Assembly: GCF_001429505.1 (NCBI RefSeq)
Contig: NZ_LMJW01000016.1
Location: 186,001 to 250,000 of the forward strand
Direction: 5' to 3'
Origin: Allobosea sp. Root483D1
GTDB taxonomy: Bacteria > Pseudomonadota > Alphaproteobacteria > Rhizobiales > Beijerinckiaceae
DNA: 64,000 nucleotides
Position 1 is the stretch's first letter. Each line of letters opens with the position of its first letter. The position numbers and the translations under genes were made by a program. Below, one piece after another: positions 1 to 64,000 of this stretch. A model generated the notes under the pieces. It was not told the origin of the DNA. It made no database searches and was given only the letters and a program-made list of their open reading frames with translations.

Positions 1-2
1 TC

Positions 3-335
3 GCCGGCCGCGTCGCCTCGGTTGCCGACGGGCAGGCGACGGTCACCTGCGGCGAGGTCGGCGTCACCGGGCGCACGAGGTCGCAGGTCGCGGCCGGGCA
101 GGGCGCCCATATCTCGATCCGCCCCGAGGACCTGCATCCTGTGGCGGACGGCGCTCCGGGGCTTAAGGCCAAGGTCGTCTCGACCGAGTTCCACGGCCGC
201 GAATTCGTCGGCTTTGCCCGCATGGCGGACGACACGCCGCTGACCTTCCTGGCCGATAGCCGCATCGCGCCCGGCACCGAGATCCGCCTCGCCGCCGCTC
301 CTGATCGCGTCCTCGTCTTCGGAGAGGGCGCATGA
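3..335 (+). CDS. ABC transporter ATP-binding protein, C-terminal part (PotA-like), truncated by window start
   Basis: About 110 C-terminal residues are visible. They include the SIRPEDLHPV motif that joins the ATPase core to the TOBE domain in the PotA/MalK/CysA class, followed by a short beta-rich TOBE-like region ending RVLVFGEGA. The Walker motifs lie outside the window. The stop codon overlaps the ATG of the next gene (ATGA), and two spermidine/putrescine-type permeases follow, so this is the energising subunit of a polyamine- or opine-type importer. The substrate cannot be read because the binding protein is not in view. Confidence 0.85.
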   Translation, partial: AGRVASVADGQATVTCGEVGVTGRTRSQVAAGQGAHISIRPEDLHPVADGAPGLKAKVVSTEFHGREFVGFARMADDTPLTFLADSRIAPGTEIRLAAAPDRVLVFGEGA

Positions 336-1240
336 GCACCCTGTCTGGCGCGGCGCCCGGCACCGTCGAGATTCCGCTCAAGCAGCGCCTCGCCGCGCGC
401 GGGCTCGACGGGCTGACCCTGCTCGTCTTGCCCGCGGTGATCTTCCTGCTGGCGCTGTTCATCTACCCGTTCTTTTACGGGCTCTTCCTGTCCTTCAATC
501 CGAAGGCCGGCGGGGCGCTGGCGAACTACCAGCGCTTCTTCTCGGATTCCTTCCTCTACGGCACGATCGCGACCACGCTCTGGCTCGCCATGCCGGTGAC
601 CATCCTGACTCTGCTGCTGGCGATCCCTATCGCCTTCCGCGTCCGGCTGATGAAGAACCAGCGCCTGCTCACCACCATCCTGGTGATTCCGATCACGCTC
701 GGCACCGTGCTCGTCGCCGAAGGGCTCTTGAACTATCTCGGCCCGCAGGGCTGGTTCAACCGCACGCTGATGGCGATCGGCCTGATCTCGAGCCCGGTGA
801 AGCTCCTGCATAATTACTGGGGCGTGATGCTCTCGCTGGTCATCACCGGCTTCCCCTTCACCTTCCTCTTGACGCTGTCCTATCTCACCGGCGTCGATCC
901 GGCGCTGGAGCAGGCCGGCGCAACGCTCGGCGCCGGACCCTGGGAGCGCTTCAAGCACATCCTCCTGCCGCTGCTGCTGCCCGGCCTCGCCATCACCTTC
1001 TGCCTCAGCTTCGTCCAGGCCTTCTCGGTCTTTCCCTCGGCGGTGCTGTTAGGGGCGCCAGCGGGCCCGACGCGCGTGATCTCGATCGCCGCCTACCAGG
1101 CCGCCTTCGAGGAATACGACTACTCGATGGCCTCGGCCGTCGCGATGATCATGGGCATGGTCCAGCTCGCCATCGTCGTCGCGGTGCTCGGCCTGCGCGG
1201 CATGCTCTATCGCGGCCCGGCCGGCGGCGGGAAGGGCTGA
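332..1240 (+). CDS. ABC transporter permease, PotB/spermidine-putrescine type
   Basis: This 302-residue inner-membrane protein has about six hydrophobic segments. It carries a permease EAA-like loop around EQAGATLGAGPWERFKHILLPLLLPG, the contact site for the ATPase. The N-terminal 30 residues are cytoplasmic and are followed by the first membrane span (LLVLPAVIFLLALFIYPF). It overlaps the ATPase gene by 4 nt and is followed after 4 nt by a second permease, which is the usual PotA-B-C order. Family assignment is firm; substrate is inferred only as polyamine-like or a related small cation. Confidence 0.88.
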   Translation: MSTLSGAAPGTVEIPLKQRLAARGLDGLTLLVLPAVIFLLALFIYPFFYGLFLSFNPKAGGALANYQRFFSDSFLYGTIATTLWLAMPVTILTLLLAIPIAFRVRLMKNQRLLTTILVIPITLGTVLVAEGLLNYLGPQGWFNRTLMAIGLISSPVKLLHNYWGVMLSLVITGFPFTFLLTLSYLTGVDPALEQAGATLGAGPWERFKHILLPLLLPGLAITFCLSFVQAFSVFPSAVLLGAPAGPTRVISIAAYQAAFEEYDYSMASAVAMIMGMVQLAIVVAVLGLRGMLYRGPAGGGKG

Positions 1241-1244
1241 TCCG

Positions 1245-2075
1245 ATGGTCAAGGACACCCGCCTTTCCACCAAGCTCTGGGCCGCGGCCAACTGGACGCT
1301 GATCGGCTTTTTCATCGTCAACCTGTTCGGCATGATCGCGGCGGTGGTGACGAGCTCGTTCTCGACGCGCTGGCTGCGCTCCTGGCTGCCGGATGGCTGG
1401 ACGACGCGCTGGTACGGCGCCGCCTGGAGCGAGTTCCAGCTCGGCGACGTGCTGACGGTCACCTTCCAGATCGTCTTCCTCGTGGTCTTCCTGTCGGGGC
1501 TGATCGGCGTGCCCGCCGCCTATGCGCTGGCGCGGCGCGACTTCCCCGGCAAGAAGCTGGTGATGCTGCTCTTCCTGCTGCCGCTGCTGGTGCCGCCGAT
1601 CACCTTCGGCATCCCGCTCGCGACGGTGCTCTATCGCACCGGGCTCGCCGGCTCGATGTCGGGCGTGGTGCTCGCCAATCTCGTGCCGACGGTGCCCTTC
1701 GTCATCCTGGTGATGATCCCGTTCATCGAGCAGATCGACACCAAGATCGAGGCGGCGGCGCGCGTCTTCGGCGCCAACACCTTCAAGCTCTTCGTCTACG
1801 TGCTGCTGCCGCTGCTGATGCCCGGCATCCTCGCTGCGCTGCTGCTGGTGCTGGTCCGCACGATCGCGATGTTCGAGCTGACCTTCCTCACCGCCGGTCC
1901 GACCAGCCAGACCCTGGTCGTCGCGCTCTACTATGCCGTCTTCGCCGCCGGCGTCCGCGCCGTGCAGTCGATCGACGCCATGGCGGTGATCTACATGGTG
2001 ACGACGCTGATCTGGCTCATCATCGCGCTGCGCTTCGTCAACCCGACGCAGATCGTGGCGCGGGCGAAGCGGTAG
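1245..2075 (+). CDS. ABC transporter permease, PotC type
   Basis: This 276-residue protein has six predicted membrane segments and the EAA-like motif EAAARVFGANTFKLFVYVLLPLLMPG typical of the second permease of PotABCD-like importers. It begins 4 nt after the first permease and would form the heterodimeric channel with it. Nothing follows in the operon: the next gene, a topoisomerase, is of unrelated function and is separated by a perfect hairpin that may end or attenuate the transcript. Confidence 0.88.
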   Translation: MVKDTRLSTKLWAAANWTLIGFFIVNLFGMIAAVVTSSFSTRWLRSWLPDGWTTRWYGAAWSEFQLGDVLTVTFQIVFLVVFLSGLIGVPAAYALARRDFPGKKLVMLLFLLPLLVPPITFGIPLATVLYRTGLAGSMSGVVLANLVPTVPFVILVMIPFIEQIDTKIEAAARVFGANTFKLFVYVLLPLLMPGILAALLLVLVRTIAMFELTFLTAGPTSQTLVVALYYAVFAAGVRAVQSIDAMAVIYMVTTLIWLIIALRFVNPTQIVARAKR

Positions 2076-2103
2076 GCCGGAACAACCCGCGGCCTCCCGC
2101 ATT

Positions 2104-2130
2104 CCTCCGCAGCCGGTCGAGCTGCGGAGG
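2104..2130 (+). promoter_or_regulatory. 10-bp perfect hairpin burying the Shine-Dalgarno of topoisomerase IB
   Basis: CCTCCGCAGC (2104-2113) pairs perfectly with GCTGCGGAGG (2121-2130) around a 7-nt loop. The GGAGG at 2126-2130 sits 6 nt before the ATG at 2137, an ideal ribosome-binding position, yet it lies wholly inside the stem. No T-run follows, so a simple intrinsic terminator is unlikely. The likely roles are translational repression of the topoisomerase, or a 3' stabilising stem for the upstream permease mRNA. Confidence 0.55.
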
Positions 2131-2136
2131 CGCTGA

Positions 2137-3159
2137 ATGGTCACCAAGAGCAAGGGAAGCGCCGCGGCGAGCACAGGCCGCCTGCGCCGCGTCAGCGTCG
2201 ACGACCTCACCATCCGCCGCGTCCGTGTCGGCCGCAATTTCGGCTATCGCGACGCCGAAGGCGGCAAGATCACCGACGAGGAGACGCTGGCGCGCATCCG
2301 CTCGCTGGCGATCCCTCCGGCCTATGAGGATGTGCTGATCGCCAGCGATCCGCGCGCCCATCTCCAGGCGATCGGCCGCGACGACGCCGGCCGCATCCAG
2401 CATCGCTATCATCCCGATTGGGAGAAGGTGCGCGAGCGCCGCAAGCTGAAGCGTCTTGCCCAGCTGATCGACGCCCTGCCGAAGCTGCGCCAGCGTATCG
2501 CCACGGACCTGAAGGATCGCACGCTCTCGCGCGACAAGGCACTCGCCTGCGCCGCCGCGGTCATCGATCGCTGCCATATCCGCGTCGGCAACGAGGTCTA
2601 TGCCCGCACCAATGGCAGCCATGGCGCCTCGACCCTGCTGAAGCGCCATGTCACCGTCACCGGCCGGCAGGTCGCGCTCGCCTTCCGCGGCAAGAGCGGC
2701 AAGGACATCGCCTGCGGGCGCGATGATGCTCCGCTCGCGCGAGCGCTGACGCGATTGAAGACATTGCCCGGCAAGCGCCTGTTCCAGTACCGGGCCGAGG
2801 ACGGCCTGGTCGTGGCGATCGATGCGGCTGACATCAACGCTTACATGAAGGAGGCGACCGGCCTGCCGATATCGAGCAAGGACCTGCGTATGCTCGCCGC
2901 CAATGCCGCTGCCGCCGAGCTCCTGCTTTCGACCGAGATCGCCGCCAGCGAGCGCGGCCGCAAGCGCCAGCTCGCCGACATCATGCGCGCCATCGCCGAG
3001 CGGCTGGTCAACACGCCGGCCGTGGTGCGCAAGAGCTATGTCCACGCCATCGTCGTCGACGCCTATGCCAGCGGCCGCCTCAGCCGCGCCTATCGCAAGG
3101 CGCGCGGTCGCGGCGGCTGCTCACGCATCGAGCGGGCGCTGGGCTTGCTGGCGGCGTGA
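2137..3159 (+). CDS. DNA topoisomerase IB (poxvirus/eukaryotic-like)
   Basis: This 340-residue enzyme relaxes supercoils through a 3'-phosphotyrosyl intermediate. Visible hallmarks are the N-terminal block VGRNFGYRDAEGGKI with LAIPPAYEDV, the GRDDAGRIQHRYHPDW block, the catalytic-core RVGNEVYARTNGSHGASTLL, the KDLR segment (Arg251) and the active-site tyrosine in NTPAVVRKSYVH (Tyr301). In many bacterial relatives the KDFR segment continues TWAGT; here it reads MLAAN, a divergent sequence next to a catalytic arginine. It stands alone, without a gene partner. The start is fixed by the GGAGG 6 nt upstream, which is sequestered in a hairpin. Confidence 0.92.
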   Translation: MVTKSKGSAAASTGRLRRVSVDDLTIRRVRVGRNFGYRDAEGGKITDEETLARIRSLAIPPAYEDVLIASDPRAHLQAIGRDDAGRIQHRYHPDWEKVRERRKLKRLAQLIDALPKLRQRIATDLKDRTLSRDKALACAAAVIDRCHIRVGNEVYARTNGSHGASTLLKRHVTVTGRQVALAFRGKSGKDIACGRDDAPLARALTRLKTLPGKRLFQYRAEDGLVVAIDAADINAYMKEATGLPISSKDLRMLAANAAAAELLLSTEIAASERGRKRQLADIMRAIAERLVNTPAVVRKSYVHAIVVDAYASGRLSRAYRKARGRGGCSRIERALGLLAA

Positions 3160-3261
3160 GCAGGATGCATGGCCGCCTGCCAGTGCCGGGCGGCGACGGG
3201 GGTTGAACCCGACGGGCGCGCTGGCCAAGCTCGGACCAAATCATCCGAGGAAGCGCCAGGC

Positions 3262-4407
3262 ATGTTTCTCACCAATTCCGACATGGTCGAGCTGATCGAG
3301 CTGCGTCATGCCCTCCACCGCGCGCCGGAGATCTCAGGCGAGGAGCGCGAGACGGCCAAGGCAATCGTCGGCTTCCTCGCGCCGAGCGCGCCCGACCGCA
3401 TCGTCACCGATCTCGGCGGTCATGGCGTCGCTGCGATCTATGAAGGCACCGAAGCCGGCCCGACCGTGCTGATCCGGTGCGAGCTCGATGCACTGCCGAT
3501 CGAGGATCTCTCCGGTGTGCCGCATAGCTCGCAGGTGCCGGGCAAGGGCCACCTTTGCGGCCATGACGGCCATATGGCCACCGTCGCGGCGCTGTCGCGC
3601 GGGCTCGGCCGGCAGCGGCCGGAGCGCGGGCGCGCCATCCTGCTGTTCCAGCCGGCCGAAGAAACCGGTGCCGGTGCCGCAGCCGTGATCGCTGATCCCA
3701 GGTTCAAGGAGATCGCGCCCGACTTCTCCTTCTCGCTGCACAACAAGCCCGGCCTGCCGCTGGGCGGTGTCCGGATTTCGGAAGGTCCCGCCAACTGCGC
3801 CTCGCGTGGGTTGAAGGTGGTGCTGACCGGCCACACCTCGCATGCCGCCACGCCAGAGCACGCGATATCGCCGATGAAGGCGCTCGCCCGCCTGATGCCG
3901 GAGCTGACTGCGCTCGGCCAGGGTGGCGCGCTCGAGGGCAATTACCGTCTCGTCACGGTGACCCATGCCAGCATGGGCGAGCCGGCCTTCGGCATTACCC
4001 CTGGTCGCGCTGAACTCTGGGCGACGCTGCGCACGCTGAACGATGCGTTGATGGGCTCGCTCTGCGCCGAAGCCGAGGCGCTTGTGCGCGAAGCCGCCTC
4101 GGCCGGCGGGCTCTCCGTGACGATGGATTACCATGACGTCTTCCATCACTGCGAGAATGATCCCGAGGCGGTGGCGCATCTGCGCCGCGCCTGCGACGAG
4201 GAGGGCATTGCGCGTGGCGAGACGCCGCCGCAGCGCGGCTCCGAGGATTTCGGCCTGTTCGGCCGCTCCTCGAAATCGGCGATGTTCCTGCTCGGCTCCG
4301 GCGAAGATACGCCGCCACTGCACAATCCCGACTACGACTTCCCCGATGCATTGATCGCGCCCGGCGCCCGCGTCTTCATGCGCACGATCAGGAACCTGCT
4401 GGGTTAG
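3262..4407 (+). CDS. M20 family amidohydrolase (IAA-amino-acid/hippurate hydrolase type)
   Basis: This is a 381-residue cytoplasmic metallopeptidase-family enzyme. The M20D signature is present: ELRHALHRAPEISGEE at the N-terminus, the metal-binding CGHDGHM segment, and FQPAEETGAG with the catalytic glutamates. The dimerisation domain lies around residues 175-290. Family members cleave N-acyl amino acids such as hippurate or indole-acetyl amino acids. The open frame extends to 3169, but 3262 gives the canonical N-terminus. The gene is single, between topoisomerase IB and cobF, and its substrate is not predictable from the sequence. Confidence 0.88.
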   Translation: MFLTNSDMVELIELRHALHRAPEISGEERETAKAIVGFLAPSAPDRIVTDLGGHGVAAIYEGTEAGPTVLIRCELDALPIEDLSGVPHSSQVPGKGHLCGHDGHMATVAALSRGLGRQRPERGRAILLFQPAEETGAGAAAVIADPRFKEIAPDFSFSLHNKPGLPLGGVRISEGPANCASRGLKVVLTGHTSHAATPEHAISPMKALARLMPELTALGQGGALEGNYRLVTVTHASMGEPAFGITPGRAELWATLRTLNDALMGSLCAEAEALVREAASAGGLSVTMDYHDVFHHCENDPEAVAHLRRACDEEGIARGETPPQRGSEDFGLFGRSSKSAMFLLGSGEDTPPLHNPDYDFPDALIAPGARVFMRTIRNLLG

Positions 4408-4460
4408 CGGTCGCATACTCCTGCGTGCTATGCGGCGCCTCTAATGGAACAGGGGTGCCC

Positions 4461-5222
4461 ATGCGCAGGATCAGGATCATCGGCATCGGCGCCGGCAACC
4501 CCGAGCACATGACGATCCAGGCGATCAAGGCGCTCAACACCGCCGATATCGTCTTCGTGCCAGACAAGGGCGCCGAGAAATCTGCCTTGCGCGAACTGCG
4601 CGAGGAAATCTGCCGGCGCTATATCGAGCGCGACGGCTGGCGCACCGTGCCGCTCACCGTGCCCAAGCGTGCCGCTGCGGGCGACGATTATCGCGGGAGT
4701 GTCGACGACTGGCATGCGGTGCTCGCCGAAAGCTATGAGCGGCTGTTCCGCGACGAGCTCAGCGAAGACCAGACCGGCGCGCTCCTCGTCTGGGGTGATC
4801 CGTCGCTCTACGACAGCACGCTGCGCATCATCGAGGCCGTGCGCGCCCGTGGGCTGGCCTTCGACTACGACGTCATCCCCGGCATCACCAGCGTCCAGGT
4901 ACTGGCAGCGGCACATCGCCTCGTGCTCAACCGGATCGGCGAGCCCGTCACCATCACGACCGGCCGCAAGCTCGCCGAAGGCGGCTTTCGCGACGATGCC
5001 GGCAGTACCGTGGTGATGCTCGATGGCGAGCAGGCCTTCGCGAAGATCGATCCCGCCAACCTCGAGATCTGGTGGGGCGCCTATCTCGGCGCGCCGCAGG
5101 AGATCCTGGCTTCCGGCCCGCTAGCCGGGGTCTCGGATGAGATCGCCCGCAGGCGCGAAGCGGCCCGCGCCGAAAACGGCTGGATCATGGATACTTATCT
5201 GCTCAGGCGGGGCGAGGGCTGA
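4461..5222 (+). CDS. cobF: Precorrin-6A synthase (deacetylating), CobF
   Basis: This 253-residue enzyme of the tetrapyrrole methylase fold methylates C-1 of precorrin-5 with loss of acetate in aerobic cobalamin synthesis. Support comes from the N-terminal RIRIIGIGAGNPEHMTIQAIKAL, the glycine-rich LLVWGDPSLYDSTLRI loop and the SAM-pocket segment VIPGITSVQVLAAAHR. ATG 4461 is preceded by AGGGG at a good distance; an in-frame upstream ATG at 4425 would add 12 uncharacteristic residues. The gene is isolated from the other cobalamin genes here (cobS and cobT near 25-27 kb), so the pathway is scattered in this genome. Confidence 0.93.
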   Translation: MRRIRIIGIGAGNPEHMTIQAIKALNTADIVFVPDKGAEKSALRELREEICRRYIERDGWRTVPLTVPKRAAAGDDYRGSVDDWHAVLAESYERLFRDELSEDQTGALLVWGDPSLYDSTLRIIEAVRARGLAFDYDVIPGITSVQVLAAAHRLVLNRIGEPVTITTGRKLAEGGFRDDAGSTVVMLDGEQAFAKIDPANLEIWWGAYLGAPQEILASGPLAGVSDEIARRREAARAENGWIMDTYLLRRGEG

Positions 5223-5248
5223 CCAGCGGAGTTTGCCGTTAGGCCACC

Positions 5249-5258
5249 ATACCGGTAT
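5249..5258. promoter_or_regulatory. Palindrome ATACCGGTAT, candidate GntR operator
   Basis: A perfect 10-bp palindrome sits 32 bp before the start of the GntR/FCD regulator at 5291. Many FadR/FCD-type regulators bind short palindromes near their own promoter, so autoregulation is plausible. A GAGGAG ribosome-binding site lies between it and the start codon. Confidence 0.4.
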
Positions 5259-5290
5259 CATCTCTGCCGGCTGGCCGAGGAGTTTAACTC

Positions 5291-6007
5291 ATGGACATCT
5301 CGCTCCGGCTGCGTGATCCGATTGCACCGCAGCTCGTCGCGGCCCTCCGCCAGGCGATCATCGCCAGCGAACTTCGCCCCGGAGAAGCGCTTTCGGAGAA
5401 GGAGATTGCCGGCCGCTTCGGCGTCAGCCGCCAGCCGGTGCGCGAGGCCTTCATCAAGCTCTCGGAAGCCGGGCTGGTACAGATCCTGCCGAGCCGCGGC
5501 ACCTATGTGATGAAGATCTCGATGCGCGAGGTCGCCAATGCCCGCTTCGTGCGCGAGGCGGTCGAATGCGCCCTGGCACGGGCGGCGAGCCGATTGATCG
5601 ATCCTGGCGGCGTTGCCCGCTTGCGCCGCCTGATCGCCGAGCAAGCCGCTGCTGCCGAGCGCAGCGACTATTCCGATTTCACCGTGCTGGACGAGGCCTT
5701 CCATCAGGCTATCGCCGAGATCGTCGATTGCGACTATGCCGGCAAGGTGGTCGAGAGCGCCCGCGCCCAGACCGACAGGGTGCGTTTTCTGTCGCTGCCA
5801 GGTACCTCGCCGATCCCGCTGCTGATCACCCAGCACAACGCCATCGTCGATGCGCTCGAGACCGGCGATTCCGACATGGCCGCGACCGCGATGCGCATCC
5901 ATCTCCGCGAAATCCTGAATGCACTGCCGCGTATCGCCGCCGAGCATCCGGACCTGTTCGAGGACGAGGAGCTGCCGGCCCATACGAGGGTGCCGCGTCA
6001 GCGCTGA
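5291..6007 (+). CDS. GntR family transcriptional regulator, FCD (FadR) subfamily
   Basis: This 238-residue protein has an N-terminal winged helix (residues about 10-75, with EKEIAGRFGVSRQPVREAFIKLSEAGLV) and a C-terminal all-helical FCD effector domain (about 85-220). The FCD metal/ligand motif is visible as DEAFHQAIAEI and ITQHNAIVDALETGD. Such proteins respond to carboxylic or sugar acids. A GAGGAG site precedes the ATG. It is convergent with the MocR gene, overlapping its 3' end by 10 nt. No dedicated target operon is adjacent except possibly itself. Confidence 0.88.
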   Translation: MDISLRLRDPIAPQLVAALRQAIIASELRPGEALSEKEIAGRFGVSRQPVREAFIKLSEAGLVQILPSRGTYVMKISMREVANARFVREAVECALARAASRLIDPGGVARLRRLIAEQAAAAERSDYSDFTVLDEAFHQAIAEIVDCDYAGKVVESARAQTDRVRFLSLPGTSPIPLLITQHNAIVDALETGDSDMAATAMRIHLREILNALPRIAAEHPDLFEDEELPAHTRVPRQR

Positions 6008-7335
6008 TCGCCTCGCTGCGCCGCCTTGATCAGTGCGTCGGCGACGCGGTCATAGTCCTGCGCCAGGATCGCGGTCGCGACCCGGACATGCTCGGTCGGC
6101 CGCGCCGCGCATTTGCTGCCGGGCAGCACCGCGATGCCATGTGCGGCCAGCGTCACCAGCGCGAACTGCTCGGACTCCACAGGCACCCAGATGCACAGCC
6201 CGTCGCTCTCCGGCATTGCGAGCCCTCGTTCAGCCAGGCAGTTGACCAGCGCCCACCGGCGTTCGGCGTAGATCGCACGGGCCTGCGCCACCTGCCGGCC
6301 GGTCTCGGCATCGGTCAGAAGCCAGGCAGTCGCGGCCTGCAGCAGCCGGCTGGTCCAGCCCGAGGAGAAGCTGCGATAGGACTGGATCTGCCGGATCACC
6401 ATGGCTGGTGCCGACAGCACGGCGATCCGAAGGTCCGGACCGAGCGATTTCGAGAACGAGCGGATATGCACAACCCGCTCCGGCATCGTCGCGCCCAGGC
6501 TGATCGGCGGGTGGATCGAGACGTCGCCGATGCCGTCATCCTCGATCACCAGTGTGTCGCTTCCAGCGAGCGCCTGGCCGAGTTCGGCAAGCCGCGAGGC
6601 GCTGACGTTTTGGCCGGTGACCGAATGGGTGCGAGGCTGGAAGATGAAGGCGGACGGCCGCCGCTGCAGCGCAGCCGCGAGTTCGCCGGGCAGGGGGCCT
6701 TCGGCGTCGCGGGCGACCGGCAGGATCTCGGCGCCGAGGTCCTCGATGATATCGAGCAGCCGCATCGCCGTCGGGTCCTCGATTGCGACGCAGGAGCCGG
6801 GAAGTACGGTCGCGTGCAGTACCGAATAGACCGCGTTGTAGCCGCCATTGATGGCGAGGAAGGCGTCCGGCCGGTAGGGCCAGTCCGGCGCTACTGCCTC
6901 GCGCAGCGCCGGCAGGATCGGCGTGCGCTCATAGCTGTTGAGGTTCTCGGCCGTTGCCGCCTGGGCCAGCGCCTCGCGCAATGGCGGCAGCAGCGCCGCA
7001 TCCGGGACCGCGAGCGAGAGGTCGAGCGCGTCCGGCCCGAAATCGGCGACGCTCGCCATCCGTGTCGGCCTCGGCGTCGCATTGTCGCCGCTGACCCAGG
7101 CGCCGCCGCGTCCGCGGCCCGAGACGATCTTCTGCCGCTTCAGTTCACTCCAGGCTTCCGAGACCGTGCCGGGGCTGACGCCGAGCCGATAGGCGAGGTC
7201 GCGCACGGTCGGCAGCCGCGTGCCGACCGGCAGCAGCCCGGAGCGGATCATCTGGCTCAGGTCGAGCGCGATGCCGCGTGCGGTGTGCTGCGTCAGGCGG
7301 CTCGCCAGCCAGGAGGCGTCGGGGTGGTCGGTCAT
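5998..7335 (-). CDS. MocR-type regulator (GntR helix-turn-helix fused to class I aminotransferase domain)
   Basis: This 445-residue protein has a winged helix at residues about 15-78 (LPTVRDLAYRLGVSPGTVSEAW). An aminotransferase-fold domain follows, with the PLP-binding lysine in IRSFSKSLGP (Lys296) and a conserved Asp in VIEDDGIGD. MocR proteins use PLP as a sensor cofactor rather than catalysing transamination. The gene is divergent from the operon starting at 7438, and the shared intergenic region carries palindromes, so it most likely controls that amidase/amino acid transport operon and itself. Confidence 0.9.
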   Translation of the reverse strand: MTDHPDASWLASRLTQHTARGIALDLSQMIRSGLLPVGTRLPTVRDLAYRLGVSPGTVSEAWSELKRQKIVSGRGRGGAWVSGDNATPRPTRMASVADFGPDALDLSLAVPDAALLPPLREALAQAATAENLNSYERTPILPALREAVAPDWPYRPDAFLAINGGYNAVYSVLHATVLPGSCVAIEDPTAMRLLDIIEDLGAEILPVARDAEGPLPGELAAALQRRPSAFIFQPRTHSVTGQNVSASRLAELGQALAGSDTLVIEDDGIGDVSIHPPISLGATMPERVVHIRSFSKSLGPDLRIAVLSAPAMVIRQIQSYRSFSSGWTSRLLQAATAWLLTDAETGRQVAQARAIYAERRWALVNCLAERGLAMPESDGLCIWVPVESEQFALVTLAAHGIAVLPGSKCAARPTEHVRVATAILAQDYDRVADALIKAAQRGDQR

Positions 7336-7344
7336 CGAATCAAA

Positions 7345-7396
7345 AATGAATGTTCAGGAACGTAATAGCGATTGATCAGGTTAAATGAACATTTAA
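7345..7396. promoter_or_regulatory. Divergent MocR operator region with palindromes
   Basis: TTAAATGAACATTTAA (7381-7396) is a 7-2-7 perfect inverted repeat. AATGTTCA at 7349-7356 is the exact inverse of TGAACATT at 7386-7393, and AATGAA also recurs directly at 7345 and 7384. The block is AT-rich in GC-rich surroundings and lies between the MocR start (7335) and the divergent operon, which fits a two-site regulator-binding region. Confidence 0.6.
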
Positions 7397-7437
7397 TCTC
7401 GGCGCTGTCCAAGGTTTATCTGCAGCGAGGCGATGGC

Positions 7438-8412
7438 TTGAAACCTGTGATCCGGCTGGCCCTGCGCGACTGGGACTTCATCACGCCGCTGCTGCTCGGC
7501 GATCTCGCTTCCGACCGCTTCGAGCTGAAGATCGAGCGCCTTGCGTCGCTGCCCGATGATTTCGCCAGCGATCCGCGCTTCGATGCCAGCGAGATCTCGT
7601 TCAGCCGCTACACCACCGGTCGCGCCCGCGGCGAGGCCGGCGTCGTCGGCATTCCGCACTTCATCATGCGCGGCTTCCGCCATCGCTGCGTCGTAACGGC
7701 CGCCGACAGCAAACTAACATCCTTCGAGGAGCTGCGCGGCACGCGCATCGGCATCGCCGGCTGGCAGGATTCGGGCAACACCTGGACTCGTGCCGCTATG
7801 GCGGATGCCGGTCTTGGCATCGACGACGCCTTCTGGGCCGTCAGCCGCCTCGCCGCCGATCACCCGATCGTCGATCGGGTCGGGCGCTATGCGCAGCTCG
7901 GCCGGATCGAGGCCTTGCCGGGCCAGCCGCCCTTGCTCGATTTGCTCGCCGCCGGCGAGATCGCCGCCGTGCTGATGCCGTTCATGCCGAAGGGGTTCTT
8001 TGCGAAGGGCTCGCGCTTCCGGGCGTTGCTGCCGGACGTCCGCAGTGCCGAGCGCGGCTATTTCACCAAGGTCGGCTTCGTGCCCGGCATGCACATCATT
8101 GGTATCAAGCCCGAGCTCGCCGCCCGCGAACCCTGGCTGCCGCAGGCGCTCAGCGACCTTCTGGACGAAAGTGGGCGCGTCTGGCTGGAGAGGCGCCGCC
8201 GCTATGCCGACACCACGCCCTGGCTGATCGACGAGCTGGTGCGCAGCGGGCATGATCTGCCCGAAAACTGGAATGAGAGCGGGCTCGCCGCGAACCGGAC
8301 GATGATCGCCGCGTTCATCGAGCAGCTGCGCATTCAGAACCTCGCCGACACCGATCTGACGCCGGAGACCCTGTTCCCGGCCACCCCTGCGCTGGAAGGA
8401 GCCCATCGATGA
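7438..8412 (+). CDS. Periplasmic-binding-fold protein related to 4,5-dihydroxyphthalate decarboxylase / NMT1-like family
   Basis: This protein of about 324 residues has no evident signal peptide. Recognisable family elements are DPRFDASEISFSRY, the GTRIGIAGWQDSGNTWTRAAM loop and FVPGMHIIGIKPEL, as in the Pht5/UPF-type binding-fold decarboxylase-like family. TTG 7438 is chosen because a GAGG lies about 8 nt upstream; a TTG at 7372 and a GTG at 7447 are alternatives. Its stop overlaps the amidase ATG by 4 nt, and an amino acid ABC transporter follows, so it probably acts on, or senses, the imported nitrogen compound. Catalysis is not shown. Confidence 0.7.
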   Translation: MKPVIRLALRDWDFITPLLLGDLASDRFELKIERLASLPDDFASDPRFDASEISFSRYTTGRARGEAGVVGIPHFIMRGFRHRCVVTAADSKLTSFEELRGTRIGIAGWQDSGNTWTRAAMADAGLGIDDAFWAVSRLAADHPIVDRVGRYAQLGRIEALPGQPPLLDLLAAGEIAAVLMPFMPKGFFAKGSRFRALLPDVRSAERGYFTKVGFVPGMHIIGIKPELAAREPWLPQALSDLLDESGRVWLERRRRYADTTPWLIDELVRSGHDLPENWNESGLAANRTMIAAFIEQLRIQNLADTDLTPETLFPATPALEGAHR

Positions 8413-9200
8413 AAGCCGCGCTCGGACAATTCGCCGTCAGCCGCGAATGGCAGGAGAACCTCGCCACCTCCACCCGCCTGATGGGGGAGGCCAAGGCCGC
8501 CGGCGCCGATTTGCTGTTGCTGCCGGAAGGCATCCTGGCGCGCGACATCACCGACCCCGACATCGTGCTGAAGACGGCGCAGCCGCTCGACGGCCCGTTC
8601 ATGCAGGGCGTGCTCGATGCCAGCAAGGGTTCAGCGCTGACCACCCTGTTCTGCATCCATGTGCCGAACGGCAAGGGCCGCGTCTTCAACATCCACGTCG
8701 CGGTCCGCGACGGCGCGATCGTTGCGGCCTATCGCAAGCTCCATCTGTACGACGCCTTCTCGGCGCTGGAATCGACCAATGTCGAGCCGGGCACCGAAGT
8801 GCCGCCGCTGCTCGAGATCGCGGGCCTGAAATGCGGGCTGATGACCTGCTACGATGTCCGCTTCCCCGAGCTGGCCCGGCGCCTCGCGCTCGATGGCGCC
8901 GACGTGCTGCTGCTGCCGGCCGCCTGGGTGCGTGGCCTCGGCAAGGAGGCGCATTGGGATGTGCTCGTCACCGCCCGCGCGCTGGAGAACACCTGCTACG
9001 TCATCGCCACCGGCGAATGCGGCCCGCGCAATATCGGCGCGAGCATGGTGGTCGACCCGCTCGGGGTCGCCGTCGCCCGCGCAGGCGAGGCTCCGGCGCT
9101 GATCTATGCCGAGATCGACCCGGCCCGCATCGCCGCGGCACGTGCGGCGCTGCCGGTCCTGGTCAACCGCCGCTTCGCTGGTCCCGAGCTCGCCGCCTAA
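8409..9200 (+). CDS. Carbon-nitrogen hydrolase, YbeM/deaminated-glutathione-amidase-like
   Basis: This 263-residue nitrilase-superfamily amidase has its catalytic triad visible as Glu40 (LLLPEG), Lys110 (YRKLHLYDAF) and Cys147 (LMTCYDVRFPEL). The start MKAALGQFAV and the end PVLVNRRFAGPEL closely follow the E. coli YbeM pattern, a family whose relatives hydrolyse omega-amides such as deaminated glutathione. Lying in an operon with an amino acid ABC importer, it may instead process an imported amide. Family is firm; the exact substrate is open. Confidence 0.88.
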   Translation: MKAALGQFAVSREWQENLATSTRLMGEAKAAGADLLLLPEGILARDITDPDIVLKTAQPLDGPFMQGVLDASKGSALTTLFCIHVPNGKGRVFNIHVAVRDGAIVAAYRKLHLYDAFSALESTNVEPGTEVPPLLEIAGLKCGLMTCYDVRFPELARRLALDGADVLLLPAAWVRGLGKEAHWDVLVTARALENTCYVIATGECGPRNIGASMVVDPLGVAVARAGEAPALIYAEIDPARIAAARAALPVLVNRRFAGPELAA

Positions 9201-9244
9201 GAGCGGGCCGCCATTCACCGACAACGATAAAAGGGGACGTCGCC

Positions 9245-10141
9245 ATGAACATGATCGTGAAATTCGCCGGAGCCGCCGCACTGGCCGCTGTAATTCTGCA
9301 GGGGCCAGCCTTCGCCCAGGACGCCAGCATCAAGATTCCCGAGCAGAAGGTCGACGAGGCCCTGCGCGCCAAGCTGCCGGAGACGATCCGCACGGCCGGC
9401 AAGATGATCTCGGTCAATAACGGCTCCTTCCCACCCTACGAGATCGTCACCGACGCCAACAAGCTGACCGGGGCCAGCGCCGACCTCTCAGAGGCCGTCG
9501 GCCAGCTGCTCGGCGTCAAGATCGATCATGCCACGGTGAGCGGGCTTGCGGCGGCGCTGAGCGGCATCGCTGCTGGCCGCTTCCAGTTCGCCATGGGTCC
9601 GATCGGCGACTTCAAGTCGCGCCAGGAAGCCAACGATTTTGTCGACTATGTCCGCGAATTCGTGATTTTCGCCGTGCAGAAGGGCAACCCGAAGGCGATC
9701 GGCAGCCTCGACGACACTTGCGGCAGGAAGATCGCGGTGATGTCGGCGGGCTCCGCCGAGAAGGTGATCAAGGCCCAGGCCGAGAAATGCGCGGCCGAGG
9801 GCAAGCCGGCGCTGGAGGTCATGTCCTTCACCGACCAGCCGACCTCGATCCTCTCCGTCCGCTCGAAGCGCTCCGACGCCTTTTTCTCCTCGCAGGCGCC
9901 GCTCACTTATTTCGTCCAGCAGGCCAAGGGCGATCTCGAACTCGCCGCGATCGGCAAGGCCAATGGCTTCCAGGACCTGTTCCAGGGCGCGGTGGTGCCG
10001 AAGGGCTCGCCGCTCGGCGAAGTCCTGCTCGCCAGCATCAAGGCGCTGAAGGCGAACGGCACCTATGAGGCGATCTTCAAGAAATGGGGGCTCGACAACA
10101 ACATGATCGGCGAGCCCGGCATCAACCTCTCGAAGAACTGA
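9245..10141 (+). CDS. Polar amino acid ABC transporter substrate-binding protein (family 3)
   Basis: This is a 298-residue exported protein with a signal peptide ending about FAQDA (residue 22). The family-3 SBP core is visible in SVNNGSFPPYEIVTDANKLTGASADLSEAVGQLLGVK and DDTCGRKIAVMSAGSAEK. A long frame extends upstream, but the start at 9245 gives the signal peptide and is preceded by AAAGGGGA. It is followed after 11 nt by the permease. As the periplasmic receptor of the MocR-associated importer, its ligand is probably an amino acid or amide derivative. Confidence 0.9.
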   Translation: MNMIVKFAGAAALAAVILQGPAFAQDASIKIPEQKVDEALRAKLPETIRTAGKMISVNNGSFPPYEIVTDANKLTGASADLSEAVGQLLGVKIDHATVSGLAAALSGIAAGRFQFAMGPIGDFKSRQEANDFVDYVREFVIFAVQKGNPKAIGSLDDTCGRKIAVMSAGSAEKVIKAQAEKCAAEGKPALEVMSFTDQPTSILSVRSKRSDAFFSSQAPLTYFVQQAKGDLELAAIGKANGFQDLFQGAVVPKGSPLGEVLLASIKALKANGTYEAIFKKWGLDNNMIGEPGINLSKN

Positions 10142-10152
10142 GCGGGCACGAC

Positions 10153-11064
10153 ATGAGCAGCTCGGCTGAGCCGATGCATGACCGGCAGGCGACGTTGCGC
10201 GACGTCGCCAATGCCCACCGCCCGGTCGAATGGGGGCGCTGGCTGACCTGGGCCTTCGTGCTCGCGGTCGCCGCCAATTTTGCCTGGATCGTCGCCTGGA
10301 ACCCGAATTTCGGCTGGCCGGTCGTGGCGCAATGGTTCACGGCGGAATCGATCCTGCGCGGACTCTATGTCACGCTTGGGCTCACCGTGGTGGCGATGGT
10401 GATCGGCGTCATCATCGGCCTGCTGCTGGCGATCGCCCGGCTCTCGGACGACCGGCTGTTCAGCGGCCTTGCCGGCCTCTTCATCTGGTTCTTCCGTGGC
10501 ACGCCGCTGCTGGTCCAGCTGATCTTCTGGTACAATCTCTCGACGCTCTTCCCGGAGATCTCGATATCGATCCCGTTCGGGCCGACGCTGATCAGCTGGC
10601 ACACCAACGACCTGATCACGCCGATGACGGCGGCGATCGCCGGCCTCTCGCTCAACGAAGCTGCCTACATGGCCGAGATCATCCGTGGCGGCCTGCTCTC
10701 GGTCGACAAGGGCCAGTCCGAGGCGAGCGATGCCTTCGGCATGACGCGGGCGAGGGCGCTGTGGCGGGTGATCATTCCCCAGGCGATGCGCTCGATCGTG
10801 CCACCGACCGGGAACCAGCTGATCTCCATGATCAAGGCGACGTCGCTGGTCAGCGTCATCGCCATGGCCGATCTGCTCTATTCGGTGCAGGCGGTTTACA
10901 ACCGCACCTTCGAAGTCGTCCCGATGCTGATGGTCGCGGTGATCTGGTATCTCGTCATCACCACCGTCCTGAACATCGGCCAGGGCTTCATCGAGCGTTA
11001 CTATGCCCGTGGCGAGCGCGGCGCGAGCGAACCCATGCCCATCATCGCGGAGGCGACGCCATGA
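10153..11064 (+). CDS. Amino acid ABC transporter permease (HisM/GlnP type)
   Basis: This 303-residue inner-membrane protein has a roughly 45-residue cytoplasmic N-terminus. It shows the polar amino acid permease signature FFRGTPLLVQLIFWYN and the EAA loop EASDAFGMTRARALWRVIIPQAMRSIVPPTGNQ. It is the sole permease of the operon and would act as a homodimer. Its stop overlaps the ATPase ATG (ATGA). Confidence 0.9.
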   Translation: MSSSAEPMHDRQATLRDVANAHRPVEWGRWLTWAFVLAVAANFAWIVAWNPNFGWPVVAQWFTAESILRGLYVTLGLTVVAMVIGVIIGLLLAIARLSDDRLFSGLAGLFIWFFRGTPLLVQLIFWYNLSTLFPEISISIPFGPTLISWHTNDLITPMTAAIAGLSLNEAAYMAEIIRGGLLSVDKGQSEASDAFGMTRARALWRVIIPQAMRSIVPPTGNQLISMIKATSLVSVIAMADLLYSVQAVYNRTFEVVPMLMVAVIWYLVITTVLNIGQGFIERYYARGERGASEPMPIIAEATP

Positions 11065-11855
11065 GCCGGATCGCGACTGACGCCGCGCCGCTGGTCAGCG
11101 CCCGCAACGTCCACAAATCCTTCGGCAGCAACGAGGTGCTGAAGGGAATCGATCTCGATGTCATGCCGGGCGAGGTCGTCGTCGTGCTCGGGCCCTCCGG
11201 CTCCGGCAAATCGACCTTCCTGCGCTGCATCAATCATCTCGAAGCCATCCACCGCGGCTCGATCATGGTCGCCGGCGAGCAGATCGGCTACCGGCTGAAC
11301 GGCGAGCGGCTGATCAAGCTCTCGCCGCGGGCGATCGCGGCGCAGCGCCGCCAGATCGGCATGGTCTTCCAGCAGTTCAACCTCTTCCCGCACATGACGG
11401 CGCTGGAGAACATCATCGAGGCGCCGGTCGGCGTCCATGGTCGTTCTCGCAAGGAAGCGACCGATTATGCCATGGAGCTGCTCGGCCGCATCGGCCTGAC
11501 CGAGAAGGCCAACGCCTATCCGCGTCAGCTCTCCGGCGGCCAGCAGCAGCGCGTCGCCATCGCACGCGCGCTGGCGATCCGGCCGAAGCTGATGCTGTTC
11601 GACGAGCCGACCTCGGCGCTCGATCCCGAGCTCGTCGGCGAGGTGCTGGCAACGATGCGCGATCTCGCCGGCCAGGGCCTGACCATGATCGTCGTCACCC
11701 ATGAGATCGGCTTTGCCCGCGAGGCGGCCGACCGCGTCGTCTTCATGGATGGCGGCCTCGTGGTCGAGCAGGGGAGGCCGGAAGAAGTGCTGGCCAATCC
11801 GAGCCACCCGCGCACGCGCCTCTTCCTCAGCCGCTTCATCCGCGAAGCGGCCTGA
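11061..11855 (+). CDS. Amino acid ABC transporter ATP-binding protein (GlnQ/HisP type)
   Basis: This 264-residue ATPase has Walker A GPSGSGKST, a Q-loop in MVFQQFNLFPHMT, signature LSGGQQQRVAIARAL, Walker B LMLFDEPTSALDPE and the H-loop VVTHE. It is of the amino acid (PAAT) class, judged by the QQFNLFPHMTALENI segment. It is the last gene of the 7.4-11.9 kb operon and completes a self-sufficient importer. Confidence 0.93.
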   Translation: MSRIATDAAPLVSARNVHKSFGSNEVLKGIDLDVMPGEVVVVLGPSGSGKSTFLRCINHLEAIHRGSIMVAGEQIGYRLNGERLIKLSPRAIAAQRRQIGMVFQQFNLFPHMTALENIIEAPVGVHGRSRKEATDYAMELLGRIGLTEKANAYPRQLSGGQQQRVAIARALAIRPKLMLFDEPTSALDPELVGEVLATMRDLAGQGLTMIVVTHEIGFAREAADRVVFMDGGLVVEQGRPEEVLANPSHPRTRLFLSRFIREAA

Positions 11856-11862
11856 CGCGATC

Positions 11863-11884
11863 GACGGTCACCGCTGTGACCGTC
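11863..11884. terminator. 9-bp hairpin between convergent genes
   Basis: GACGGTCAC (11863-11871) pairs perfectly with GTGACCGTC (11876-11884) around a CGCT loop. It lies between the converging ATPase and DUF1801 genes and overlaps the DUF1801 stop codon. There is no T-run on either strand, so a bidirectional termination role is only inferred from position. Confidence 0.35.
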
Positions 11885-12272
11885 ACGCCTTTCCGCGCTT
11901 CTTGCCGGCCTGTTCGAGATTGTAGCGTGCATGAAGGGCCGCCATTGTCTCGATCAGCCTGATCGGCAGCAGCTCCTTCTTCGGCAGCTTCAGGGCCGAC
12001 TTCGTCTTGGCGTAGCGCGCGAGCTCGTCCTTGAACGCCTCGAACGACGGGATCGGCGGCGGGCAGGAGAGCGAGTAGTGGTCCTTGTGGGCCGAGACAT
12101 AGAAGATCCAGCCGCCATTGTGGCGAAAGGCGGGGATCTGGTAGCTGATCACGCCCTCGGCCTCCGGAACGGCTCGCTTGATGGCGTCGCATATGGCTCG
12201 CACGCCGGCCTTGTTCTCCTCGCTCAGGCTGGCGAGGTAGTCGTCGATCGTCTTGAACTCGGTCAGGGCCAT
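11883..12272 (-). CDS. DUF1801 / iron-chaperone-like (YdhG) protein
   Basis: This 129-residue soluble protein starts at an ATG preceded by GAGGAC. The DUF1801 pattern is visible: TIDDYLASLSEENKAGVRAICDAI, EGVISYQIPAFRHNGGWIFYVSAHKDHYSLSCPP and the C-terminal LKLPKKELLPIRLIETM. The family is related to the frataxin-like Bacillus Fra/YdhG fold, but its molecular role is mostly unknown. The gene is monocistronic, convergent with the ABC ATPase. Confidence 0.82.
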   Translation of the reverse strand: MALTEFKTIDDYLASLSEENKAGVRAICDAIKRAVPEAEGVISYQIPAFRHNGGWIFYVSAHKDHYSLSCPPPIPSFEAFKDELARYAKTKSALKLPKKELLPIRLIETMAALHARYNLEQAGKKRGKA

Positions 12273-12495
12273 CGAATCGTCCTCGATTGCTGCGCTTCCG
12301 CCGCGATTCCTGGCTTGCCGCTCACTTCGTCCAGCAATCCATGGCGATAGTGGCGATCCGATCGAGCTTCGCACGACCGGCCCTGTCACGTGTCAGTAAG
12401 AAGTCCATGTTCGGCGAGGGCAGACTGCAGGATCGTTCCTGTCATGCAACGGCGAGCGGTGAGGTTTGCTGGCACCGGGAACGAGGGAGACGCAC

Positions 12496-12882
12496 ATGAA
12501 TACCAACGCCGCGCTTTGGACGGGCCGCGTCCTGACGGGGCTCTTAGCCCTCTTCATGTTGGGCGCATCGATCTCGCCCAAACTGCTGCGCATGCCGGTT
12601 GCCGAGGAGACGATGGCGCAACTCGGCTGGCCGGCCGGCTATGCCTTCATGATCGGCCTGATCGAACTGGCCTGCCTCGCGCTCTACCTCATTCCCCGCA
12701 CCGCCCTGCTGGGTGCGGTTCTGATGATGGGGCTGCTGGGCGGTGCAATGGCGACGCAGGTTCGGGCCGGGAGCCCGCTCTTCAGCCATGTGCTCTTCAG
12801 CCTCTATCTCGGCCTCTTCATGTGGGGCGGCCTGTGGCTCCGCGACCAGCGGTTGCGAGCCCTTTTCCCGATCATGCGGTAG
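12496..12882 (+). CDS. DoxX family membrane protein
   Basis: This 128-residue protein has four hydrophobic segments (LTGLLALFMLGASISPKLL, AFMIGLIELACLALYLI, LLGAVLMMGLLGGAMAT, LFSLYLGLFMWGGLWL), the DoxX/SURF4-like layout. ATG 12496 is preceded by AGGGAG. DoxX-like proteins are poorly defined inner-membrane proteins, some linked to redox or thiol stress. It stands alone between DUF1801 and the tricarboxylate transporter. Confidence 0.8.
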   Translation: MNTNAALWTGRVLTGLLALFMLGASISPKLLRMPVAEETMAQLGWPAGYAFMIGLIELACLALYLIPRTALLGAVLMMGLLGGAMATQVRAGSPLFSHVLFSLYLGLFMWGGLWLRDQRLRALFPIMR

Positions 12883-12960
12883 CTGCTGGACGCAGCGTCC
12901 CTCAAGGACCGATGAAGCGAGAGGCGCAAGCGGCCTCTCCTTCGAAGCGGTCTCGGCAGA

Positions 12961-13000
12961 TTGACAATGTTTTGCATATAAGACAGATATTCATATACAA
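12961..13000 (+). promoter_or_regulatory. AT-rich promoter/operator of the TctBAC operon
   Basis: A consensus -35 TTGACA is at 12961-12966 and a -10-like GATATT at 12986-12991 (19-bp spacing, suboptimal). An inverted repeat, TTGCATAT (12972-12979) and ATATACAA (12993-13000), matches in 7 of 8 positions and straddles the -10. Such half-sites resemble GntR/FCD operators, so repression by a carboxylate-responsive GntR factor is plausible. Confidence 0.5.
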
Positions 13001-13057
13001 ATGAAAATGCGGCGCCCGGCCCTGATCCGAAGGCGCCCGTCGCATCGGGGAGGAGCG

Positions 13058-13555
13058 ATGGACCCGCTCAACGACAGCAAGGGCAGGGCCGCCGTGGCGC
13101 CGTCCGAGCCGGCGCCGGCCTCGGGCGCCAACGACATCCTGCTCGGCCTGCTCTTCGCCGCGATCGGGGCGTTCGCCCTCTATGTCGGCCGCAACTATGT
13201 GTTCGGCACGACGCAGCGCATGGGGCCGGGCTTCCTGCCGCGCATTGTGGCAGGGGCCCTCTTCCTGCTCGGGATCACCTTGATGATCCGCGGCATGTTT
13301 GCCCGCGGCTGGGCGCCGCCGGCCATCGTCTGGCGCCCGATCGTCCTGATCTGCCTCGCGGTGATCGTGTTCTCCTCGACCATCGATCGGCTCGGCCTCT
13401 TCGTCGCCAGCCTCCTGACCGTGGGCATCGGAGCCTGCGCGGCGCAGGAGATCCGCTGGAAGGAGCTGCCGTTCGTCGCGCTCGGCCTCGCGGTCTTCTG
13501 CACGATCCTGTTCGGCTATGCGCTGAAGATCTCGATGCCGGTGTGGCCGCAATGA
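13058..13555 (+). CDS. tctB: Tripartite tricarboxylate transporter small membrane subunit (TctB family)
   Basis: This 165-residue protein has four hydrophobic segments after a roughly 28-residue cytoplasmic leader (DILLGLLFAAIGAFALYVG; GFLPRIVAGALFLLGITLMI; IVLICLAVIVFSSTI; VALGLAVFCTILFGYALKI). The RMGPGFLPRIVAGALFLLG block is the TctB hallmark. A strong GGAGGAGCG precedes ATG 13058. Its stop overlaps the TctA start (ATGA), so the two membrane subunits are translationally coupled. Confidence 0.9.
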   Translation: MDPLNDSKGRAAVAPSEPAPASGANDILLGLLFAAIGAFALYVGRNYVFGTTQRMGPGFLPRIVAGALFLLGITLMIRGMFARGWAPPAIVWRPIVLICLAVIVFSSTIDRLGLFVASLLTVGIGACAAQEIRWKELPFVALGLAVFCTILFGYALKISMPVWPQ

Positions 13556-15054
13556 GCGACATCGTCCAATCGCTGGCGCTCGGCTTCAGCGTCGCCGCCT
13601 CGCTGAGCAATCTCTGGTACTGCTTTCTCGGCGCGCTGATCGGCACGCTGATCGGCGTCCTGCCCGGCATCGGCCCGATCGCAACCATGGCGATGCTGCT
13701 GCCGCTGACCTATTACCTGCAGCCGACCGAAGCTTTGATCATGCTCGCCGGCATCTATTATGGCGCGCAGTATGGCGGCTCGACCACCGCTGTGCTGATG
13801 CGCCTGCCGGGCGAATCCTCCTCCGTCGTCACCTGCCTCGACGGCTATGCCATGGCGCGCAAGGGCCGTGCCGGCACCGCGCTCGCGACCGCGGCGCTCG
13901 CCTCCTTCTTCGCCGGCACGGTGGTGACGCTGCTGATCGCGATCGCCAGCCCGGCGTTGACCGAGCTTGCGCAGAAATTCGGCCCGGCCGAGTATTTCTC
14001 GCTGATGGCGCTCGGCCTCGTCGCCGCCGTGGTCTTCGCGCAAGGCTCGCCGTTGCGCGCGGTCGGCGCGATCTTCCTTGGCCTGTTGCTCGGCCTGATC
14101 GGCGCCGACGTCAACACCGGCTTCGACCGCTTCACGTTCGACCGGCCGGAGCTGCGCGACGGCATCGGCGTCGTCGTCGTCTCGATGGGCCTCTTCGGCA
14201 TCGCCGAGATCATGCTCAATCTGTCCAACGGGCCGGAAGGGCAGGGCGAGCGCACCAAGCTGTCGCGGCTATGGCTGACCAAGGAGGATTTCCGCGCCGC
14301 CTGGCCAGCGACCTTGCGCGGCACCGGGCTCGGTGCGCTGCTCGGCATCCTGCCCGGCGGCGGCGCCATGCTCGGCTCCTTCGCCTCCTATGCGGTCGAG
14401 AAGCGGATTTCGAGCACGCCGGAACGCTTCGGCGAAGGCGCGATCGAAGGCGTCGCCGGGCCGGAAGCGGCCAACAATGCCGGCGCGCAATCCTCCTTCA
14501 TCCCGATGCTGGCGCTCGGCATCCCCGGCAATTCGGTGATGGCGATGATGGCCGGCGCCATGCTGATCCACGGCATCGCACCGAGCCCCAATCTCGCCTC
14601 GACGCAGCCACAGCTGTTCTGGGGACTGATCGTCAGCATGTGGTTCGGCAACCTGATGCTGCTCGTGATCAACCTGCCGCTGATCGGCGTGTGGGTGAAG
14701 CTGCTCGCCGCGCCCTACCGCATGCTGTTTCCGGCGATCTTGCTGTTCTGCTGCATCGGCATCTACACGGTGAACAACAGCGCCTTCGAGGTCGGTCTCG
14801 TCGCCTTGTTCGGCCTGCTCGGCGTGGTGCTGGCCAAGCTCGACTGCCCGCTGGCGCCGCTGGTGCTCGCCTTCATCCTCGGCCCGATGATGGAGGAGAA
14901 CCTGCGCCGCGCCATGTTGCTCTCGCGCGGCGACCCCGCGATCTTCCTGTCGCGGCCGATCAGCCTCGGATTGCTGATTGCCTGCGCCCTGGTCGTCGCG
15001 CTGCTGCTCATGCCGAATTTCCGGCGGGCGCGAGAAGCGGCCACCGAAGCCTGA
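13552..15054 (+). CDS. tctA: Tripartite tricarboxylate transporter large permease (TctA family)
   Basis: This 500-residue, highly hydrophobic permease shows the TctA duplicated signature GVLPGIGPIATMAMLLPLTYYLQPTEALIMLAGIYYGAQYGGSTTAVLM and GILPGGGAMLGSFASYAVEKR, plus GAQSSFIPMLALGIPGNSVMAMM. It transports a carboxylate delivered by a TctC-type binding protein using the ion gradient. It starts in a 4-nt overlap with tctB and is followed by two tctC genes. Confidence 0.94.
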   Translation: MSDIVQSLALGFSVAASLSNLWYCFLGALIGTLIGVLPGIGPIATMAMLLPLTYYLQPTEALIMLAGIYYGAQYGGSTTAVLMRLPGESSSVVTCLDGYAMARKGRAGTALATAALASFFAGTVVTLLIAIASPALTELAQKFGPAEYFSLMALGLVAAVVFAQGSPLRAVGAIFLGLLLGLIGADVNTGFDRFTFDRPELRDGIGVVVVSMGLFGIAEIMLNLSNGPEGQGERTKLSRLWLTKEDFRAAWPATLRGTGLGALLGILPGGGAMLGSFASYAVEKRISSTPERFGEGAIEGVAGPEAANNAGAQSSFIPMLALGIPGNSVMAMMAGAMLIHGIAPSPNLASTQPQLFWGLIVSMWFGNLMLLVINLPLIGVWVKLLAAPYRMLFPAILLFCCIGIYTVNNSAFEVGLVALFGLLGVVLAKLDCPLAPLVLAFILGPMMEENLRRAMLLSRGDPAIFLSRPISLGLLIACALVVALLLMPNFRRAREAATEA

Positions 15055-15080
15055 CATCTGATCGAAAAGGGAGGACGACG

Positions 15081-16064
15081 ATGATGACACCCAGCAGGCG
15101 CCGCGCCCTCGGCCTCATCGCCGCCGCCGCTCTCATGGCCCTGCCGCAGGTCGTGATGGCGCAGGCTTACCCGACCAAGCCGGTGAAGATCATCGTGCCC
15201 TTCGCCGCCGGCGGGCGCGCCGATGCGCTGGCGCGCATGCTCGCGCAAGGCCTGCAGGAACAGATGGGCCAGCCCTTCGTCGTTGAGAACCGCGGCGGCG
15301 CCAGCGGCAGCCTCGGCTCCGACCTCGTGGCGAAGGCGCCTCCCGACGGCTACACGCTGCTGCTCGCCTCGACCGGCACGCACGCCATCCTGCCGAAGAT
15401 CACCACCAAGCTGCCCTATGATTCCGACCGGGACTTCACCCCGATCGCGCTGATGGTCGAGAGCTACAGCTTCATCGGCGTGCATCCCGGCGTGAAGGCG
15501 AGCAATCTGAAGGAGTTCGTCGACCTCGCCCGCGCCAAGCCGGGCGAGTTCAACTACGCCAGCTCGGGCGTCGGCACCTACAACCACTTCGCCGGCGAGT
15601 TCTTCAACATCGCTGCCGGCTCCAAGATCACCCACATCGCCTATCGCGGCAGCGGCCCCTCGGTGAACGATCTCGTCGCCGGCCATGTCCAGATGATGAT
15701 CGGCGGCGAGTTCATCGAGGTCGCGCAGGCCGGCAAGGTCCGCATTCTGGCGACGACCAACCCGCAGCGCTGGCCGGGCCTGCCGGATGTCCCGACCATG
15801 AAGGAGGCCGGCCTTGCCGAATTCTCGGCGCCGCCGCTCTGGTTCGGCCTGCTCGGGCCGGGCGGCATGCCGCGCGAGCTGGTCGAGAAGCTCAACCAGG
15901 CCGCCAACAGGGCGATGAGCGATCCCAAGACCGTCGAGCGCGTCAAGGCGGCGGCGAGCATCGTGCGCACCGAAAGCGCCGACGCCTTCGGCAGTCTGAT
16001 CAAGACCGAACAGAAGGCCTTCGGCGACGTCGCCCGGCAGACCAACATGAAGTTCGAAGAATGA
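15081..16064 (+). CDS. tctC: Tripartite tricarboxylate transporter substrate-binding protein (TctC/Bug), copy 1
   Basis: This 327-residue periplasmic protein has a signal peptide ending near VVMAQA. The Bug-family pattern AYPTKPVKIIVPFAAGGRADALARMLA, then FVVENRGGASGSLGSDLVAKAPPDGYTLL, and the SSGVGTYNHFAG segment are clear. GGGAGGACGACG precedes ATG 15081. A close paralogue follows in the same operon, so one permease may be served by two receptors. Confidence 0.93.
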   Translation: MMTPSRRRALGLIAAAALMALPQVVMAQAYPTKPVKIIVPFAAGGRADALARMLAQGLQEQMGQPFVVENRGGASGSLGSDLVAKAPPDGYTLLLASTGTHAILPKITTKLPYDSDRDFTPIALMVESYSFIGVHPGVKASNLKEFVDLARAKPGEFNYASSGVGTYNHFAGEFFNIAAGSKITHIAYRGSGPSVNDLVAGHVQMMIGGEFIEVAQAGKVRILATTNPQRWPGLPDVPTMKEAGLAEFSAPPLWFGLLGPGGMPRELVEKLNQAANRAMSDPKTVERVKAAASIVRTESADAFGSLIKTEQKAFGDVARQTNMKFEE

Positions 16065-16114
16065 CCGAGCGGGCGAGCTGCACCGGGGACTCGGCGACAA
16101 AGGGGAGGAAGGCG

Positions 16115-17098
16115 ATGTTCAAGGGACAACTCACGCGCCGCATGGCGATGCTGCTCGCCGCGGCGGCAGTGCTCGGTGCGGGTGCAATCGAGGCCGCGGC
16201 ACAGGCCTATCCGACGAAGCCGGTCAAGATCATCGTGCCGTTTGCGCCGGGTGGCCGTGTCGAGGGCATCGCCCGCCTGCTCGCCAACAGCATGAGCATC
16301 GACCTCGGTCAGCCCTTCGTCGTCGAGAGCCGTGCCGGCGCCGGCGGCGCGATCGGCTCAGACTTCGTCGCGAAGGCGGCGCCAGATGGCTACACGCTGC
16401 TGCTCGTCTCGGCCGGCACCCATGCCATCCTGCCGAATGTCGACAAGAAGCTGCCCTACGACTCGGTGAAGGACTTCACCGCGATCGCCAATCTCGTCGA
16501 AGGCTTCACCTTCCTCGGCGCGCACCCATCCGTCGAGGCGAAGACGGTCGCCGAACTCGTGGCGCTGGCGAAAGCCAAGCCCGGGACGATCGGTTTCGCC
16601 AGCTCCGGCGTCGGCACCTACGGCCATTTCGCCGGCGAGTTGCTGAAGATCTCGTCCGGCGCCGATCTGCTGCACGTTCCCTATCGCGGCAGCGGCCCGG
16701 CGCTGAACGACATCGCCGCCGGCCATGTCCCGCTGATGATGGCGGGCGAGCTGGTCGAGCTTGCCAAGGCCGGCAAGGTCCGCATCCTGGCGACGACCAA
16801 TGAGCGGCGCTGGTTCGAGCTGCCCGATGTCCCGACGATGAAGGAAAGCGGCTTCCCGCAATTCACCGCGCATTCCTGGATCGGGCTCGCCGGGCCGGCC
16901 GGCCTGAATCCCGAGATCGTCGCGAAGCTCAACGCTGCCGCGGGCAAGGCGCTGGCCGATCCGAAGGCCCAGGACCAGCTCAAGACGCTCGGCGTCCTGC
17001 CGAATTTCTCGAGCGCCGCCGACTTCGCCGCGCGCATCGCTGCCGACCGCGCCGTCTATGCCGAGATCGTCGCGAAGGCGAACCTCACATTCCAGTAG
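16115..17098 (+). CDS. TctC/Bug substrate-binding protein, copy 2 (tandem paralogue)
   Basis: This 327-residue exported protein is the same length as copy 1 and shares long blocks with it (YPTKPVKIIVPFA, GGAIGSDFVAKAAPDGYTLLLVSAGTHAILPN, GKVRILATTNERRW). GAGGAAGG lies before ATG 16115. The ligand-loop regions differ (for example GGRVEGIARL against GGRADALARM, and AHSWIGLAGPAGL against PLWFGLLGPGGM), which suggests altered specificity after a tandem duplication. Confidence 0.92.
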   Translation: MFKGQLTRRMAMLLAAAAVLGAGAIEAAAQAYPTKPVKIIVPFAPGGRVEGIARLLANSMSIDLGQPFVVESRAGAGGAIGSDFVAKAAPDGYTLLLVSAGTHAILPNVDKKLPYDSVKDFTAIANLVEGFTFLGAHPSVEAKTVAELVALAKAKPGTIGFASSGVGTYGHFAGELLKISSGADLLHVPYRGSGPALNDIAAGHVPLMMAGELVELAKAGKVRILATTNERRWFELPDVPTMKESGFPQFTAHSWIGLAGPAGLNPEIVAKLNAAAGKALADPKAQDQLKTLGVLPNFSSAADFAARIAADRAVYAEIVAKANLTFQ

Positions 17099-17183
17099 GA
17101 GGCCGGCGCACTATATCGAGGGCGGGAAATCTGCTAGGGCGCTCGGCTCGCCGGCGGGTTTCCGGCAACGCCAGACGATAGAG

Positions 17184-18182
17184 ATGACCGCAGTAGAATA
17201 CCGCTTTTCAGTGGCGCCTATGATGGATTGGACCGACCGGCATTGCCGGATCGTCCATCGCCTGATGTCGCGCCGCGCCCGGCTCTATACCGAGATGGTG
17301 ACGGCGCAGGCGGTGGTGCGCGGCGATCGGCAGCGGCTGATCGGCTTCGACGATGTCGAGCATCCGATTGCGCTCCAGCTCGGTGGCAACGATCCGGCGC
17401 TGCTTGCCGAGGCCGCGAAGATCGGCGCCGATTTCGGCTATGACGAGATCAACCTGAACTGCGGCTGCCCCTCCGACCGCGTCCAGGGCGGGGCTTTCGG
17501 CGCCTGCCTGATGCGCGAGCCGGCGCTCGTCGGCGATTGCGTCGCGGCGATGAAGGCGGCGGTCGCCATCCCCGTCACGGTGAAGTGCCGCATCGGCGTC
17601 GACGAGCAGGATCCGGAAGCGGCGCTCGATGCGCTGACCGTCGCCGTGCGCGCGGCCGGTGTCGATGCACTCGTCGTCCATGCCCGCAAGGCCTGGCTCC
17701 AGGGGCTTTCGCCCAAGGAGAACCGCGAGATCCCGCCACTCGACTATGAGCGCGCCTATCGCCTGAAACGCGCCAATCCCGAGCTGATCGTTTCGCTCAA
17801 CGGCGGCATCCGAGCTCCCGGCGAATGGCTGCCGCATCTCGCCCATGTCGACGGCGTCATGCTCGGCCGCGAGGCCTACCAGAACCCCGAAGTGCTGCTC
17901 GCGGTCGATCCGCTGCTCTTCGGCGAGGACGCGCCACTCCCGGACGCGTTCGACATGTTAAAAGCGCTTGAGCCTTACATCGCTGCCCATATCGAGCGGG
18001 GCGGGCGCCTGCACGCCTTTACCCGCCATCTCGTCGGCCTCTTCCCGGGCCGGCGCGGCTCCCGCCTGTTCCGCCGCCATCTCTCCGAGCATTGCGTCGC
18101 GGCGAGTGCGGGCCTCGCCGAGCTGCGCGCCGCGATCGCTCATGTCGAGCGTGAAGCGCCGCCCGCGATCGCCGCAGAGTAA
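17184..18182 (+). CDS. dusA: tRNA-dihydrouridine(20/20a) synthase DusA
   Basis: This 332-residue FMN enzyme reduces uridines in the tRNA D-loop. Seen are SVAPMMDWTDRHCR, the catalytic-cysteine motif NLNCGCPSDRVQGGAFGACLM (Cys95), the FMN-binding VTVKCRIGVDEQD, the VHARKAWLQGLSPKENREIPPLDYE block and the phosphate-binding LNGGI with GVMLGREAYQNP. The DusA subfamily is indicated by VHARKAWLQGLSPKENR. The start MTAVEYRFS is chosen because upstream residues are uncharacteristic. A thioesterase gene starts directly after its stop codon. Confidence 0.94.
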   Translation: MTAVEYRFSVAPMMDWTDRHCRIVHRLMSRRARLYTEMVTAQAVVRGDRQRLIGFDDVEHPIALQLGGNDPALLAEAAKIGADFGYDEINLNCGCPSDRVQGGAFGACLMREPALVGDCVAAMKAAVAIPVTVKCRIGVDEQDPEAALDALTVAVRAAGVDALVVHARKAWLQGLSPKENREIPPLDYERAYRLKRANPELIVSLNGGIRAPGEWLPHLAHVDGVMLGREAYQNPEVLLAVDPLLFGEDAPLPDAFDMLKALEPYIAAHIERGGRLHAFTRHLVGLFPGRRGSRLFRRHLSEHCVAASAGLAELRAAIAHVEREAPPAIAAE

Positions 18183-18641
18183 ATGCCGATGGCTGACCTG
18201 ACGACCGATCCTGCTCTGATCGCCCGGATCGAGGCGAGCTTCGCCAGGCAGGCGATGATGACGACGCTCGGCGCGCGGCTCGTGAGGGTCGCGCCGGGCG
18301 AGGTCGAGATCGCCATGCCGGCTTCGGCACATCTCTCCCAGCAGCACGGCTTCGTCCATGCCGGCGCGGTCGCGACCATCGCCGACAGCGCCGCCGGCTA
18401 TGCCGGCCTCACCACCATGCCGGCCGGTAGCGGCATCCTCACCGCCGAGTTCAAGATCAACCTGCTGGCGCCCGCGACCGGCGACGAGCTGATCGCCAAG
18501 GGCAGGGTGGTCAAGGCTGGCCGCACCCTGACGCTCGCCATGGCCGAGGTCTTCGCCCTGACCGACGGCAAGGCGAAGCTCTGCGCCATGCTGACGGCGA
18601 CCCTGATGGCGATCACCGCGCGCGAGGGCGTCAGCGACTAG
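18183..18641 (+). CDS. PaaI-family hotdog thioesterase
   Basis: This 152-residue hotdog-fold protein has the PaaI pattern LSQQHGFVHAGAVATIADSAAGYAG, with the catalytic Asp/Glu-containing helix and the following ILTAEFKINLLAPATGDELIAKGRVVKAGRTLTLA. Members hydrolyse acyl-CoA thioesters. It starts immediately after the dusA stop codon (no gap), so it is likely co-translated; ATG 18189 is an alternative start. The substrate is unknown. Confidence 0.88.
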   Translation: MPMADLTTDPALIARIEASFARQAMMTTLGARLVRVAPGEVEIAMPASAHLSQQHGFVHAGAVATIADSAAGYAGLTTMPAGSGILTAEFKINLLAPATGDELIAKGRVVKAGRTLTLAMAEVFALTDGKAKLCAMLTATLMAITAREGVSD

Positions 18642-18872
18642 GGCGCAAAGGCTACGAGCGGGCGGCTTGGACGGAGTACCCCACTCGGGCAATCTTCTGC
18701 CCCTATGCTCGTCTTCTGGTCTTTCCAGATCTGAGGTCAGTTCGGTCGAGACGAGAGCCAGCTCTCGCAGGAATCTCGCGGCGGACAGCTCCGTTGGCGT
18801 CGGCCGTAGCGAACTCGCAAAGGGCCTGGGCCACCGGTCACGCCATGCCGCCGGCCAAGAGGCGTCAGCTAC

Positions 18873-21077
18873 ATGCGCGACGCGATCGAAAACACATCGG
18901 GAGATGGGAAAGTCGTCACCGTCAAGGATGATGCGAGCTTGACCATCGATACCGTTCACTGGACGGGGCCGTGGGTCGCAGGAAAGCCGCCCGCCCAGCC
19001 CGAACGTGCCCAAGCGCCCGACGCCCGAAAGCCATCTCCAACGAAATCTGACGGAGCAGGCGGATCCTCTCGGGTCGGACCAGTGCCGCGCCGGCGCCGT
19101 TTCATTCCGTTGGCGAGCGGCGTCGCGGCGGCGGTCCTGCTTCTGCTCGTGCCCCGGGGTGCGGACCGGCCGGGGCCGGGTCAGATCGGCGAGCCTGCAA
19201 AGGGAGCCTTGTCACCGAGCCAGGCCACAGCGGTCACCACCGCGACGTTGCTGCCAAGCAATCCGGAGCCGGAAGCCCGGGGATCGCCGAACCGAGAACA
19301 GGCCGAAGCGGTGGCGCGTGAGCTGGTCGAAGCCCGGAGAAACATCGCGAGCCTGGATCTGCAATTCCGGGCCGAAACCGCCAGGAACGAACAGGCATTG
19401 CGCCAGGAGCAGGCCAAGGCGGCCGCCGACGCGCAGGACGCCGCAACGGCGCGTCAGGAACTGGTCGTAGCCGTCGCGCAGCACCGTCAGGCGCTCGACG
19501 GCGAGCGGGCGCAGCGCGTCGCGCTGGCGGATCAGCTTTCGGCGTCGCAGCGCGATTTGCAGACGCAGGCGGCGCAACTGCGAAGTGCAAACGACGACTT
19601 AGAGCAGCTCAAGCAACTCGCGACAGCAACGAGTTCCCAGTCGCTCGAGCAGGAGCGGCAGAAAGCTACTGCTCTGGCACAGGAGTTGGCGGCCGCGCGG
19701 CAGGACCTCGGCTCGCTCGCCGCCCAGCATCGCCAGACGCTCGACCAGGAACGCGCGCAGCGCGCCACGCTGGCAGCCGAGCTGTCGGCCGCGCAGCGCG
19801 AGCTTGCTACACAGACCGCGCAGCTGCGAAAGGCGAGCGACGAGGCAGGCCAGCTCAGGCAGGCGGAGGCCGCCAGGACCGCGCAATCACTGGAGCAGGA
19901 ACGTCAGAAGGCGGCCGCTCTCACGCAGGAAGCCGCAGTCGCGCGGCAGGAGCTGACCGCGAGCGTCGCGCAACATCGTCAAGCGCTCGACCGGGAAGGC
20001 GCGCAGCGTGCTGCACTGGCAGCCGAGCTGTCGGCAGCGCAACGCGAGCTTGCTTCGCAGGCCGCGCAGTTGCGGAAGGCGAGCGACGAGGCAGGCCAGC
20101 TCAGGCAGGCGGAGCCCGCCAGGACCGCGCAATCACTGGAGGAGGAACGGCAGAAGGCAGCCGCTCTCGCACAGGCCACAGCCGCGCGGCAAGCGCTGAC
20201 TGCGAACGCGGCGCAACATCGTCAGGCCCTTGATGAGGAACGCGCCCAGCGTGCCGCGCTGACGTCGGAGCTGGCAGCTGCGCGGCGTGATGTCGAGGCG
20301 CAGGTGGCGCAGTTGCGCAAATTGAGCGACGAGGCCGGGCAGCTCAGGCAGGCGGAGGCCGCGAAAGCCACGCAATTGCTGGAGCAAGAGCAGCAGAAGG
20401 CGGCGGCGCTCGCGCAGGCCGCAGCCGCGAGACAAGGGCAGGCCGCCAGCGCCGCGCAATATCGTCAGGCGCTCGACCAGGAGCGCGCACAGCGTGTCGC
20501 CCTGGCGACCGAACACTCGGCCGTGCAACGCCAGAGCGAGGCTCAGGCGGTGCAACTGCATGAGGCGCGCAACGAAGCGGGCCAGCTCAGGCAGGCGAGC
20601 GAGACCATGATTGCGGACCTGCGTCAGTCCCTCCAGCAGGAGCGCGACCGCACTGCGGCCGCGGCACAGGAACTGGTGTCGCTACGCCCCGCGATCGTGA
20701 GGCCTGAGGCAGCCAGCGAGATTCACAAGGCTCCGCAGGCAGTCGCGGCCGTCGCGCCGGTGCAGCCGGCGGCGGCAGAGGCGCGGAGCAGCCAGGAGGC
20801 GATGCGGCTGATCGCGCGGGCCAGCGCGCTGCTCGGTCAGGGCGACATCGGTTCCGCCCGGATCGTGCTCGAACGCGCAGCCGAAACGGGCAGTGCGCGG
20901 GCGAGCTTCATGCTCGCGGAGACCTATGATCCCCGCATCCTGTCCACCTGGAAGACCTATGGCACGCGCGGCGAAGTGGCGAGAGCGCGCGAGCTTTATG
21001 CAAGGGCACAGGCGGGTGGCATTCCCGAAGCAAAGGATCGTGCCGAGGCGCTGCTGCGGGCGGCACCCGACGGGTAA
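18873..21077 (+). CDS. Membrane-anchored coiled-coil protein with 82-residue tandem repeats and Sel1-like C-terminus
   Basis: This is a 734-residue protein. The N-terminal 76 residues are hydrophilic and end in RRRR, followed by a single membrane span (77-94, FIPLASGVAAAVLLLLV), giving a predicted cytoplasmic N-terminus and periplasmic body. Residues about 140-625 are Ala/Gln/Glu/Arg-rich coiled coil built from tandem 81-82-residue repeats (RQALDxERAQRxALAxELSAA ... EAGQLRQAEAARTAQSLEQERQKAAALAQ). Residues about 645-730 resemble Sel1/TPR helices (AMRLIARASALLGQGDIGSARIVLERAAETGSARASFMLAETYDP). It heads a four-gene cluster of exported proteins. No known function can be named; it may be an envelope scaffold or spacer. 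Confidence 0.8.
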   Translation: MRDAIENTSGDGKVVTVKDDASLTIDTVHWTGPWVAGKPPAQPERAQAPDARKPSPTKSDGAGGSSRVGPVPRRRRFIPLASGVAAAVLLLLVPRGADRPGPGQIGEPAKGALSPSQATAVTTATLLPSNPEPEARGSPNREQAEAVARELVEARRNIASLDLQFRAETARNEQALRQEQAKAAADAQDAATARQELVVAVAQHRQALDGERAQRVALADQLSASQRDLQTQAAQLRSANDDLEQLKQLATATSSQSLEQERQKATALAQELAAARQDLGSLAAQHRQTLDQERAQRATLAAELSAAQRELATQTAQLRKASDEAGQLRQAEAARTAQSLEQERQKAAALTQEAAVARQELTASVAQHRQALDREGAQRAALAAELSAAQRELASQAAQLRKASDEAGQLRQAEPARTAQSLEEERQKAAALAQATAARQALTANAAQHRQALDEERAQRAALTSELAAARRDVEAQVAQLRKLSDEAGQLRQAEAAKATQLLEQEQQKAAALAQAAAARQGQAASAAQYRQALDQERAQRVALATEHSAVQRQSEAQAVQLHEARNEAGQLRQASETMIADLRQSLQQERDRTAAAAQELVSLRPAIVRPEAASEIHKAPQAVAAVAPVQPAAAEARSSQEAMRLIARASALLGQGDIGSARIVLERAAETGSARASFMLAETYDPRILSTWKTYGTRGEVARARELYARAQAGGIPEAKDRAEALLRAAPDG
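19491..20690 (+). repeat. Intragenic tandem repeat, 246/243-bp units inside the coiled-coil gene
   Basis: The codons for QALD + ERAQR recur at 19491, 19737, 19983, 20226 and 20469, spacings of 246, 246, 243 and 243 nt. The GQLRQA codons recur at about 19850, 20096, 20339 and 20582 with the same periods. Units are near-identical in DNA over tens of bases in the centre, which points to expansion by recombination rather than to convergent coiled-coil composition. Confidence 0.85.
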
Positions 21078-21091
21078 TGGGAGAGCAGGTG

Positions 21092-22129
21092 ATGAACACG
21101 GTTTGGGGACGGTGCCTGCTCTTGCTGGTCGCTTTTGCCGGGTTTGTTCCCGCATTCGAGCCGGCGCAGGCGCAGACGCCACAGATGAGCGCCGCCAGCA
21201 CCGTCTCGCCGCGACGCATGGTTCGGCCACTCCCGACGGAACAGGAGAAAATGAATGCCTGGACGGTCGGTCTGGCGGCGGGGCTGCTCGAAGGCGCGCC
21301 GCTGCGTCTTGGGGCGGAGATGGCCCGTGTCGTCGATGACGGGCCGAATCTGCACGTCCTGCCGATCGTCACCCGCGGCGCCACCGAGAACCTGAACTCG
21401 CTGCTCTATCTGCGCGGCATCGACACCGCGATCATCAATTCCGACGCGCTGGACGAGTACAAGGCCCAGATGCCGCAGATCCGGCGCAAGGTCACCTATG
21501 TGCTCAATCTCTTCCCCTCGGAGCTGCATGTCTTCGTGCGGCCGGAAATCCAGAGCCTGCAGGATCTCGCTGGCAAGAAGGTGAACTTCAACACGCTCGG
21601 AACTGCTGCCGCCTATTCGGGGCCGCTGATCTTCAGCCGCCTCGGCATCAACGCGGAGAATACCTTCATTCCGCACCAGGTCGCGATCGAGCAGATGCGC
21701 AAGGGCGAGATGGCTGCCGTCGTCTTCATCACCTCGAAGCCGGTGGACGCGTTCGTCCGCGGGCGTTTCGAGCCCGGCTTCAAGTTTCTCCCGGTCCAGT
21801 ACGACAGCAAGTTCGAGGACTACTACCTGCCGGCGGTGCTGGAGGCCGGCGAGTATCCAGGCCTGATCAAGGCGGGCGAGCGGGTGTCGACGATCGCGGT
21901 GCCGACTGCGCTGGTCGCGTTCAACTGGGCCCCGCAGACCAACCGCCATGAGCGCGTCGCCCGTTTCGTCGACCTCCTGTTCAGCCGCATCGAGAAGCTG
22001 CAGGGCCCGGGCTTCGATGCGAAATGGAAGTCGATCAATCTCGCTGCGACCGTGCCGGGGCTCGATCGCTTCTCGGCGGCTCAGGAGTGGCTGGATCGCA
22101 AGGGGCAGACACAGCGTGCGGCAAGATGA
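21092..22129 (+). CDS. TAXI-family TRAP substrate-binding-like protein, without TRAP permease
   Basis: This 345-residue exported protein has a signal peptide ending about AQAQT. TAXI features are NAWTVGLAAGLLEGAPLRLGAEMARV near the N-terminus, LPIVTRGATENLNSLLYLRGIDTAIINSD, and SLQDLAGKKVNFNTLGTAAAYSGPLIFSRLGI. ATG 21092 follows GGAGAGCAGGTG; ATG 21077 overlapping the previous stop is possible. No DctM or fused TRAP permease is nearby, so it may act as a periplasmic sensor or receptor for the coiled-coil cluster rather than in transport. Confidence 0.85.
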   Translation: MNTVWGRCLLLLVAFAGFVPAFEPAQAQTPQMSAASTVSPRRMVRPLPTEQEKMNAWTVGLAAGLLEGAPLRLGAEMARVVDDGPNLHVLPIVTRGATENLNSLLYLRGIDTAIINSDALDEYKAQMPQIRRKVTYVLNLFPSELHVFVRPEIQSLQDLAGKKVNFNTLGTAAAYSGPLIFSRLGINAENTFIPHQVAIEQMRKGEMAAVVFITSKPVDAFVRGRFEPGFKFLPVQYDSKFEDYYLPAVLEAGEYPGLIKAGERVSTIAVPTALVAFNWAPQTNRHERVARFVDLLFSRIEKLQGPGFDAKWKSINLAATVPGLDRFSAAQEWLDRKGQTQRAAR

Positions 22130-22755
22130 AACTGATCATGCTGTCCGTCGCGTTCGAGATAGTGAGCAGGGTCGCCTTCGCGCAGGGCGCTGCCGATCCG
22201 ATGGCGCAGCTTCGCGCCTGCTCGCTGCTCGATCCGGCGGACCGGCCTGCCTGCCTGAACAAGCTGCCGCAGCCGATAAGGATGCCCGAGAGCTCTGCGC
22301 CGGACGCTCCAGGCTGGATCGTCAGCGAGACCACCTCGCCGGTCGACTATACGCCGATCGTCACCGCCACTGCCTTTGCCAATGGCAACGCCAGCGGCGC
22401 CCTGAAACAGCTCTCGATTCATTGCCGCGGCGGCCGGACCGAGATGGTCGTCGGCGGCCCGGCCGTTGCCGATGGCGACGCCTATCACGCTCTGTCCTAT
22501 CGCCTCGATGACGGCCAGCCGGTCCAGGTCGCAGCCGGCAGGCCATCCTATGGAACCGGCGTTGCCTTCAGAGGCGATGTCATGGGGCTGCTGCTGTCGC
22601 TCCCTTCAGAGGGCGGAATCGCCATCCGTCTCTTCGCGCGGAGCGGCACCGTCCATGACGGGCATTTTACTCTCGCCGGCTTGAAGGCGGCGCGCGACAG
22701 GGTCGCCGCAGCCTGCAAATGGCCGCGCACCGTTGCCAGGCCACGTAGCGAATGA
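22126..22755 (+). CDS. Secreted VasI-like hypothetical protein
   Basis: This 209-residue protein starts in a 4-nt overlap with the TAXI gene and has a signal peptide (cleavage about VAFAQG). After it, RACSLLDPADRPACLNKL and then WIVSETTSPVDYTPIVTATAFANG, LSIHCRGGRTEMVVGG and a final AACKW resemble the VasI-type proteins sometimes found near type VI secretion loci. No T6SS gene is in the window, so the resemblance is only to the fold. Its function is unknown. Confidence 0.65.
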   Translation: MKLIMLSVAFEIVSRVAFAQGAADPMAQLRACSLLDPADRPACLNKLPQPIRMPESSAPDAPGWIVSETTSPVDYTPIVTATAFANGNASGALKQLSIHCRGGRTEMVVGGPAVADGDAYHALSYRLDDGQPVQVAAGRPSYGTGVAFRGDVMGLLLSLPSEGGIAIRLFARSGTVHDGHFTLAGLKAARDRVAAACKWPRTVARPRSE

Positions 22756-22780
22756 TCCTCGAACTCATGGGCAGGACGCG

Positions 22781-23287
22781 ATGACGATCAGGTTCAAAGA
22801 CTTCGCAGGCGCCGCGCTGGTGGCTGGGATGACGATTGCGATCGCCACTTCACCCTCGGCCGCACAGGGCACGAAGCAGAGCTCGGTGCAGGCATCGAAG
22901 CCACCGGTGGTCGAAAAGAAGCCGCATCGGCTCATTCTGCAGGTGAACTCGAATGAGCCTGCGTTGATGAACCTCGCGCTCAACAATGCGACGAACGTGG
23001 CGCAGTACTATCAGGATCTCGGCGAGAAGGTGGAGATCGAGGTCGTGACCTTCGGCCCCGGCCTGCACATGCTGCGCGACGACACCTCGCCGGTGAAGGC
23101 GCGGATCAAGGCGATCACCGCGAGCACGCCGGCCATCTCCTTCAAGGCCTGCGGCAACACCCAGGGCAATATGAGCAAGACCGAGAACAAGGACATTGTT
23201 CTCATTCCCGAGGCGTCGGTGGTGAAATCGGGCGTCGTTCGGGTCATGGAGCTACAGGAGAAGGGCTGGACCTATGTCAGGCCGTGA
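22781..23287 (+). CDS. DsrE-family protein with signal peptide
   Basis: This 168-residue protein has an N-terminal export signal (FAGAALVAGMTIAIATSPSAAQG) and then a DsrE/DsrF-like fold: HRLILQVNSNEPALMNLALNNATNVAQYYQDLGEKVEIEVVTFGPGLHML. It also contains FKACGNTQGNMSK with one conserved cysteine and a final GVVRVMELQEKGWTYVRP. Secreted DsrE-like proteins of this type are widespread but unexplained. It is the last member of the cluster beginning at 18873, 25 nt after the VasI-like gene. Confidence 0.82.
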   Translation: MTIRFKDFAGAALVAGMTIAIATSPSAAQGTKQSSVQASKPPVVEKKPHRLILQVNSNEPALMNLALNNATNVAQYYQDLGEKVEIEVVTFGPGLHMLRDDTSPVKARIKAITASTPAISFKACGNTQGNMSKTENKDIVLIPEASVVKSGVVRVMELQEKGWTYVRP

Positions 23288-23452
23288 TCGCCCTCGACCC
23301 GCGAACGGAGGTACATCGCCCTGAAGCGGGCATGGTGCGGCGGCGCAGTCCCGACGGCTTGATCGCCTCCGCGCATGCCAGCCCTGCCGGCTGATCCTTG
23401 CCCTTTCCGGCCAAAGCCCTAAGAGCGGCCCGACTTGTCCTGCTCTTGGTAC

Positions 23453-24289
23453 ATGATGATTGCCGGCATTCCCCTGAACGACCTGATCTTCCTCGCCGTG
23501 TCGCTGATCGCGGCCGGCGCCGTCACCGGCCTGCTCGCCGGCCTGTTCGGCGTCGGTGGCGGCGCCGTCATCGTGCCGGTGCTCTACGAGGTCTTCAAGG
23601 CGATCGGCGTGCCCGAGGAGGTCCGCATGCCGCTCGTGGTCGGCACCTCGCTCGCGGTGATCATCCCGACCTCGATCCGTTCCTACCGGGCCCACCTTGC
23701 CAAGGGGCTGGTCGATACCTCGATCATCAGGATCTGGGCGGTGCCGGTGGTGCTCGGCGTGCTCGGCGGTAGCCTGATCGCGCGCTATGCCTCGCCGGAC
23801 GTGTTCAAGGCGGTCTTCGTCGCGGTCGCCTTCACCAGTGCCATGCGCCTACTCTTCGCCTCCGACCGCTGGAAGCTCGGCGACGACATGCCTGGGCCGT
23901 TCCTGATGCGCATTTATGGCCTGATCATCGGCGTGCTCTCGTCGCTGATGGGCATTGGCGGCGGCCAGCTCTCCAGCCTGTTCATGACCTTCTATGGCCG
24001 GCCAATCCACCAGGCGGTGGCGACCTCGTCAGGCCTGGGCATCCTGATCTCGATTCCCGGCGCGCTCGGCTACATCTATGCCGGCTGGCCGAAGATGGAT
24101 CTGCTGCCGCCGCTCTCGCTCGGCTATGTCTCCTTCATCGGCTTCCTGCTGTTCATTCCGACCTCGATCTGGACGGCGCCAATCGGCGCGCGCCTGGCGC
24201 ACCGCCTGTCGAAGCGCCGGCTGGAGGTCGCCTTCGGCATCTTCCTGCTGGTCGTCTGCGCCCGCTTCTTCTGGTCGCTGATCGGCTGA
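23453..24289 (+). CDS. TSUP (TauE/SafE) family membrane transporter
   Basis: This 278-residue inner-membrane protein has about eight hydrophobic segments. It contains the TauE/SafE repeat signature LLAGLFGVGGGAVIVPVLYEVF in the first half and GVLSSLMGIGGGQLSSLFM in the second. Family members export or import sulfite, sulfoacetate or related organosulfur anions. ATG 23453 is taken, with 23456 as alternative. It follows the DsrE gene by 165 nt that contains nothing recognisable, so co-transcription is uncertain. Confidence 0.88.
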   Translation: MMIAGIPLNDLIFLAVSLIAAGAVTGLLAGLFGVGGGAVIVPVLYEVFKAIGVPEEVRMPLVVGTSLAVIIPTSIRSYRAHLAKGLVDTSIIRIWAVPVVLGVLGGSLIARYASPDVFKAVFVAVAFTSAMRLLFASDRWKLGDDMPGPFLMRIYGLIIGVLSSLMGIGGGQLSSLFMTFYGRPIHQAVATSSGLGILISIPGALGYIYAGWPKMDLLPPLSLGYVSFIGFLLFIPTSIWTAPIGARLAHRLSKRRLEVAFGIFLLVVCARFFWSLIG

Positions 24290-24300
24290 GGACGGGAACC

Positions 24301-24768
24301 ATGGTGGCCGTGCGCGCTTGCGAAGTGGCCGATCATCCCGCGCTCGCCGGTTTGATGGCTGAGATGCAGGCGCATTACAGCGTGCCTTGCCCGCCCGACG
24401 CCGAAATCCGCGCCGGGTTGGCGAACCGGCCGGCGGGAACTGAGCTGTTGGTCGCCGAACATGGCGGCGCCCTCGTCGGCTTCGCAGCCTTTTCCGCGAT
24501 CTATCCAGGGCCTGGCTTGAAGCCCGGCTTCTTCCTCAAGGAAATCTATGTCGCCGAACCCGCCCGCGGGCTTGGCGCTGGCCGGGCGTTGCTGGCCGAA
24601 TTGGCGCGGCTTGCGCTCGCACGCGGTCTCGGCCGGATCGACTGGACGGCGGCGCGCGACGATGAACACCTGCTGCGCTTCTACGAGAGCCTCGGCGCGA
24701 CGCCGCAGCCGGAAAAGGTCTTCTTCAGGCTGACCGGCGAGGGGCTTGCCCGTCTCGCGGAGGGCTGA
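24301..24768 (+). CDS. GNAT family N-acetyltransferase
   Basis: This 155-residue protein has the GNAT motif A region visible as FFLKEIYVAEPARGLGAGRALLAELARLALARG and a C-terminal HLLRFYESLGATPQPEKVFFRL (motif B). The acceptor is unknown. It starts 11 nt after the TauE/SafE gene and its 3' end overlaps the converging DUF1289 gene by 44 nt. Confidence 0.85.
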   Translation: MVAVRACEVADHPALAGLMAEMQAHYSVPCPPDAEIRAGLANRPAGTELLVAEHGGALVGFAAFSAIYPGPGLKPGFFLKEIYVAEPARGLGAGRALLAELARLALARGLGRIDWTAARDDEHLLRFYESLGATPQPEKVFFRLTGEGLARLAEG

Positions 24769-24925
24769 GGCGCTCGCCCAGCGTCGCCATGATGGCGAGG
24801 CGCTCCACCTCGCTGAGCCGCGACCATTGTGCGATTTCCTGCAGGGTCCGACCGCAGCCCTGGCAGAGTTTTTTCGCCGGGTCGATCACGCAGACCTTGA
24901 TGCAGGGGCTGGAGATCGCGCTCAT
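24725..24925 (-). CDS. DUF1289 small cysteine protein
   Basis: This 66-residue protein has the DUF1289 pattern SPCIKVCVIDPAKKLCQGCGRTLQEIAQW, with four cysteines at positions 8, 12, 21 and 24 that could bind a metal or Fe-S cluster. Its ATG overlaps the cobS stop (ATGA), so it is translated from the cobS message. Overlap with the 3' end of the opposing GNAT gene is unusual in length (44 nt). Molecular function is unknown. Confidence 0.82.
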   Translation of the reverse strand: MSAISSPCIKVCVIDPAKKLCQGCGRTLQEIAQWSRLSEVERLAIMATLGERLSPPRDGQAPRRSA

Positions 24926-25770
24926 CGCCCGCCCCAGCCGAGGACGATGGCGAGGCCGAGATAGATCGCGATCTCGCCGAGCTGCTGCGCCGCGCCGAGG
25001 ATGTCGCCGGTCTGGCCGCCGATCAGGCGGATGGCGGTGCGCGACAGCCAGTAGGTCGCCAGCGCCGACAGGGCGAAGCCGAGCAGGACGCCGGCGAGGG
25101 GGAGGACGCCGAGGGTGACCAGGAGCAAGGCGAGGGCGCCCGACAAGCCGTAGGCGATCGGCAGCACCGATCGTTCGGGCTGTCCGACCGAAGCGGAGGC
25201 GCCATCGCGCCGGGTTGGCGGGGCCGTGGCGAGGATGCGAATGCCCTCGACACGCGACCACGGCGCCGCGATGAGCACGGCCGCCGTCAACGCCCAGGCT
25301 CCGGCGCCTTGCAGGATCGCCGCGAGTGCGCTCACCCGCAGCAGCAGCGAGAGGCCGAGCGCCAGCGCGCCGAAGGTGCCGACACGGCTATCCTTCATGA
25401 TCTCCAGCCGCCGCTCCGGCGTGTGGCCTCCGAACAGCCCGTCGGCGCTGTCGGCAAGCCCGTCCTCATGGAAGGCGCCGGTCGTCACCACCAGCGCAGT
25501 CACGGCGACGGCCGCTGTCAGCAGGGCGTTGACGCCCGCAAGGCCCGCGAGCAATGCGATCAGCGCCGCAGGCAGTGCGATCACCAGCGCCGCGAACGGC
25601 AAGGCACGCGGCACCCGCCGGAAATCAGGCAGGGCATGCGGACTCTCGCCCGGCAGCGCCGGCACCGGCAGGCGCGAATAGAAGCGGATGCAGGTCGCGG
25701 TCGCGATCAGCCAGCCCGGCCAGGTGGGCGGCGTCGCCTGCGTCGCATCATCGCTGTCGGTTTGCGCCAC
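24922..25770 (-). CDS. cobS: Adenosylcobinamide-GDP ribazoletransferase (cobalamin synthase) CobS
   Basis: This 282-residue membrane enzyme joins adenosylcobinamide-GDP with alpha-ribazole(-phosphate) in the last steps of cobalamin assembly. The family signature FHEDGLADSADGLFGGHTPERRLEIMKDSRVGTFG is intact, with acidic metal-binding residues, and several hydrophobic helices follow. It is divergent from cobT, separated by 107 bp with no recognisable B12 box, so no cobalamin riboswitch is assigned. Confidence 0.94.
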   Translation of the reverse strand: MAQTDSDDATQATPPTWPGWLIATATCIRFYSRLPVPALPGESPHALPDFRRVPRALPFAALVIALPAALIALLAGLAGVNALLTAAVAVTALVVTTGAFHEDGLADSADGLFGGHTPERRLEIMKDSRVGTFGALALGLSLLLRVSALAAILQGAGAWALTAAVLIAAPWSRVEGIRILATAPPTRRDGASASVGQPERSVLPIAYGLSGALALLLVTLGVLPLAGVLLGFALSALATYWLSRTAIRLIGGQTGDILGAAQQLGEIAIYLGLAIVLGWGGR

Positions 25771-25877
25771 GCTGCCCTCGGATTGTCTTCGTCCGCTCCA
25801 GCCTATAGCAGCAGCGGCTGCGCGGCGGCGATCTCGCGCTGCCCGATTCCTCAGGTATTCAAGATCGGCTTCCTCAG

Positions 25878-26909
25878 ATGTCTGCGATGCCCGCCTCCGG
25901 CCTGCCCTTCGACGATATCCGCAATCTCATCGCCAGCATGCCCGGCCCCGACATGGCGGCGGCCAACACGGTGCGCGCCCGCGACAAGGAATTGACCAAG
26001 CCGGCCGGCAGCCTTGGGCGGCTGGAGGAGATCGCCGAATGGCTCGCCGCCTGGCAGGGCAAGGCGCCGCCGCGGGTCGACCGGCCGCTGGTCTGTGTCT
26101 TCGCCGGCAATCACGGCGTCGTCGCCCAGGGCGTCTCGGCGTTTCCGCAGTCGGTGACGCGCCAGATGCTGGAGAACTTCGCGGCCGGTGGCGCCGCGAT
26201 CAACCAGATCTGCGCCGCCTATGATCTCGGCTTCAAGGTCTTCGATCTCGCGCTCGACCTGCCGACCGGCGATTTCACGCAAGAGGATGCGCTCGATGAG
26301 CGCGCCTGCGTCGCGACCATGGCCTTTGGCATGGAGGCGCTTGCCGGCGGCGCCGACCTGCTCGCGCTCGGCGAGATGGGCATCGGCAACACCACCTCGG
26401 CGGCGGCGATCTTCGCCGCGCTCTATGGCGGCGGCGCTGCCGCATGGTGCGGTCGCGGCACCGGCGTCGACGATGACGGCCTGAAGCGCAAGATCGCGGC
26501 GGTCGAGGCCGGGCTCAAGTTCCACGCCAATCACCTGAGCGACCCGCTCGAAGTGCTGCGCCGCTTCGGCGGCCGCGAGATGGCGGCGATCTGCGGCGCC
26601 ATCCTCGCAGCGCGCCTGCAGCGCATCCCGGTGATCCTCGACGGCTATGTCGTTACCGCCGCTGCCGCGATCCTGCACGCGCTCGATTCCTCCGCGCTCG
26701 ACCATTGCATCGCCGGCCATCTCTCGGCCGAGGGCGCCCATGCGGAAGCGCTTGTCCGGCTCGGCAAGCAGCCCTTGCTCGCGCTCGACATGCGGCTCGG
26801 GGAGGGCACAGGAGCAGCGCTCGCCGCCGGGCTCGTCAAGGCGGCGGCCGGCGTCCACTCCGGCATGGCGACCTTCGCGCAGGCGCAGGTGTCCGGGAAG
26901 GCCGAATAG
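25878..26909 (+). CDS. cobT: Nicotinate-nucleotide--dimethylbenzimidazole phosphoribosyltransferase CobT
   Basis: This 343-residue enzyme activates the lower ligand base of cobalamin by transferring ribose-phosphate from nicotinate mononucleotide. Seen are KPAGSLGRLEEIAEWLAAWQG, FAGNHGVVAQGVSAFPQSVT, LGEMGIGNTTSAAAI and the C-terminal MRLGEGTGAALA, with the catalytic glutamate (Glu309). ATG 25878 is used, with 25887 as alternative. Divergent from cobS; together they form the nucleotide-loop assembly pair. Confidence 0.94.
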   Translation: MSAMPASGLPFDDIRNLIASMPGPDMAAANTVRARDKELTKPAGSLGRLEEIAEWLAAWQGKAPPRVDRPLVCVFAGNHGVVAQGVSAFPQSVTRQMLENFAAGGAAINQICAAYDLGFKVFDLALDLPTGDFTQEDALDERACVATMAFGMEALAGGADLLALGEMGIGNTTSAAAIFAALYGGGAAAWCGRGTGVDDDGLKRKIAAVEAGLKFHANHLSDPLEVLRRFGGREMAAICGAILAARLQRIPVILDGYVVTAAAAILHALDSSALDHCIAGHLSAEGAHAEALVRLGKQPLLALDMRLGEGTGAALAAGLVKAAAGVHSGMATFAQAQVSGKAE

Positions 26910-26922
26910 CGACGGGGGCTAC

Positions 26923-27327
26923 CTACTCGGCTTGGAACGGATTCCCGATCCTCAGTCGCTCGTCGACGATCAGGCCGTGCTGCATGTCTTCGCTATAGAG
27001 CACGGCACAATCCGCTCGTAGCGCACTCGCCACGATCAGGGCGTCGTAGAAGCCGAACCCGTACCGTTCAGCCAGTCGGGTGGCCTCCTGATGCGTGGCG
27101 AGGTCGAGCGGATGGACGATGCGACTCAGCGTCGTGATCGCCTCGACCGCATCGGTGATCTCCGCCCAGGAGAAGCCGAGCTTGCGGCGTGCGACATTGG
27201 CGAATTCGTTCAGGACCTGGACGCTGATCTCGCAGCCCCTGCCGAGCAACTCCTCGGCCACGGCGTTGCGCGGATCATCGCTGAAAGCGTAGACGACGAC
27301 GTTGCTGTCGAGGAAGGCGCGCGTCAC
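26923..27327 (-). CDS. vapC: PIN-domain toxin (VapC-type ribonuclease)
   Basis: This 134-residue PIN domain has the metal-binding acidic residues in FLDSNVVVYAF (Asp7), VLNEFANV (Glu41), GFYDALIVASA (Asp95) and SEDMQ (Asp114). VapC toxins cleave tRNA or rRNA. It overlaps the upstream antitoxin gene by 4 nt (ATGA), the normal TA arrangement. It lies only 13 nt beyond the converging cobT stop. Confidence 0.92.
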   Translation of the reverse strand: MTRAFLDSNVVVYAFSDDPRNAVAEELLGRGCEISVQVLNEFANVARRKLGFSWAEITDAVEAITTLSRIVHPLDLATHQEATRLAERYGFGFYDALIVASALRADCAVLYSEDMQHGLIVDERLRIGNPFQAE

Positions 27328-27560
27328 GGCGCGCGCTCATTGGCCTCGTCACGATCGAAACGCCAGCCGGACGGGAGCGGCCTGCGAAGGCTGCGGATGC
27401 GGGCGAGCGCGCGCGGCTTACGCTCGTCGCGCGCGATCAGGAAGGTCCGGTCGTTCGCGATACGGATTTCCACATCATCGCCTTCCTTTAGCGAGAGTGC
27501 CTCGCTGACAGCCGCAGGAATTCTGATAGCGAGACTGTTGCCCCAGCGTGCAACCTGCAT
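27324..27560 (-). CDS. vapB: AbrB/MazE-type antitoxin (VapB)
   Basis: This 78-residue protein has an N-terminal SpoVT/AbrB swapped-hairpin DNA-binding domain (VARWGNSLAIRIPAAVSEALSLKEGDDVEIRIANDRTFLI). A basic, disordered C-terminal tail follows (LPSGWRFDRDEANERAP) that would wrap the toxin. It precedes vapC with a 4-nt overlap and a perfect palindrome lies just upstream, consistent with TA autorepression. Confidence 0.9.
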   Translation of the reverse strand: MQVARWGNSLAIRIPAAVSEALSLKEGDDVEIRIANDRTFLIARDERKPRALARIRSLRRPLPSGWRFDRDEANERAP

Positions 27561-27576
27561 TGACGCGCTCCTGTTT

Positions 27577-27599
27577 GATATACACGGAACATGTATATC
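27577..27599. promoter_or_regulatory. Perfect 8-7-8 palindromic operator of vapBC
   Basis: GATATACA (27577-27584) and TGTATATC (27592-27599) are exact inverse copies around a 7-nt centre. The site lies 17 bp upstream of the vapB start codon on the minus strand. It is AT-rich, overlaps the expected promoter and has the size expected for an AbrB-type dimer. Confidence 0.7.
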
Positions 27600-27634
27600 C
27601 CAAGAGCGGTCATCAAGCCACGATCTCTTGGAAA

Positions 27635-27663
27635 GACGCGCCGGGCGTTCGACCCGGCGCGTC
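27635..27663 (-). terminator. 11-bp hairpin downstream of the glutathione transferase gene
   Basis: GACGCGCCGGG (27635-27645) pairs perfectly with CCCGGCGCGTC (27653-27663) around a 7-nt loop. On the minus strand it follows the GST stop (27673) by about 10 nt and is followed by a short TTTCC. The strong GC stem with weak T-tract makes it a probable terminator shielding vapBC from the GST transcript. Confidence 0.55.
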
Positions 27664-27672
27664 CTGGGTTTG

Positions 27673-28383
27673 TCAGGCGCCGACGCCGAAGCGCTCGATC
27701 ACCTCGGCCAATGGCAGATGGCCCTTGAAGGCGCCGCTGCCGGTCGGCGTCTGCCCGTTCTCGAGCGCGGTCGCGAAAACCACCGCCGGATCGGCCTCGA
27801 CCCGCTGGCGCAGCGCCTGCAGCTTGGGCCAGCGCGAGAGTTCGGCGACCTCATGGAATTCGAGCCAGCGCGCCACGCCGGCGAGCAGGCCGTCGGCCAG
27901 GGTATGCTTGCCGCCGACCAACCAGTTCCCGTCGCCGATCATGGCTTCGAGCTTGTCATGCCGCTCAGCCACCGCCTTGCGGCCGAAGCGGCGCAGCGCC
28001 GCCTCGAACTCCGGGTCGGGTTCGGGCAGCTCCAGCGCCGCCCAGAGCGGCCAGAAAGCGCCGGTGAAGCCGGTGTTGAGGAAGCCCATGAATTGGTGCA
28101 TCCGATCGGCTTCCGGCGAGAGCGGCTCGAAGCTGATCCGCCGCTGCGCATCACGCGCTTCGAGATGGGCGGCGATCGCCATGGTTTCGGTCAGCGGACG
28201 GCCCTGATCGGTGATCAGCACCGGCGTTTCGACGCGCGGATTGATCCGGGTGTAGGATGGTTCGCGCATTTCGCCGAGCATGTCGACGCGGCAGAGCTTG
28301 TAGGGCTGGCCCAGCCATTCGAGAGCCGCGACCAGGCCCATCGAAGTGCCGGACGGGTAGCCATAAACGAGGATCGGTTCCAT
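27673..28383 (-). CDS. Glutathione S-transferase family protein
   Basis: This 236-residue protein has an N-terminal thioredoxin-fold domain (residues 1-80; ILVYGYPSGTSMGLVAALEWLG, RVETPVLITDQGRPLTETMAIAAHLEA) and a C-terminal helical domain (NWLVGGKHTLADGLLAGVARWLEF). The TETMAI segment replaces the usual glutathione-gamma-Glu-binding ES-AI motif. Divergent from an HxlR regulator, it is a plausible target of thiol or electrophile-responsive control. Its substrate is unknown. Confidence 0.85.
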   Translation of the reverse strand: MEPILVYGYPSGTSMGLVAALEWLGQPYKLCRVDMLGEMREPSYTRINPRVETPVLITDQGRPLTETMAIAAHLEARDAQRRISFEPLSPEADRMHQFMGFLNTGFTGAFWPLWAALELPEPDPEFEAALRRFGRKAVAERHDKLEAMIGDGNWLVGGKHTLADGLLAGVARWLEFHEVAELSRWPKLQALRQRVEADPAVVFATALENGQTPTGSGAFKGHLPLAEVIERFGVGA

Positions 28384-28451
28384 TTTGCGTTTTCCATTTG
28401 GGTCGGGAAACGCTGCGCAGCGGGCTGGAACCTAGTCGTCCCAGCCCCCAA

Positions 28452-28460
28452 GTAAATTAC
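28452..28460. promoter_or_regulatory. GTAAATTAC dyad in the GST-HxlR divergent promoter
   Basis: A 4-1-4 palindrome (GTAA-A-TTAC) followed 12 nt later by GTAAC lies 31 bp before the HxlR start. HxlR-type regulators bind GTA-rich dyads, so it is a candidate operator; the support is positional only. Confidence 0.3.
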
Positions 28461-28490
28461 GCACTTTTCTGTAACCAGCCGGAACGGAAC

Positions 28491-28838
28491 ATGAAGGACG
28501 TGGTTTCGGACTGCCCGATCGAAAGCGTCATGCGGGTGCTGAGCGGCCGCTGGCCGACCTTGCTGCTCTATTATCTGAAGGACGGCACCAAGCGCTTCAG
28601 TGAGCTCAGGCGCGACAACCCGACTGTCTCGCACCGCATGCTGGCGCTGGAGCTGCGCAAGCTCGAGGCGTCCGGCGTCATCCGGCGGATCGATCATGAT
28701 GGCTATCCGCGCCGGGTCGACTACGAGCTCACGGCAGCGGGCCTGCGCCTCGTGCCGCTGATCGACGCCCTCGGCGACTGGTGGGACGAGGTCGAGGCAG
28801 GGCGTGGCGAGACGGCGATCCTGCCGAAGGTCGCCTAG
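28491..28838 (+). CDS. HxlR family transcriptional regulator
   Basis: This 115-residue winged-helix protein has the HxlR pattern CPIESVMRVLSGRWPTLLLYYLKDGTKRFSELRRDNPTVSHRMLALELRKLEASGVIRR. The N-terminal cysteine (Cys8) sits where redox- and quinone-sensing HxlR/YodB proteins carry their sensor thiol. It is divergent from the GST gene. The start is chosen at the ATG giving this canonical N-terminus; longer frames overlap the GST promoter. Confidence 0.9.
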   Translation: MKDVVSDCPIESVMRVLSGRWPTLLLYYLKDGTKRFSELRRDNPTVSHRMLALELRKLEASGVIRRIDHDGYPRRVDYELTAAGLRLVPLIDALGDWWDEVEAGRGETAILPKVA

Positions 28839-28888
28839 CGACGGGCTGGACCTCGCTTTCACATGCTGCGAGCTGGCGAGCGGAACGG

Positions 28889-29353
28889 ATGACAGGCGAT
28901 ACGAGCGACCTTGCGATCAGGCCCCTCGAAACCGGCGATCGTCCCGGCTGGGAGCAGCTGTGGGTCGGCTACCACGCGCATGGCCCCTTCGGTGGTCCGC
29001 CGCCGCCGCCGGCCGTGACGGACGCGACCTTCGCGCGCTTTCTCGGCGACGAGGCAATGTGGGCTCTGGTTGCTGTCCAGAATGGTGCTCTCGTCGGAAT
29101 CATTCACGCGGTCTTTCACCCCGTGACCTCGTCGGACAAGCCGGTCTGTTTCCTCAATGATCTGTTTGTGGCGGAGACGGCCCGCCGGTGCGGAGTCGGC
29201 CGGCGGTTGATCGAGGCTCTCTACGATCTCGCCCGTGCCGAGGGCGCCTTGCGCGTCTACTGGCACATGCAGATGGACAATCGCGCGGCTGGCGATCTCT
29301 ACGACAGGGTCGCCAGCCGCTCGGGGCATACGGTCTTCAGGAGAGCGCTCTGA
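28889..29353 (+). CDS. GNAT family N-acetyltransferase
   Basis: This 154-residue protein shows CFLNDLFVAETARRCGVGRRLIEALYDLARAEGALRVYWHMQMDN, the acetyl-CoA-binding motif A with the GxGxx-type turn, and a final motif around AGDLYDRVASRSGHTVFRR. It begins about 50 nt after the HxlR gene and may share its transcript. The acceptor substrate is unknown. Confidence 0.85.
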   Translation: MTGDTSDLAIRPLETGDRPGWEQLWVGYHAHGPFGGPPPPPAVTDATFARFLGDEAMWALVAVQNGALVGIIHAVFHPVTSSDKPVCFLNDLFVAETARRCGVGRRLIEALYDLARAEGALRVYWHMQMDNRAAGDLYDRVASRSGHTVFRRAL

Positions 29354-29416
29354 TCCTGCACTGATGAGGCGCGAAACGACGCCACCCCGTCGTGAGGGCC
29401 TTTCGGCGGCGAGCTC

Positions 29417-30391
29417 TCACTTCGGTTCGAGCGAGATCTTGGCCGCGGTCGCGACCTCCTTCCAACGCGCGATGTCGGCGCCGAGGAAGGTCGCAAACTC
29501 GGCCGGCGTGTTGCAGACCGTCTCGCCGCCGAGCACGGAGAGCTTTTGCTGCACCTGCTGGTCGGCACAGGCCTTGACCACCTCGGCATGCAGCTTGGCG
29601 ACGATCTCGGCGGGTACGCCCGCCGGCACCAGCAAACCGAACCAGGCGACCGTCTCGTAGCCGGGAAAACCGCTTTCCTCCACGGTCGGCACGTCCGGCA
29701 AGGCGGCGGCACGCTTGCGGGTGGTCACGGCGAGCGGCGTCACCTGGCCTGATTGCGCCAGCCCGATCGCCGGCGGCAGGTTCACCGCCATGAATTCGAC
29801 CTGGCCGGAGACGATGTCGTTCAGCGCCGGAGCCGAGCCGCGATAGGGCACATGCGTCGCCTCGATGCCGGTCAGCACCTTGAGATATTCCGAGTTCATA
29901 TGGGCCGAGGAGCCGTTGCCGCCCGAGGCGAAGCTGAGTTTGCCCGGATTGGCCTTGGCATAGGCGACGAGCTCCGCAAGCGATTTCACCGGCAGCTTCT
30001 TGCTGGCGAGGAAGATGTTTGGCGCGCGATAGACCAGCGAGACGGGTGCGAAATCGCGCATGGCGTCATAGGGCACGCCCTTGTAGGTCGCTGGAATAAT
30101 GCCGTGCGAGCCGGCATTGGCCATGATCAGGGTGTAGCCGTCGGGCGCAGCCTTGGCCGCTGCCGCCGATCCGACGACGCCCCCGGCGCCCATCCGGTTC
30201 TCGACGATGAAGGGCTGCCCGAGTGCAGCCTGCAGCTTCTCGCCGATCAATCGTGCCGCGATGTCGGAGCCATCGCCGGGCGCGCTCGGCACGATCAACG
30301 TCACCTGCCGCTCCGGCCATGGGCCTGCCTGCGCCGCCAGCAGGCCGAAGCCGAGCAGCCCGCCCATGCACGACGCGACGAACTTCCTCAT
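29417..30391 (-). CDS. Orphan TctC/Bug tripartite tricarboxylate substrate-binding protein
   Basis: This 324-residue exported protein (signal ending about LAAQAG) has the Bug-family features WPERQVTLIVPSAPGDGSDIAARLIG, FIVENRMGAGGVVGSAAAAKAAPDGYTLIM and VPYRGSAPALNDIVSGQVEFM. No TctA or TctB is adjacent, so it depends on membrane subunits elsewhere or acts in sensing. It is divergent from a GntR regulator and an enolase-superfamily enzyme, which suggests that its ligand is the acid degraded by that enzyme. Confidence 0.92.
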   Translation of the reverse strand: MRKFVASCMGGLLGFGLLAAQAGPWPERQVTLIVPSAPGDGSDIAARLIGEKLQAALGQPFIVENRMGAGGVVGSAAAAKAAPDGYTLIMANAGSHGIIPATYKGVPYDAMRDFAPVSLVYRAPNIFLASKKLPVKSLAELVAYAKANPGKLSFASGGNGSSAHMNSEYLKVLTGIEATHVPYRGSAPALNDIVSGQVEFMAVNLPPAIGLAQSGQVTPLAVTTRKRAAALPDVPTVEESGFPGYETVAWFGLLVPAGVPAEIVAKLHAEVVKACADQQVQQKLSVLGGETVCNTPAEFATFLGADIARWKEVATAAKISLEPK

Positions 30392-30408
30392 GCCTGCCTC
30401 CCACAAGA

Positions 30409-30470
30409 TGTGATCACAATTGTTATCTTAACGCCTTGACAGGCAGGGGTATACGGCTTTTGTGATCAAA
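30409..30470. promoter_or_regulatory. Paired GATC-centred palindromes in the TctC-GntR divergent promoter
   Basis: TGTGATCACA (30409-30418) is a perfect palindrome, and TGTGATCAAA (30461-30470) repeats its left arm and core. Centres are 52 bp apart, about five helical turns. A consensus -35, TTGACA, lies at 30436-30441 between them. The arrangement suits a GntR dimer pair controlling both directions. Confidence 0.55.
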
Positions 30471-31136
30471 TCAATGGATGAGCCCGTGTCACTCGCCGAG
30501 TCCGTCAAGGACATGATCCGTGCCGACATCCTCGACGGCCGGCTCGACTTCGGCGCGCGCCTGCGCATCCGTGAGCTGGCGACGCGCTATGGCGCGAGCC
30601 CCATGCCGGTGCGCGAGGCATTGCGCAGCCTGGTCGGGGAGGGGCTGGTCGCGGCCGTCGCCAACAAGGGCGCGCGCGTCGTCACGGTCGATGCCGAGCA
30701 CATCCGTCACCTGTTCACCATCCGCATCGCCGTCGAGGTCGCGCTGGCGCGGCAGGCGGCGCTGGCGATCGACGCAGCCGGGCTGGCCGAGGTCGCGACG
30801 CTGGAGCGGGAGCGGCTCGCCGCTGTCCAAGGCGGCGACTTCGCTGCGGGCGTCGCCATCAACCAGCGCTTCCACCGGCGCATCTACGAGGCGGCCGGCA
30901 ATGCCGAGGGGCTCGTCCTGCTCGACCGGCACTGGCTCCTGCTGGCGGCGATCTGGTCGCGCTATGGCTATCGGCCCGAGCGGCTCGGCGGCGTGGCGAG
31001 CGATCATGATCACATCCTGCGGGCGCTGGCGGAGCGCGACGCAGATGCCTGCGGCGTGATGACTGCGGCCCATGTCACAAAGACGCGCCAGGACATGCTG
31101 GCGCAGATCGAAGGCTATGAGGCAAGGGTGCGATGA
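30462..31136 (+). CDS. GntR family regulator, FCD subfamily
   Basis: This regulator of about 224 residues has a winged helix (GARLRIRELATRYGASPMPVREALRSLVGEGLV) and an FCD domain with the metal-binding pattern INQRFHRRIYEAAG and DHDHILRALAERD. The start may be GTG 30462 or ATG 30474; the latter would avoid overlapping the second operator palindrome. Its stop overlaps the enolase-superfamily ATG (ATGA), so regulator and enzyme are coupled, and it probably senses the substrate acid. Confidence 0.88.
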   Translation: MIKSMDEPVSLAESVKDMIRADILDGRLDFGARLRIRELATRYGASPMPVREALRSLVGEGLVAAVANKGARVVTVDAEHIRHLFTIRIAVEVALARQAALAIDAAGLAEVATLERERLAAVQGGDFAAGVAINQRFHRRIYEAAGNAEGLVLLDRHWLLLAAIWSRYGYRPERLGGVASDHDHILRALAERDADACGVMTAAHVTKTRQDMLAQIEGYEARVR

Positions 31137-32263
31137 CGGCAGTGGATCGCATCGAGCACGCGCGGCTGCGCGTCCTACGCATCACCGACAAGACGCACTG
31201 GGTCTTTCTGGAGCTGGCCTTCGCGTCCGGGGCGACTGGCCTTGGCGAGGCCAGCCTGCACGGGCGCGAACGGCTGCTCGTCGACGCGGCGCTGGCGCAT
31301 CTGCCGGCCTGGCTCGGCGGTGCACCGTTGCCGGACTTCGACCGCCCGGTGCCGCTTCCGCTGGCTACGATCGCGACCGCCTTCGATGTCGCCTGCCGTG
31401 ACGCCGCAGCGCGACGTGAGGGCAAACCGCTGGCGGCCGCACTCGGGGCGCCGGCCGAGGTCCGGATTCCGCTCTATGCCAACATCAACCGACGCACGCG
31501 CGACCGGACGCCCGCAGGCCATGCCGCCAGCGCTGAAGACGCGCTCGCCGCCGGCTTCGCGGCGGTCAAGATCGCGCCGTTTGACGAGGTTACGCCCGCT
31601 CTGTCCGACGATGCCGAAGGGCGGGCCGCACTGGAGCGTGGGCTCGAACGCATCGCCGCGGTCCGAGGGGCCCTGGGCGGTGAGCACCGCCTGCTGGTCG
31701 ACTGCCATTGGCGCTTCGCGCCCGATCTGGCCTGGCGCCTCGTCGAAGCGGTGCGGGAGCACGATCTCTACTGGCTGGAATGCCCGGTGGCCGAAACACA
31801 GGCCCATATACCCCTGCTGGCAGACATGCGGCGCGCGCTCAACGCCTCCGGCACGCTGCTGGCCGGGCTCGAGGAATTCTCCGGCGCGCCGGCATTCCTT
31901 GCCTTCGCGGAGGCCTATGACGTGATGATGCCAGACATGAAATATGTCGGCGGCGTCGACGAGATGCTGCGCACCGGCCGCGCGCTCGCCGACCGGGGCA
32001 TCGCGGTGTCGCCGCATAATCCGACCGGGCCGGTCTGCCATGCCGCGAGCCTGCATCTGAGCGCCGCCCTGCCGGGTTTCAGCATGCTCGAGGTCCAGTT
32101 CGACGAGACGCCGCTCTTCTTCGACCTCGGGCGGCCCTCCCTGCCGGGCTTCGCCGGGGGCGCTTCGGATCTGCCGATCGCCGCAGGACTGGGGCTCGAT
32201 CTCGACGAAGAGCAGGCCGAACGGCTCTGCGTCCTCGATCTCACGCTTCGGCCATCGCCCTGA
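31133..32263 (+). CDS. Mandelate racemase/muconate lactonizing enzyme family protein (enolase superfamily)
   Basis: This 376-residue enzyme has an N-terminal capping domain and a TIM barrel. Likely metal ligands are Asp190 (LLVDCHW), Glu216 (WLECPV) and Glu247 (LEEF). Lys146 (VKIAPF) and His295 (VSPHNPTGP) are candidate acid/base residues. The KxK motif is reduced to one lysine and the barrel carries DCHW, patterns seen in sugar-acid dehydratase-like members. Coupled to a GntR gene and divergent from a TctC receptor, it probably starts sugar- or hydroxy-acid catabolism. The reaction is not assigned. Confidence 0.85.
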   Translation: MTAVDRIEHARLRVLRITDKTHWVFLELAFASGATGLGEASLHGRERLLVDAALAHLPAWLGGAPLPDFDRPVPLPLATIATAFDVACRDAAARREGKPLAAALGAPAEVRIPLYANINRRTRDRTPAGHAASAEDALAAGFAAVKIAPFDEVTPALSDDAEGRAALERGLERIAAVRGALGGEHRLLVDCHWRFAPDLAWRLVEAVREHDLYWLECPVAETQAHIPLLADMRRALNASGTLLAGLEEFSGAPAFLAFAEAYDVMMPDMKYVGGVDEMLRTGRALADRGIAVSPHNPTGPVCHAASLHLSAALPGFSMLEVQFDETPLFFDLGRPSLPGFAGGASDLPIAAGLGLDLDEEQAERLCVLDLTLRPSP

Positions 32264-32314
32264 CGGGCTTCGGAAACGGGCATTCGTGAAGCAGGGAGCG
32301 TAGCGCGGCGAACC

Positions 32315-33835
32315 CTATGCCGCCGAGCGCGCGCCGGGTTGCGGCAGGGCCGGCAGCGTGTCCATCACCCGTTCCGCCGGAAGCGTGATCGTCACTTCGG
32401 TGCCGGCGCGCGGGCTCGACTTGAGGCGGAAGCCGCCGCCATGCAGGTCGACCAGTCCCTTGACGATCGGCAGACCCAGACCCGAGCCCTGCTCGGCGGT
32501 CTTGATCGCCAGCGAGCCGCGGCCGAAAGTCTGCATCACTACCGGGATCTCGTCCTCGGGGATGCCGGGGCCGGTGTCGGTGATCGAGACATATTGCCCG
32601 CCGGTCGCGGTCCAGCCGACCTTGATCGAGATCTCGCCGCCCTGCGGGGTGAACTTGATCGCGTTCGCCAGGATGTTCAGCACGGCCTGGCGGATGGCGC
32701 GCTCGTCGGCCCAGATCCGCGGCAGGTCTGGCTCGGTCGCCTGGCGGATCGTCTGGCTCTTGGCCTTGGCACGCAGGTTGAGCATGTGGGCGGCGTCGTC
32801 GGCGATGGCGGCGAGGCTGATCGCTTCCTCGCTGAGTTCGTATTTGCCGGACTCGATGCGCGACAGGTCGAGGATCTCGTTGATCAGCGTCAGCAGATGC
32901 TGGCCGGAGGAATGGATGTCGCCGGAATATTCCTTGTAGGAGGCGTTGGCGTGCCCGCCGAAGACCTCGTTCTTCATCACCTCGGAGAAGCCGAGGATGG
33001 CGTTGAGCGGCGTGCGCAATTCATGGCTCATGGTCGCCAGGAAGCGCGACTTTGCGAGATTGGCCTCCTCGGCCTTGCGCCGGGCCTCGTCCGAATTGGC
33101 CTTGGCGGTCTCGAGCTCGGCGATCAGCGCATCCTTCTCGGCCCGGAACTCGATCGTCTCCACCGAGGTGGAATAGAGCCGGTTGGTCAGGAAGATGAAG
33201 AAGAGCTGCGCGCAGGCCGCCATCAGCAGCATGGTGACGCTGTCGATGTCGCTGCGGCCGCTGAAGGACAGGACGATCGCGCCGACGATCGGCACCAGGC
33301 CGGAATAGACCGCGATCGGGATCGCCGCTGCGAGCGTGACGGTGAGCGCGCTGACGATCAACAGCGCCGTCATCAGGAAGAAGCGGGCGCCGGGCGCCTC
33401 GACGCCGACGAAGAGCGCTGCCAGCAAGGCCCAGGACAAGCCATGCAGCAGTTCGGCTGCAGGCAGGAGCTTGCGCCAGAAGGCGACGCGCGCGGCGGCG
33501 GAAGGCTCGGCCAGGAAACGCCGGCACAGCACCACGGTGAACGCGGTTGTCAGGACGACCAGGCCGAGCCAGCCCGAAGCCGTGTAGAACGGCACCCAGA
33601 CGCAGGCCGCAGCCGCCACCAGGACGGCGAGCAGCAAGGTGCCGGCCGAACCGTTCAGCCGATATTGCGCGAAGACGCGGATAAGTTCGTAGTCGAAGGC
33701 GCGCTGGAGCCCGGTCGACGAGGTCAGCTTCTCGCGTGCCGACCGGACCTCGCGGTTGATCAGCTTGCGGCGCGCCAGCACGGACGGATCGGGTCCGCGA
33801 CCGCGCTGCACCTGTTCGGCTGTCAGTTCCGCCAT
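32315..33835 (-). CDS. Membrane sensor histidine kinase (PleC/DivJ-like core)
   Basis: This 506-residue protein has four to six hydrophobic segments (residues about 63-220) and a short coiled linker (FRAEKDALIAELETAKANSDEARRKAEEA). The dimerisation/phosphoacceptor motif is FLATMSHELRTPLNAILGFSEVMKNEVFG (His271), and the ATPase has N-box ILANAIKFTP, ITDTGPGIP and SGLGLPIVKGLVDLHGG. There is no response regulator in the window, so it is an orphan. ATGs at 33895/33892 would extend it by about 20 residues. The input signal is unknown. Confidence 0.9.
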   Translation of the reverse strand: MAELTAEQVQRGRGPDPSVLARRKLINREVRSAREKLTSSTGLQRAFDYELIRVFAQYRLNGSAGTLLLAVLVAAAACVWVPFYTASGWLGLVVLTTAFTVVLCRRFLAEPSAAARVAFWRKLLPAAELLHGLSWALLAALFVGVEAPGARFFLMTALLIVSALTVTLAAAIPIAVYSGLVPIVGAIVLSFSGRSDIDSVTMLLMAACAQLFFIFLTNRLYSTSVETIEFRAEKDALIAELETAKANSDEARRKAEEANLAKSRFLATMSHELRTPLNAILGFSEVMKNEVFGGHANASYKEYSGDIHSSGQHLLTLINEILDLSRIESGKYELSEEAISLAAIADDAAHMLNLRAKAKSQTIRQATEPDLPRIWADERAIRQAVLNILANAIKFTPQGGEISIKVGWTATGGQYVSITDTGPGIPEDEIPVVMQTFGRGSLAIKTAEQGSGLGLPIVKGLVDLHGGGFRLKSSPRAGTEVTITLPAERVMDTLPALPQPGARSAA

Positions 33836-33922
33836 GGTCCGAAGGCAAAGGCTCCCGTCCGGCGACGCAACTGTCGCGTCCCGGCTCGCCATCATGGGTT
33901 GGAAATCGTTAAGCTTGTCCTG

Positions 33923-34474
33923 ATGGCGCGCTTCGGATTCAGGACAAGCAACTACGGACCGTTCGGCTGGCGACGGGTCGGCCGCTCGGTCGACTTCGTC
34001 GTAGCCCTTGGATTTATTGTGCTTTTGGCGATCGCCGGCGCCGTCCTGCAATACCGGCTCGGCGACAGCCGCAGCCTCGTCGGCGCGGCCGAGGTGATCG
34101 ACGGCGATTCGCTTAGGCTTCTTGGCGAGGAGCTTCGCCTGGAGGGCATCGATGCGCCGGAATACCGGCAGACCTGCCGCGACCGCAACGGCGGCGAGGT
34201 CGCCTGCGGCCGGCAGGCGCGCCGCGCGCTCGCGGCCATGCTGGCGCTGGGCAATGTCAGCTGCACGGTGTCTCGGGCCGATCGCTATGGCCGCGGACTG
34301 GCCCGCTGCCAGCAGGGCGATGCCGAGATCAATGCGGCCCTGGTGCGCCAGGGCAACGCGGTTTCCTACGGCGCCTACCAGGCCGAGGAGGCCGAGGCGA
34401 AGGCGGCCAGTCGCGGCATCTGGGCGCTCAGCTTCGAGCGGCCGGAGGAGTGGCGCAGGAGCCATCCGCGTTGA
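33923..34474 (+). CDS. Thermonuclease-family (SNase-like) protein, membrane-anchored
   Basis: This 183-residue protein has one N-terminal membrane segment (VDFVVALGFIVLLAIAGAVLQY) and then a staphylococcal-nuclease domain. It contains VIDGDSLRLLGEELRLEGIDAPEYRQTC, DRYGRGLARC and INAALVRQGNAVSYG. The Asp/Arg active-site positions (DGDS, RLxGIDAPE) appear kept. The domain would face the periplasm. It is divergent from the histidine kinase, their starts about 90 bp apart. Confidence 0.88.
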   Translation: MARFGFRTSNYGPFGWRRVGRSVDFVVALGFIVLLAIAGAVLQYRLGDSRSLVGAAEVIDGDSLRLLGEELRLEGIDAPEYRQTCRDRNGGEVACGRQARRALAAMLALGNVSCTVSRADRYGRGLARCQQGDAEINAALVRQGNAVSYGAYQAEEAEAKAASRGIWALSFERPEEWRRSHPR

Positions 34475-34626
34475 ATTCCCCGCCCGCCATGCGGATTCCT
34501 CAATCCCGTTGGCGGCTCAGGTATTTTCGTCTCCGGCACGGGCGACCTAAAGAAGGATCGTCTTCTGCCCCTTCGCCGCTGGATTCATCGCCGCATGACA
34601 TTGCCGCCCGCTTGTGAACTCCCGGC

Positions 34627-35547
34627 ATGATCGGCGCGATCCTGCTCGCCCTGGTGCCGATCGCCCTCCTGATCGCGCTCGGCCACGCCATGCGCCGCCT
34701 GCGCTTCCTTCCGGACGCATTCTGGCCGCAGGCCGAGCGGCTGAGCTATTACGTCCTGCTGCCGGCCCTTTTCACGCACGCCTTGGCGATGGCCGACCTC
34801 AGGGGGTTGCCGGTCGCCGCTTTGGCCCTGACCCTGATCGCAGCGATCATCACCGTCGCGGCGCTGCTCGTGCTGGCGAAGCGCTGGCTCGGCTACAGCG
34901 ATGCCGCCTTCACCTCGGTCTTCCAGGGCGGCATCCGCTTCAACAACTATGTCGGCCTGAGCGCGGCCGGCAGCATGCTCGGGCCGTCCGCCCTGCCGCT
35001 AGCGGCCGTCGCCAATGCCGCGATCGTGCCGACGGTCAACGTGCTCTGCGTCCTGGTCTTCGCCCGCTGGGGCTCGGCGCAGCCGACCCTGCGCGGCATT
35101 CTCCGGGGCCTTGCCCTCAATCCGCTGCTGATGTCCTGCGTGCTCGGCATCGCGATCCAGCTCAGCGGCCTCGGCCTGCCGCCCGGCGTCGAGGGCTGCC
35201 TGAAGGCGCTCGGCCAGGCCTCGCTGCCGATCGGCCTGCTCTGTGTCGGCGCGGCGCTCGACTGGGGAGCGCTCGGCCGCGGCCTGAAGCCGGCGCTGGT
35301 CGCCTCCTTCGTCAAGTTCGTGCTGATGCCGCTTGCGACCTACGCCGCGTTGAAGGGTTTCGGCCTGGGCGGGCAGGCGGCGACGCTGGCCATCCTGTTC
35401 CAGGCGCTGCCGACCGCGTCCTCATCCTATGTGATGGCGCGCCAGCTCGGCGGCGATGCGCCGCTGATGGCCGGCATCTGCGCACTGCAGACCGTTCTCG
35501 CGGCGATTGCGGTGCCGCTCGCGCTGATCCTGCTGGCGCCGGGTTGA
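34627..35547 (+). CDS. AEC (auxin efflux carrier) family transporter
   Basis: This 306-residue inner-membrane protein has about ten hydrophobic helices. The AEC pattern is visible in LRFLPDAFWPQAERLSYYVLLPALFTHALA near the N-terminus, FQGGIRFNNYVGLSAAG and the final PTASSSYVMARQLGGDAPLMAGICALQTVLA. Bacterial AEC members carry malate/malonate or other anions. It is single and convergent with a newly noted small membrane protein gene 5 bp away. Confidence 0.9.
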   Translation: MIGAILLALVPIALLIALGHAMRRLRFLPDAFWPQAERLSYYVLLPALFTHALAMADLRGLPVAALALTLIAAIITVAALLVLAKRWLGYSDAAFTSVFQGGIRFNNYVGLSAAGSMLGPSALPLAAVANAAIVPTVNVLCVLVFARWGSAQPTLRGILRGLALNPLLMSCVLGIAIQLSGLGLPPGVEGCLKALGQASLPIGLLCVGAALDWGALGRGLKPALVASFVKFVLMPLATYAALKGFGLGGQAATLAILFQALPTASSSYVMARQLGGDAPLMAGICALQTVLAAIAVPLALILLAPG

Positions 35548-35551
35548 GCGC

Positions 35552-35701
35552 TCAGAGCGGCTCTCGCGGATCATCCTCGCGAGGGCCATCCAGGCGCGCT
35601 GCGCCAGGCTCTCGTGAGCGTGACCACAAGGTCGCGAGCATCAACCCGACCGGAATGGCGAGGATGACGATCCAGACGACGAAGCTCCAATCCTGCGGCA
35701 T
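35552..35701 (-). CDS. Small (49-aa) single-span membrane protein, previously unlisted
   Basis: An ATG at 35701 (minus strand) opens 49 codons ending with TGA at 35552. The product begins MPQDWSFVVWIVILAIP and continues VGLMLATLWSRSREPG: one hydrophobic helix at residues 6-26, then a charged Arg/Asp/Glu-rich tail. AGGGGGT lies about 8 nt before the start. It fills part of an otherwise empty 319-bp gap and ends 5 bp from the AEC gene stop. It has no recognisable homologue by eye, so it is a candidate gene only. Confidence 0.5.
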   Translation of the reverse strand: MPQDWSFVVWIVILAIPVGLMLATLWSRSREPGAARLDGPREDDPREPL

Positions 35702-35866
35702 GTCGATTACCCCCTGCGGGACAACAATCGTGGGCGAAGGCGCTTTGTTCCTGCCCAGCGCCCGTCAGTGTCGTCTTGCCGCCGTCTTTGCGGGCTGAAC
35801 TCTTGACAGGGCCGGGGCGCCGCCGTGAAACCGGCATGTCCCGAGACGGCGAAAGGCTAAAGGGCC

Positions 35867-36478
35867 ATGAAGCTCTATGATGGCGGGCGCGCGCCCAATC
35901 CGCGGCGGGTCCGCATCTTCTTTGCCGAGAAGGGCATCCCCTTGCCCGAGCTCGTGCCGATCGACATCGGCAAGAAGGAGCACCGGACGCCGGAATTCAC
36001 GCGTATCAATCCGTCGCAGCGTCTCCCGGTCTTGTTGCTCGAGGATGGCACGGCGCTGGCCGAGACGATCGCGATCTGCCGTTACATCGAGGGCCTGCAC
36101 CCGGCGCCGGCCCTGTTCGGAGGCGCCCCCAAGGAAGCGGCGCTGATCGAGATGTGGAATCGGAGGATCGAGCTCGGGCTGTTCTCGGCGGTCTCGGCCG
36201 TGTTCCGCCACGGCCATCCCGCCATGGCCGAGCTCGAGGAGCAGGTGCCGGAATGGGCCGAGGCCAGCCGCGAGCAGATCGACGATCACCTGATGCTGCT
36301 CGACCTGCAGCTCGGCGCCAACCGCTTCGTCTGCGGCGACGGGCTGACGGTGGCCGACATCACCGCCGGGATCGCCATCGACTTCATGAAGCCCTCGCGC
36401 ATCCCGCTGCCGGAGGACTTCGCCAATATCCGGCGCTGGCATGGCGAGCTCTCGGCCCGGCCGAGCTGGAAGGTTTGA
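35867..36478 (+). CDS. Glutathione S-transferase family protein
   Basis: This 203-residue protein has N-terminal thioredoxin fold MKLYDGGRAPNPRRVRIFFAEKGIPLPELV with INPSQRLPVLLLEDGTALAETIAICRYIE (the glutathione-binding ET-I motif). A helical C-terminal domain follows, with NRFVCGDGLTVADITAGIAIDF. AAAGGG precedes the ATG. It leads a tightly packed run with the two secreted paralogues and the UDG-like gene, all within 4 nt of each other. Confidence 0.9.
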   Translation: MKLYDGGRAPNPRRVRIFFAEKGIPLPELVPIDIGKKEHRTPEFTRINPSQRLPVLLLEDGTALAETIAICRYIEGLHPAPALFGGAPKEAALIEMWNRRIELGLFSAVSAVFRHGHPAMAELEEQVPEWAEASREQIDDHLMLLDLQLGANRFVCGDGLTVADITAGIAIDFMKPSRIPLPEDFANIRRWHGELSARPSWKV

Positions 36479-36481
36479 GCG

Positions 36482-36943
36482 ATGCGCCTGCTGGCGACCC
36501 TGTTCGCGCTGATGCTCCCGCTTGCCGCCATGGCGGCGGATAAGCTGACGGGCGAGCAGATCAACCAGGCCTTCACCGGCAACACGGTCAGCGGCCGCTA
36601 CACCGGTGGCGGCTTCTTCACCGAGTTCCACGACCCTGACGGGCGGGCGCTCGGCAATAATGGCTGGCAGGAGAATCGCGACGCCTGCTGGATCACCAAG
36701 GGCGATGCCGTCTGCTATTATTACGGGCCACCGGAAGAGCGGACGACGCACTGCTTCACGGTCGAATTGACCGAACGGCTCTACATCCTGCGCAATGTCG
36801 GCGACGGCCGGATCAATGCTGTCGCGACCATCGAGCTCGCCAATCCGCGCAATCATACCGATGGCGGCAAGCCCTGGTATTGCGACGGGCTGATCTCGCG
36901 CGGCCCGCAGGCGCCGATGTCGCGGCGGGTTGCGGCCCGATGA
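36482..36943 (+). CDS. Secreted Cys-containing hypothetical protein, paralogue A
   Basis: This 153-residue protein has a signal peptide ending about MAA/DK. The mature part reads LTGEQINQAFTGNTVSGRY, then EFHDPDGRALGNN, DACWITKGDAVCYYYGPPEERTTHCFTVE, GRINAVATIE and WYCDGLIS. Four cysteines are shared with the next gene and could form two disulfides. No named domain is recognised with confidence. It starts 3 nt after the GST stop and overlaps its paralogue (ATGA). Confidence 0.75.
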   Translation: MRLLATLFALMLPLAAMAADKLTGEQINQAFTGNTVSGRYTGGGFFTEFHDPDGRALGNNGWQENRDACWITKGDAVCYYYGPPEERTTHCFTVELTERLYILRNVGDGRINAVATIELANPRNHTDGGKPWYCDGLISRGPQAPMSRRVAAR

Positions 36944-37404
36944 TGCGGCTGGGAGCGATGGCGGCGCTGCTGATGTTCTGCGTCGGCGCGACCGGCGCCG
37001 GCGCGGTCGAGCGGCTGACCGGCCAGGAGATCCGCAAGCTGTTCGAGGGGAATACGGTCGCCGGCCGCTATAATAACGGGCTGCCGTTCAGTGAGTATCA
37101 CCACCCGGATGGCCGCGCGGCCGGGCACAACCGGCACGTGACCAACACGGACGCATGCTGGACGACGACGGACGATGCCGTCTGCTACTACTATGGTCCC
37201 CACGAGACACGCCGGACCTACTGCTTCGCCGTCGAGCGCAGCGGCACGCTCTATGTGCTGAAGACCTACCGCACCGGGCGCATCAACGGCATCGCCACCA
37301 TCCAGTCCGGCGATCCGGAGAAACACGTCGACAGGGCGCCGTCCTGGCATTGCGATGGACTGATCTCGCAGCGCCCCGGCCGGGAGCGGCTCGCCGGGCG
37401 ATGA
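36940..37404 (+). CDS. Secreted Cys-containing hypothetical protein, paralogue B
   Basis: This 154-residue protein has a signal peptide ending about GAGAVE. It mirrors paralogue A along its whole length: LTGQEIRKLFEGNTVAGRYNNG, EYHHPDGRAAGHN, DACWTTTDDAVCYYYGPHETRRTYCFAVE, GRINGIATIQ and WHCDGLIS. The pair clearly arose by tandem duplication with substantial divergence. It starts in an ATGA overlap and ends in another with the UDG-like gene. Function is unknown. Confidence 0.75.
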   Translation: MMRLGAMAALLMFCVGATGAGAVERLTGQEIRKLFEGNTVAGRYNNGLPFSEYHHPDGRAAGHNRHVTNTDACWTTTDDAVCYYYGPHETRRTYCFAVERSGTLYVLKTYRTGRINGIATIQSGDPEKHVDRAPSWHCDGLISQRPGRERLAGR

Positions 37405-38027
37405 ACAGTTCGGAAGCGCTCGCAGACGTCCTTGCCGAGCTGCGCGCCTGCCGGGTCTGCCGGGATGAGCCGGTCTATCTGCCACGCCTGCCGCATGAGC
37501 CCCGCCCGGTGATCCAGGCAGAGGCCAGCGCCCGCCTCCTGATTGCGAGCCAGGCGCCCGGCACCCGCGTCCATGCCAGCGGCAGGCCCTTCACCGATCG
37601 ATCGGGCGATCGGCTGCGCGACTGGCTCGGCCTCGACCATGCCTGCTTCTACGACGCCTCGCGCGTCGCGATCGTACCGATGGGCTATTGCTTCCCCGGG
37701 CTCGACGCCAAGGGCGGCGACCTGCCGCCGCGCCGCGAATGTGCGCCGCTGTGGCGGACGCGGGTGCTCGCGGCACTGCCGCATATCGAGCTCGTGCTGG
37801 TGATCGGCCGTTATGCCCAGGCCTGGCATCTCGGGCCAAAGGCGGCGGCCGACCTGACGGCGACCGTTGCCGATTGGCGCGCCACCTTCACGCAGGAGCG
37901 CAAGCCGCGCATCCTGCCGCTGCCGCACCCCTCCTGGCGCAACAATGGCTGGCTCAGGAAGAACCCCTGGTTCGAGGCCGAGCTGGTGCCGGTGCTGCGG
38001 GCAGAGGTGGCGCGGCTGGTCGGCTGA
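37401..38027 (+). CDS. Uracil-DNA glycosylase-superfamily protein
   Basis: This 208-residue protein has an N-terminal Cys pair (LRACRVCRDEP) and the UDG-fold motifs LLIASQAPGTRVHASGRPFTDRSGDRLRDWLGL and PLPHPSWRNNGWLRKNPWFEAEL. The SQAPG motif stands where active UDG4/5 enzymes have GEAPG or GxNPG, and HPSWRN replaces HPSP. It belongs to the uracil-DNA glycosylase-like group with unproven activity. It overlaps the preceding secreted-protein gene by 4 nt. Confidence 0.82.
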   Translation: MNSSEALADVLAELRACRVCRDEPVYLPRLPHEPRPVIQAEASARLLIASQAPGTRVHASGRPFTDRSGDRLRDWLGLDHACFYDASRVAIVPMGYCFPGLDAKGGDLPPRRECAPLWRTRVLAALPHIELVLVIGRYAQAWHLGPKAAADLTATVADWRATFTQERKPRILPLPHPSWRNNGWLRKNPWFEAELVPVLRAEVARLVG

Positions 38028-38031
38028 GCCC

Positions 38032-38898
38032 TTACGGCTCCAGCCGCTTCAACAGGCTCGACGTGTCCCAGCGCCCGCCGCCGAGCTTCTGCACATCGGC
38101 ATAGAACTGGTCGACCAGCGCGGTGACGGGCAGGCGGGCGCCGTTGTTCCGGGCTTCGTCGAGCACGATGCCGAGGTCCTTGCGCATCCAGTCGACGGCG
38201 AAGCCGAAATCGAACTTGTCGGCATTCATCGTCTTGCCGCGGTTCTCCATTTGCCAGGAGCCGGCGGCGCCCTTCGAGATCACCTCAAGCATCGCCTCGA
38301 CGTCGAGGCCGGCGCGCTTGGCGAAATGGACGCCCTCGGACAGGCCCTGGACCAGACCGGCGATGCAAATCTGGTTGACCATCTTGGTGAGCTGGCCCGA
38401 GCCGGCCGGACCCATCAGCCTGCACATCCGGGCGAAGCTGGCGATCACCGGCTCGACCTTGGCGTAGGTTTCCGGATCACCGCCGCACATCACGGTCAGC
38501 ACGCCATTCTCGGCGCCGGCCTGGCCGCCGGAGACCGGCGCATCGATGAAGCCGAAACCGGCTGCGGTCGCCGCCGCGTCGAGCTCGCGCGCGACATTGG
38601 CGGAGGCGGTTGTGTGGTCGACGAAGATCGTGCCCTTGCCCATCGCGGCGAAGGCGCCGTTCTCGCCGGTGGTCACCGAGCGCAGGTCGTCGTCATTGCC
38701 GACGCAGCAGAACACGATCTCCTGGCCCTCGGCGGCCTGGGCCGGCGTCGGAGCGTAGACGCCGGCATGCTGCGCCACCCATTTCTGCGCCTTCTCCGGC
38801 GAGCGGTTGTAGACGGTGACGTCATGGCCCTTGGCCTTGAGATGGCCGGCCATGGGGTAGCCCATCACGCCGAGACCGAGGAAAGCGACTTTGGCCAT
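38032..38898 (-). CDS. NAD(P)-dependent oxidoreductase, 3-hydroxyisobutyrate dehydrogenase family
   Basis: This 288-residue enzyme has the Rossmann motif VAFLGLGVMGYPMAGHL, the family signature FIDAPVSGGQAGAENGVLTVMCGG, the catalytic-lysine segment GSGQLTKMVNQ and the DLGIVLDEARNNGARLPVTALVDQFY tail. Members oxidise or reduce beta-hydroxy acids (3-hydroxyisobutyrate, tartronate semialdehyde, succinate semialdehyde). GGAG 6 nt upstream supports ATG 38898 over longer frames. It is convergent with the UDG-like gene, 4 nt between stops. Confidence 0.9.
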   Translation of the reverse strand: MAKVAFLGLGVMGYPMAGHLKAKGHDVTVYNRSPEKAQKWVAQHAGVYAPTPAQAAEGQEIVFCCVGNDDDLRSVTTGENGAFAAMGKGTIFVDHTTASANVARELDAAATAAGFGFIDAPVSGGQAGAENGVLTVMCGGDPETYAKVEPVIASFARMCRLMGPAGSGQLTKMVNQICIAGLVQGLSEGVHFAKRAGLDVEAMLEVISKGAAGSWQMENRGKTMNADKFDFGFAVDWMRKDLGIVLDEARNNGARLPVTALVDQFYADVQKLGGGRWDTSSLLKRLEP

Positions 38899-39070
38899 GG
38901 GACTGCTCCGCTGCATCATCTGAAAGGTCATTGCGGCTTTAGCGCGCCGGGGAAGGCGAGGGAAGCGATGCAGGCGCGATAGCAGCGATCGCGATTCCGC
39001 AGGGATCACGCATGGACAGTCTGCCGCGCCCTGGCTTGCCGCCCTCGCCGAAATCCGTCAGGAACCGGGC

Positions 39071-39823
39071 ATGACCATCACCAATGATGAAGAACTTCAG
39101 GCCCTGCGCGAGATCGGCCGCATCGTCGCCGATACGCTGGCGGCGATGGGGCGGGCGCTCGAGCCGGGCATGACCACGGCCGAGCTCGATGCGATCGGCC
39201 GCGAGATGCTCGAACGGCATGGCGCGCAATCGGCTCCCGAGACCGTCTACGGCTTCCCGGGCGCCACCTGCATCAGCATCAACGAGGAGGTCGCCCACGG
39301 TATTCCGGGCGAGCGCCGGATCGCTGCCGGCGATCTGGTCAACATCGACGTCTCCGCCGAGAAGGCCGGCTATTTCTCCGACACCGGAGCGTCCTTCACG
39401 GTGCCGCCGGTCGACCGCCGCATCGAGCGGCTCTGCCGCGACGGCAAGCGCGCGCTCTGGGCCGGGCTCGGCCAGGTCGGTGCGGGCAAGCCGATCGCCG
39501 GCATCGGCGAGGCGGTCGGCCGCTTCGCCCAGAAGAACGGCTATACGCTGGTTCGCAACCTCGCCAGCCACGGCATCGGGCGCTCGCTCCACGAGGAGCC
39601 GAAGGAGATCGCGACCTGGCCCGAGCGCTCCGAGCGACGGGTCATGCAGAAGGGGCTCGTCTTCACCGTCGAGCCGTTCCTGTCGCTGGGCGCCGACTGG
39701 GCGGAGCATGCCGAGGGCGACAACTGGACCCTCTATTCCGAGCCGCGGGCCCCGACGGTCCAGTACGAGCACACCGTGGTCGCGACCGCCAACGGTCCGC
39801 TGATCCTGACCTTGCCGGGCTGA
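39071..39823 (+). CDS. map: Type I methionine aminopeptidase
   Basis: This 250-residue enzyme removes N-terminal methionine from nascent proteins. Metal ligands are visible in NIDVSAE, YFSDTG, SHGIGRSLHEEP, TVEPFLS and QYEHTVV (Asp, Asp, His, Glu, Glu). No zinc-finger extension is present, and PETVYGFPGATCISINEEVAHGIPG is standard. Many alphaproteobacteria carry several map copies; whether this one is the essential copy cannot be judged here. Convergent with an ABC permease. Confidence 0.93.
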   Translation: MTITNDEELQALREIGRIVADTLAAMGRALEPGMTTAELDAIGREMLERHGAQSAPETVYGFPGATCISINEEVAHGIPGERRIAAGDLVNIDVSAEKAGYFSDTGASFTVPPVDRRIERLCRDGKRALWAGLGQVGAGKPIAGIGEAVGRFAQKNGYTLVRNLASHGIGRSLHEEPKEIATWPERSERRVMQKGLVFTVEPFLSLGADWAEHAEGDNWTLYSEPRAPTVQYEHTVVATANGPLILTLPG

Positions 39824-39830
39824 GCGCTGC

Positions 39831-40547
39831 TCACCGCAACGCCATATGCCGTGTCAGCCTGAGCTCGATCCGGTCCCAGACCCGGCGGATGATCTCGGTC
39901 AGCATGAGATAGATCAGCGCCGCATAGAGGTAGATCGACAGGTCGAAGGAGCGGGCGAAGGCGAGGCGGGTCGCGCCCATCAGGTCGAACAGCGTCACCA
40001 GCGAGGCGATCGCAGTCGCCTTGATCATCACGATCAACTCGTTGCCGAGCGGGCGCAGCGCCAGGATCATCGCCTGCGGCAGGATCACACGGCGCAACGT
40101 CGCCCAGCGATGCAGGCCGAGCGCCAGCGCGCCCTCGAACTGGCCGCGCGGGATCGACTGGATCGCGCCGCGCAGGATCTCGGCCTGGTAGGCGGCGGTG
40201 TTGATGGTGAAGGTGAAGAGCGCGCAGTAGAACGGCTCGCGGAAGAACCACCACAGGCCGACATCCTGCCAGAACAGCCGGAACTGGCCGAAGCCATAAT
40301 AGACCAGGAAGAGCTGGCAGAGCAGCGGCGTGCCGCGGAAGAAGGTGGTGTAGCCGTTGATCGCGATCTGTGCCCAGCGCGGCCCGTAAAGCCTGGCGAT
40401 GGCGAGGCCGACCGCGAGCACGAAGCCGAAGGTGACCGAGAGCACGACCAGCTCGACGGTGAGCCACAGGCCGCTCGCCATGCGGCAGCCATAGTTCTGC
40501 AGGACCTCGCTGCCGATCAGGTAGCCCGGATATTCGCACCAGTTCAT
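39831..40547 (-). CDS. Amino acid ABC transporter permease (HisM/ArtM type)
   Basis: This 238-residue protein has about five hydrophobic segments, with TFFRGTPLLCQLFLVYYGFG and the EAA loop EGALALGLHRWATLRRVILPQAMILALRPLGNEL. Its start overlaps the stop of the HisQ-type permease by 4 nt. It is the last gene of the 42.1-39.8 kb operon; no ATP-binding protein follows. Confidence 0.9.
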   Translation of the reverse strand: MNWCEYPGYLIGSEVLQNYGCRMASGLWLTVELVVLSVTFGFVLAVGLAIARLYGPRWAQIAINGYTTFFRGTPLLCQLFLVYYGFGQFRLFWQDVGLWWFFREPFYCALFTFTINTAAYQAEILRGAIQSIPRGQFEGALALGLHRWATLRRVILPQAMILALRPLGNELIVMIKATAIASLVTLFDLMGATRLAFARSFDLSIYLYAALIYLMLTEIIRRVWDRIELRLTRHMALR

Positions 40548-41254
40548 CGCGTCGCTCCGCCGAAGGCGGCGTAGCCGCGATTGGTGCGTTGCTCGAGCAT
40601 GCCGATGCCCCAGGCCGAGACCAGCGAGAAGAAGAAGTAGAGCAGCATCGCCGTGCCGAAGAACAGGAACGGCTCCTTGGTCACGACATTGGCGCGTGTC
40701 GCGATGAACATGATGTCCTGCAGCGTGATCACCGAGATCAGCGAGGTCTCCTTCAGCAGCACCATCCAGTTGTTGCCGAGGCCCGGCAGCGCGACGCGGA
40801 TCAGTTGCGGGAAGACGACGAGGCGGAAGGCCTGCGCCTTAGACAGGCCGAGCGCCGAGGCGGCCTCGCGCTGGCCCTTCTGGATCGAATTCAGCGCGCC
40901 GACCCAGACCTCGCTGGAGAAGGCGGCGAGCACCATGCCGAGCGCGACCATGCCGGCGACGAAGGGCGGGATCGAGAACCCGCTCCACGCCTTCTGCACC
41001 AGCACCTGGATGCCGAAATAGATGATGTAGAGCGTCAGCAGCTCGGGCACGCCGCGAAAGACGGTGGTGTAGATCGTCGCCAACGAGCGCAGCAGCACGC
41101 TGTCGGAGCGCTTCCACAGCGCGATGATCAGGCCGAGCGCCAGGCCGAAAGGGAGGGTCGCGAGCGCGACCGAAATGGTGTTGGCCGCGCCTTGCAGCAG
41201 GGCCCATCCCCAGCCGCCGGGGCCGAAGCCGAGCAGAGCGAGTTTGTCGAACAT
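40544..41254 (-). CDS. Amino acid ABC transporter permease (HisQ/ArtQ type)
   Basis: This 236-residue membrane protein has TTVFRGVPELLTLYIIYFGIQ and the EAA loop EAASALGLSKAQAFRLVVFPQLIRVALPGLGNNW, as in the lysine/arginine/ornithine/histidine permease family. It pairs with the following HisM-type gene. A strong GC hairpin in the 75-nt gap to the upstream binding-protein gene probably reduces its expression relative to the receptor. Confidence 0.9.
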   Translation of the reverse strand: MFDKLALLGFGPGGWGWALLQGAANTISVALATLPFGLALGLIIALWKRSDSVLLRSLATIYTTVFRGVPELLTLYIIYFGIQVLVQKAWSGFSIPPFVAGMVALGMVLAAFSSEVWVGALNSIQKGQREAASALGLSKAQAFRLVVFPQLIRVALPGLGNNWMVLLKETSLISVITLQDIMFIATRANVVTKEPFLFFGTAMLLYFFFSLVSAWGIGMLEQRTNRGYAAFGGATR

Positions 41255-41281
41255 GGGGGAGCCGGCGCGCGAGGGGATGAG

Positions 41282-41310
41282 GCCCGCCGGCCATTATGTG
41301 GCCGGCGGGC
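41282..41310 (-). promoter_or_regulatory. Intercistronic 11-bp hairpin between binding-protein and permease genes
   Basis: GCCCGCCGGCC (41282-41292) pairs perfectly with GGCCGGCGGGC (41300-41310) around ATTATGT. It lies 19 nt after the binding-protein stop and 27 nt before the permease start on the minus strand, with no T-run. Such stems stabilise the upstream message or partly terminate, giving excess receptor over permease. Confidence 0.55.
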
Positions 41311-41329
41311 AGGCGTCAGCAGGCTTGGC

Positions 41330-42103
41330 TCACTCGTACTTGAACCACTTGTCCTCGAGCTTCTTCAGCGAGCCATCGGCGACGGTCTCGGCGATCGCCT
41401 TGTTGACCAGGTCCTTCAGGGCGGTGTCGGCCTTGCGCACGGCGCCGGCGACGCCCGCACCATGGATCGCGTCGTCGCGGGTCACCTCGGCGATCCGCTT
41501 GCAGCAATCCTTGCCTTGCCCCTTCAGGAAGTCGGCGAGGGCGAGCGCATCGGCGACGATATAGTCGAGACGGCCGTTGAGCAGGTCGAGATTGGCCTCT
41601 TCCTGGGTCGGATAGAGACGCGCGGTCGAGTCCTTGTAGAACTTCTCGACATAGTTGGCGTGGATGGTCGAGCCCTGCGCGCCGATCGACTTGCCCTTCA
41701 GGGTGGCCGGCGAGATGTCGGCCGAGGCGGTGCTCTTGGGGCCGATCATCCAGATCGGCGTCTTGCTATAGGGCGTGGTGAAGTCGACCTGCTTCTTGCG
41801 CTCCTCGGTGGCGTTCATGCCGGCGAGGATGATGTCGTACTTGTTGGCCTGCAGTGCCGGGATGATGCCGTCCCAGTCCTGTACCACCCAGCTGCACTTC
41901 ACCTTCAGCTTCTCGCAGAGAAGGTTGCCGTAATCGATCTCGAAGCCTTCCAGCTCCTTCTTGGCGTTGAGGTTGTTGTAGGGCGGATAGGCCCCCTCGG
42001 TGCCGATTCGGATTTCCTTCCATTCCTTGGCCTGGGCGAGCGCGCCCGTAGCGCCGGCAACCGTGAGCGCCGCGGCTGCGACGAATTTCGCGAAACCTTT
42101 CAT
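41330..42103 (-). CDS. Amino acid ABC transporter substrate-binding protein (family 3, Lys/Arg/Orn-type)
   Basis: This 257-residue exported protein (signal ending about ALAQAK) has the family-3 pattern IRIGTEGAYPPYNNLNAKKELEGFEIDYGNLLCEKLKVKCSWVVQDWDGIIPALQANKYDIILAGMNAT and KVDFTTPY-like QVDFTTPYSKTPIW. The start is fixed by GGGGAGG before ATG 42103. EGFEIDYGN and CSWVVQDWDGIIPAL match LAO/nopaline/octopine binding proteins. The upstream ornithine aminotransferase gene supports an ornithine/arginine or opine ligand. Confidence 0.9.
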   Translation of the reverse strand: MKGFAKFVAAAALTVAGATGALAQAKEWKEIRIGTEGAYPPYNNLNAKKELEGFEIDYGNLLCEKLKVKCSWVVQDWDGIIPALQANKYDIILAGMNATEERKKQVDFTTPYSKTPIWMIGPKSTASADISPATLKGKSIGAQGSTIHANYVEKFYKDSTARLYPTQEEANLDLLNGRLDYIVADALALADFLKGQGKDCCKRIAEVTRDDAIHGAGVAGAVRKADTALKDLVNKAIAETVADGSLKKLEDKWFKYE

Positions 42104-42338
42104 GGGACCTCCCCTTGGATCTGGCCGACCGGGCGTTTCGAGTTCCCGCAACGGCTTGTGCGCGACAGCTTGTGCGATCATCGGGGCGGGCCGCAAGTAG
42201 GCTCTTGCAGCTTTTCCGAGCATGCCCGCACAAGGATCGCGCAAGGCAAGCTGCTGTTCTTGTTGTTGAAATCGAACCGCAGCGACGCTTTTCCCGCGCG
42301 CTGGCTCAAGCGACCGCACACGGATTTTGTTGCAACGC

Positions 42339-43538
42339 TCAGCGCGCGCGCTCGGCGAAGACGCTTTCGCAGCGTTCCAGCCCCCAATCCAGCTCTTCGC
42401 GGCTGATCGTCAGGGGCGGCGCGAAGCGGATGGTATGCTCATGCGTTTCCTTGGTCAGCACGCCGGCGTCGGCGAGGCGGGCGACGATCTTCTTGGCGTC
42501 GCCGGCGCCGGGCGCGACCTCGACACCGACCCAGAGGCCGCGGCCGCGCACCTCGCTGGCGAGGCCCTGCGTCATCGCCGCCAGCCGCCCCTTCATATAG
42601 GCGCCGAGCTCGGCCGAGCGCTCGACCAGCTTCTCCTCCTCGATCACCGCGAGCGCCTCCAAGCCGATCGCGGCGGCGAGCGCGTTGCCGCCGAAGGTCG
42701 AGCCGTGCGAGCCCGGCCCGAACAATTGCATCACCGCGCGCGAGGCCAGGAAGGCCGAGACCGGATAGACCCCGCCGCCGAGCGCCTTGCCGACGATCAG
42801 CCCATCCGGCTTCACGCCCTCGTGCTGATGCGCGAACCAATGGCCGGTCCGGCCGAGCCCGGACTGGATCTCGTCGAGGATCAAGAGGACGTTGCGTCGG
42901 TCGCAGAGCATCCGCAGCGCCGTGAGATAGCCGTCCGGCGGCAGCACGATGCCGGCTTCGCCCTGGATCGGCTCGATCAGGATCGCGGCGGTGTTCGGCG
43001 TGATCGCGGCTTCCATGGCTGCCGCGTCGCCGAAGGGCACGCTGACGAAGCCCGGCGCGAACGGGCCGAAGCCATCGCGATAGCTCTCGTCGGAGGAGAA
43101 GCCGACGATGGTGGTGGTGCGGCCGTGGAAGTTATTGTCGGCGACGATGATCTCGGCCTTGCCGTCGGCGATGCCCTTGACCTTGTGGCCCCAGCGCCTC
43201 GCCGCCTTGATCGCGGTCTCGACCGCCTCGGCGCCGGTGTTCATCGGCAACGCCATCTCCTGGCCGGCGATGGCGCAGAGCTTCGCGAGGAAGGGGCCGA
43301 GCGGCTCGGTGTGGAAGGCGCGACTGGTCACGGCGAGGCGCTTGGCCTGCTCGTTCAGCACTTTCAGGATGCGCGGATGGCCGTGGCCGAGGCTGACGGC
43401 GGAATAGCCGCTCATCATGTCGAGCCGCCGAACGCCGGCGACATCGGTGAGCCAGACGCCTTCGCCATGGGAGAGCATGATCGGCAAAGGCGCGTAGTTT
43501 TGCGCGCAGACTTCGCGTTCGAGCACGATCGCATTCAT
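42339..43538 (-). CDS. rocD: Ornithine aminotransferase (class III, PLP-dependent)
   Basis: This 399-residue enzyme converts ornithine and 2-oxoglutarate to glutamate semialdehyde and glutamate. Seen are LPMNTGAEAVETAIKAARRWG, the PLP phosphate region, LILDEIQSGLGRTGHWFAHQHEGVKPDGLIVGKALGGGVYPV (Asp222 and PLP lysine Lys251) and HGSTFGGNALAAAIGLEAL. The NxGAEAVETAIKAAR and HTEPLG segments are ornithine-type. It sits directly upstream of an amino acid importer on the same strand, a coherent uptake and degradation unit. Confidence 0.9.
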   Translation of the reverse strand: MNAIVLEREVCAQNYAPLPIMLSHGEGVWLTDVAGVRRLDMMSGYSAVSLGHGHPRILKVLNEQAKRLAVTSRAFHTEPLGPFLAKLCAIAGQEMALPMNTGAEAVETAIKAARRWGHKVKGIADGKAEIIVADNNFHGRTTTIVGFSSDESYRDGFGPFAPGFVSVPFGDAAAMEAAITPNTAAILIEPIQGEAGIVLPPDGYLTALRMLCDRRNVLLILDEIQSGLGRTGHWFAHQHEGVKPDGLIVGKALGGGVYPVSAFLASRAVMQLFGPGSHGSTFGGNALAAAIGLEALAVIEEEKLVERSAELGAYMKGRLAAMTQGLASEVRGRGLWVGVEVAPGAGDAKKIVARLADAGVLTKETHEHTIRFAPPLTISREELDWGLERCESVFAERAR

Positions 43539-43614
43539 GGCGGTTCTCCCTCGTTTCCCCGAGGGTAGGTCCGCGGACGCAGCCGAGGCGGGGCGCCACG
43601 CCGCCGCACCACAG

Positions 43615-43644
43615 CCGATTCTGTCGCGATGACGACAGAATCGG
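43615..43644. promoter_or_regulatory. Perfect 12-6-12 inverted repeat upstream of rocD
   Basis: CCGATTCTGTCG (43615-43626) and CGACAGAATCGG (43633-43644) are exact inverse copies. The site lies 77-106 bp upstream of the rocD start and 20 bp beyond the stop of the small membrane-protein gene. With no T-run it is better read as an operator than as a terminator, though both are possible. Confidence 0.5.
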
Positions 43645-43663
43645 ACAAATGCGGGCCGCGGTC

Positions 43664-43870
43664 TCAGCGGCGGGCGATTGGAATAACGAGATAAACCATG
43701 CCGAGCACCATCGGCGGCACGGCGAGCGCCGTCACCGACCAGGTCGACCAGCCGGTCGTCACCGGCGCCAATGCGGCCAGGATCAGGTTGATCAGCAGGT
43801 AGGCGCCGAGCATCAGCGTTCCCAGGAAACGCAGGCGGGCGAGAACAGGATTGCGGGCTGCAGTGGTCAT
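43664..43870 (-). CDS. Small two-span membrane protein
   Basis: This 68-residue protein has two hydrophobic helices (LRFLGTLMLGAYLLINLILAALA and WSVTALAVPPMVLGMVYLVIPIA) linked by a short loop, with basic ends. No named family is recognised. It is divergent from a TetR regulator, and the shared promoter holds two copies of a 13-bp motif, so its expression is probably repressed by that regulator. It could be a small efflux accessory or membrane stress protein. Confidence 0.75.
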   Translation of the reverse strand: MTTAARNPVLARLRFLGTLMLGAYLLINLILAALAPVTTGWSTWSVTALAVPPMVLGMVYLVIPIARR

Positions 43871-43880
43871 TGTCACCTCA

Positions 43881-43929
43881 ATAACGGAACGGTCCGTTTC
43901 GTTATGATTGATAGATACGGTCCGTTTCG
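43881..43929. promoter_or_regulatory. TetR operator: two direct 13-bp repeats with dyad symmetry
   Basis: ACGGTCCGTTTCG occurs exactly at 43889-43901 and 43917-43929, 28 bp apart. The first copy sits in a wider imperfect palindrome (43881-43905, ends ATAACG and CGTTAT). The region lies between the small membrane gene and the divergent TetR gene, as expected for a two-site TetR operator. Confidence 0.65.
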
Positions 43930-44007
43930 ATATCAAACCGTTTTGCTGCAAGCGCGTGCTTGCAAGGACGTCAGGTGCATCGAGCCGGGTTGTGGGAGAG
44001 GGAGCGG

Positions 44008-44610
44008 ATGATGAAGACTGAGAAGCCCACTCCACCGGCTCGCCGCGCCTCCATCGGCGCAAAGCGCAATCCGGCCTCGCAGGCGGCGATCCTCGCCGCA
44101 GCCCGCGCCGTGCTGGCGGAGGAGGGCTATGCCGGCTTCTCGATCGACGCAGTCTCGCGCCGCGCCGGGGCGGGCAAGCCGACGATCTATCGCTGGTGGA
44201 AGAACCGGGCGGACCTGCTGATGGAGGTCTATTCCGCCGAGAAGGCGATCATCACGGCGGTGCCGACAGACGACCTCGGCCGTGACCTGACCAACCACAC
44301 CAGGGCGCTCTGGGGTTTCTGGTCCGGCACACCGTCGGGGCGCACCTTCCGTGCGCTTCTGGCCGAGGCGCAGAGCGATCCCGAGGCGCTCGCCGTGCTG
44401 CGCGAGAAGTTCCTGCCCGAACGGCTGCGGGATGTCCGCGGTCTCTTCAACGCTGCCGCGGCGCGCGGCGACATTCCGACCGAGGAGGTCGAGGCCAGGC
44501 TCGCGCTCTATCTCGGCTTCAACTGGTTCTACGTACTGACCGACCAGCTCGAGGCTGGTCAGGCTTCGATTCCGGCAGCGATGCGGCTGATCGCGGCGTC
44601 GACACGCTGA
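44008..44610 (+). CDS. TetR/AcrR family transcriptional regulator
   Basis: This 200-residue protein has an N-terminal helix-turn-helix (QAAILAAARAVLAEEGYAGFSIDAVSRRAGAGKPTIYRWWKNRADLLMEVY) and a C-terminal ligand-binding domain of the TetR_C type (GRTFRALLAEAQSDPEALAVLREKFLPERLRDV). GAGAGGGAGCGG lies before ATG 44008 (44011 is an alternative). It controls the divergent small membrane gene and possibly the convergent MFS carrier. Confidence 0.92.
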   Translation: MMKTEKPTPPARRASIGAKRNPASQAAILAAARAVLAEEGYAGFSIDAVSRRAGAGKPTIYRWWKNRADLLMEVYSAEKAIITAVPTDDLGRDLTNHTRALWGFWSGTPSGRTFRALLAEAQSDPEALAVLREKFLPERLRDVRGLFNAAAARGDIPTEEVEARLALYLGFNWFYVLTDQLEAGQASIPAAMRLIAASTR

Positions 44611-44612
44611 GG

Positions 44613-45842
44613 TCAGGCGCTGGCGAGGGCTGCCCGTTGCCGGCTCTTCTCATCCCACAGCGTCACCAGCCAGATCGCAAGACCTGCGAGCGCGAGGCCG
44701 GCGCCGACCCAGCCGGTCGAGGTCCAGCCATAGCCGGCGGCGATCGCCATGCCGCCGAGCCAGGGACCGAGCGCATTGGCGGTGTTGAAGGCGCTGTGGT
44801 TCAGCGCCGCGGCGAGTGTCTGCGCATCCTGCGCGACATCCATCAGCCGGGTTTGCAAGGGCGTGCCGAGCCCGCCGCCGCAGCCGATCATGAAGGCGAC
44901 AGCCGAGGTCGCCCAGATATTGCCGGCAGCGAACGGAAAGAGCGCCAGCGAGCCCGCGGTCCAGATCAGGATGATCGCGATCGAGGCCATCGGCATCCGA
45001 TCCGCCAGCCAGGCGGCGGCGAGGGTGCCGAAAGTCAGGCCGAGCCCGAAGACCGCCAGCACGACCGGCACCATCGACGGCGAAACCTGCGTCACCTCGA
45101 TCAGGGTCGAGGCGAGGTAGGTATAGACCGCGAACAATCCGCCGAAGCCGACCGCGCCGATCGCCAGCGTCAGCCAGACCTGGCGGTGGCGCAAGGCGCC
45201 GAGCTCGCGCAAGGCGCTGGCGCCGGGCTGCGGCCGGTCCTTCGGCGCGAACAGCGCGATCAGGATCACTGTGGTCAGGGCCAGCGCGGTGACGACGCCG
45301 AAACCCCAGCGCCAGCCGAGTACCTGGCCGAGCCAGTTCGCCAGCGGCACGCCGAGAATCGTTGCGATCGTCAGGCCGAGCATCACGCGCGCCACGGCGA
45401 GCGCGCGCCGGTTCGCCGGCACCAGCGAGGCGGCGACCAGCGCCGCGACGCCGAAATAGGCGCCGTGCGGCAGCCCGCTGAGGAAACGGAACAGCAGCAT
45501 CCAGCCATAGGTCGGCGCGAGCGCCGAAAGCCCGTTGCCGAGCGCGAAGGCCGCCATCAGCCCGATCAGCAAGGTGCGACGCGAGAGCTTCGTCGCCAGC
45601 ACCGCGATGATCGGGGCGCCGACCACCACGCCGGCTGCGTAGACGCTGATCACATGCCCGCCCGTGGGCTCGTCGATGCCTAAGCCCGCCGAGAAATAGG
45701 GCAGCAGGCTCATCACCGCGAACTCGGCCGTGCCGATGGCGAAGCCGCCCATCGCCAGGGCGAACAGGACAAGGCCGACACGCGGCGCGGCGGCGGAGCG
45801 GGCAGGGCGCGCGAACGCGTCTCCCGTGCTCGAGAGGCTCAT
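44613..45842 (-). CDS. MFS transporter, AraJ/YdhP-like (DHA1) efflux
   Basis: This 409-residue carrier has twelve predicted spans. It begins VGLVLFALAMGGFAIGTAEFAVMSLLPYFSAGLGIDEPTGGHVISVYAAGVVVGAPIIAVLATKLSRR, typical of the AraJ/YdhP/chloramphenicol-efflux group, and has FLSGLPHGAYFGVAALVAASL. Substrates may be drugs or sugars. Its 3' end nearly touches the TetR gene (2 nt), but its promoter lies 1.2 kb away, so regulation by that TetR is uncertain. Confidence 0.88.
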   Translation of the reverse strand: MSLSSTGDAFARPARSAAAPRVGLVLFALAMGGFAIGTAEFAVMSLLPYFSAGLGIDEPTGGHVISVYAAGVVVGAPIIAVLATKLSRRTLLIGLMAAFALGNGLSALAPTYGWMLLFRFLSGLPHGAYFGVAALVAASLVPANRRALAVARVMLGLTIATILGVPLANWLGQVLGWRWGFGVVTALALTTVILIALFAPKDRPQPGASALRELGALRHRQVWLTLAIGAVGFGGLFAVYTYLASTLIEVTQVSPSMVPVVLAVFGLGLTFGTLAAAWLADRMPMASIAIILIWTAGSLALFPFAAGNIWATSAVAFMIGCGGGLGTPLQTRLMDVAQDAQTLAAALNHSAFNTANALGPWLGGMAIAAGYGWTSTGWVGAGLALAGLAIWLVTLWDEKSRQRAALASA

Positions 45843-45956
45843 GACGATGGTCCGGATTGATTATTGTTGGTCGCAGCGCGAGGGCGCGCGTTGCGCTGCA
45901 ACATAATGCTCAAGCCATGCGTGAATCGCAAGAGATTGCTGGTTTGACTTGAGAGA

Positions 45957-45995
45957 AGCAGAAGCGTCATGCGAATGACGCATGGCGCTTCTGCT
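45957..45995 (-). terminator. 17-bp stem-loop after the ornithine cyclodeaminase-family gene
   Basis: Arms 45957-45973 and 45979-45995 pair in 16 of 17 positions around a 5-nt loop. On the minus strand the hairpin begins about 12 nt after the stop codon at 46007 and is followed by TCTCTC rather than a T-run. The length and position favour a transcription terminator or 3' stabiliser. Confidence 0.5.
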
Positions 45996-46006
45996 GTTCG
46001 CCTGAG

Positions 46007-46999
46007 CTAGAGCGAGATGCTTTGCCCCGCGCCGCGCCGCCGGGCCTCGCGGTAGGCAAGATCGGCCGCCACCATGTCTTCCATGGCGACGCCCATCGCC
46101 TTGTAGATCGTGATCTGCCGGTCCGATGTCCGTCCCGGTCGCCGCCCCAGCAGCATCGCGCCAAGGTCGGTGCCGGACTCGGGGTCGATGTTAGCCAGCT
46201 CGCAGCAGCCTACGGGTGTCGGCGCGAAGGCTTCCCGCGCCTCGACGAAGAGGCTGCCGCGGGCGATCAGATCGATCGGCAGTTCGCCGCCGGGCGGCGC
46301 GACACCGACCGAGGACACATGCGTTCCCGGTTGAACCCAGTCGGCGGATATCGCGGGGACGTAGGAGTGTGTCGCGAGGCAGACCACATCCGAAGAGCGC
46401 ACCGCGGCCTCGATATCCGCAACGGCCGTGACGCCCGGGTGGCGTGAGGCCAGCGCCTGCGCATCGGCGAAATTCTTCGAGAACACCCGGATCTCCGCGA
46501 AATCGCGCACCAGCGGCAGCAGGTTGAGGTGCTGGCTGGCCTGGACGCCAGCGCCCACCACGGTCGCGACCCTGGCATCGCGTCTGGCGAGCTCCCGCAC
46601 CGAGAGGACGGCGGAGCCGGAGGTGCGAACGGCGGTGATGTAGGTGCCATCCATGATGCAGACGGGCATTCCCGTCTCCGGATCGAAAAGATGGATCGTC
46701 GCGAGGTGGCTCGGGATGCCCCGGGCGACGTTGCCTTCGAAGACGTTGACCAGTTTGACGGTCAGATGCATGCCCGCCATCCAGGCCGGCATCGCCAGCG
46801 AATAGCCCGCATCCGGAATATCGAGTTGTGGCCGCGCCGGAATGACGATGCGGCCATCGGCAAGGGCCTTGAACCCCTCCGCCAGCGCGTCGAGCAGCTT
46901 GTGCAGGTCGATACAGTTTCGGATCTCCGCTTCGCTCAGCGAGAGAATCGTGACTTCACCTTTCGTGTGATTGCTTGATGCAGGTCGTGTGCTGTCCAT
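46007..46999 (-). CDS. Ornithine cyclodeaminase / mu-crystallin family protein
   Basis: This 330-residue protein has MPAWMAGMHLTVKLVNVFEGN (ligand Lys), IMDGTYITAVRTSGSAVLSVRELARRDARVATVVGAGVQASQHL (Rossmann GxGxxA/Q) and a late VYKAMGVAMEDMVAADLAY-like YKAMGVAMEDMVAADLAYREA. True ornithine cyclodeaminases make proline from ornithine; other members reduce cyclic imines or make alanine. Divergent from an Lrp regulator and near ureohydrolase and rocD genes, an ornithine or related role is likely but unproven. Confidence 0.85.
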   Translation of the reverse strand: MDSTRPASSNHTKGEVTILSLSEAEIRNCIDLHKLLDALAEGFKALADGRIVIPARPQLDIPDAGYSLAMPAWMAGMHLTVKLVNVFEGNVARGIPSHLATIHLFDPETGMPVCIMDGTYITAVRTSGSAVLSVRELARRDARVATVVGAGVQASQHLNLLPLVRDFAEIRVFSKNFADAQALASRHPGVTAVADIEAAVRSSDVVCLATHSYVPAISADWVQPGTHVSSVGVAPPGGELPIDLIARGSLFVEAREAFAPTPVGCCELANIDPESGTDLGAMLLGRRPGRTSDRQITIYKAMGVAMEDMVAADLAYREARRRGAGQSISL

Positions 47000-47076
47000 G
47001 ATGCGGCTTGCCTTGGTTCCGTTTCGGCGTTCAGTGCCGTTCAACGGTATTGCGGCGAACTGGCGTGATGAAATAT

Positions 47077-47108
47077 GCTGATTTCGCTGATTTTGCGTGA
47101 TTATCACG
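47077..47108. promoter_or_regulatory. Repeat-rich Lrp-type operator between cyclodeaminase and AsnC/Lrp genes
   Basis: GCTGATTT occurs at 47077-47084 and 47086-47093, and a related GCGTGATT at 47095. The last merges into CGTGATTATCACG (47096-47108), a perfect 6-1-6 palindrome. Phased AT-rich repeats in a divergent promoter next to an Lrp/AsnC gene fit binding of an Lrp oligomer. Confidence 0.5.
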
Positions 47109-47138
47109 TGCCACAGCTCATAAAAGTGTGAATTCGAA

Positions 47139-47600
47139 ATGAGCGACTTGGACCGCGTCGACCGGCTGCTGCTCGGGCTGTTGCAGGAGGATGGTCGCCG
47201 CACCGTGCTCGATCTCGCCCAGCGCGTCGGGCTCTCGCCGACGGGGGCGTCGCAGCGCATCAAGCGCCTGTTCAGCGAGGGCTTCATCCGCGCCGTCCGC
47301 GCCATCCTCGAGCCCTCGAAGATCGGGCGTGGCACGCTGGTCTTCATCGAGGTCAGGCTCGACCACACCGCCCCGCATGTCTTCGACCGCTTTGCCGAGG
47401 CCGTCGCGAAGGCGCCCGAAATCATCGAATGCCACATGGTGATCGGTGGTTTCGACTATCTGGTCAAAGCCCGGATCGCCGACATGGCGACGTTCCAGGA
47501 CTTCCTGCAGCGGGTCATCCTGCCGCTTCCGGGTGTCAGGGAAACGCACAGCTACGCTTCGATCGGCGATGTGAAGCCGGACGCGCTTTTACCGCTTTGA
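47139..47600 (+). CDS. Lrp/AsnC family regulator
   Basis: This 153-residue protein has an N-terminal HTH (LDRVDRLLLGLLQEDGRRTVLDLAQRVGLSPTGASQRIKRLFSEGFI) and a C-terminal RAM domain (VFIEVRLDH ... EIIECHMVIGGFDYLVKARIADMATFQDFL). Lrp family proteins sense amino acids through the RAM domain. Divergent from the cyclodeaminase-family gene, it is its likely activator. It is convergent with a second Lrp gene, 7 nt apart. Confidence 0.92.
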   Translation: MSDLDRVDRLLLGLLQEDGRRTVLDLAQRVGLSPTGASQRIKRLFSEGFIRAVRAILEPSKIGRGTLVFIEVRLDHTAPHVFDRFAEAVAKAPEIIECHMVIGGFDYLVKARIADMATFQDFLQRVILPLPGVRETHSYASIGDVKPDALLPL

Positions 47601-47607
47601 CGCCGGC

Positions 47608-48093
47608 CTAATCCTCCAGCAGCGGATAGCCTTCAAAATCCTTCAGCGCCTTGAGCGCGAAGGTGGTGGCGATCCGGGCGACGCCGAGCTGGTTGTCGGC
47701 GAGCCAGGCGCCGGTCAGTTCCTCATAGGCCGCCAGCGAGCTTGCGACGATGCGCGCGAGATAGTCGGCATCGCCGCTGATCACCAGAAGCTCGACCACG
47801 TCCGGGCAGGCGCGCAGCACCTTCTCGACCCGCTCGCGCCGGCCGACCGAATGGTCGCGCAGCGAGATCTGCGCAAAGGCGATGATGGCGTGGCCGGCGA
47901 GCTCGGGCGAGAGCCGCGCGCCATAGCTGGCGATCAGCCCGGAAGCTTCGAGCCGGCGCATCCGCTCCAGGCAGGGCCGGGCCGAGAGCCCGACCCGTTC
48001 CGACAGGGCCTGGTTGGTGATCCGGCCCTCCGCCCGCAGGATCGCGATGATCTGGCGGTCGATCGCGTCGAGCTGAAGCGCCTTGCGCTTCAC
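47608..48093 (-). CDS. Lrp/AsnC family regulator, second copy
   Basis: This 161-residue regulator has HTH (LDAIDRQIIAILRAEGRITNQALSERVGLSARPCLERMRRLEASGLI) and RAM domain (VVELLVISGDADYLARIVASSLAAYEELTGAWL). The start is GTG 48093, overlapping the ureohydrolase stop (GTGA), so it is translationally coupled to that enzyme. The sequence is clearly different from the facing Lrp gene, so they are not a recent duplication. It closes a four-gene overlapping run from 51.2 kb. Confidence 0.9.
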   Translation of the reverse strand: MKRKALQLDAIDRQIIAILRAEGRITNQALSERVGLSARPCLERMRRLEASGLIASYGARLSPELAGHAIIAFAQISLRDHSVGRRERVEKVLRACPDVVELLVISGDADYLARIVASSLAAYEELTGAWLADNQLGVARIATTFALKALKDFEGYPLLED

Positions 48094-49142
48094 GGCCTGC
48101 CCTTGCCGGCGGCTCTCGCTTCGGCGATCAGGCAGAGCTCGAGGAACAGCACCTGCGCCGCGCATTGCGCCGTATTGCTGGTCGCGTCGTATTGCGGGGC
48201 GACCTCGACCACGTCGGCGGCGACGATGTTGCGCCCCTTCAGGCCGCGCAGGATCGCGAGCGCCTCGCGCGGGGTGAGGCCGCCGACCTCGGGCGTGCCG
48301 GTGCCGGGCGCGAAGGCCGGATCGAGCGAATCGACGTCGAAGGAGACATAGGTCGGCCCGTCGCCGATCACCGCGAGCGCCTTGGCGATCACGGCGTCGA
48401 GCCCCATGCGGTCGACCTCGTCGGCATGGATCACGGTCATGCCGGACTCATAGGAGAACTCCCAGAGATATTCGGCGCCGCCGCGGATGCCGATCTGGAT
48501 GACACGCTCGGGATCGAGCACGCCGTCGAGCACCGCCTGTCGGAACGGCCCGCCATGGTGGAACTTCGAGCCTTCATAGGGCCCCGACGTGTCGCAATGC
48601 GCGTCGATATGGACCATGCCGACCGGACGCTTCTCGCCGACGGCCTTCAGGATCGGATAGGTGATCGAATGGTCGCCGCCGACGCCGAGCGTCGAGACGC
48701 CGGCCTTCACGATCTGCTTGAAGGTCGCCTCGATGTCCTCATGGCAGCTCTCGAGCGAATAGCGCGAGCGGAAGGGTACGTCGCCGATATCGGCCGCCTT
48801 GACCAGGCTGAACGGCGCGGTGCCGTTGACATGGTCCATCGGACCCATGCGCTCGACGGCGCGCACGGCGCGCGGGCCGAGCCTGGTACCGGCCCGGTTG
48901 GTGACGCCGAGATCCATCGGCAGGCCGATGATCGCGACGTCGAGCCCGCCGAGATCGGATTGGCCAAGCGCTTCCGGCCGATAGGGCGCGCTGATGAAGG
49001 TCGCGACGTCGGAGAACGGCCATTTGCGGCGGTCGCCCTGGAACTGCCCGGCGGCGACCTTGGCGAAGCGCGGATCATGGATGTCGGCGCCGCTCGCCCC
49101 GGCATAGCGCGCCCTGAGTTTTGCCAGCTTATCCTGATCCAT
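48090..49142 (-). CDS. Agmatinase/arginase-family ureohydrolase
   Basis: This 350-residue binuclear-manganese enzyme has its metal ligands visible: GGDHSIT (His158), VHIDAHCDT (Asp180, His182, Asp184) and SFDVDSLDPAFAPGTGTPEVGG (Asp269, Asp271). The PAFAPGTGTPEVGGLTPREAL run is typical of agmatinase, guanidinobutyrase and guanidinopropionase rather than classic arginase. It has a roughly 60-residue N-terminal extension. It releases urea from a guanidino compound; which one is not decided. It is coupled to a downstream Lrp gene and overlaps the upstream gene by 14 nt. Confidence 0.88.
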   Translation of the reverse strand: MDQDKLAKLRARYAGASGADIHDPRFAKVAAGQFQGDRRKWPFSDVATFISAPYRPEALGQSDLGGLDVAIIGLPMDLGVTNRAGTRLGPRAVRAVERMGPMDHVNGTAPFSLVKAADIGDVPFRSRYSLESCHEDIEATFKQIVKAGVSTLGVGGDHSITYPILKAVGEKRPVGMVHIDAHCDTSGPYEGSKFHHGGPFRQAVLDGVLDPERVIQIGIRGGAEYLWEFSYESGMTVIHADEVDRMGLDAVIAKALAVIGDGPTYVSFDVDSLDPAFAPGTGTPEVGGLTPREALAILRGLKGRNIVAADVVEVAPQYDATSNTAQCAAQVLFLELCLIAEARAAGKGRP

Positions 49143-50811
49143 CGCTTGATCCCCGAGGTTTGAGCCAGCCGCGATAATGCGCCAGGAGGCCGAAGAAGGG
49201 CAAAGAGAGCCGCACGTCGAAACGGAAGCGGCCGTCCGCGTCAACCGTCTCGCGCGCCTCGGCTGACGGCATGAGAAAGTGAGGCAAGGGCAGGTTGAAG
49301 ACACGCCAGGCTGCGATCGGCAACGAAAGGCCGTCTGCATTCGCCGCAGCGGCAAGCGTGAAGGAGAACGGGCCGAAGGCTTCGCGGAGTTCGCCATTCC
49401 GGTCGACGCTCAGCCGCGAGTTGAAGCGCTGGCCGGCGAAGTTGCGGGTCCAGACCTCGCAGTTCTCATCGAACGAATCGCCGCGTGCGACGCTGACCGT
49501 GACCGGCAGTTCGCTCCCTGCCGCGGGGAGACCGAAGAATCGGCAGAAGAGCTCGATTGCTCGCCCTTCACCGCGCATGACCTCGGCCTGGCCCCGCCAG
49601 ACCGGCTCGGCATCGTTGGCATGAAACGCCCGGATCGCCGCCGGCATCGCCGCGAAGCCCTGCGCCCTGAACACGATCTCGAACAGGGCAGGACCGATGG
49701 CGCGCTCGTCCTGGCTGGTGCTGATCGCATAGGGCGTCATCTCGGCCTCGATCATGGCGAGGTCGAGCGCTTCGGCGGCCGAGCGCGCGCCGGGGACGAT
49801 CGCGTCCGCGAGCAGGGCGCGCACCGCCGCCGCCGCCGCCAGCGTCGGCACCTGTGGGCCATCGTCGTTCTCCGCCAGCAGCGACCAATAGGCCCGGCGC
49901 GGCCGGCCCTTCGCGTCGATGCCGGCGATCGCGACCCGCATGCCGCCGCGATCCGAGGTCCAGAGGCGCGTGATCCTGCGGGCCTTCACGAGGTAGGGCA
50001 CCAGCGGCGCGAGATCGGCGACCCAGCCGCGGCGGCGCAGCCAGGCGAGCAGCACCAGCCCCCATTGCTCGATGCCGGCCTCCAGGCCAGCCGCGAAACG
50101 CACTTGGGACTGCACGGCGAGGCCGGGGCCGAGCGTCTCGGCGTCGACGGTCTCGACCGGGGCGACCCGCCGCGGGCCGAGGCCCGGCATATCGATGACC
50201 TCGCCGACACTCCAGGCCGGCGTCGCCTGAATCTCGCCTTCGCGCCAGATCGGCACCGGCTTGCCGGCATAGCTCAGGATGGCGGCGATGACCGAAGGGC
50301 CGACTTCGCCATGTCCGCCCGGTGTGATCGCGATGTCGATGCTGTCGAGCCGCTCCCAGCCTTCGCTCAATTCGCGCGCTGCGGCGGCCGAGAGCGCCGG
50401 CGTCGAGCTCGCGCCGGCGAGCGCGACGAGGCCGCGCTGCCTGGCGAGAGCATCGAGCTGCGGTCCATAGCCGGTGAGATAGCCGCGCGCATCGGCGAGG
50501 TCGACGACATGCGCGTCGAGCAGCAGCGCCGCCGTCGGTACCTCAAAGCCCTGCTGCTGGAACGGGCCGGAGGCGTCGATCACCAGCCAGGGCTCCAGCG
50601 CGGCGAGCGAGGCGACGAGATTCTTGTCGCGGTCGAGCCCGGCGCCGCTGACCGGCACGCTTGCCTCGGCCGCCAGCTCCTGTGCCAACGCCTCGGCCTT
50701 GCCGGCGCTGCGCGAGGTCAGCACGAGGTCGAGACCATCCATGCGCGACAGGTGGCGCGCCAGCCGCCGGCCGAAGACGCCGGTCGCGCCGATCAGCACG
50801 ACGCGTTTCAT
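49129..50811 (-). CDS. Saccharopine dehydrogenase-like protein with C-terminal DUF4166
   Basis: This 560-residue protein has an N-terminal NAD(P)-binding domain (VVLIGATGVFGRRLARHLSRM, LVIDASGPFQQQGFEVPTAALLL, LAGASSTPALSAAAARELSEGW). The middle region is saccharopine-dehydrogenase-like. The C-terminal half, from about residue 380, resembles DUF4166 (FRAQGFAAMPAAIRAFHAND, WRGQAEVMRGEG, and a tail FDVRLSLPFFGLLAHYRGWL). The reaction is unknown. It overlaps the DUF393 gene upstream by 4 nt and the ureohydrolase downstream by 14 nt. Confidence 0.8.
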   Translation of the reverse strand: MKRVVLIGATGVFGRRLARHLSRMDGLDLVLTSRSAGKAEALAQELAAEASVPVSGAGLDRDKNLVASLAALEPWLVIDASGPFQQQGFEVPTAALLLDAHVVDLADARGYLTGYGPQLDALARQRGLVALAGASSTPALSAAAARELSEGWERLDSIDIAITPGGHGEVGPSVIAAILSYAGKPVPIWREGEIQATPAWSVGEVIDMPGLGPRRVAPVETVDAETLGPGLAVQSQVRFAAGLEAGIEQWGLVLLAWLRRRGWVADLAPLVPYLVKARRITRLWTSDRGGMRVAIAGIDAKGRPRRAYWSLLAENDDGPQVPTLAAAAAVRALLADAIVPGARSAAEALDLAMIEAEMTPYAISTSQDERAIGPALFEIVFRAQGFAAMPAAIRAFHANDAEPVWRGQAEVMRGEGRAIELFCRFFGLPAAGSELPVTVSVARGDSFDENCEVWTRNFAGQRFNSRLSVDRNGELREAFGPFSFTLAAAANADGLSLPIAAWRVFNLPLPHFLMPSAEARETVDADGRFRFDVRLSLPFFGLLAHYRGWLKPRGSSDGSG

Positions 50812-51227
50812 AGATTGTCCGGCAGGGTGAAGCGATGGCGCGTCGCCGGGTCTGGTATCTCGCAGGTGTCCTTCTTGCCGAAGAGCCGGTAGCGGTTGCG
50901 CGCGATCCGGTCGTAAAGCCAGTCGCGCCAGCGCTTCGGCAGCGCCCGGCCGAGTAATAGCAGGCGCGCCGGTCCGTTCAGATGGCGGGTCAGCGCCAGG
51001 ACGCCGTCGGACTTCGCCAGCGCCCGGCCGTTCTCGACGAAGAGGAAGCTGTCCGGCTCGTCCGGGTCGATGCCATGTGTCCTTGCCAGCTCATGCCCTT
51101 CGCCAGACTGGATCGCGACGAAGCGGATGGCGTGATCGCGCTCATGCCGCAGGGTGTAGCGCACGCCGCCCGAGCAGAGCACGCAGACGCCGTCATAGAG
51201 CCAGATCGGGGCGGCAGGGCTGGTCAT
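50808..51227 (-). CDS. DCC-family thiol-disulfide-like protein (DUF393)
   Basis: This 139-residue protein starts PIWLYDGVCVLCSGGVRYTLRHERD, with the CxxC pair of the DCC (DUF393) family, followed by FVAIQSGEGHELARTHGID, SFLFVENGRALAKSDGVLALTRHL and a C-terminal LYDRIARNRYRLFGKK. Family members are predicted redox proteins of unknown partner. ATG 51227 is preceded by GAGAT; 51263 would add 12 residues. It leads the overlapping run down to the Lrp gene at 47.6 kb. Confidence 0.85.
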   Translation of the reverse strand: MTSPAAPIWLYDGVCVLCSGGVRYTLRHERDHAIRFVAIQSGEGHELARTHGIDPDEPDSFLFVENGRALAKSDGVLALTRHLNGPARLLLLGRALPKRWRDWLYDRIARNRYRLFGKKDTCEIPDPATRHRFTLPDNL

Positions 51228-52700
<1,473 letters not shown>

Positions 52701-52731
52701 GTCTTCACCGGCCCGACCGGTTCTGCCCTGG

Positions 52732-52759
52732 AGCCCGGCCCTTGCGGCCGGGCTTTTTT
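52732..52759 (+). terminator. Intrinsic terminator after TakP-like copy 1
   Basis: AGCCCGGCC (52732-52740) pairs perfectly with GGCCGGGCT (52746-52754) around CTTGC, followed directly by a T-run. It lies about 30 nt after the stop codon at 52700. This is the clearest rho-independent terminator in the window. Confidence 0.9.
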
Positions 52760-52826
52760 GTTGCCGCGGAGCGGTGAGGTCGGGGCGAAAATACCAAGGC
52801 TGGTTAGGCAAAATCCCCATGCATAA

Positions 52827-54041
<1,215 letters not shown>

Positions 54042-54078
54042 GAAGAGGGCGAACGCCGGTTCGCCGGCCAACTTCTTG

Positions 54079-54108
54079 AAATCCCCGACCGCAAGGCCGG
54101 GGATTTTT
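54079..54108 (+). terminator. Intrinsic terminator after TakP-like copy 2
   Basis: AAATCCCCGACC (54079-54090) pairs with GGCCGGGGATTT (54095-54106) with one A-C mismatch around GCAA, and T residues follow. It lies about 38 nt after the stop at 54041. Confidence 0.8.
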
Positions 54109-54291
54109 CCTTTCAAACGCGGCCAGCGTGCTCGATCACCAGGACGCGCGCGGGCCGACGGGAGAGGCGACATGGGTGTCGCCATCCTGCGCATGGAAGA
54201 TGTCGCCGCGCACCGATCGCTGAGCCGCGGCTGCCCTAGCCCGGCCTTGTTCGAAGCGTTATTCTCTCGGTCATCGCCAATCGGGGCACTC

Positions 54292-54681
54292 ATGAAGCTG
54301 CCATTCGTCATCATCCTCGCCACCCTGGCCCTGCCGGCGCTCGCAGCCGCCCAGTCGATCGGCGAGCCGATCCCCGGCCGCGGTCCCCTCAAGGCCAAGC
54401 CGGCTGCCGCGCGCCCGGCGCCGAGCCAGGCGGCGCGCCCCTGTCCGGAATACGGGCCGGGCTTCGTCCGCGTCGAGGGCTCTTCGGCCTGTGTCCGCGT
54501 CGGCGGCGGCGTCCGCGTCGAGTTCGGCAAGACCTCCAGCTCGCGCGGCTATGGTTCCAGCGCCGATGCGATGGTCTACGGCGAAGCGCGCAGCCAGACC
54601 TCGGTCGGCGAGATGCGCGCCGTCGTCAGCGGCCGGGTGCGGCGCGACAACAACCTGAACGACGGCTCGCAGCGCTGGTGA
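54292..54681 (+). CDS. Short secreted protein resembling the N-terminus of alphaproteobacterial porins
   Basis: This 129-residue protein has a signal peptide (KLPFVIILATLALPALAAAQS) and a proline/alanine-rich linker. It then reads CPEYGPGFVRVEGSSACVRVGGGVRVEFG, the opening strand motif of Omp2b-type porins (CPxYGxGFxxIPGTxTCxxIGGxxR). A further roughly 60 residues (TSVGEMRAVVSGRVRRDNN) end abruptly, far shorter than a 16-stranded porin. It may be a periplasmic relic or a small outer-membrane-associated protein. The start is chosen by the signal peptide; the frame extends upstream to 54172. Confidence 0.65.
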   Translation: MKLPFVIILATLALPALAAAQSIGEPIPGRGPLKAKPAAARPAPSQAARPCPEYGPGFVRVEGSSACVRVGGGVRVEFGKTSSSRGYGSSADAMVYGEARSQTSVGEMRAVVSGRVRRDNNLNDGSQRW

Positions 54682-54687
54682 ACCCGG

Positions 54688-54795
54688 CGTCATTCTCGGA
54701 CGAAGCAGAGCGCAGACCCGAGAATCTCCTGACGAGAAGGCGCGGGTCGGAACCTCTTGCGGCCTGAGATGCTCGGGTCAGGCCCGAGCATGACG
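54688..54795. repeat. REP-like intergenic palindromic element
   Basis: The element begins CGTCAT (54688) and ends ATGACG (54795), with two internal stem-loops: TCTCGG...CCGAGA (54693-54724) and GAGATGCTCGGG with CCCGAGCATGACG (54767-54795). This double-hairpin layout, built on the words tctcggg and gctcgggt with flanking cgtcat/atgacg, matches the dispersed intergenic palindromes common in Hyphomicrobiales genomes. It lies between convergent genes. Confidence 0.65.
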
Positions 54796-54807
54796 GTTGA
54801 AAAGAAA

Positions 54808-54834
54808 AAGCCCCGGATTGCTGATCCGGGGCTT
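54808..54834 (-). terminator. Intrinsic terminator of dctQM (minus strand)
   Basis: AAGCCCCGGAT (54808-54818) pairs perfectly with ATCCGGGGCTT (54824-54834) around 5 nt. Read on the minus strand it follows the dctM stop (54854) by about 20 nt and is followed by TTTTTCTTTTC. Confidence 0.85.
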
Positions 54835-54853
54835 CGTCGTTCTGGCCTGCCGG

Positions 54854-56641
54854 CTACTGGAGGTTCAGCGTCGGTGGGGCGTTGAGGTCGAGCCCCGGCA
54901 GCCCACCGGAGCCGCCGAGCCCCGGAATGCTGATGCTGTCGAGCTGCTTGTTGATCTGCTGCTGGTCGAGCTGCACGCCCGAACTCTTGTAGTGCATCAC
55001 CATCTGCGGGAAGAGCACGACGAGCGCCACCATGATGCACTGGATCACCACGAACGGCACGGCGCCCCAGTAGATCTGTCCGGTCGTCACCGGCTCCATC
55101 ATCTTGCCCGTAACCTTGTCGCGATAGGGGTTCTTCGGCGCGACCGAGCGCAGGAAGAACAGGGCGAAGCCGAAGGGCGGGTGCATGAACGAGGTCTGCA
55201 TGTTCACGCCGAGGATGATGCCGAACCAGATCAGGTCGATGCCGAGCTTCTCCGCTGCGGGCCCGAGCAGCGGCACGATGATGAAGGCGAGTTCGAAGAA
55301 GTCGAGGAAGAAGGCGAGCAGGAAGACCATCACGTTGACGACGATCAGGAAGCCCGTCGCACCGCCTGGGAGGCCGACGAGCAGATGCTCGACCCAGACA
55401 TGGCCGTTGACGCCGTAGAAGGTCAGCGAAAACACGCGCGCGCCGACCAGGATGAAGAGCACGAAGGCCGAGAGCTTGGCCGTCGATTCCGTCGCCTGCC
55501 TGAGCAGGTCGAAGGTCATGCGCTTCTTGCCATAAGCCAGCAGGATCGCGCCGGCGGCACCCATCGCGCCGCCTTCGGTCGGTGTCGCGACACCGATGAA
55601 GATCGTGCCGAGCACGAGGAAGATCAGTGCCAGCGGCGGCACCATCACGAAGATCACCTGCTCGGTCATGCGCGACAGCAGGTTGAGCTTTAGGAACTTG
55701 TTGATCAGCGCGATCACGAAGGAAACCGCGACCGCGATCGACATCGTCAGGATGACGAAGTCCGCGCCGCCGCCGACCTTGGTGAAGTACTTCATGTAGG
55801 CGATGGCAATGGCGAAGGCGAGGATCGTCACCACCAGCAGCGAGCGGCGGCGGGTGACGCCGTCGGCGTCGCGCAGCGTCTGCGCTTCGGGCGGCAGGCC
55901 GGGGGCGCGCGCCGGATTGATGATCGTCGTCAGGAAGACATAGCCGGCATAGAGCGCCGAGAGCACAAGGCCGGGGATGAAGGCGCCCTCGTACATGTCG
56001 CCGACCGAGCGGCCGAGCTGGTCGGCGAGGACGATCAGCACCAGCGAGGGCGGAATGATCTGCGCGAGCGTGCCGGACGCGGCGATGACGCCTGTCGCCA
56101 GCCGCCGATCGTAGCCGTAGCGCAGCATGATAGGCAGCGAAATCAGGCCCATCGAGATGACGGACGCCGCGACGACGCCGGTGGTGGCGGCGAGCAGCGC
56201 GCCGACGAAGACGACGGCATAAGCGAGGCCGCCGCGGATCGGCCCGAAGAGCTGGCCGATCGTGTCGAGCAGGTCCTCGGCCATGCCCGAGCGCTCCAGC
56301 ACCAGCCCCATGAAGGTGAAGAACGGGATCGCCAGCAGCACGTCGTTGTTCATCGTGCCGTAGATGCGTTCCGGCAGCGCCTGCAGGAAGTTCTCCTGGA
56401 ACATGCCGAGCTCGATGCCGACCAGGGCGAAGAACAGGCCGTTGGCAGCGAGTGCGAAGGCGACCGGATAGCCGAGCAGCAGGAACAGCACGAGCGCGGC
56501 AAACATCACCGGCGCCATGTTGACGCGCAAGAAGTCGCCGATGCCGGCGGCATGAGCGTCGCCGGTATGCAGGCTGAAGAAGGCGGCGAAGGTGAGCGCG
56601 AGCAGCAGCGCGATGGCGCGGGCAGAGCGGGCGAGGATCAT
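54854..56641 (-). CDS. dctM: TRAP transporter large permease (DctM)
   Basis: This 595-residue membrane protein has about a dozen spans and the DctM core: LLLGYPVAFALAANGLFFALVG, AIPFFTFMGLVLERSGMAEDLLDTIGQLFGPIRGGLAYAVVFVGALLAATTGVVAASVISMGLISLPIMLRYGYDRRLATGVIAASGTLAQIIPPSLVLIVLADQ. The keto-acid subgroup feature of a long C-terminal tail is present (proline/leucine-rich end PGLGGSGGLPGLDL). It follows dctQ by 29 nt. The cognate receptors are probably the two TakP-like genes on the opposite strand. Confidence 0.94.
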   Translation of the reverse strand: MILARSARAIALLLALTFAAFFSLHTGDAHAAGIGDFLRVNMAPVMFAALVLFLLLGYPVAFALAANGLFFALVGIELGMFQENFLQALPERIYGTMNNDVLLAIPFFTFMGLVLERSGMAEDLLDTIGQLFGPIRGGLAYAVVFVGALLAATTGVVAASVISMGLISLPIMLRYGYDRRLATGVIAASGTLAQIIPPSLVLIVLADQLGRSVGDMYEGAFIPGLVLSALYAGYVFLTTIINPARAPGLPPEAQTLRDADGVTRRRSLLVVTILAFAIAIAYMKYFTKVGGGADFVILTMSIAVAVSFVIALINKFLKLNLLSRMTEQVIFVMVPPLALIFLVLGTIFIGVATPTEGGAMGAAGAILLAYGKKRMTFDLLRQATESTAKLSAFVLFILVGARVFSLTFYGVNGHVWVEHLLVGLPGGATGFLIVVNVMVFLLAFFLDFFELAFIIVPLLGPAAEKLGIDLIWFGIILGVNMQTSFMHPPFGFALFFLRSVAPKNPYRDKVTGKMMEPVTTGQIYWGAVPFVVIQCIMVALVVLFPQMVMHYKSSGVQLDQQQINKQLDSISIPGLGGSGGLPGLDLNAPPTLNLQ

Positions 56642-56670
56642 CGAACGGGTCCCGGAAACGGCAGCTTGGC

Positions 56671-57270
56671 TCACGGGGCGAGGCCTTCGGCCTTGGCCTG
56701 CTCTATCAGGCGCAGGGCCTCGGCTTCGGCGGCAGCGGCATGGCCGCGCAGCGTCTCGTCGTCGTCGAGCTTCCCGCGCATGATCGCGATCTGTTTGATC
56801 ACCTCGGAGATGCCCTGCAGCAGGAGCAGGGAGAAGCCGATGATCACCAGCCCCTTGGCTGGCCATTGCGGCAGGCCACCGGCCGAGAGCGACTGCTCGT
56901 TGACCTGGTAGGAGCGCATGAAGAATGGGCCCGAGTGATAGATGATCAGCGCGCAGAACGGCAGCAGGAACAGGAGATGGCCGATGAGGTCGATCCATTG
57001 CTGCACGCGCTTGGGCAGCAGGTTGTTCACGATGTCGATGCGGATGTGCTCCTTCACCTGCAGCGTCCAGGAGGCGCAGATCAGGAAGACGGCGCCGAAC
57101 AGCACCCATTGCAGCTCGAGCCAGGCGTTCGACGAGACGTTGAACAGCTTGCGGACAATGGCATTGACGGCCGAAACGATGACGGCGAGGAGGATCAGCC
57201 AAGCGACGGATCGACCGATGGTGCGATTGAAGCTGTCGATTGCACGGCTGAAAGCGAGGGGTCCTTCCAC
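56671..57270 (-). CDS. dctQ: TRAP transporter small permease (DctQ)
   Basis: This 199-residue protein has four membrane segments. The DctQ signature is WLELQWVLFGAVFLICASWTLQVKEHIRIDIVNNLLPKRVQQWIDLIGHLLFLLPFCALIIYHSGPFF. A charged, Ala/Glu-rich C-terminal tail (DDDETLRGHAAAAEAEALRLIEQAKAEG) is predicted helical and cytoplasmic. It leads the dctQM operon, with its own promoter in the 110-bp gap upstream. Confidence 0.93.
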   Translation of the reverse strand: MEGPLAFSRAIDSFNRTIGRSVAWLILLAVIVSAVNAIVRKLFNVSSNAWLELQWVLFGAVFLICASWTLQVKEHIRIDIVNNLLPKRVQQWIDLIGHLLFLLPFCALIIYHSGPFFMRSYQVNEQSLSAGGLPQWPAKGLVIIGFSLLLLQGISEVIKQIAIMRGKLDDDETLRGHAAAAEAEALRLIEQAKAEGLAP

Positions 57271-57327
57271 CTCAGTCCTCCCTGACCTCGTGGATTTACG
57301 GCCGCATCATGCGGTTTTCGAAGGGCG

Positions 57328-57354
57328 GTTATACCAATGCTACATGCCGCACAA
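57328..57354 (-). promoter_or_regulatory. Candidate extended -10 promoter of dctQM
   Basis: On the minus strand TATAAC (57328-57333) is preceded by TGG, an extended -10 element, and by TTGTGC 15 nt further up. It would start transcription about 50 nt before the dctQ ATG at 57270. Spacing is short of the ideal 17, so this rests mainly on the -10. Confidence 0.4.
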
Positions 57355-57380
57355 CATTGCGCGGTGCAAGGCGCTGTGGA

Positions 57381-58556
57381 TCAGTCCTTTCGCCTAAAGG
57401 GCTCGCGGCGCAACGCGAGCAGGGCGACGATCAGCATCAGCCACATCATCGCCATCAGCGCCGGCGGCCAATGCGCCACCAGCGAGCTGATCACAGCGGT
57501 CGCGAGCGCGCCTGAGCCGAGCTGGATCGCGCCGGCCAACCCGGCGGCCGAGCCGGCGAGTTCGGGCCGCGCCGAAAGCGCCGCGGCGGTCGCGCCCGGC
57601 AGTGTCAGTCCGTTGCCGATGGCGTTGATGGCGAGAGGCAGGAACAGGGTCAGCGGCGTCCACCAGGGCGTCAGCGAGATCGCGAAGGCGACGCTCGTCG
57701 CCGCGAACGAGATGACGAGGCCGATCCAGGCCATCTTCGCCGTGCCGTGCCGGAGCACCAATCGGGACATCGCGAAATTGCCCACCATGTAGCCGAAGGC
57801 GTTGAGGATGAAGTAGGCGCCGTAGGTGTCGGAGCCGCGCCCCATCGTCTCGACCACGATGAACGGCGCTGCCGCGATGAAGGCGAAGAACGAGGCCGAG
57901 GTCATTGCCAGCGCGATGACATTGCTGATGAAGCCGCGGTCGCGCGCGAGGTCGGGGAAGGCGCGGAAGATGCCGGTCAGCGAGGTCCGCACGCCGACAT
58001 TCGGCGCGGTCTCGGGCAGGCGCAGGACGACGAGCGCGAGCACGATCGCCGCGGTGGCCGTCATCACCCAGAAGATCATGCGCCAGCCGAAACCCGTCTC
58101 GATATGGCCGCCGAGATAGGGCGCGATCATCGGCGCCACCACCATCACCATGGTCACCGTCGCGATCTGGCTTGCCGCCTCGTCGCGGCCCGCCGTGTCG
58201 CGGATGATGGCGCGCGCCAGGGCGAAGGTCGTGCCGGCGCCGGCGCCTTCGAGCACCCGTGCGAACAGCAGGCTCCCGGCACTGTCCGCCAGGGCACCGA
58301 GGCCTGAGCCGAGCATGAATACGGCGGCGCCGGCGATCACGCAGGGGCGGCGCCCGAAGCGGTCGGAGAGCGGGCCGACGATGAGCTGCGTCAGCGCCAC
58401 CGCGACCAGGAACAGGGTCAGCGTCAGCTGGATCGTGGCGTAGCTGGTGGCAAAGCTGCGGGCGAGCGCCGGGGTCGCCGGCGCCAGCATGTTGAGCGCG
58501 ATCGGCTGCAGCGTCGAGATCGCGACGAGAACGGCGAGGGCGGGCTTCGCTTTCAT
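57381..58556 (-). CDS. MFS multidrug efflux transporter, Bcr/CflA type
   Basis: This 391-residue carrier has twelve spans. Bcr/CflA features are LQPIALNMLAPATPALARSFATSYATIQLTLTLFLVAVALTQLIVGPLSDRFGRRPCVIAGAAVFMLGS and the gating YLGGHIETGFGWRMIFWVM region. Typical substrates are bicyclomycin, chloramphenicol and sulfonamides. Its ATG overlaps the stop of the EamA gene (4 nt), so the two exporters are co-translated. Confidence 0.9.
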   Translation of the reverse strand: MKAKPALAVLVAISTLQPIALNMLAPATPALARSFATSYATIQLTLTLFLVAVALTQLIVGPLSDRFGRRPCVIAGAAVFMLGSGLGALADSAGSLLFARVLEGAGAGTTFALARAIIRDTAGRDEAASQIATVTMVMVVAPMIAPYLGGHIETGFGWRMIFWVMTATAAIVLALVVLRLPETAPNVGVRTSLTGIFRAFPDLARDRGFISNVIALAMTSASFFAFIAAAPFIVVETMGRGSDTYGAYFILNAFGYMVGNFAMSRLVLRHGTAKMAWIGLVISFAATSVAFAISLTPWWTPLTLFLPLAINAIGNGLTLPGATAAALSARPELAGSAAGLAGAIQLGSGALATAVISSLVAHWPPALMAMMWLMLIVALLALRREPFRRKD

Positions 58557-59455
58557 AGCGGCTTGTCTCCCTCTGGCTTCAACTGCGAATCGGGGCGGAC
58601 ACGCTGGCGGTGCAAGGTGTAGAGGCCGCTGCCGACGATCAGCGCGATGCCGGCGAGGGCGATGCGGTCCGGCGTCTCGCCCCAGACCAGCCAGCCGATC
58701 AGGACGGCGACGAGCACGACGGAGTAGCGATAACCCGCGACGACGCCGACATCGGTGTTGCGGAAGGCGCTGATGATGCCGAAACTGCCCGCCGTCACCA
58801 GGATCGCGGCGCCTGCGAGATAGGCGAGCTCGATCCGCCAGGGCGATTGCCAGGTTTCGAGTGCGCTCATGGCGAGGCCCAATAGCCCGACGATGACCGT
58901 CGTGGTCAGGGAGATGACCGTCGAGGGGATGTCGCTGCTGATGAAGCGGGTCGTTAGATCGCGGATGGCGACGAGGCCGGCGCCGCCGAGCGCGATCAGC
59001 GCGGCGGCGCTGAAGCCGTCCGCACTCGGGCGCATCACGACCAGCACGCCGATGAAGCCGACCGTCAGTGCCAATGCCCGGCGCCAGCCCACGGGTTCGA
59101 TCCGCAGCAGCACTGCCAGCAGGACGATGAGCAAGGGCGAGGCCATCACGATCGCCGTGATGTTGGCGAGCGGCAGCAATCCCAATGCCCAGATGAAGGT
59201 CAGGGCGCCCAGCGCCTCGACGCAAGCGCGCGCCAGCACCAGCGGCCTCAACCCGAGCGGCAGCTTGCGCCAGTCGCTCATGAACACGACCAGCGCCAGA
59301 CTAGCCACGACGGCGAAGATGGTGCGCAGCGCCAGCGCCTGGCCGGCCGGGAAGACCTCGCGGGCGAGTTTCATCAAGGCGTCGTTGAAGCAGAAGAACG
59401 ACATCGCCGACAGCATGGCGATGATTCCGCGGCGGTTCTGGGCGGCGCTGGCCAA
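58553..59455 (-). CDS. EamA-family (DMT) transporter
   Basis: This 300-residue protein has ten predicted spans in two EamA repeats: GIIAMLSAMSFFCFNDALMKLAREVFPAGQALALRTIFAVVASLALVVFM in the first, and AAILVTAGSFGIISAFRNTDVGVVAGYRYSVVLVAVLIGWLVWGETPDRIALAGIALIVGSGLYTLHRQR in the second. Members export metabolites or drugs. It leads the pair with the Bcr-type carrier. Its substrate is unknown. Confidence 0.9.
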   Translation of the reverse strand: MASAAQNRRGIIAMLSAMSFFCFNDALMKLAREVFPAGQALALRTIFAVVASLALVVFMSDWRKLPLGLRPLVLARACVEALGALTFIWALGLLPLANITAIVMASPLLIVLLAVLLRIEPVGWRRALALTVGFIGVLVVMRPSADGFSAAALIALGGAGLVAIRDLTTRFISSDIPSTVISLTTTVIVGLLGLAMSALETWQSPWRIELAYLAGAAILVTAGSFGIISAFRNTDVGVVAGYRYSVVLVAVLIGWLVWGETPDRIALAGIALIVGSGLYTLHRQRVRPDSQLKPEGDKPL

Positions 59456-59533
59456 GGCGGTTCCTATGGGGCTCTTGCGTGCTCCCGCGCGGCCGGATGC
59501 GGCCGAACGACAGGACGCGCGCCGGGCGACGGT

Positions 59534-60673
59534 TCAGGCGTCGAAGCGGGAGAGAGAGAAGGGCGAGAGGTCGAAGGCGGAGCGGCCGGTCGTGGCGAGG
59601 TCGGCGAGGATCTCGCCGATCGCGCTGGCGAACTTGAAGCCGTGGCCGGAGCAGGCCGAGGCGAACACCGCCTGCGGTGTGCCGGGCACGGCGTCGATGA
59701 CGAAGTCCTCGTCGGGCGAGACCGTATAGACGCAGCCCTTCACCGTCAGCGGGTCGCCGTTGGCATCGGGGAGGTAGCGCGCCAGGCATTCGCGGATCAG
59801 CCTGACCTGGTTCGGGCTCGGCGTGCGGTCAGGCTGGCGCGGATCCATCGGCTCGCGCGCGAAATGCGGCCCGCCGAGCTTGAAGCCGGGATGCTCGTAG
59901 AGCGGGAAGCCGTAGAAGGTGCCTTGCTCGACGCTGAGCATGAAGACGGGGAAGGCGTCCTCGCGGAACAGCTCGGGGCGGCGCGTGGTGAACCAGCCGA
60001 TCGCCTGGCGCACCGTCGTCATGGAGCGCGCGAGCTGCGGCACCGCATCGGTGATCCAGCCGCCGGAGGTGATCACCAGGCGCCCCGCCGAATAGCGCGT
60101 TCGTTCGGTCCGGACAGTGACGCCGCCATCGGCGGTCGGCTGCCAGTCGAGCATTGGCTCGCCGGTCCGAATATCGGCGCCTTTCGACTGTGCCAGCCCG
60201 ACATGGGCGTAAATCGCCTTCTCTGAGGCGACGAAGCCGCCGCCGGGCTGCCAGAGGCCGAGATGGCCTTCTGGCAGATGGAAGGCGGGGAAGCGGCGCA
60301 TGATCTCGTCACGGCCGACGATCTCGTGCTCGAGATCATGGTCGAGGCAGGATTGCAGGGAGGATTCGACCGGGCCGAGCCCTTCGGGCGCAAGGTCGAG
60401 CGAGCCGGTGACATGCAGCAGCTTCAGCCCGGCCGCCTCGCCGGTCTCGCTCCAGAGCTGATGGGCTCGCTTGACGATCGGCACATAATGCGAGCCCTCG
60501 AAATAGGCCAGGCGGATGATCCGCGTCAGCCCATGCGAGGAGCCCATCGCATGGCCGAGGTCGAAGCGCTCGAGCCCAAGCACCTTGAGCCCACGCTTGG
60601 CCAGATGCCAGCAGGCGGCCGAACCCATCGCTCCGACGCCGGCGACGATCACGTCGTAATGCGATGAACTCAT
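59534..60673 (-). CDS. FAD-dependent N-methyltryptophan/sarcosine oxidase family protein (SolA/MSOX type)
   Basis: This 379-residue flavoenzyme has a dinucleotide motif VIVAGVGAMGSAACWHLAKRGLKVLGLERFDLGHAMGSSHGLTRIIRLAYFEGSHYVPIV, with the conserved SSHGxTRIIRxAY active-site region. The covalent-flavin cysteine is in KGCVYTVSPDEDFVID, and FSGHGFKF appears as CSGHGFKFASAIGE. It oxidises an N-methyl amino acid to the amine, formaldehyde and peroxide. The exact substrate is uncertain. It is divergent from the chemoreceptor gene. Confidence 0.9.
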   Translation of the reverse strand: MSSSHYDVIVAGVGAMGSAACWHLAKRGLKVLGLERFDLGHAMGSSHGLTRIIRLAYFEGSHYVPIVKRAHQLWSETGEAAGLKLLHVTGSLDLAPEGLGPVESSLQSCLDHDLEHEIVGRDEIMRRFPAFHLPEGHLGLWQPGGGFVASEKAIYAHVGLAQSKGADIRTGEPMLDWQPTADGGVTVRTERTRYSAGRLVITSGGWITDAVPQLARSMTTVRQAIGWFTTRRPELFREDAFPVFMLSVEQGTFYGFPLYEHPGFKLGGPHFAREPMDPRQPDRTPSPNQVRLIRECLARYLPDANGDPLTVKGCVYTVSPDEDFVIDAVPGTPQAVFASACSGHGFKFASAIGEILADLATTGRSAFDLSPFSLSRFDA

Positions 60674-60890
60674 CGAAGGTCCCTGGCGAAGCCGGCTGCC
60701 CCTGCCGGTCGGTTGCCTGCAATCTAGGCGGGCGGGCGACGCCGGTCCATCCCGCCCGGTAGGCGAACGCATCTGCGCCGCGGGCAGAGGTGGCGGCCGG
60801 AGCGGCCGGGAAATCGTGCTTTGGCTTGGCCGTCTCAGGCTTTTGTTAACCCTGCCGGCGCATGGTTGAGCATCCTGTCTCGCCCCGGGA

Positions 60891-62657
60891 ATGCCTATGC
60901 TTGCTCGCTCCGTCTGGCGCCTGTTGGGCCGCGCCGGCCCCGCTGCCGCGCCGGCTGCGCTGCAAGCCGTCGTCGAGCCGCCGCAGCAGCAGCCCGCTCC
61001 CGCCGAGATGTCGATCAGCGAAGCGATCAACGAGCTTGAGAGTGACGTCGTCGCCGCGATGCGCCGCCTTAATGACGGGCTCGATCAGGCCGAGCATTGC
61101 TCCGAGCGGTCCGAAATCCGCTCCCGCGAAATCCGCGGCGGCATGGCCGAATTGCGCGAGTCGGCGCTGCAAGCGAGTGAGAACTCGTCGGCGCTGGCGA
61201 CGGCGACCTTGCAGGTCTCGGAAGCGGCTGAGCGGGTCGGCGCCGCCATGTCCGGCGCCCGCGACATGCTCGACAACGCCGCCGAGCGCGCCCAAGAGGC
61301 GACGGCGATGATCAACGGGCTCGCGGCCGCGACCAGCGAGATCCGCTCGATCGTCGACGCCATCGCCGAGATCGCCCGCCAGACCAATCTGCTCGCCCTC
61401 AACGCCACGATCGAGGCCGCGCGTGCCGGCGAGGCCGGCAAGGGCTTCGGCGTCGTCGCGCAGGAGGTGAAGTCGCTTTCGCTCGGCGTGCGCGAGGCGG
61501 TCGACCACATCCGCAATCAGGTGGATCGCCTGAACCAGACGGCGCAGGGCTCGGCCGCCGTGGTCACCGACGCTTTCCGCCTCGTCGGAGAGGTCAATCC
61601 GGTGATGGCGACCGTCGGCGAGGCCTCGCAGGAACAGGCGGCCGCCGCGGCCGAGCTGTCGCGCAGCGCCGAGGCGACTGCCCGCTTCATCGAGACGGTG
61701 CGGGACCGCGTCGCCGAGGTCGACGGCGTCGCGCTCGCTGCCGCGCAGGAGAACGTCGATGCCAGGCGGGCGCTGGCCGAAGGCGCGCGTCAGGCGGAGG
61801 GGCTGCTGGAGCGCTTCGTGCCGACGCTGCGCCATACCGTCTTCGCCGACCGGCGCCAGCATGACCGCTTCCCGGCCGAATGCCCGGTCAGGCTCGAATT
61901 CGGCGGGCGCATCGTCGCCGGGCGGACCATCGACCTTGGCTTCGGCGGCGCCTTGCTGTCGGTCGCCGACACCGAGCTGAGGGCGCGGGCGCGCGGCACG
62001 ATCGTGATCGAGAGCCTGCCGCCGCTGCCTTGCAGGGTGATGGCGCGCAGCGATTTCGGCCTGCACATTGCCTTCGAGCGTGGCGACGAGGAAACGCATG
62101 CGGCGTTGCATCGGCGGCTCGGGGAGATCGAGGAGGGCTATCGCCCGCTGATCGAGCAGGCGCAGGAGTTCGCCCATCGGGTTGCGGCCTTGCTCGAAGC
62201 GGCGCTGCGCACCGGCCGCCTCAGCGAGGACGACCTGTTCGACACCGATTACGTGCCGGTTCCGGGTTCCAATCCACGCCAGTTCGTCAATCGGGCGCTG
62301 TCTGTGCTGCAGGCGATCCTGCCGGAGGTGATGGAGCAGGAGAAGGCGAGCGATCCGCGCCTCGTCTTCACCTTGCCGATCGACCGCAACGGCTATGTCC
62401 CGGTACACCACCCTGAGTACTCGCAGCCGCAGCGGCCCGGCGATCCGGACTGGAATCCCGCCTATAGCCGCGACCGCCGCATCTTCGACGACCGGGCCGG
62501 CATCACGGCCGCGCGCTCGGCACGGCCCTTCATCATCCAGTCCTATCAGCGCGACATGGGCAGCGCCGGTGTCCAGCTGATGCGCGAGGTCGATGCGCCG
62601 CTGCGCGTCGCCGGCCGCCATTGGGGCGGCGTGCGCATGGCCTATCGCATGGCGTAA
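60891..62657 (+). CDS. Soluble methyl-accepting chemotaxis protein with PilZ domain
   Basis: This 588-residue protein has no membrane segment. Residues about 40-310 form the MCP signalling coiled coil with the hairpin tip [37 protein letters not shown]. Residues about 315-405 are a PilZ domain with RRQHDR (Arg322/Arg326) and DLGFGG (Asp348-Gly353), where the usual DxSxxG serine is glycine. The C-terminal region (430-588) ends [21 protein letters not shown], typical of alphaproteobacterial cytoplasmic receptors. It probably ties cyclic-di-GMP to the chemotaxis or Che-like array. Monocistronic. Confidence 0.9.
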
Positions 62658-63662
62658 TCAGCCGCGCCCCGCCGCCAGGATCGCGTCGATCCAGCGCTGC
62701 GATGTCAGGGCTTCCTCGCCGGTGATCACCGGATCGCGCCCCGCTTCGATCGCATCGAGAAAGTCGGCGATCACGGCGCGATGGGCGTCATGCGGGAAGT
62801 CCATGATGTTGGCGCCGCTGCCGGTATTGCCCTCGGCCTCGACCACCTCCGAGCGGCCGTCGAGGAAGGAGAGCTGCAGCCGTCCGCCGACCAGTGCGGC
62901 ATGGCCCTTGCTGCCGATGATCTCGATGCGCTCGGGATGGCCGGGATGAGCGGCGGTGGTGGTCACCAGTGTCGCCGGCGCGCCGTTGCCGGTCTCGAGC
63001 AGGGCGCCGACATAGTCCTCGGTCTCCATCCGATGCAGCGCGGTGGTGCGCACCTGCGCCGCGACGACCCTGGAGACGCCGACCAGCGAGCGGAACAGGT
63101 CGAAGGAGTGGATCGCCTGCGTCAGCAGCACGCCGCCGCCGTCGCGCGCCATCGTGCCGCGACCGGGCTCGTCATAGTAGCTCTGCGGCCGCCACCACGG
63201 CACCTGCAGCAGACCCGCCTCGACCGAGCCGAGTTCGCCGCCGTCCAAGGCCGTCTTGAGCCGCAGGCTCGCCGGCCGGAAACGGTGCTGCAGCACGACG
63301 CCGAAGGCCTTGCCAGCGCGCCGCGCCGCCGCGACCAATTCCTCGCCGCGCGCGACAGTCAGCTCCAGCGGCTTCTCGACCAGCACATGCTTGCCGGCGG
63401 CAAGGCAACGCGCGCCGACATCGCGATGGCTCGCCGGCGGCGTCAGCACGATCACCGCCTCGACGGCCTCGTCCGCCAGAACCGCGTCGATGTCGGTGGT
63501 GCCGGGGAAGGGGAACTGGGTGCGATAGGCATCGAGCCGCTCCTGCGAGCGGCTGGCGACATGGCGGACTTCGACCCGGTTCGCCAAATCCATGAGGCTG
63601 CGCGAATGGGGCAGGGCGGCTGGCCCCAGCCCGATGACGGCGATGCCGAGCTTGCGTGTCAC
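62658..63662 (-). CDS. Gfo/Idh/MocA family oxidoreductase
   Basis: This 334-residue protein has a GTG start and an NAD(P)-binding N-terminus (IAVIGLGPAALPHSRSLMDL). The EKP motif (HVLVEKPLELT), central HRFRPASLRLKTALDGGELG, and DGGGVLLTQAIHSFDLFRSLVG show the catalytic His-containing GGG...xHxxD pattern. It oxidises a sugar or cyclitol-type alcohol. The GTG overlaps the stop of a second Gfo/Idh/MocA gene upstream (GTGA), so the two form a pair, likely of a catabolic operon extending beyond the window. Confidence 0.9.
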   Translation of the reverse strand: MTRKLGIAVIGLGPAALPHSRSLMDLANRVEVRHVASRSQERLDAYRTQFPFPGTTDIDAVLADEAVEAVIVLTPPASHRDVGARCLAAGKHVLVEKPLELTVARGEELVAAARRAGKAFGVVLQHRFRPASLRLKTALDGGELGSVEAGLLQVPWWRPQSYYDEPGRGTMARDGGGVLLTQAIHSFDLFRSLVGVSRVVAAQVRTTALHRMETEDYVGALLETGNGAPATLVTTTAAHPGHPERIEIIGSKGHAALVGGRLQLSFLDGRSEVVEAEGNTGSGANIMDFPHDAHRAVIADFLDAIEAGRDPVITGEEALTSQRWIDAILAAGRG

Positions 63663-64000
63663 TTTGCGTCGGTTCCTCTGACGGGCAGGCGCACGGCCCG
63701 GTCCTGCGCATGCAGAGCGAGCCGGCAGACCGTGAACATGTGCTGCTGCGTTGCCGCGGTCTCGCTGCGATCGGCGATGTCGGCGACGAGGGCACGGAAA
63801 TAGGTCAATGGCTCGCTGCTGGCGTCGATGTGGCGAGTGCCGGCCTTGTCGACCAGGAAGAGGTGGTCGGTGCCCGGCCGGCTGGCGATATCGACATATT
63901 TGCGCAGCTCGATCGTCCCTTCCGTGCCGAGGATGGTGAGCCGCCCGTCGCCCCAGGTCGGCAGGCCGTCGGCGGTGAACCAGTCGACGCGGATAAAGCC
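63659..64000 (-). CDS. Gfo/Idh/MocA-type oxidoreductase, C-terminal part, cut by window end
   Basis: Only the last 113 codons are inside the window. The readable tail, THLFVDKAGTRHIDAS, then EPLTYFRALVADIADRSETAATQQHMFTVCRLALHAQ, is typical of the C-terminus of Gfo/Idh/MocA dehydrogenases. It shares a GTGA overlap with the following dehydrogenase gene. The N-terminal Rossmann domain lies beyond base 64000, so the identity rests on this short stretch and on its neighbour. Confidence 0.7.
   Translation of the reverse strand, partial: GFIRVDWFTADGLPTWGDGRLTILGTEGTIELRKYVDIASRPGTDHLFLVDKAGTRHIDASSEPLTYFRALVADIADRSETAATQQHMFTVCRLALHAQDRAVRLPVRGTDAK

Follow-up and report, generated by a model that had tools for sequence, protein, structure and literature searches.

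The Shine-Dalgarno (SD) sequence of a DNA topoisomerase IB gene lies inside a perfect hairpin, which directly adjoins a candidate promoter of the EcfG type; transcription from this promoter is predicted to start within the 5' arm of the stem. The layout is found near the beginning of the window, by which we mean the whole 64-kb stretch of DNA analysed here (Table 1). We propose that the hairpin is a translational gate that sorts mRNAs by their start position. Run-through RNA from the ABC-transporter operon upstream would hold both arms, fold and hide the SD, and topoisomerase IB would not be made from it; under general stress, EcfG RNA polymerase would start inside the 5' arm, so that the stem could not form and the RNA would be translated. 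That the stem silences RNA entering from upstream while EcfG stress RNA escapes is, in our judgement, an evenly balanced proposition, for which we infer the start site, the run-through and the lowering of its translation by the stem.

Table 1. Features of the topoisomerase IB leader and its neighbours (positions in the window)
Feature	Position	Strand	Remarks
ABC transporter permease, the final gene in an upstream operon on the same strand	1245..2075	+	Pfam PF00528; stop codon 2073-2075
GGAAC, predicted -35 of EcfG-type promoter	2079..2083	+	Invariant in 13 clade genomes
CATT, predicted -10 of EcfG-type promoter	2100..2103	+	Invariant in 13 clade genomes; published variant of CGTT
Hairpin 5' arm (anti-SD)	2104-2113	+	CCTCCGCAGC; directly adjoins the -10 CATT
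Predicted start zone	2108..2116, best 2112-2113	+	From published spacings; within the 5' arm or at its end
Hairpin loop CGGTCGA	2114-2120	+	In the RNAfold structure C2114 also pairs with G2119, leaving A2120 bulged and a tetraloop at 2115-2118
Hairpin 3' arm	2121-2130	+	GCTGCGGAGG
Shine-Dalgarno GGAGG	2126-2130	+	Five bases, all within the stem; paired in the RNAfold fold
DNA topoisomerase IB gene, 340 aa	2137..3159	+	Pfam PF21338 and PF01028

A perfect stem on the Shine-Dalgarno sequence

All 10 pairs of the stem (2104-2113 with 2121-2130) are Watson-Crick pairs, eight of them G-C. The GGAGG ends six bases 5' of the topoisomerase IB ATG (2137-2139), and a TGA in frame with this ATG occupies 2134-2136. 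RNAfold, applied to 2090-2160, forms the stem (-30.4 kcal/mol). An earlier reading of the DNA, made from the sequence only, had described a perfect GC-rich 10-bp hairpin with the GGAGG fully paired, and both the sequence and RNAfold bear this out; full pairing of the SD in any RNA holding 2104-2130 is likewise supported.

The fold energy of 2090-2160 is just moderately unusual (z -1.70; 11 out of 200 shuffles fold as well or better), and a 10-pair stem is not rare on its own in this GC-rich window: there are five perfect stems of at least 10 pairs with loops of 3-10 bases, against a mean of 1.6 in 10 shuffles. The four others have 11-12 pairs (27635-27663, 41282-41310, 43615-43644 and 54808-54834). 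What goes beyond chance is the placement of the stem on the SD, together with its conservation. With up to two mismatches allowed, the stem pattern occurs once in the entire genome. Helices adjoining the promoter -10 reach 10 pairs in 10 out of 27 Bosea leaders, compared with 0.12 expected from shuffles, the 10 leaders being kindred sequences and not independent events. One further leader, the 28th, was left out of this count (genome G029, locus L004), its ATG being out of frame: ten codons separate the ATG behind the conserved leader from a stop, a start in the frame of the gene was not found nearby, and the N-terminus of this topoisomerase looks frameshifted or mis-sequenced.

The predicted promoter adjoining the stem

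The stem is directly adjoined by GGAAC-N16-CATT (2079-2103) in all 13 genomes of the window's clade, and this sequence has the form of an EcfG-type promoter (GGAAC, 16-17 bases, then CGTT or a close variant). We rejected such matches per se as evidence, with 177 of them in the genome and 168 for the reversed control. The genome shows no enrichment of the motif as such, and the evidence consists in its association with topoisomerase IB. The motif is found within 260 nt 5' of 29 out of 49 Bosea topoisomerase IB genes (shuffles 0.20, reversed pattern 0), 5' of 30 out of 46 genes in a family-wide sample (shuffles 0.15, reversed 0) and 5' of 44 out of 110 in an order-wide sample (shuffles 0.30, reversed 2); all of these are samples of related sequences and not of independent events. 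G089, whose gene is cut off by the end of the contig, and G082, at 39% identity, are left out of the Bosea counts; the family-wide sample consists of 46 new places out of 77, and the order-wide sample of 110 out of 122. Among the 29 strict Bosea matches, 27 lie 53-59 nt before the equivalent of the window's ATG, the exceptions being G066 (-37) and G085 (-150).

A NepR profile match over the cut-off was found in the window's genome, where NepR, an ECF-type sigma factor (a sigma-70 region 2/4 protein) and PhyR domains are encoded by neighbouring ORFs; the genome thus holds the sigma factor, NepR and PhyR that EcfG control calls for, and one motif match lies upstream of the nepR reading frame. 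In Sphingomonas melonis Fr1, a bacterium of another order, topoisomerase IB #1831 is listed among the top EcfG-dependent genes (PMC6599016, Table 1), and in the available portion of the same paper its motif ends in GCATT, 24 nt before the gene. On these comparisons, the assignment of 2079-2103 as an EcfG-type (general stress response) promoter is well supported.

Two more matches in the window (40666 and 48143) lie within long ORFs and look like chance. Genome G065 has two diverged topoisomerase IB genes, 77% (L036) and 66% (L069) identical to the query, and the EcfG-type motif is found only at the first copy (L036).

Where transcription is predicted to start

Published spacings, as given in the portions of the papers available to us, were applied to the window. 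In S. meliloti, predicted promoters were accepted when they lay 5-12 nt ahead of a start (PMC3616915); the Rhizobium RpoE2 motif is written as GGAAC-N18-TT-N8-G (PMC6011840), the last G of which we take to be the start site; and the Caulobacter SigT motif is placed at -34 (PMC4287350). In this order, they lead to about 2108-2116, to G2112 and to C2113, the last two being the best positions. No start distance was found in the available text of a further Caulobacter paper, and in that of a Methylorubrum start-site paper we found no mention of EcfG or topoisomerase. Because the predicted start falls at 2108-2116, most of the 5' arm should be missing from the stress RNA, which would keep a few of its bases at most. 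The sequence-only reading had required heat, a protein, ribosomes or a small RNA to open the stem; this requirement falls away if the EcfG-type promoter starts within the 5' arm, as predicted. It had also named a start downstream of 2113 as evidence against itself, and the predicted zone makes this a borderline case.

An opened lock would still be needed if, in the main condition, RNA from another promoter included the whole stem, and a riboswitch, a thermometer, a small RNA or a protein then freed it. The predicted pairing of the SD in any RNA holding both arms is what such a lock would show, and RNA thermometers and translational riboswitches likewise hide the SD in a hairpin. The Bosea stem differs from these in being a very stable GC stem that is likely to be bypassed by its promoter, the predicted start of the conserved promoter lying inside the arm; moreover, a scan of 1-5000 for sigma-70 sites on the plus strand found none, and an Rfam scan of 1900-2400 gave no family near the cut-off. 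A thermometer should open within the growth range, and it was rejected on the predicted SD-opening costs: for RNA from 2104 these are 12.4, 11.7 and 10.5 kcal/mol at 37, 42 and 50 C, and the small predicted response between 37 and 42 C makes a thermometer unlikely. We consider an opened lock of any of these kinds quite improbable.

Conservation of the stem in the Bosea clade

The topoisomerase protein tree of the genus, which is given without support values, places 13 genomes in the window's clade. The window and 10 out of its 12 closest Bosea relatives have the same stem: among 200 stem cells compared, one differs from the window, a change in G086 that falls in 2121-2125 and gives a G-U pair. 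Over the same clade genomes, the promoter spacer differs in 55 out of 160 cells, the three bases 3' of the stem in 13 out of 30, and the loop in four out of 70, all four at 2115-2117 within the predicted tetraloop; four-fold codon sites differ in 19-34%. G005 and G036 keep a 6-pair core with the SD, plus an inner 3-pair helix, G-U pairs included. Loss of pairing in close relatives, the other outcome that would have told against the sequence-only reading, was therefore not seen. In the comparison of leaders for compensatory changes that it had suggested, pairing is kept and G-U is tolerated, but among the 13 clade genomes no pair has changed on both sides. Judged by these comparisons, the stem is under constraint, without covariation proper.

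The same pattern could arise if the two arms were conserved separately, the 5' arm as EcfG promoter or initially transcribed sequence and the 3' arm as SD and spacer, with a complementarity that is incidental or ancestral. Several genomes of the sister group, in which the stem on the SD is weak, have CTCCGCAGC or a variant of it 3' of the -10, as separate conservation would have it; the loop, too, is fairly conserved, and the window has its five stems of like size. However, the part of the 3' arm that lies 5' of the SD (2121-2125) is no less conserved than the remainder, its one change preserving pairing as G-U, the three bases directly after the stem vary, and the 10-pair helices far exceed the number expected in Bosea leaders. 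Separate conservation is unlikely in our view.

Alternatively, a dimeric regulator may bind the 27-bp palindrome as a DNA operator located where the promoter starts transcription. Such a position, with a nearly perfect inverted repeat spanning the predicted start, is classical for an operator, and the spacing of the arms is constant within the clade; but the genome has its one copy of the pattern, and a scan of 67 genomes of the genus at up to two mismatches found it in 16 genomes: 11 have it at topoisomerase IB, and the remaining hits match the level of the reversed-pattern control. The changes that break the symmetry keep RNA pairing as G-U (G086; G005, pairs 2 and 9; G036, pair 9), and the spacing from CGCAG to CTGCG differs between the clade and the sister group. 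We regard an operator as improbable.

The upstream gene in the clade and in other Bosea genomes

Under the proposed gating, RNA would enter from the ABC-transporter operon. The ABC permease is the co-directional upstream neighbour in 13 out of 13 clade genomes (93-100% identical), and its distance from the topoisomerase gene is 61 nt in the window, 57-62 nt in eight out of 13 clade genomes and 155-214 nt, with other palindromes, in the remaining five, three of which keep the stem perfect or with one G-U. The permease stop (2075) is 28 bases 5' of the stem, and a ribosome terminating there should not reach it. Palindromic inserts of at least 100 nt lie between the two genes at L003, L006, L007, L008 and L034 (that of L008 includes a 21-pair perfect stem); they look like dispersed palindromic repeats.

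A stem in the first gap after the permease might itself terminate transcription of the ABC-transporter operon, or be a dispersed repeat. Both are highly improbable: an intrinsic terminator should have a T run after its GC stem, but none follows here and a terminator scan of 1-5000 found none, and a dispersed palindromic repeat should have many copies in the genome, where this pattern has one.

The sister group comprises 15 leaders (G085 and G089 were dropped from the 17 on the tree), and in 13 of them the upstream neighbour is divergent and encodes an M81 peptidase. Six other Bosea genomes (L013, L015, L018, L019, L021 and L064) have the same ABC permease upstream and are without such a stem on the SD. 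The pattern of neighbours, which represents few independent events, fits a possible need to insulate the gene where the operon reads in. In these six genomes, a large GC hairpin follows the permease and has GGAAC at its apex, the promoter overlapping a terminator-like structure.

Predicted cost of freeing the SD

In all 13 clade genomes, opening the SD is predicted to cost more when the RNA includes 60 nt from upstream than when it begins at the predicted start, the means being 10.1 and 4.0 kcal/mol and the gaps ranging from 0.5 to 12.6 kcal/mol. In the sister group the cost with upstream context is higher in 10 out of 15 genomes, and the means are near equal (3.7 vs 3.1 kcal/mol). The window's own leader has the smallest gap, 7.5 vs 7.0 kcal/mol with 60 nt upstream; with other fold lengths the values are 6.2-13.0 kcal/mol, compared with 5.6-6.2 for a start at 2112. 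Pairing of some SD bases with the coding region accounts for the small size of the window's gap and for its dependence on the fold length. As modelled, the energy effect belongs to the clade more than to the predicted energy of the window itself.

Comparison with known gating systems

In phage T4, gene e is translated about 100-fold less from its early run-through RNA, the late RNA from inside the stem escapes, and I-TevI works like gene e (available portions of PMC3014915 and PMC2988022). For gene e and I-TevI, and also soc, gene 49 and mobE of phage Aeh1, these portions describe the SD in a strong hairpin of a long early RNA and a late promoter whose RNA is without the 5' arm and is translated, the arrangement that we propose for the Bosea leader; as start-inside-stem gating demands, the SD of the window lies inside a stable stem. 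In these phage genes the starts have been mapped and the repression measured, whereas the Bosea case is a chromosomal stress gene with an alternative sigma factor, known from sequence. In fold-back inhibition of the IS10/Tn10 transposase, run-through RNA folds and hides the start site, and the element's own RNA starts inside the repeat. The folding of run-through RNA over the start site and the start inside the repeat are what the proposed gate shares with it; however, IS10/Tn10 is a mobile element guarding itself from outside promoters, and the Bosea gene is a host gene. Topoisomerase IB #1831 of Sphingomonas melonis Fr1 is the same gene with the same kind of promoter, a GCATT -10 and a short distance to the start codon, but no SD hairpin is mentioned in the available portion of PMC6599016. 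In the part of the literature that our search covered, we found no description of start-inside-stem gating of topoisomerase IB or of an EcfG gene.

If the proposed gating is true, an alternative sigma factor would govern translation as well as transcription, through a start that deletes the inhibitory arm, and this would explain how a stress gene can be silent 61 bases behind a transporter operon without a terminator. SD hairpins that are annotated without start sites can then yield the opposite of the true regulation. The link between topoisomerase IB and the general stress response would also be widened beyond Sphingomonas, giving a prediction for many Hyphomicrobiales.

A second stem in Azorhizobium, and leaders across the order

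Azorhizobium oxalatiphilum, another member of the family, has a topoisomerase IB that is 48% identical, and its leader has GGAAC-N17-CATT, two bases and then a perfect 11-pair stem holding the SD. This stem is unrelated in sequence to that of Bosea and occurs once in the A. oxalatiphilum genome. The neighbour upstream, a methyltransferase gene on the minus strand, is divergent, a sigma-70 promoter scan at the locus found none, and no source of a long RNA is evident there. As a comparison of sequences, the Azorhizobium case supports the layout and weakens the run-through account. TATAAT is visible by eye in this leader; a second genome of the genus Azorhizobium is without the motif.

The two unrelated stems raise a wider, tentative idea: chromosomal stress genes may use T4-type gating, in which the start of the general stress sigma factor removes a translation lock and topoisomerase IB comes only from the stress RNA, in a layout that would have arisen at least two times (Bosea and Azorhizobium). 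We think this rather unlikely as it stands; if true, promoter choice itself would be the key to translation.

Two general rules were considered. That topoisomerase IB across the order has such stems is weakly supported: helices of at least seven pairs were found in seven out of 56 order-wide leaders with motif and start codon, compared with 2.5 expected, and several of the seven are from one genus. That EcfG genes carry such stems is unsupported, the longest helix near a -10 having seven pairs in 30 loci (fetched from the 177 genome motif matches, with 44 site listings, some repeated through overlap). In three genomes of another genus (L196, L199 and L200), CGTT directly adjoins a 7-pair stem, the 3' arm of which extends into the start codon; these do not go beyond chance, and are possibly a third case of the layout.
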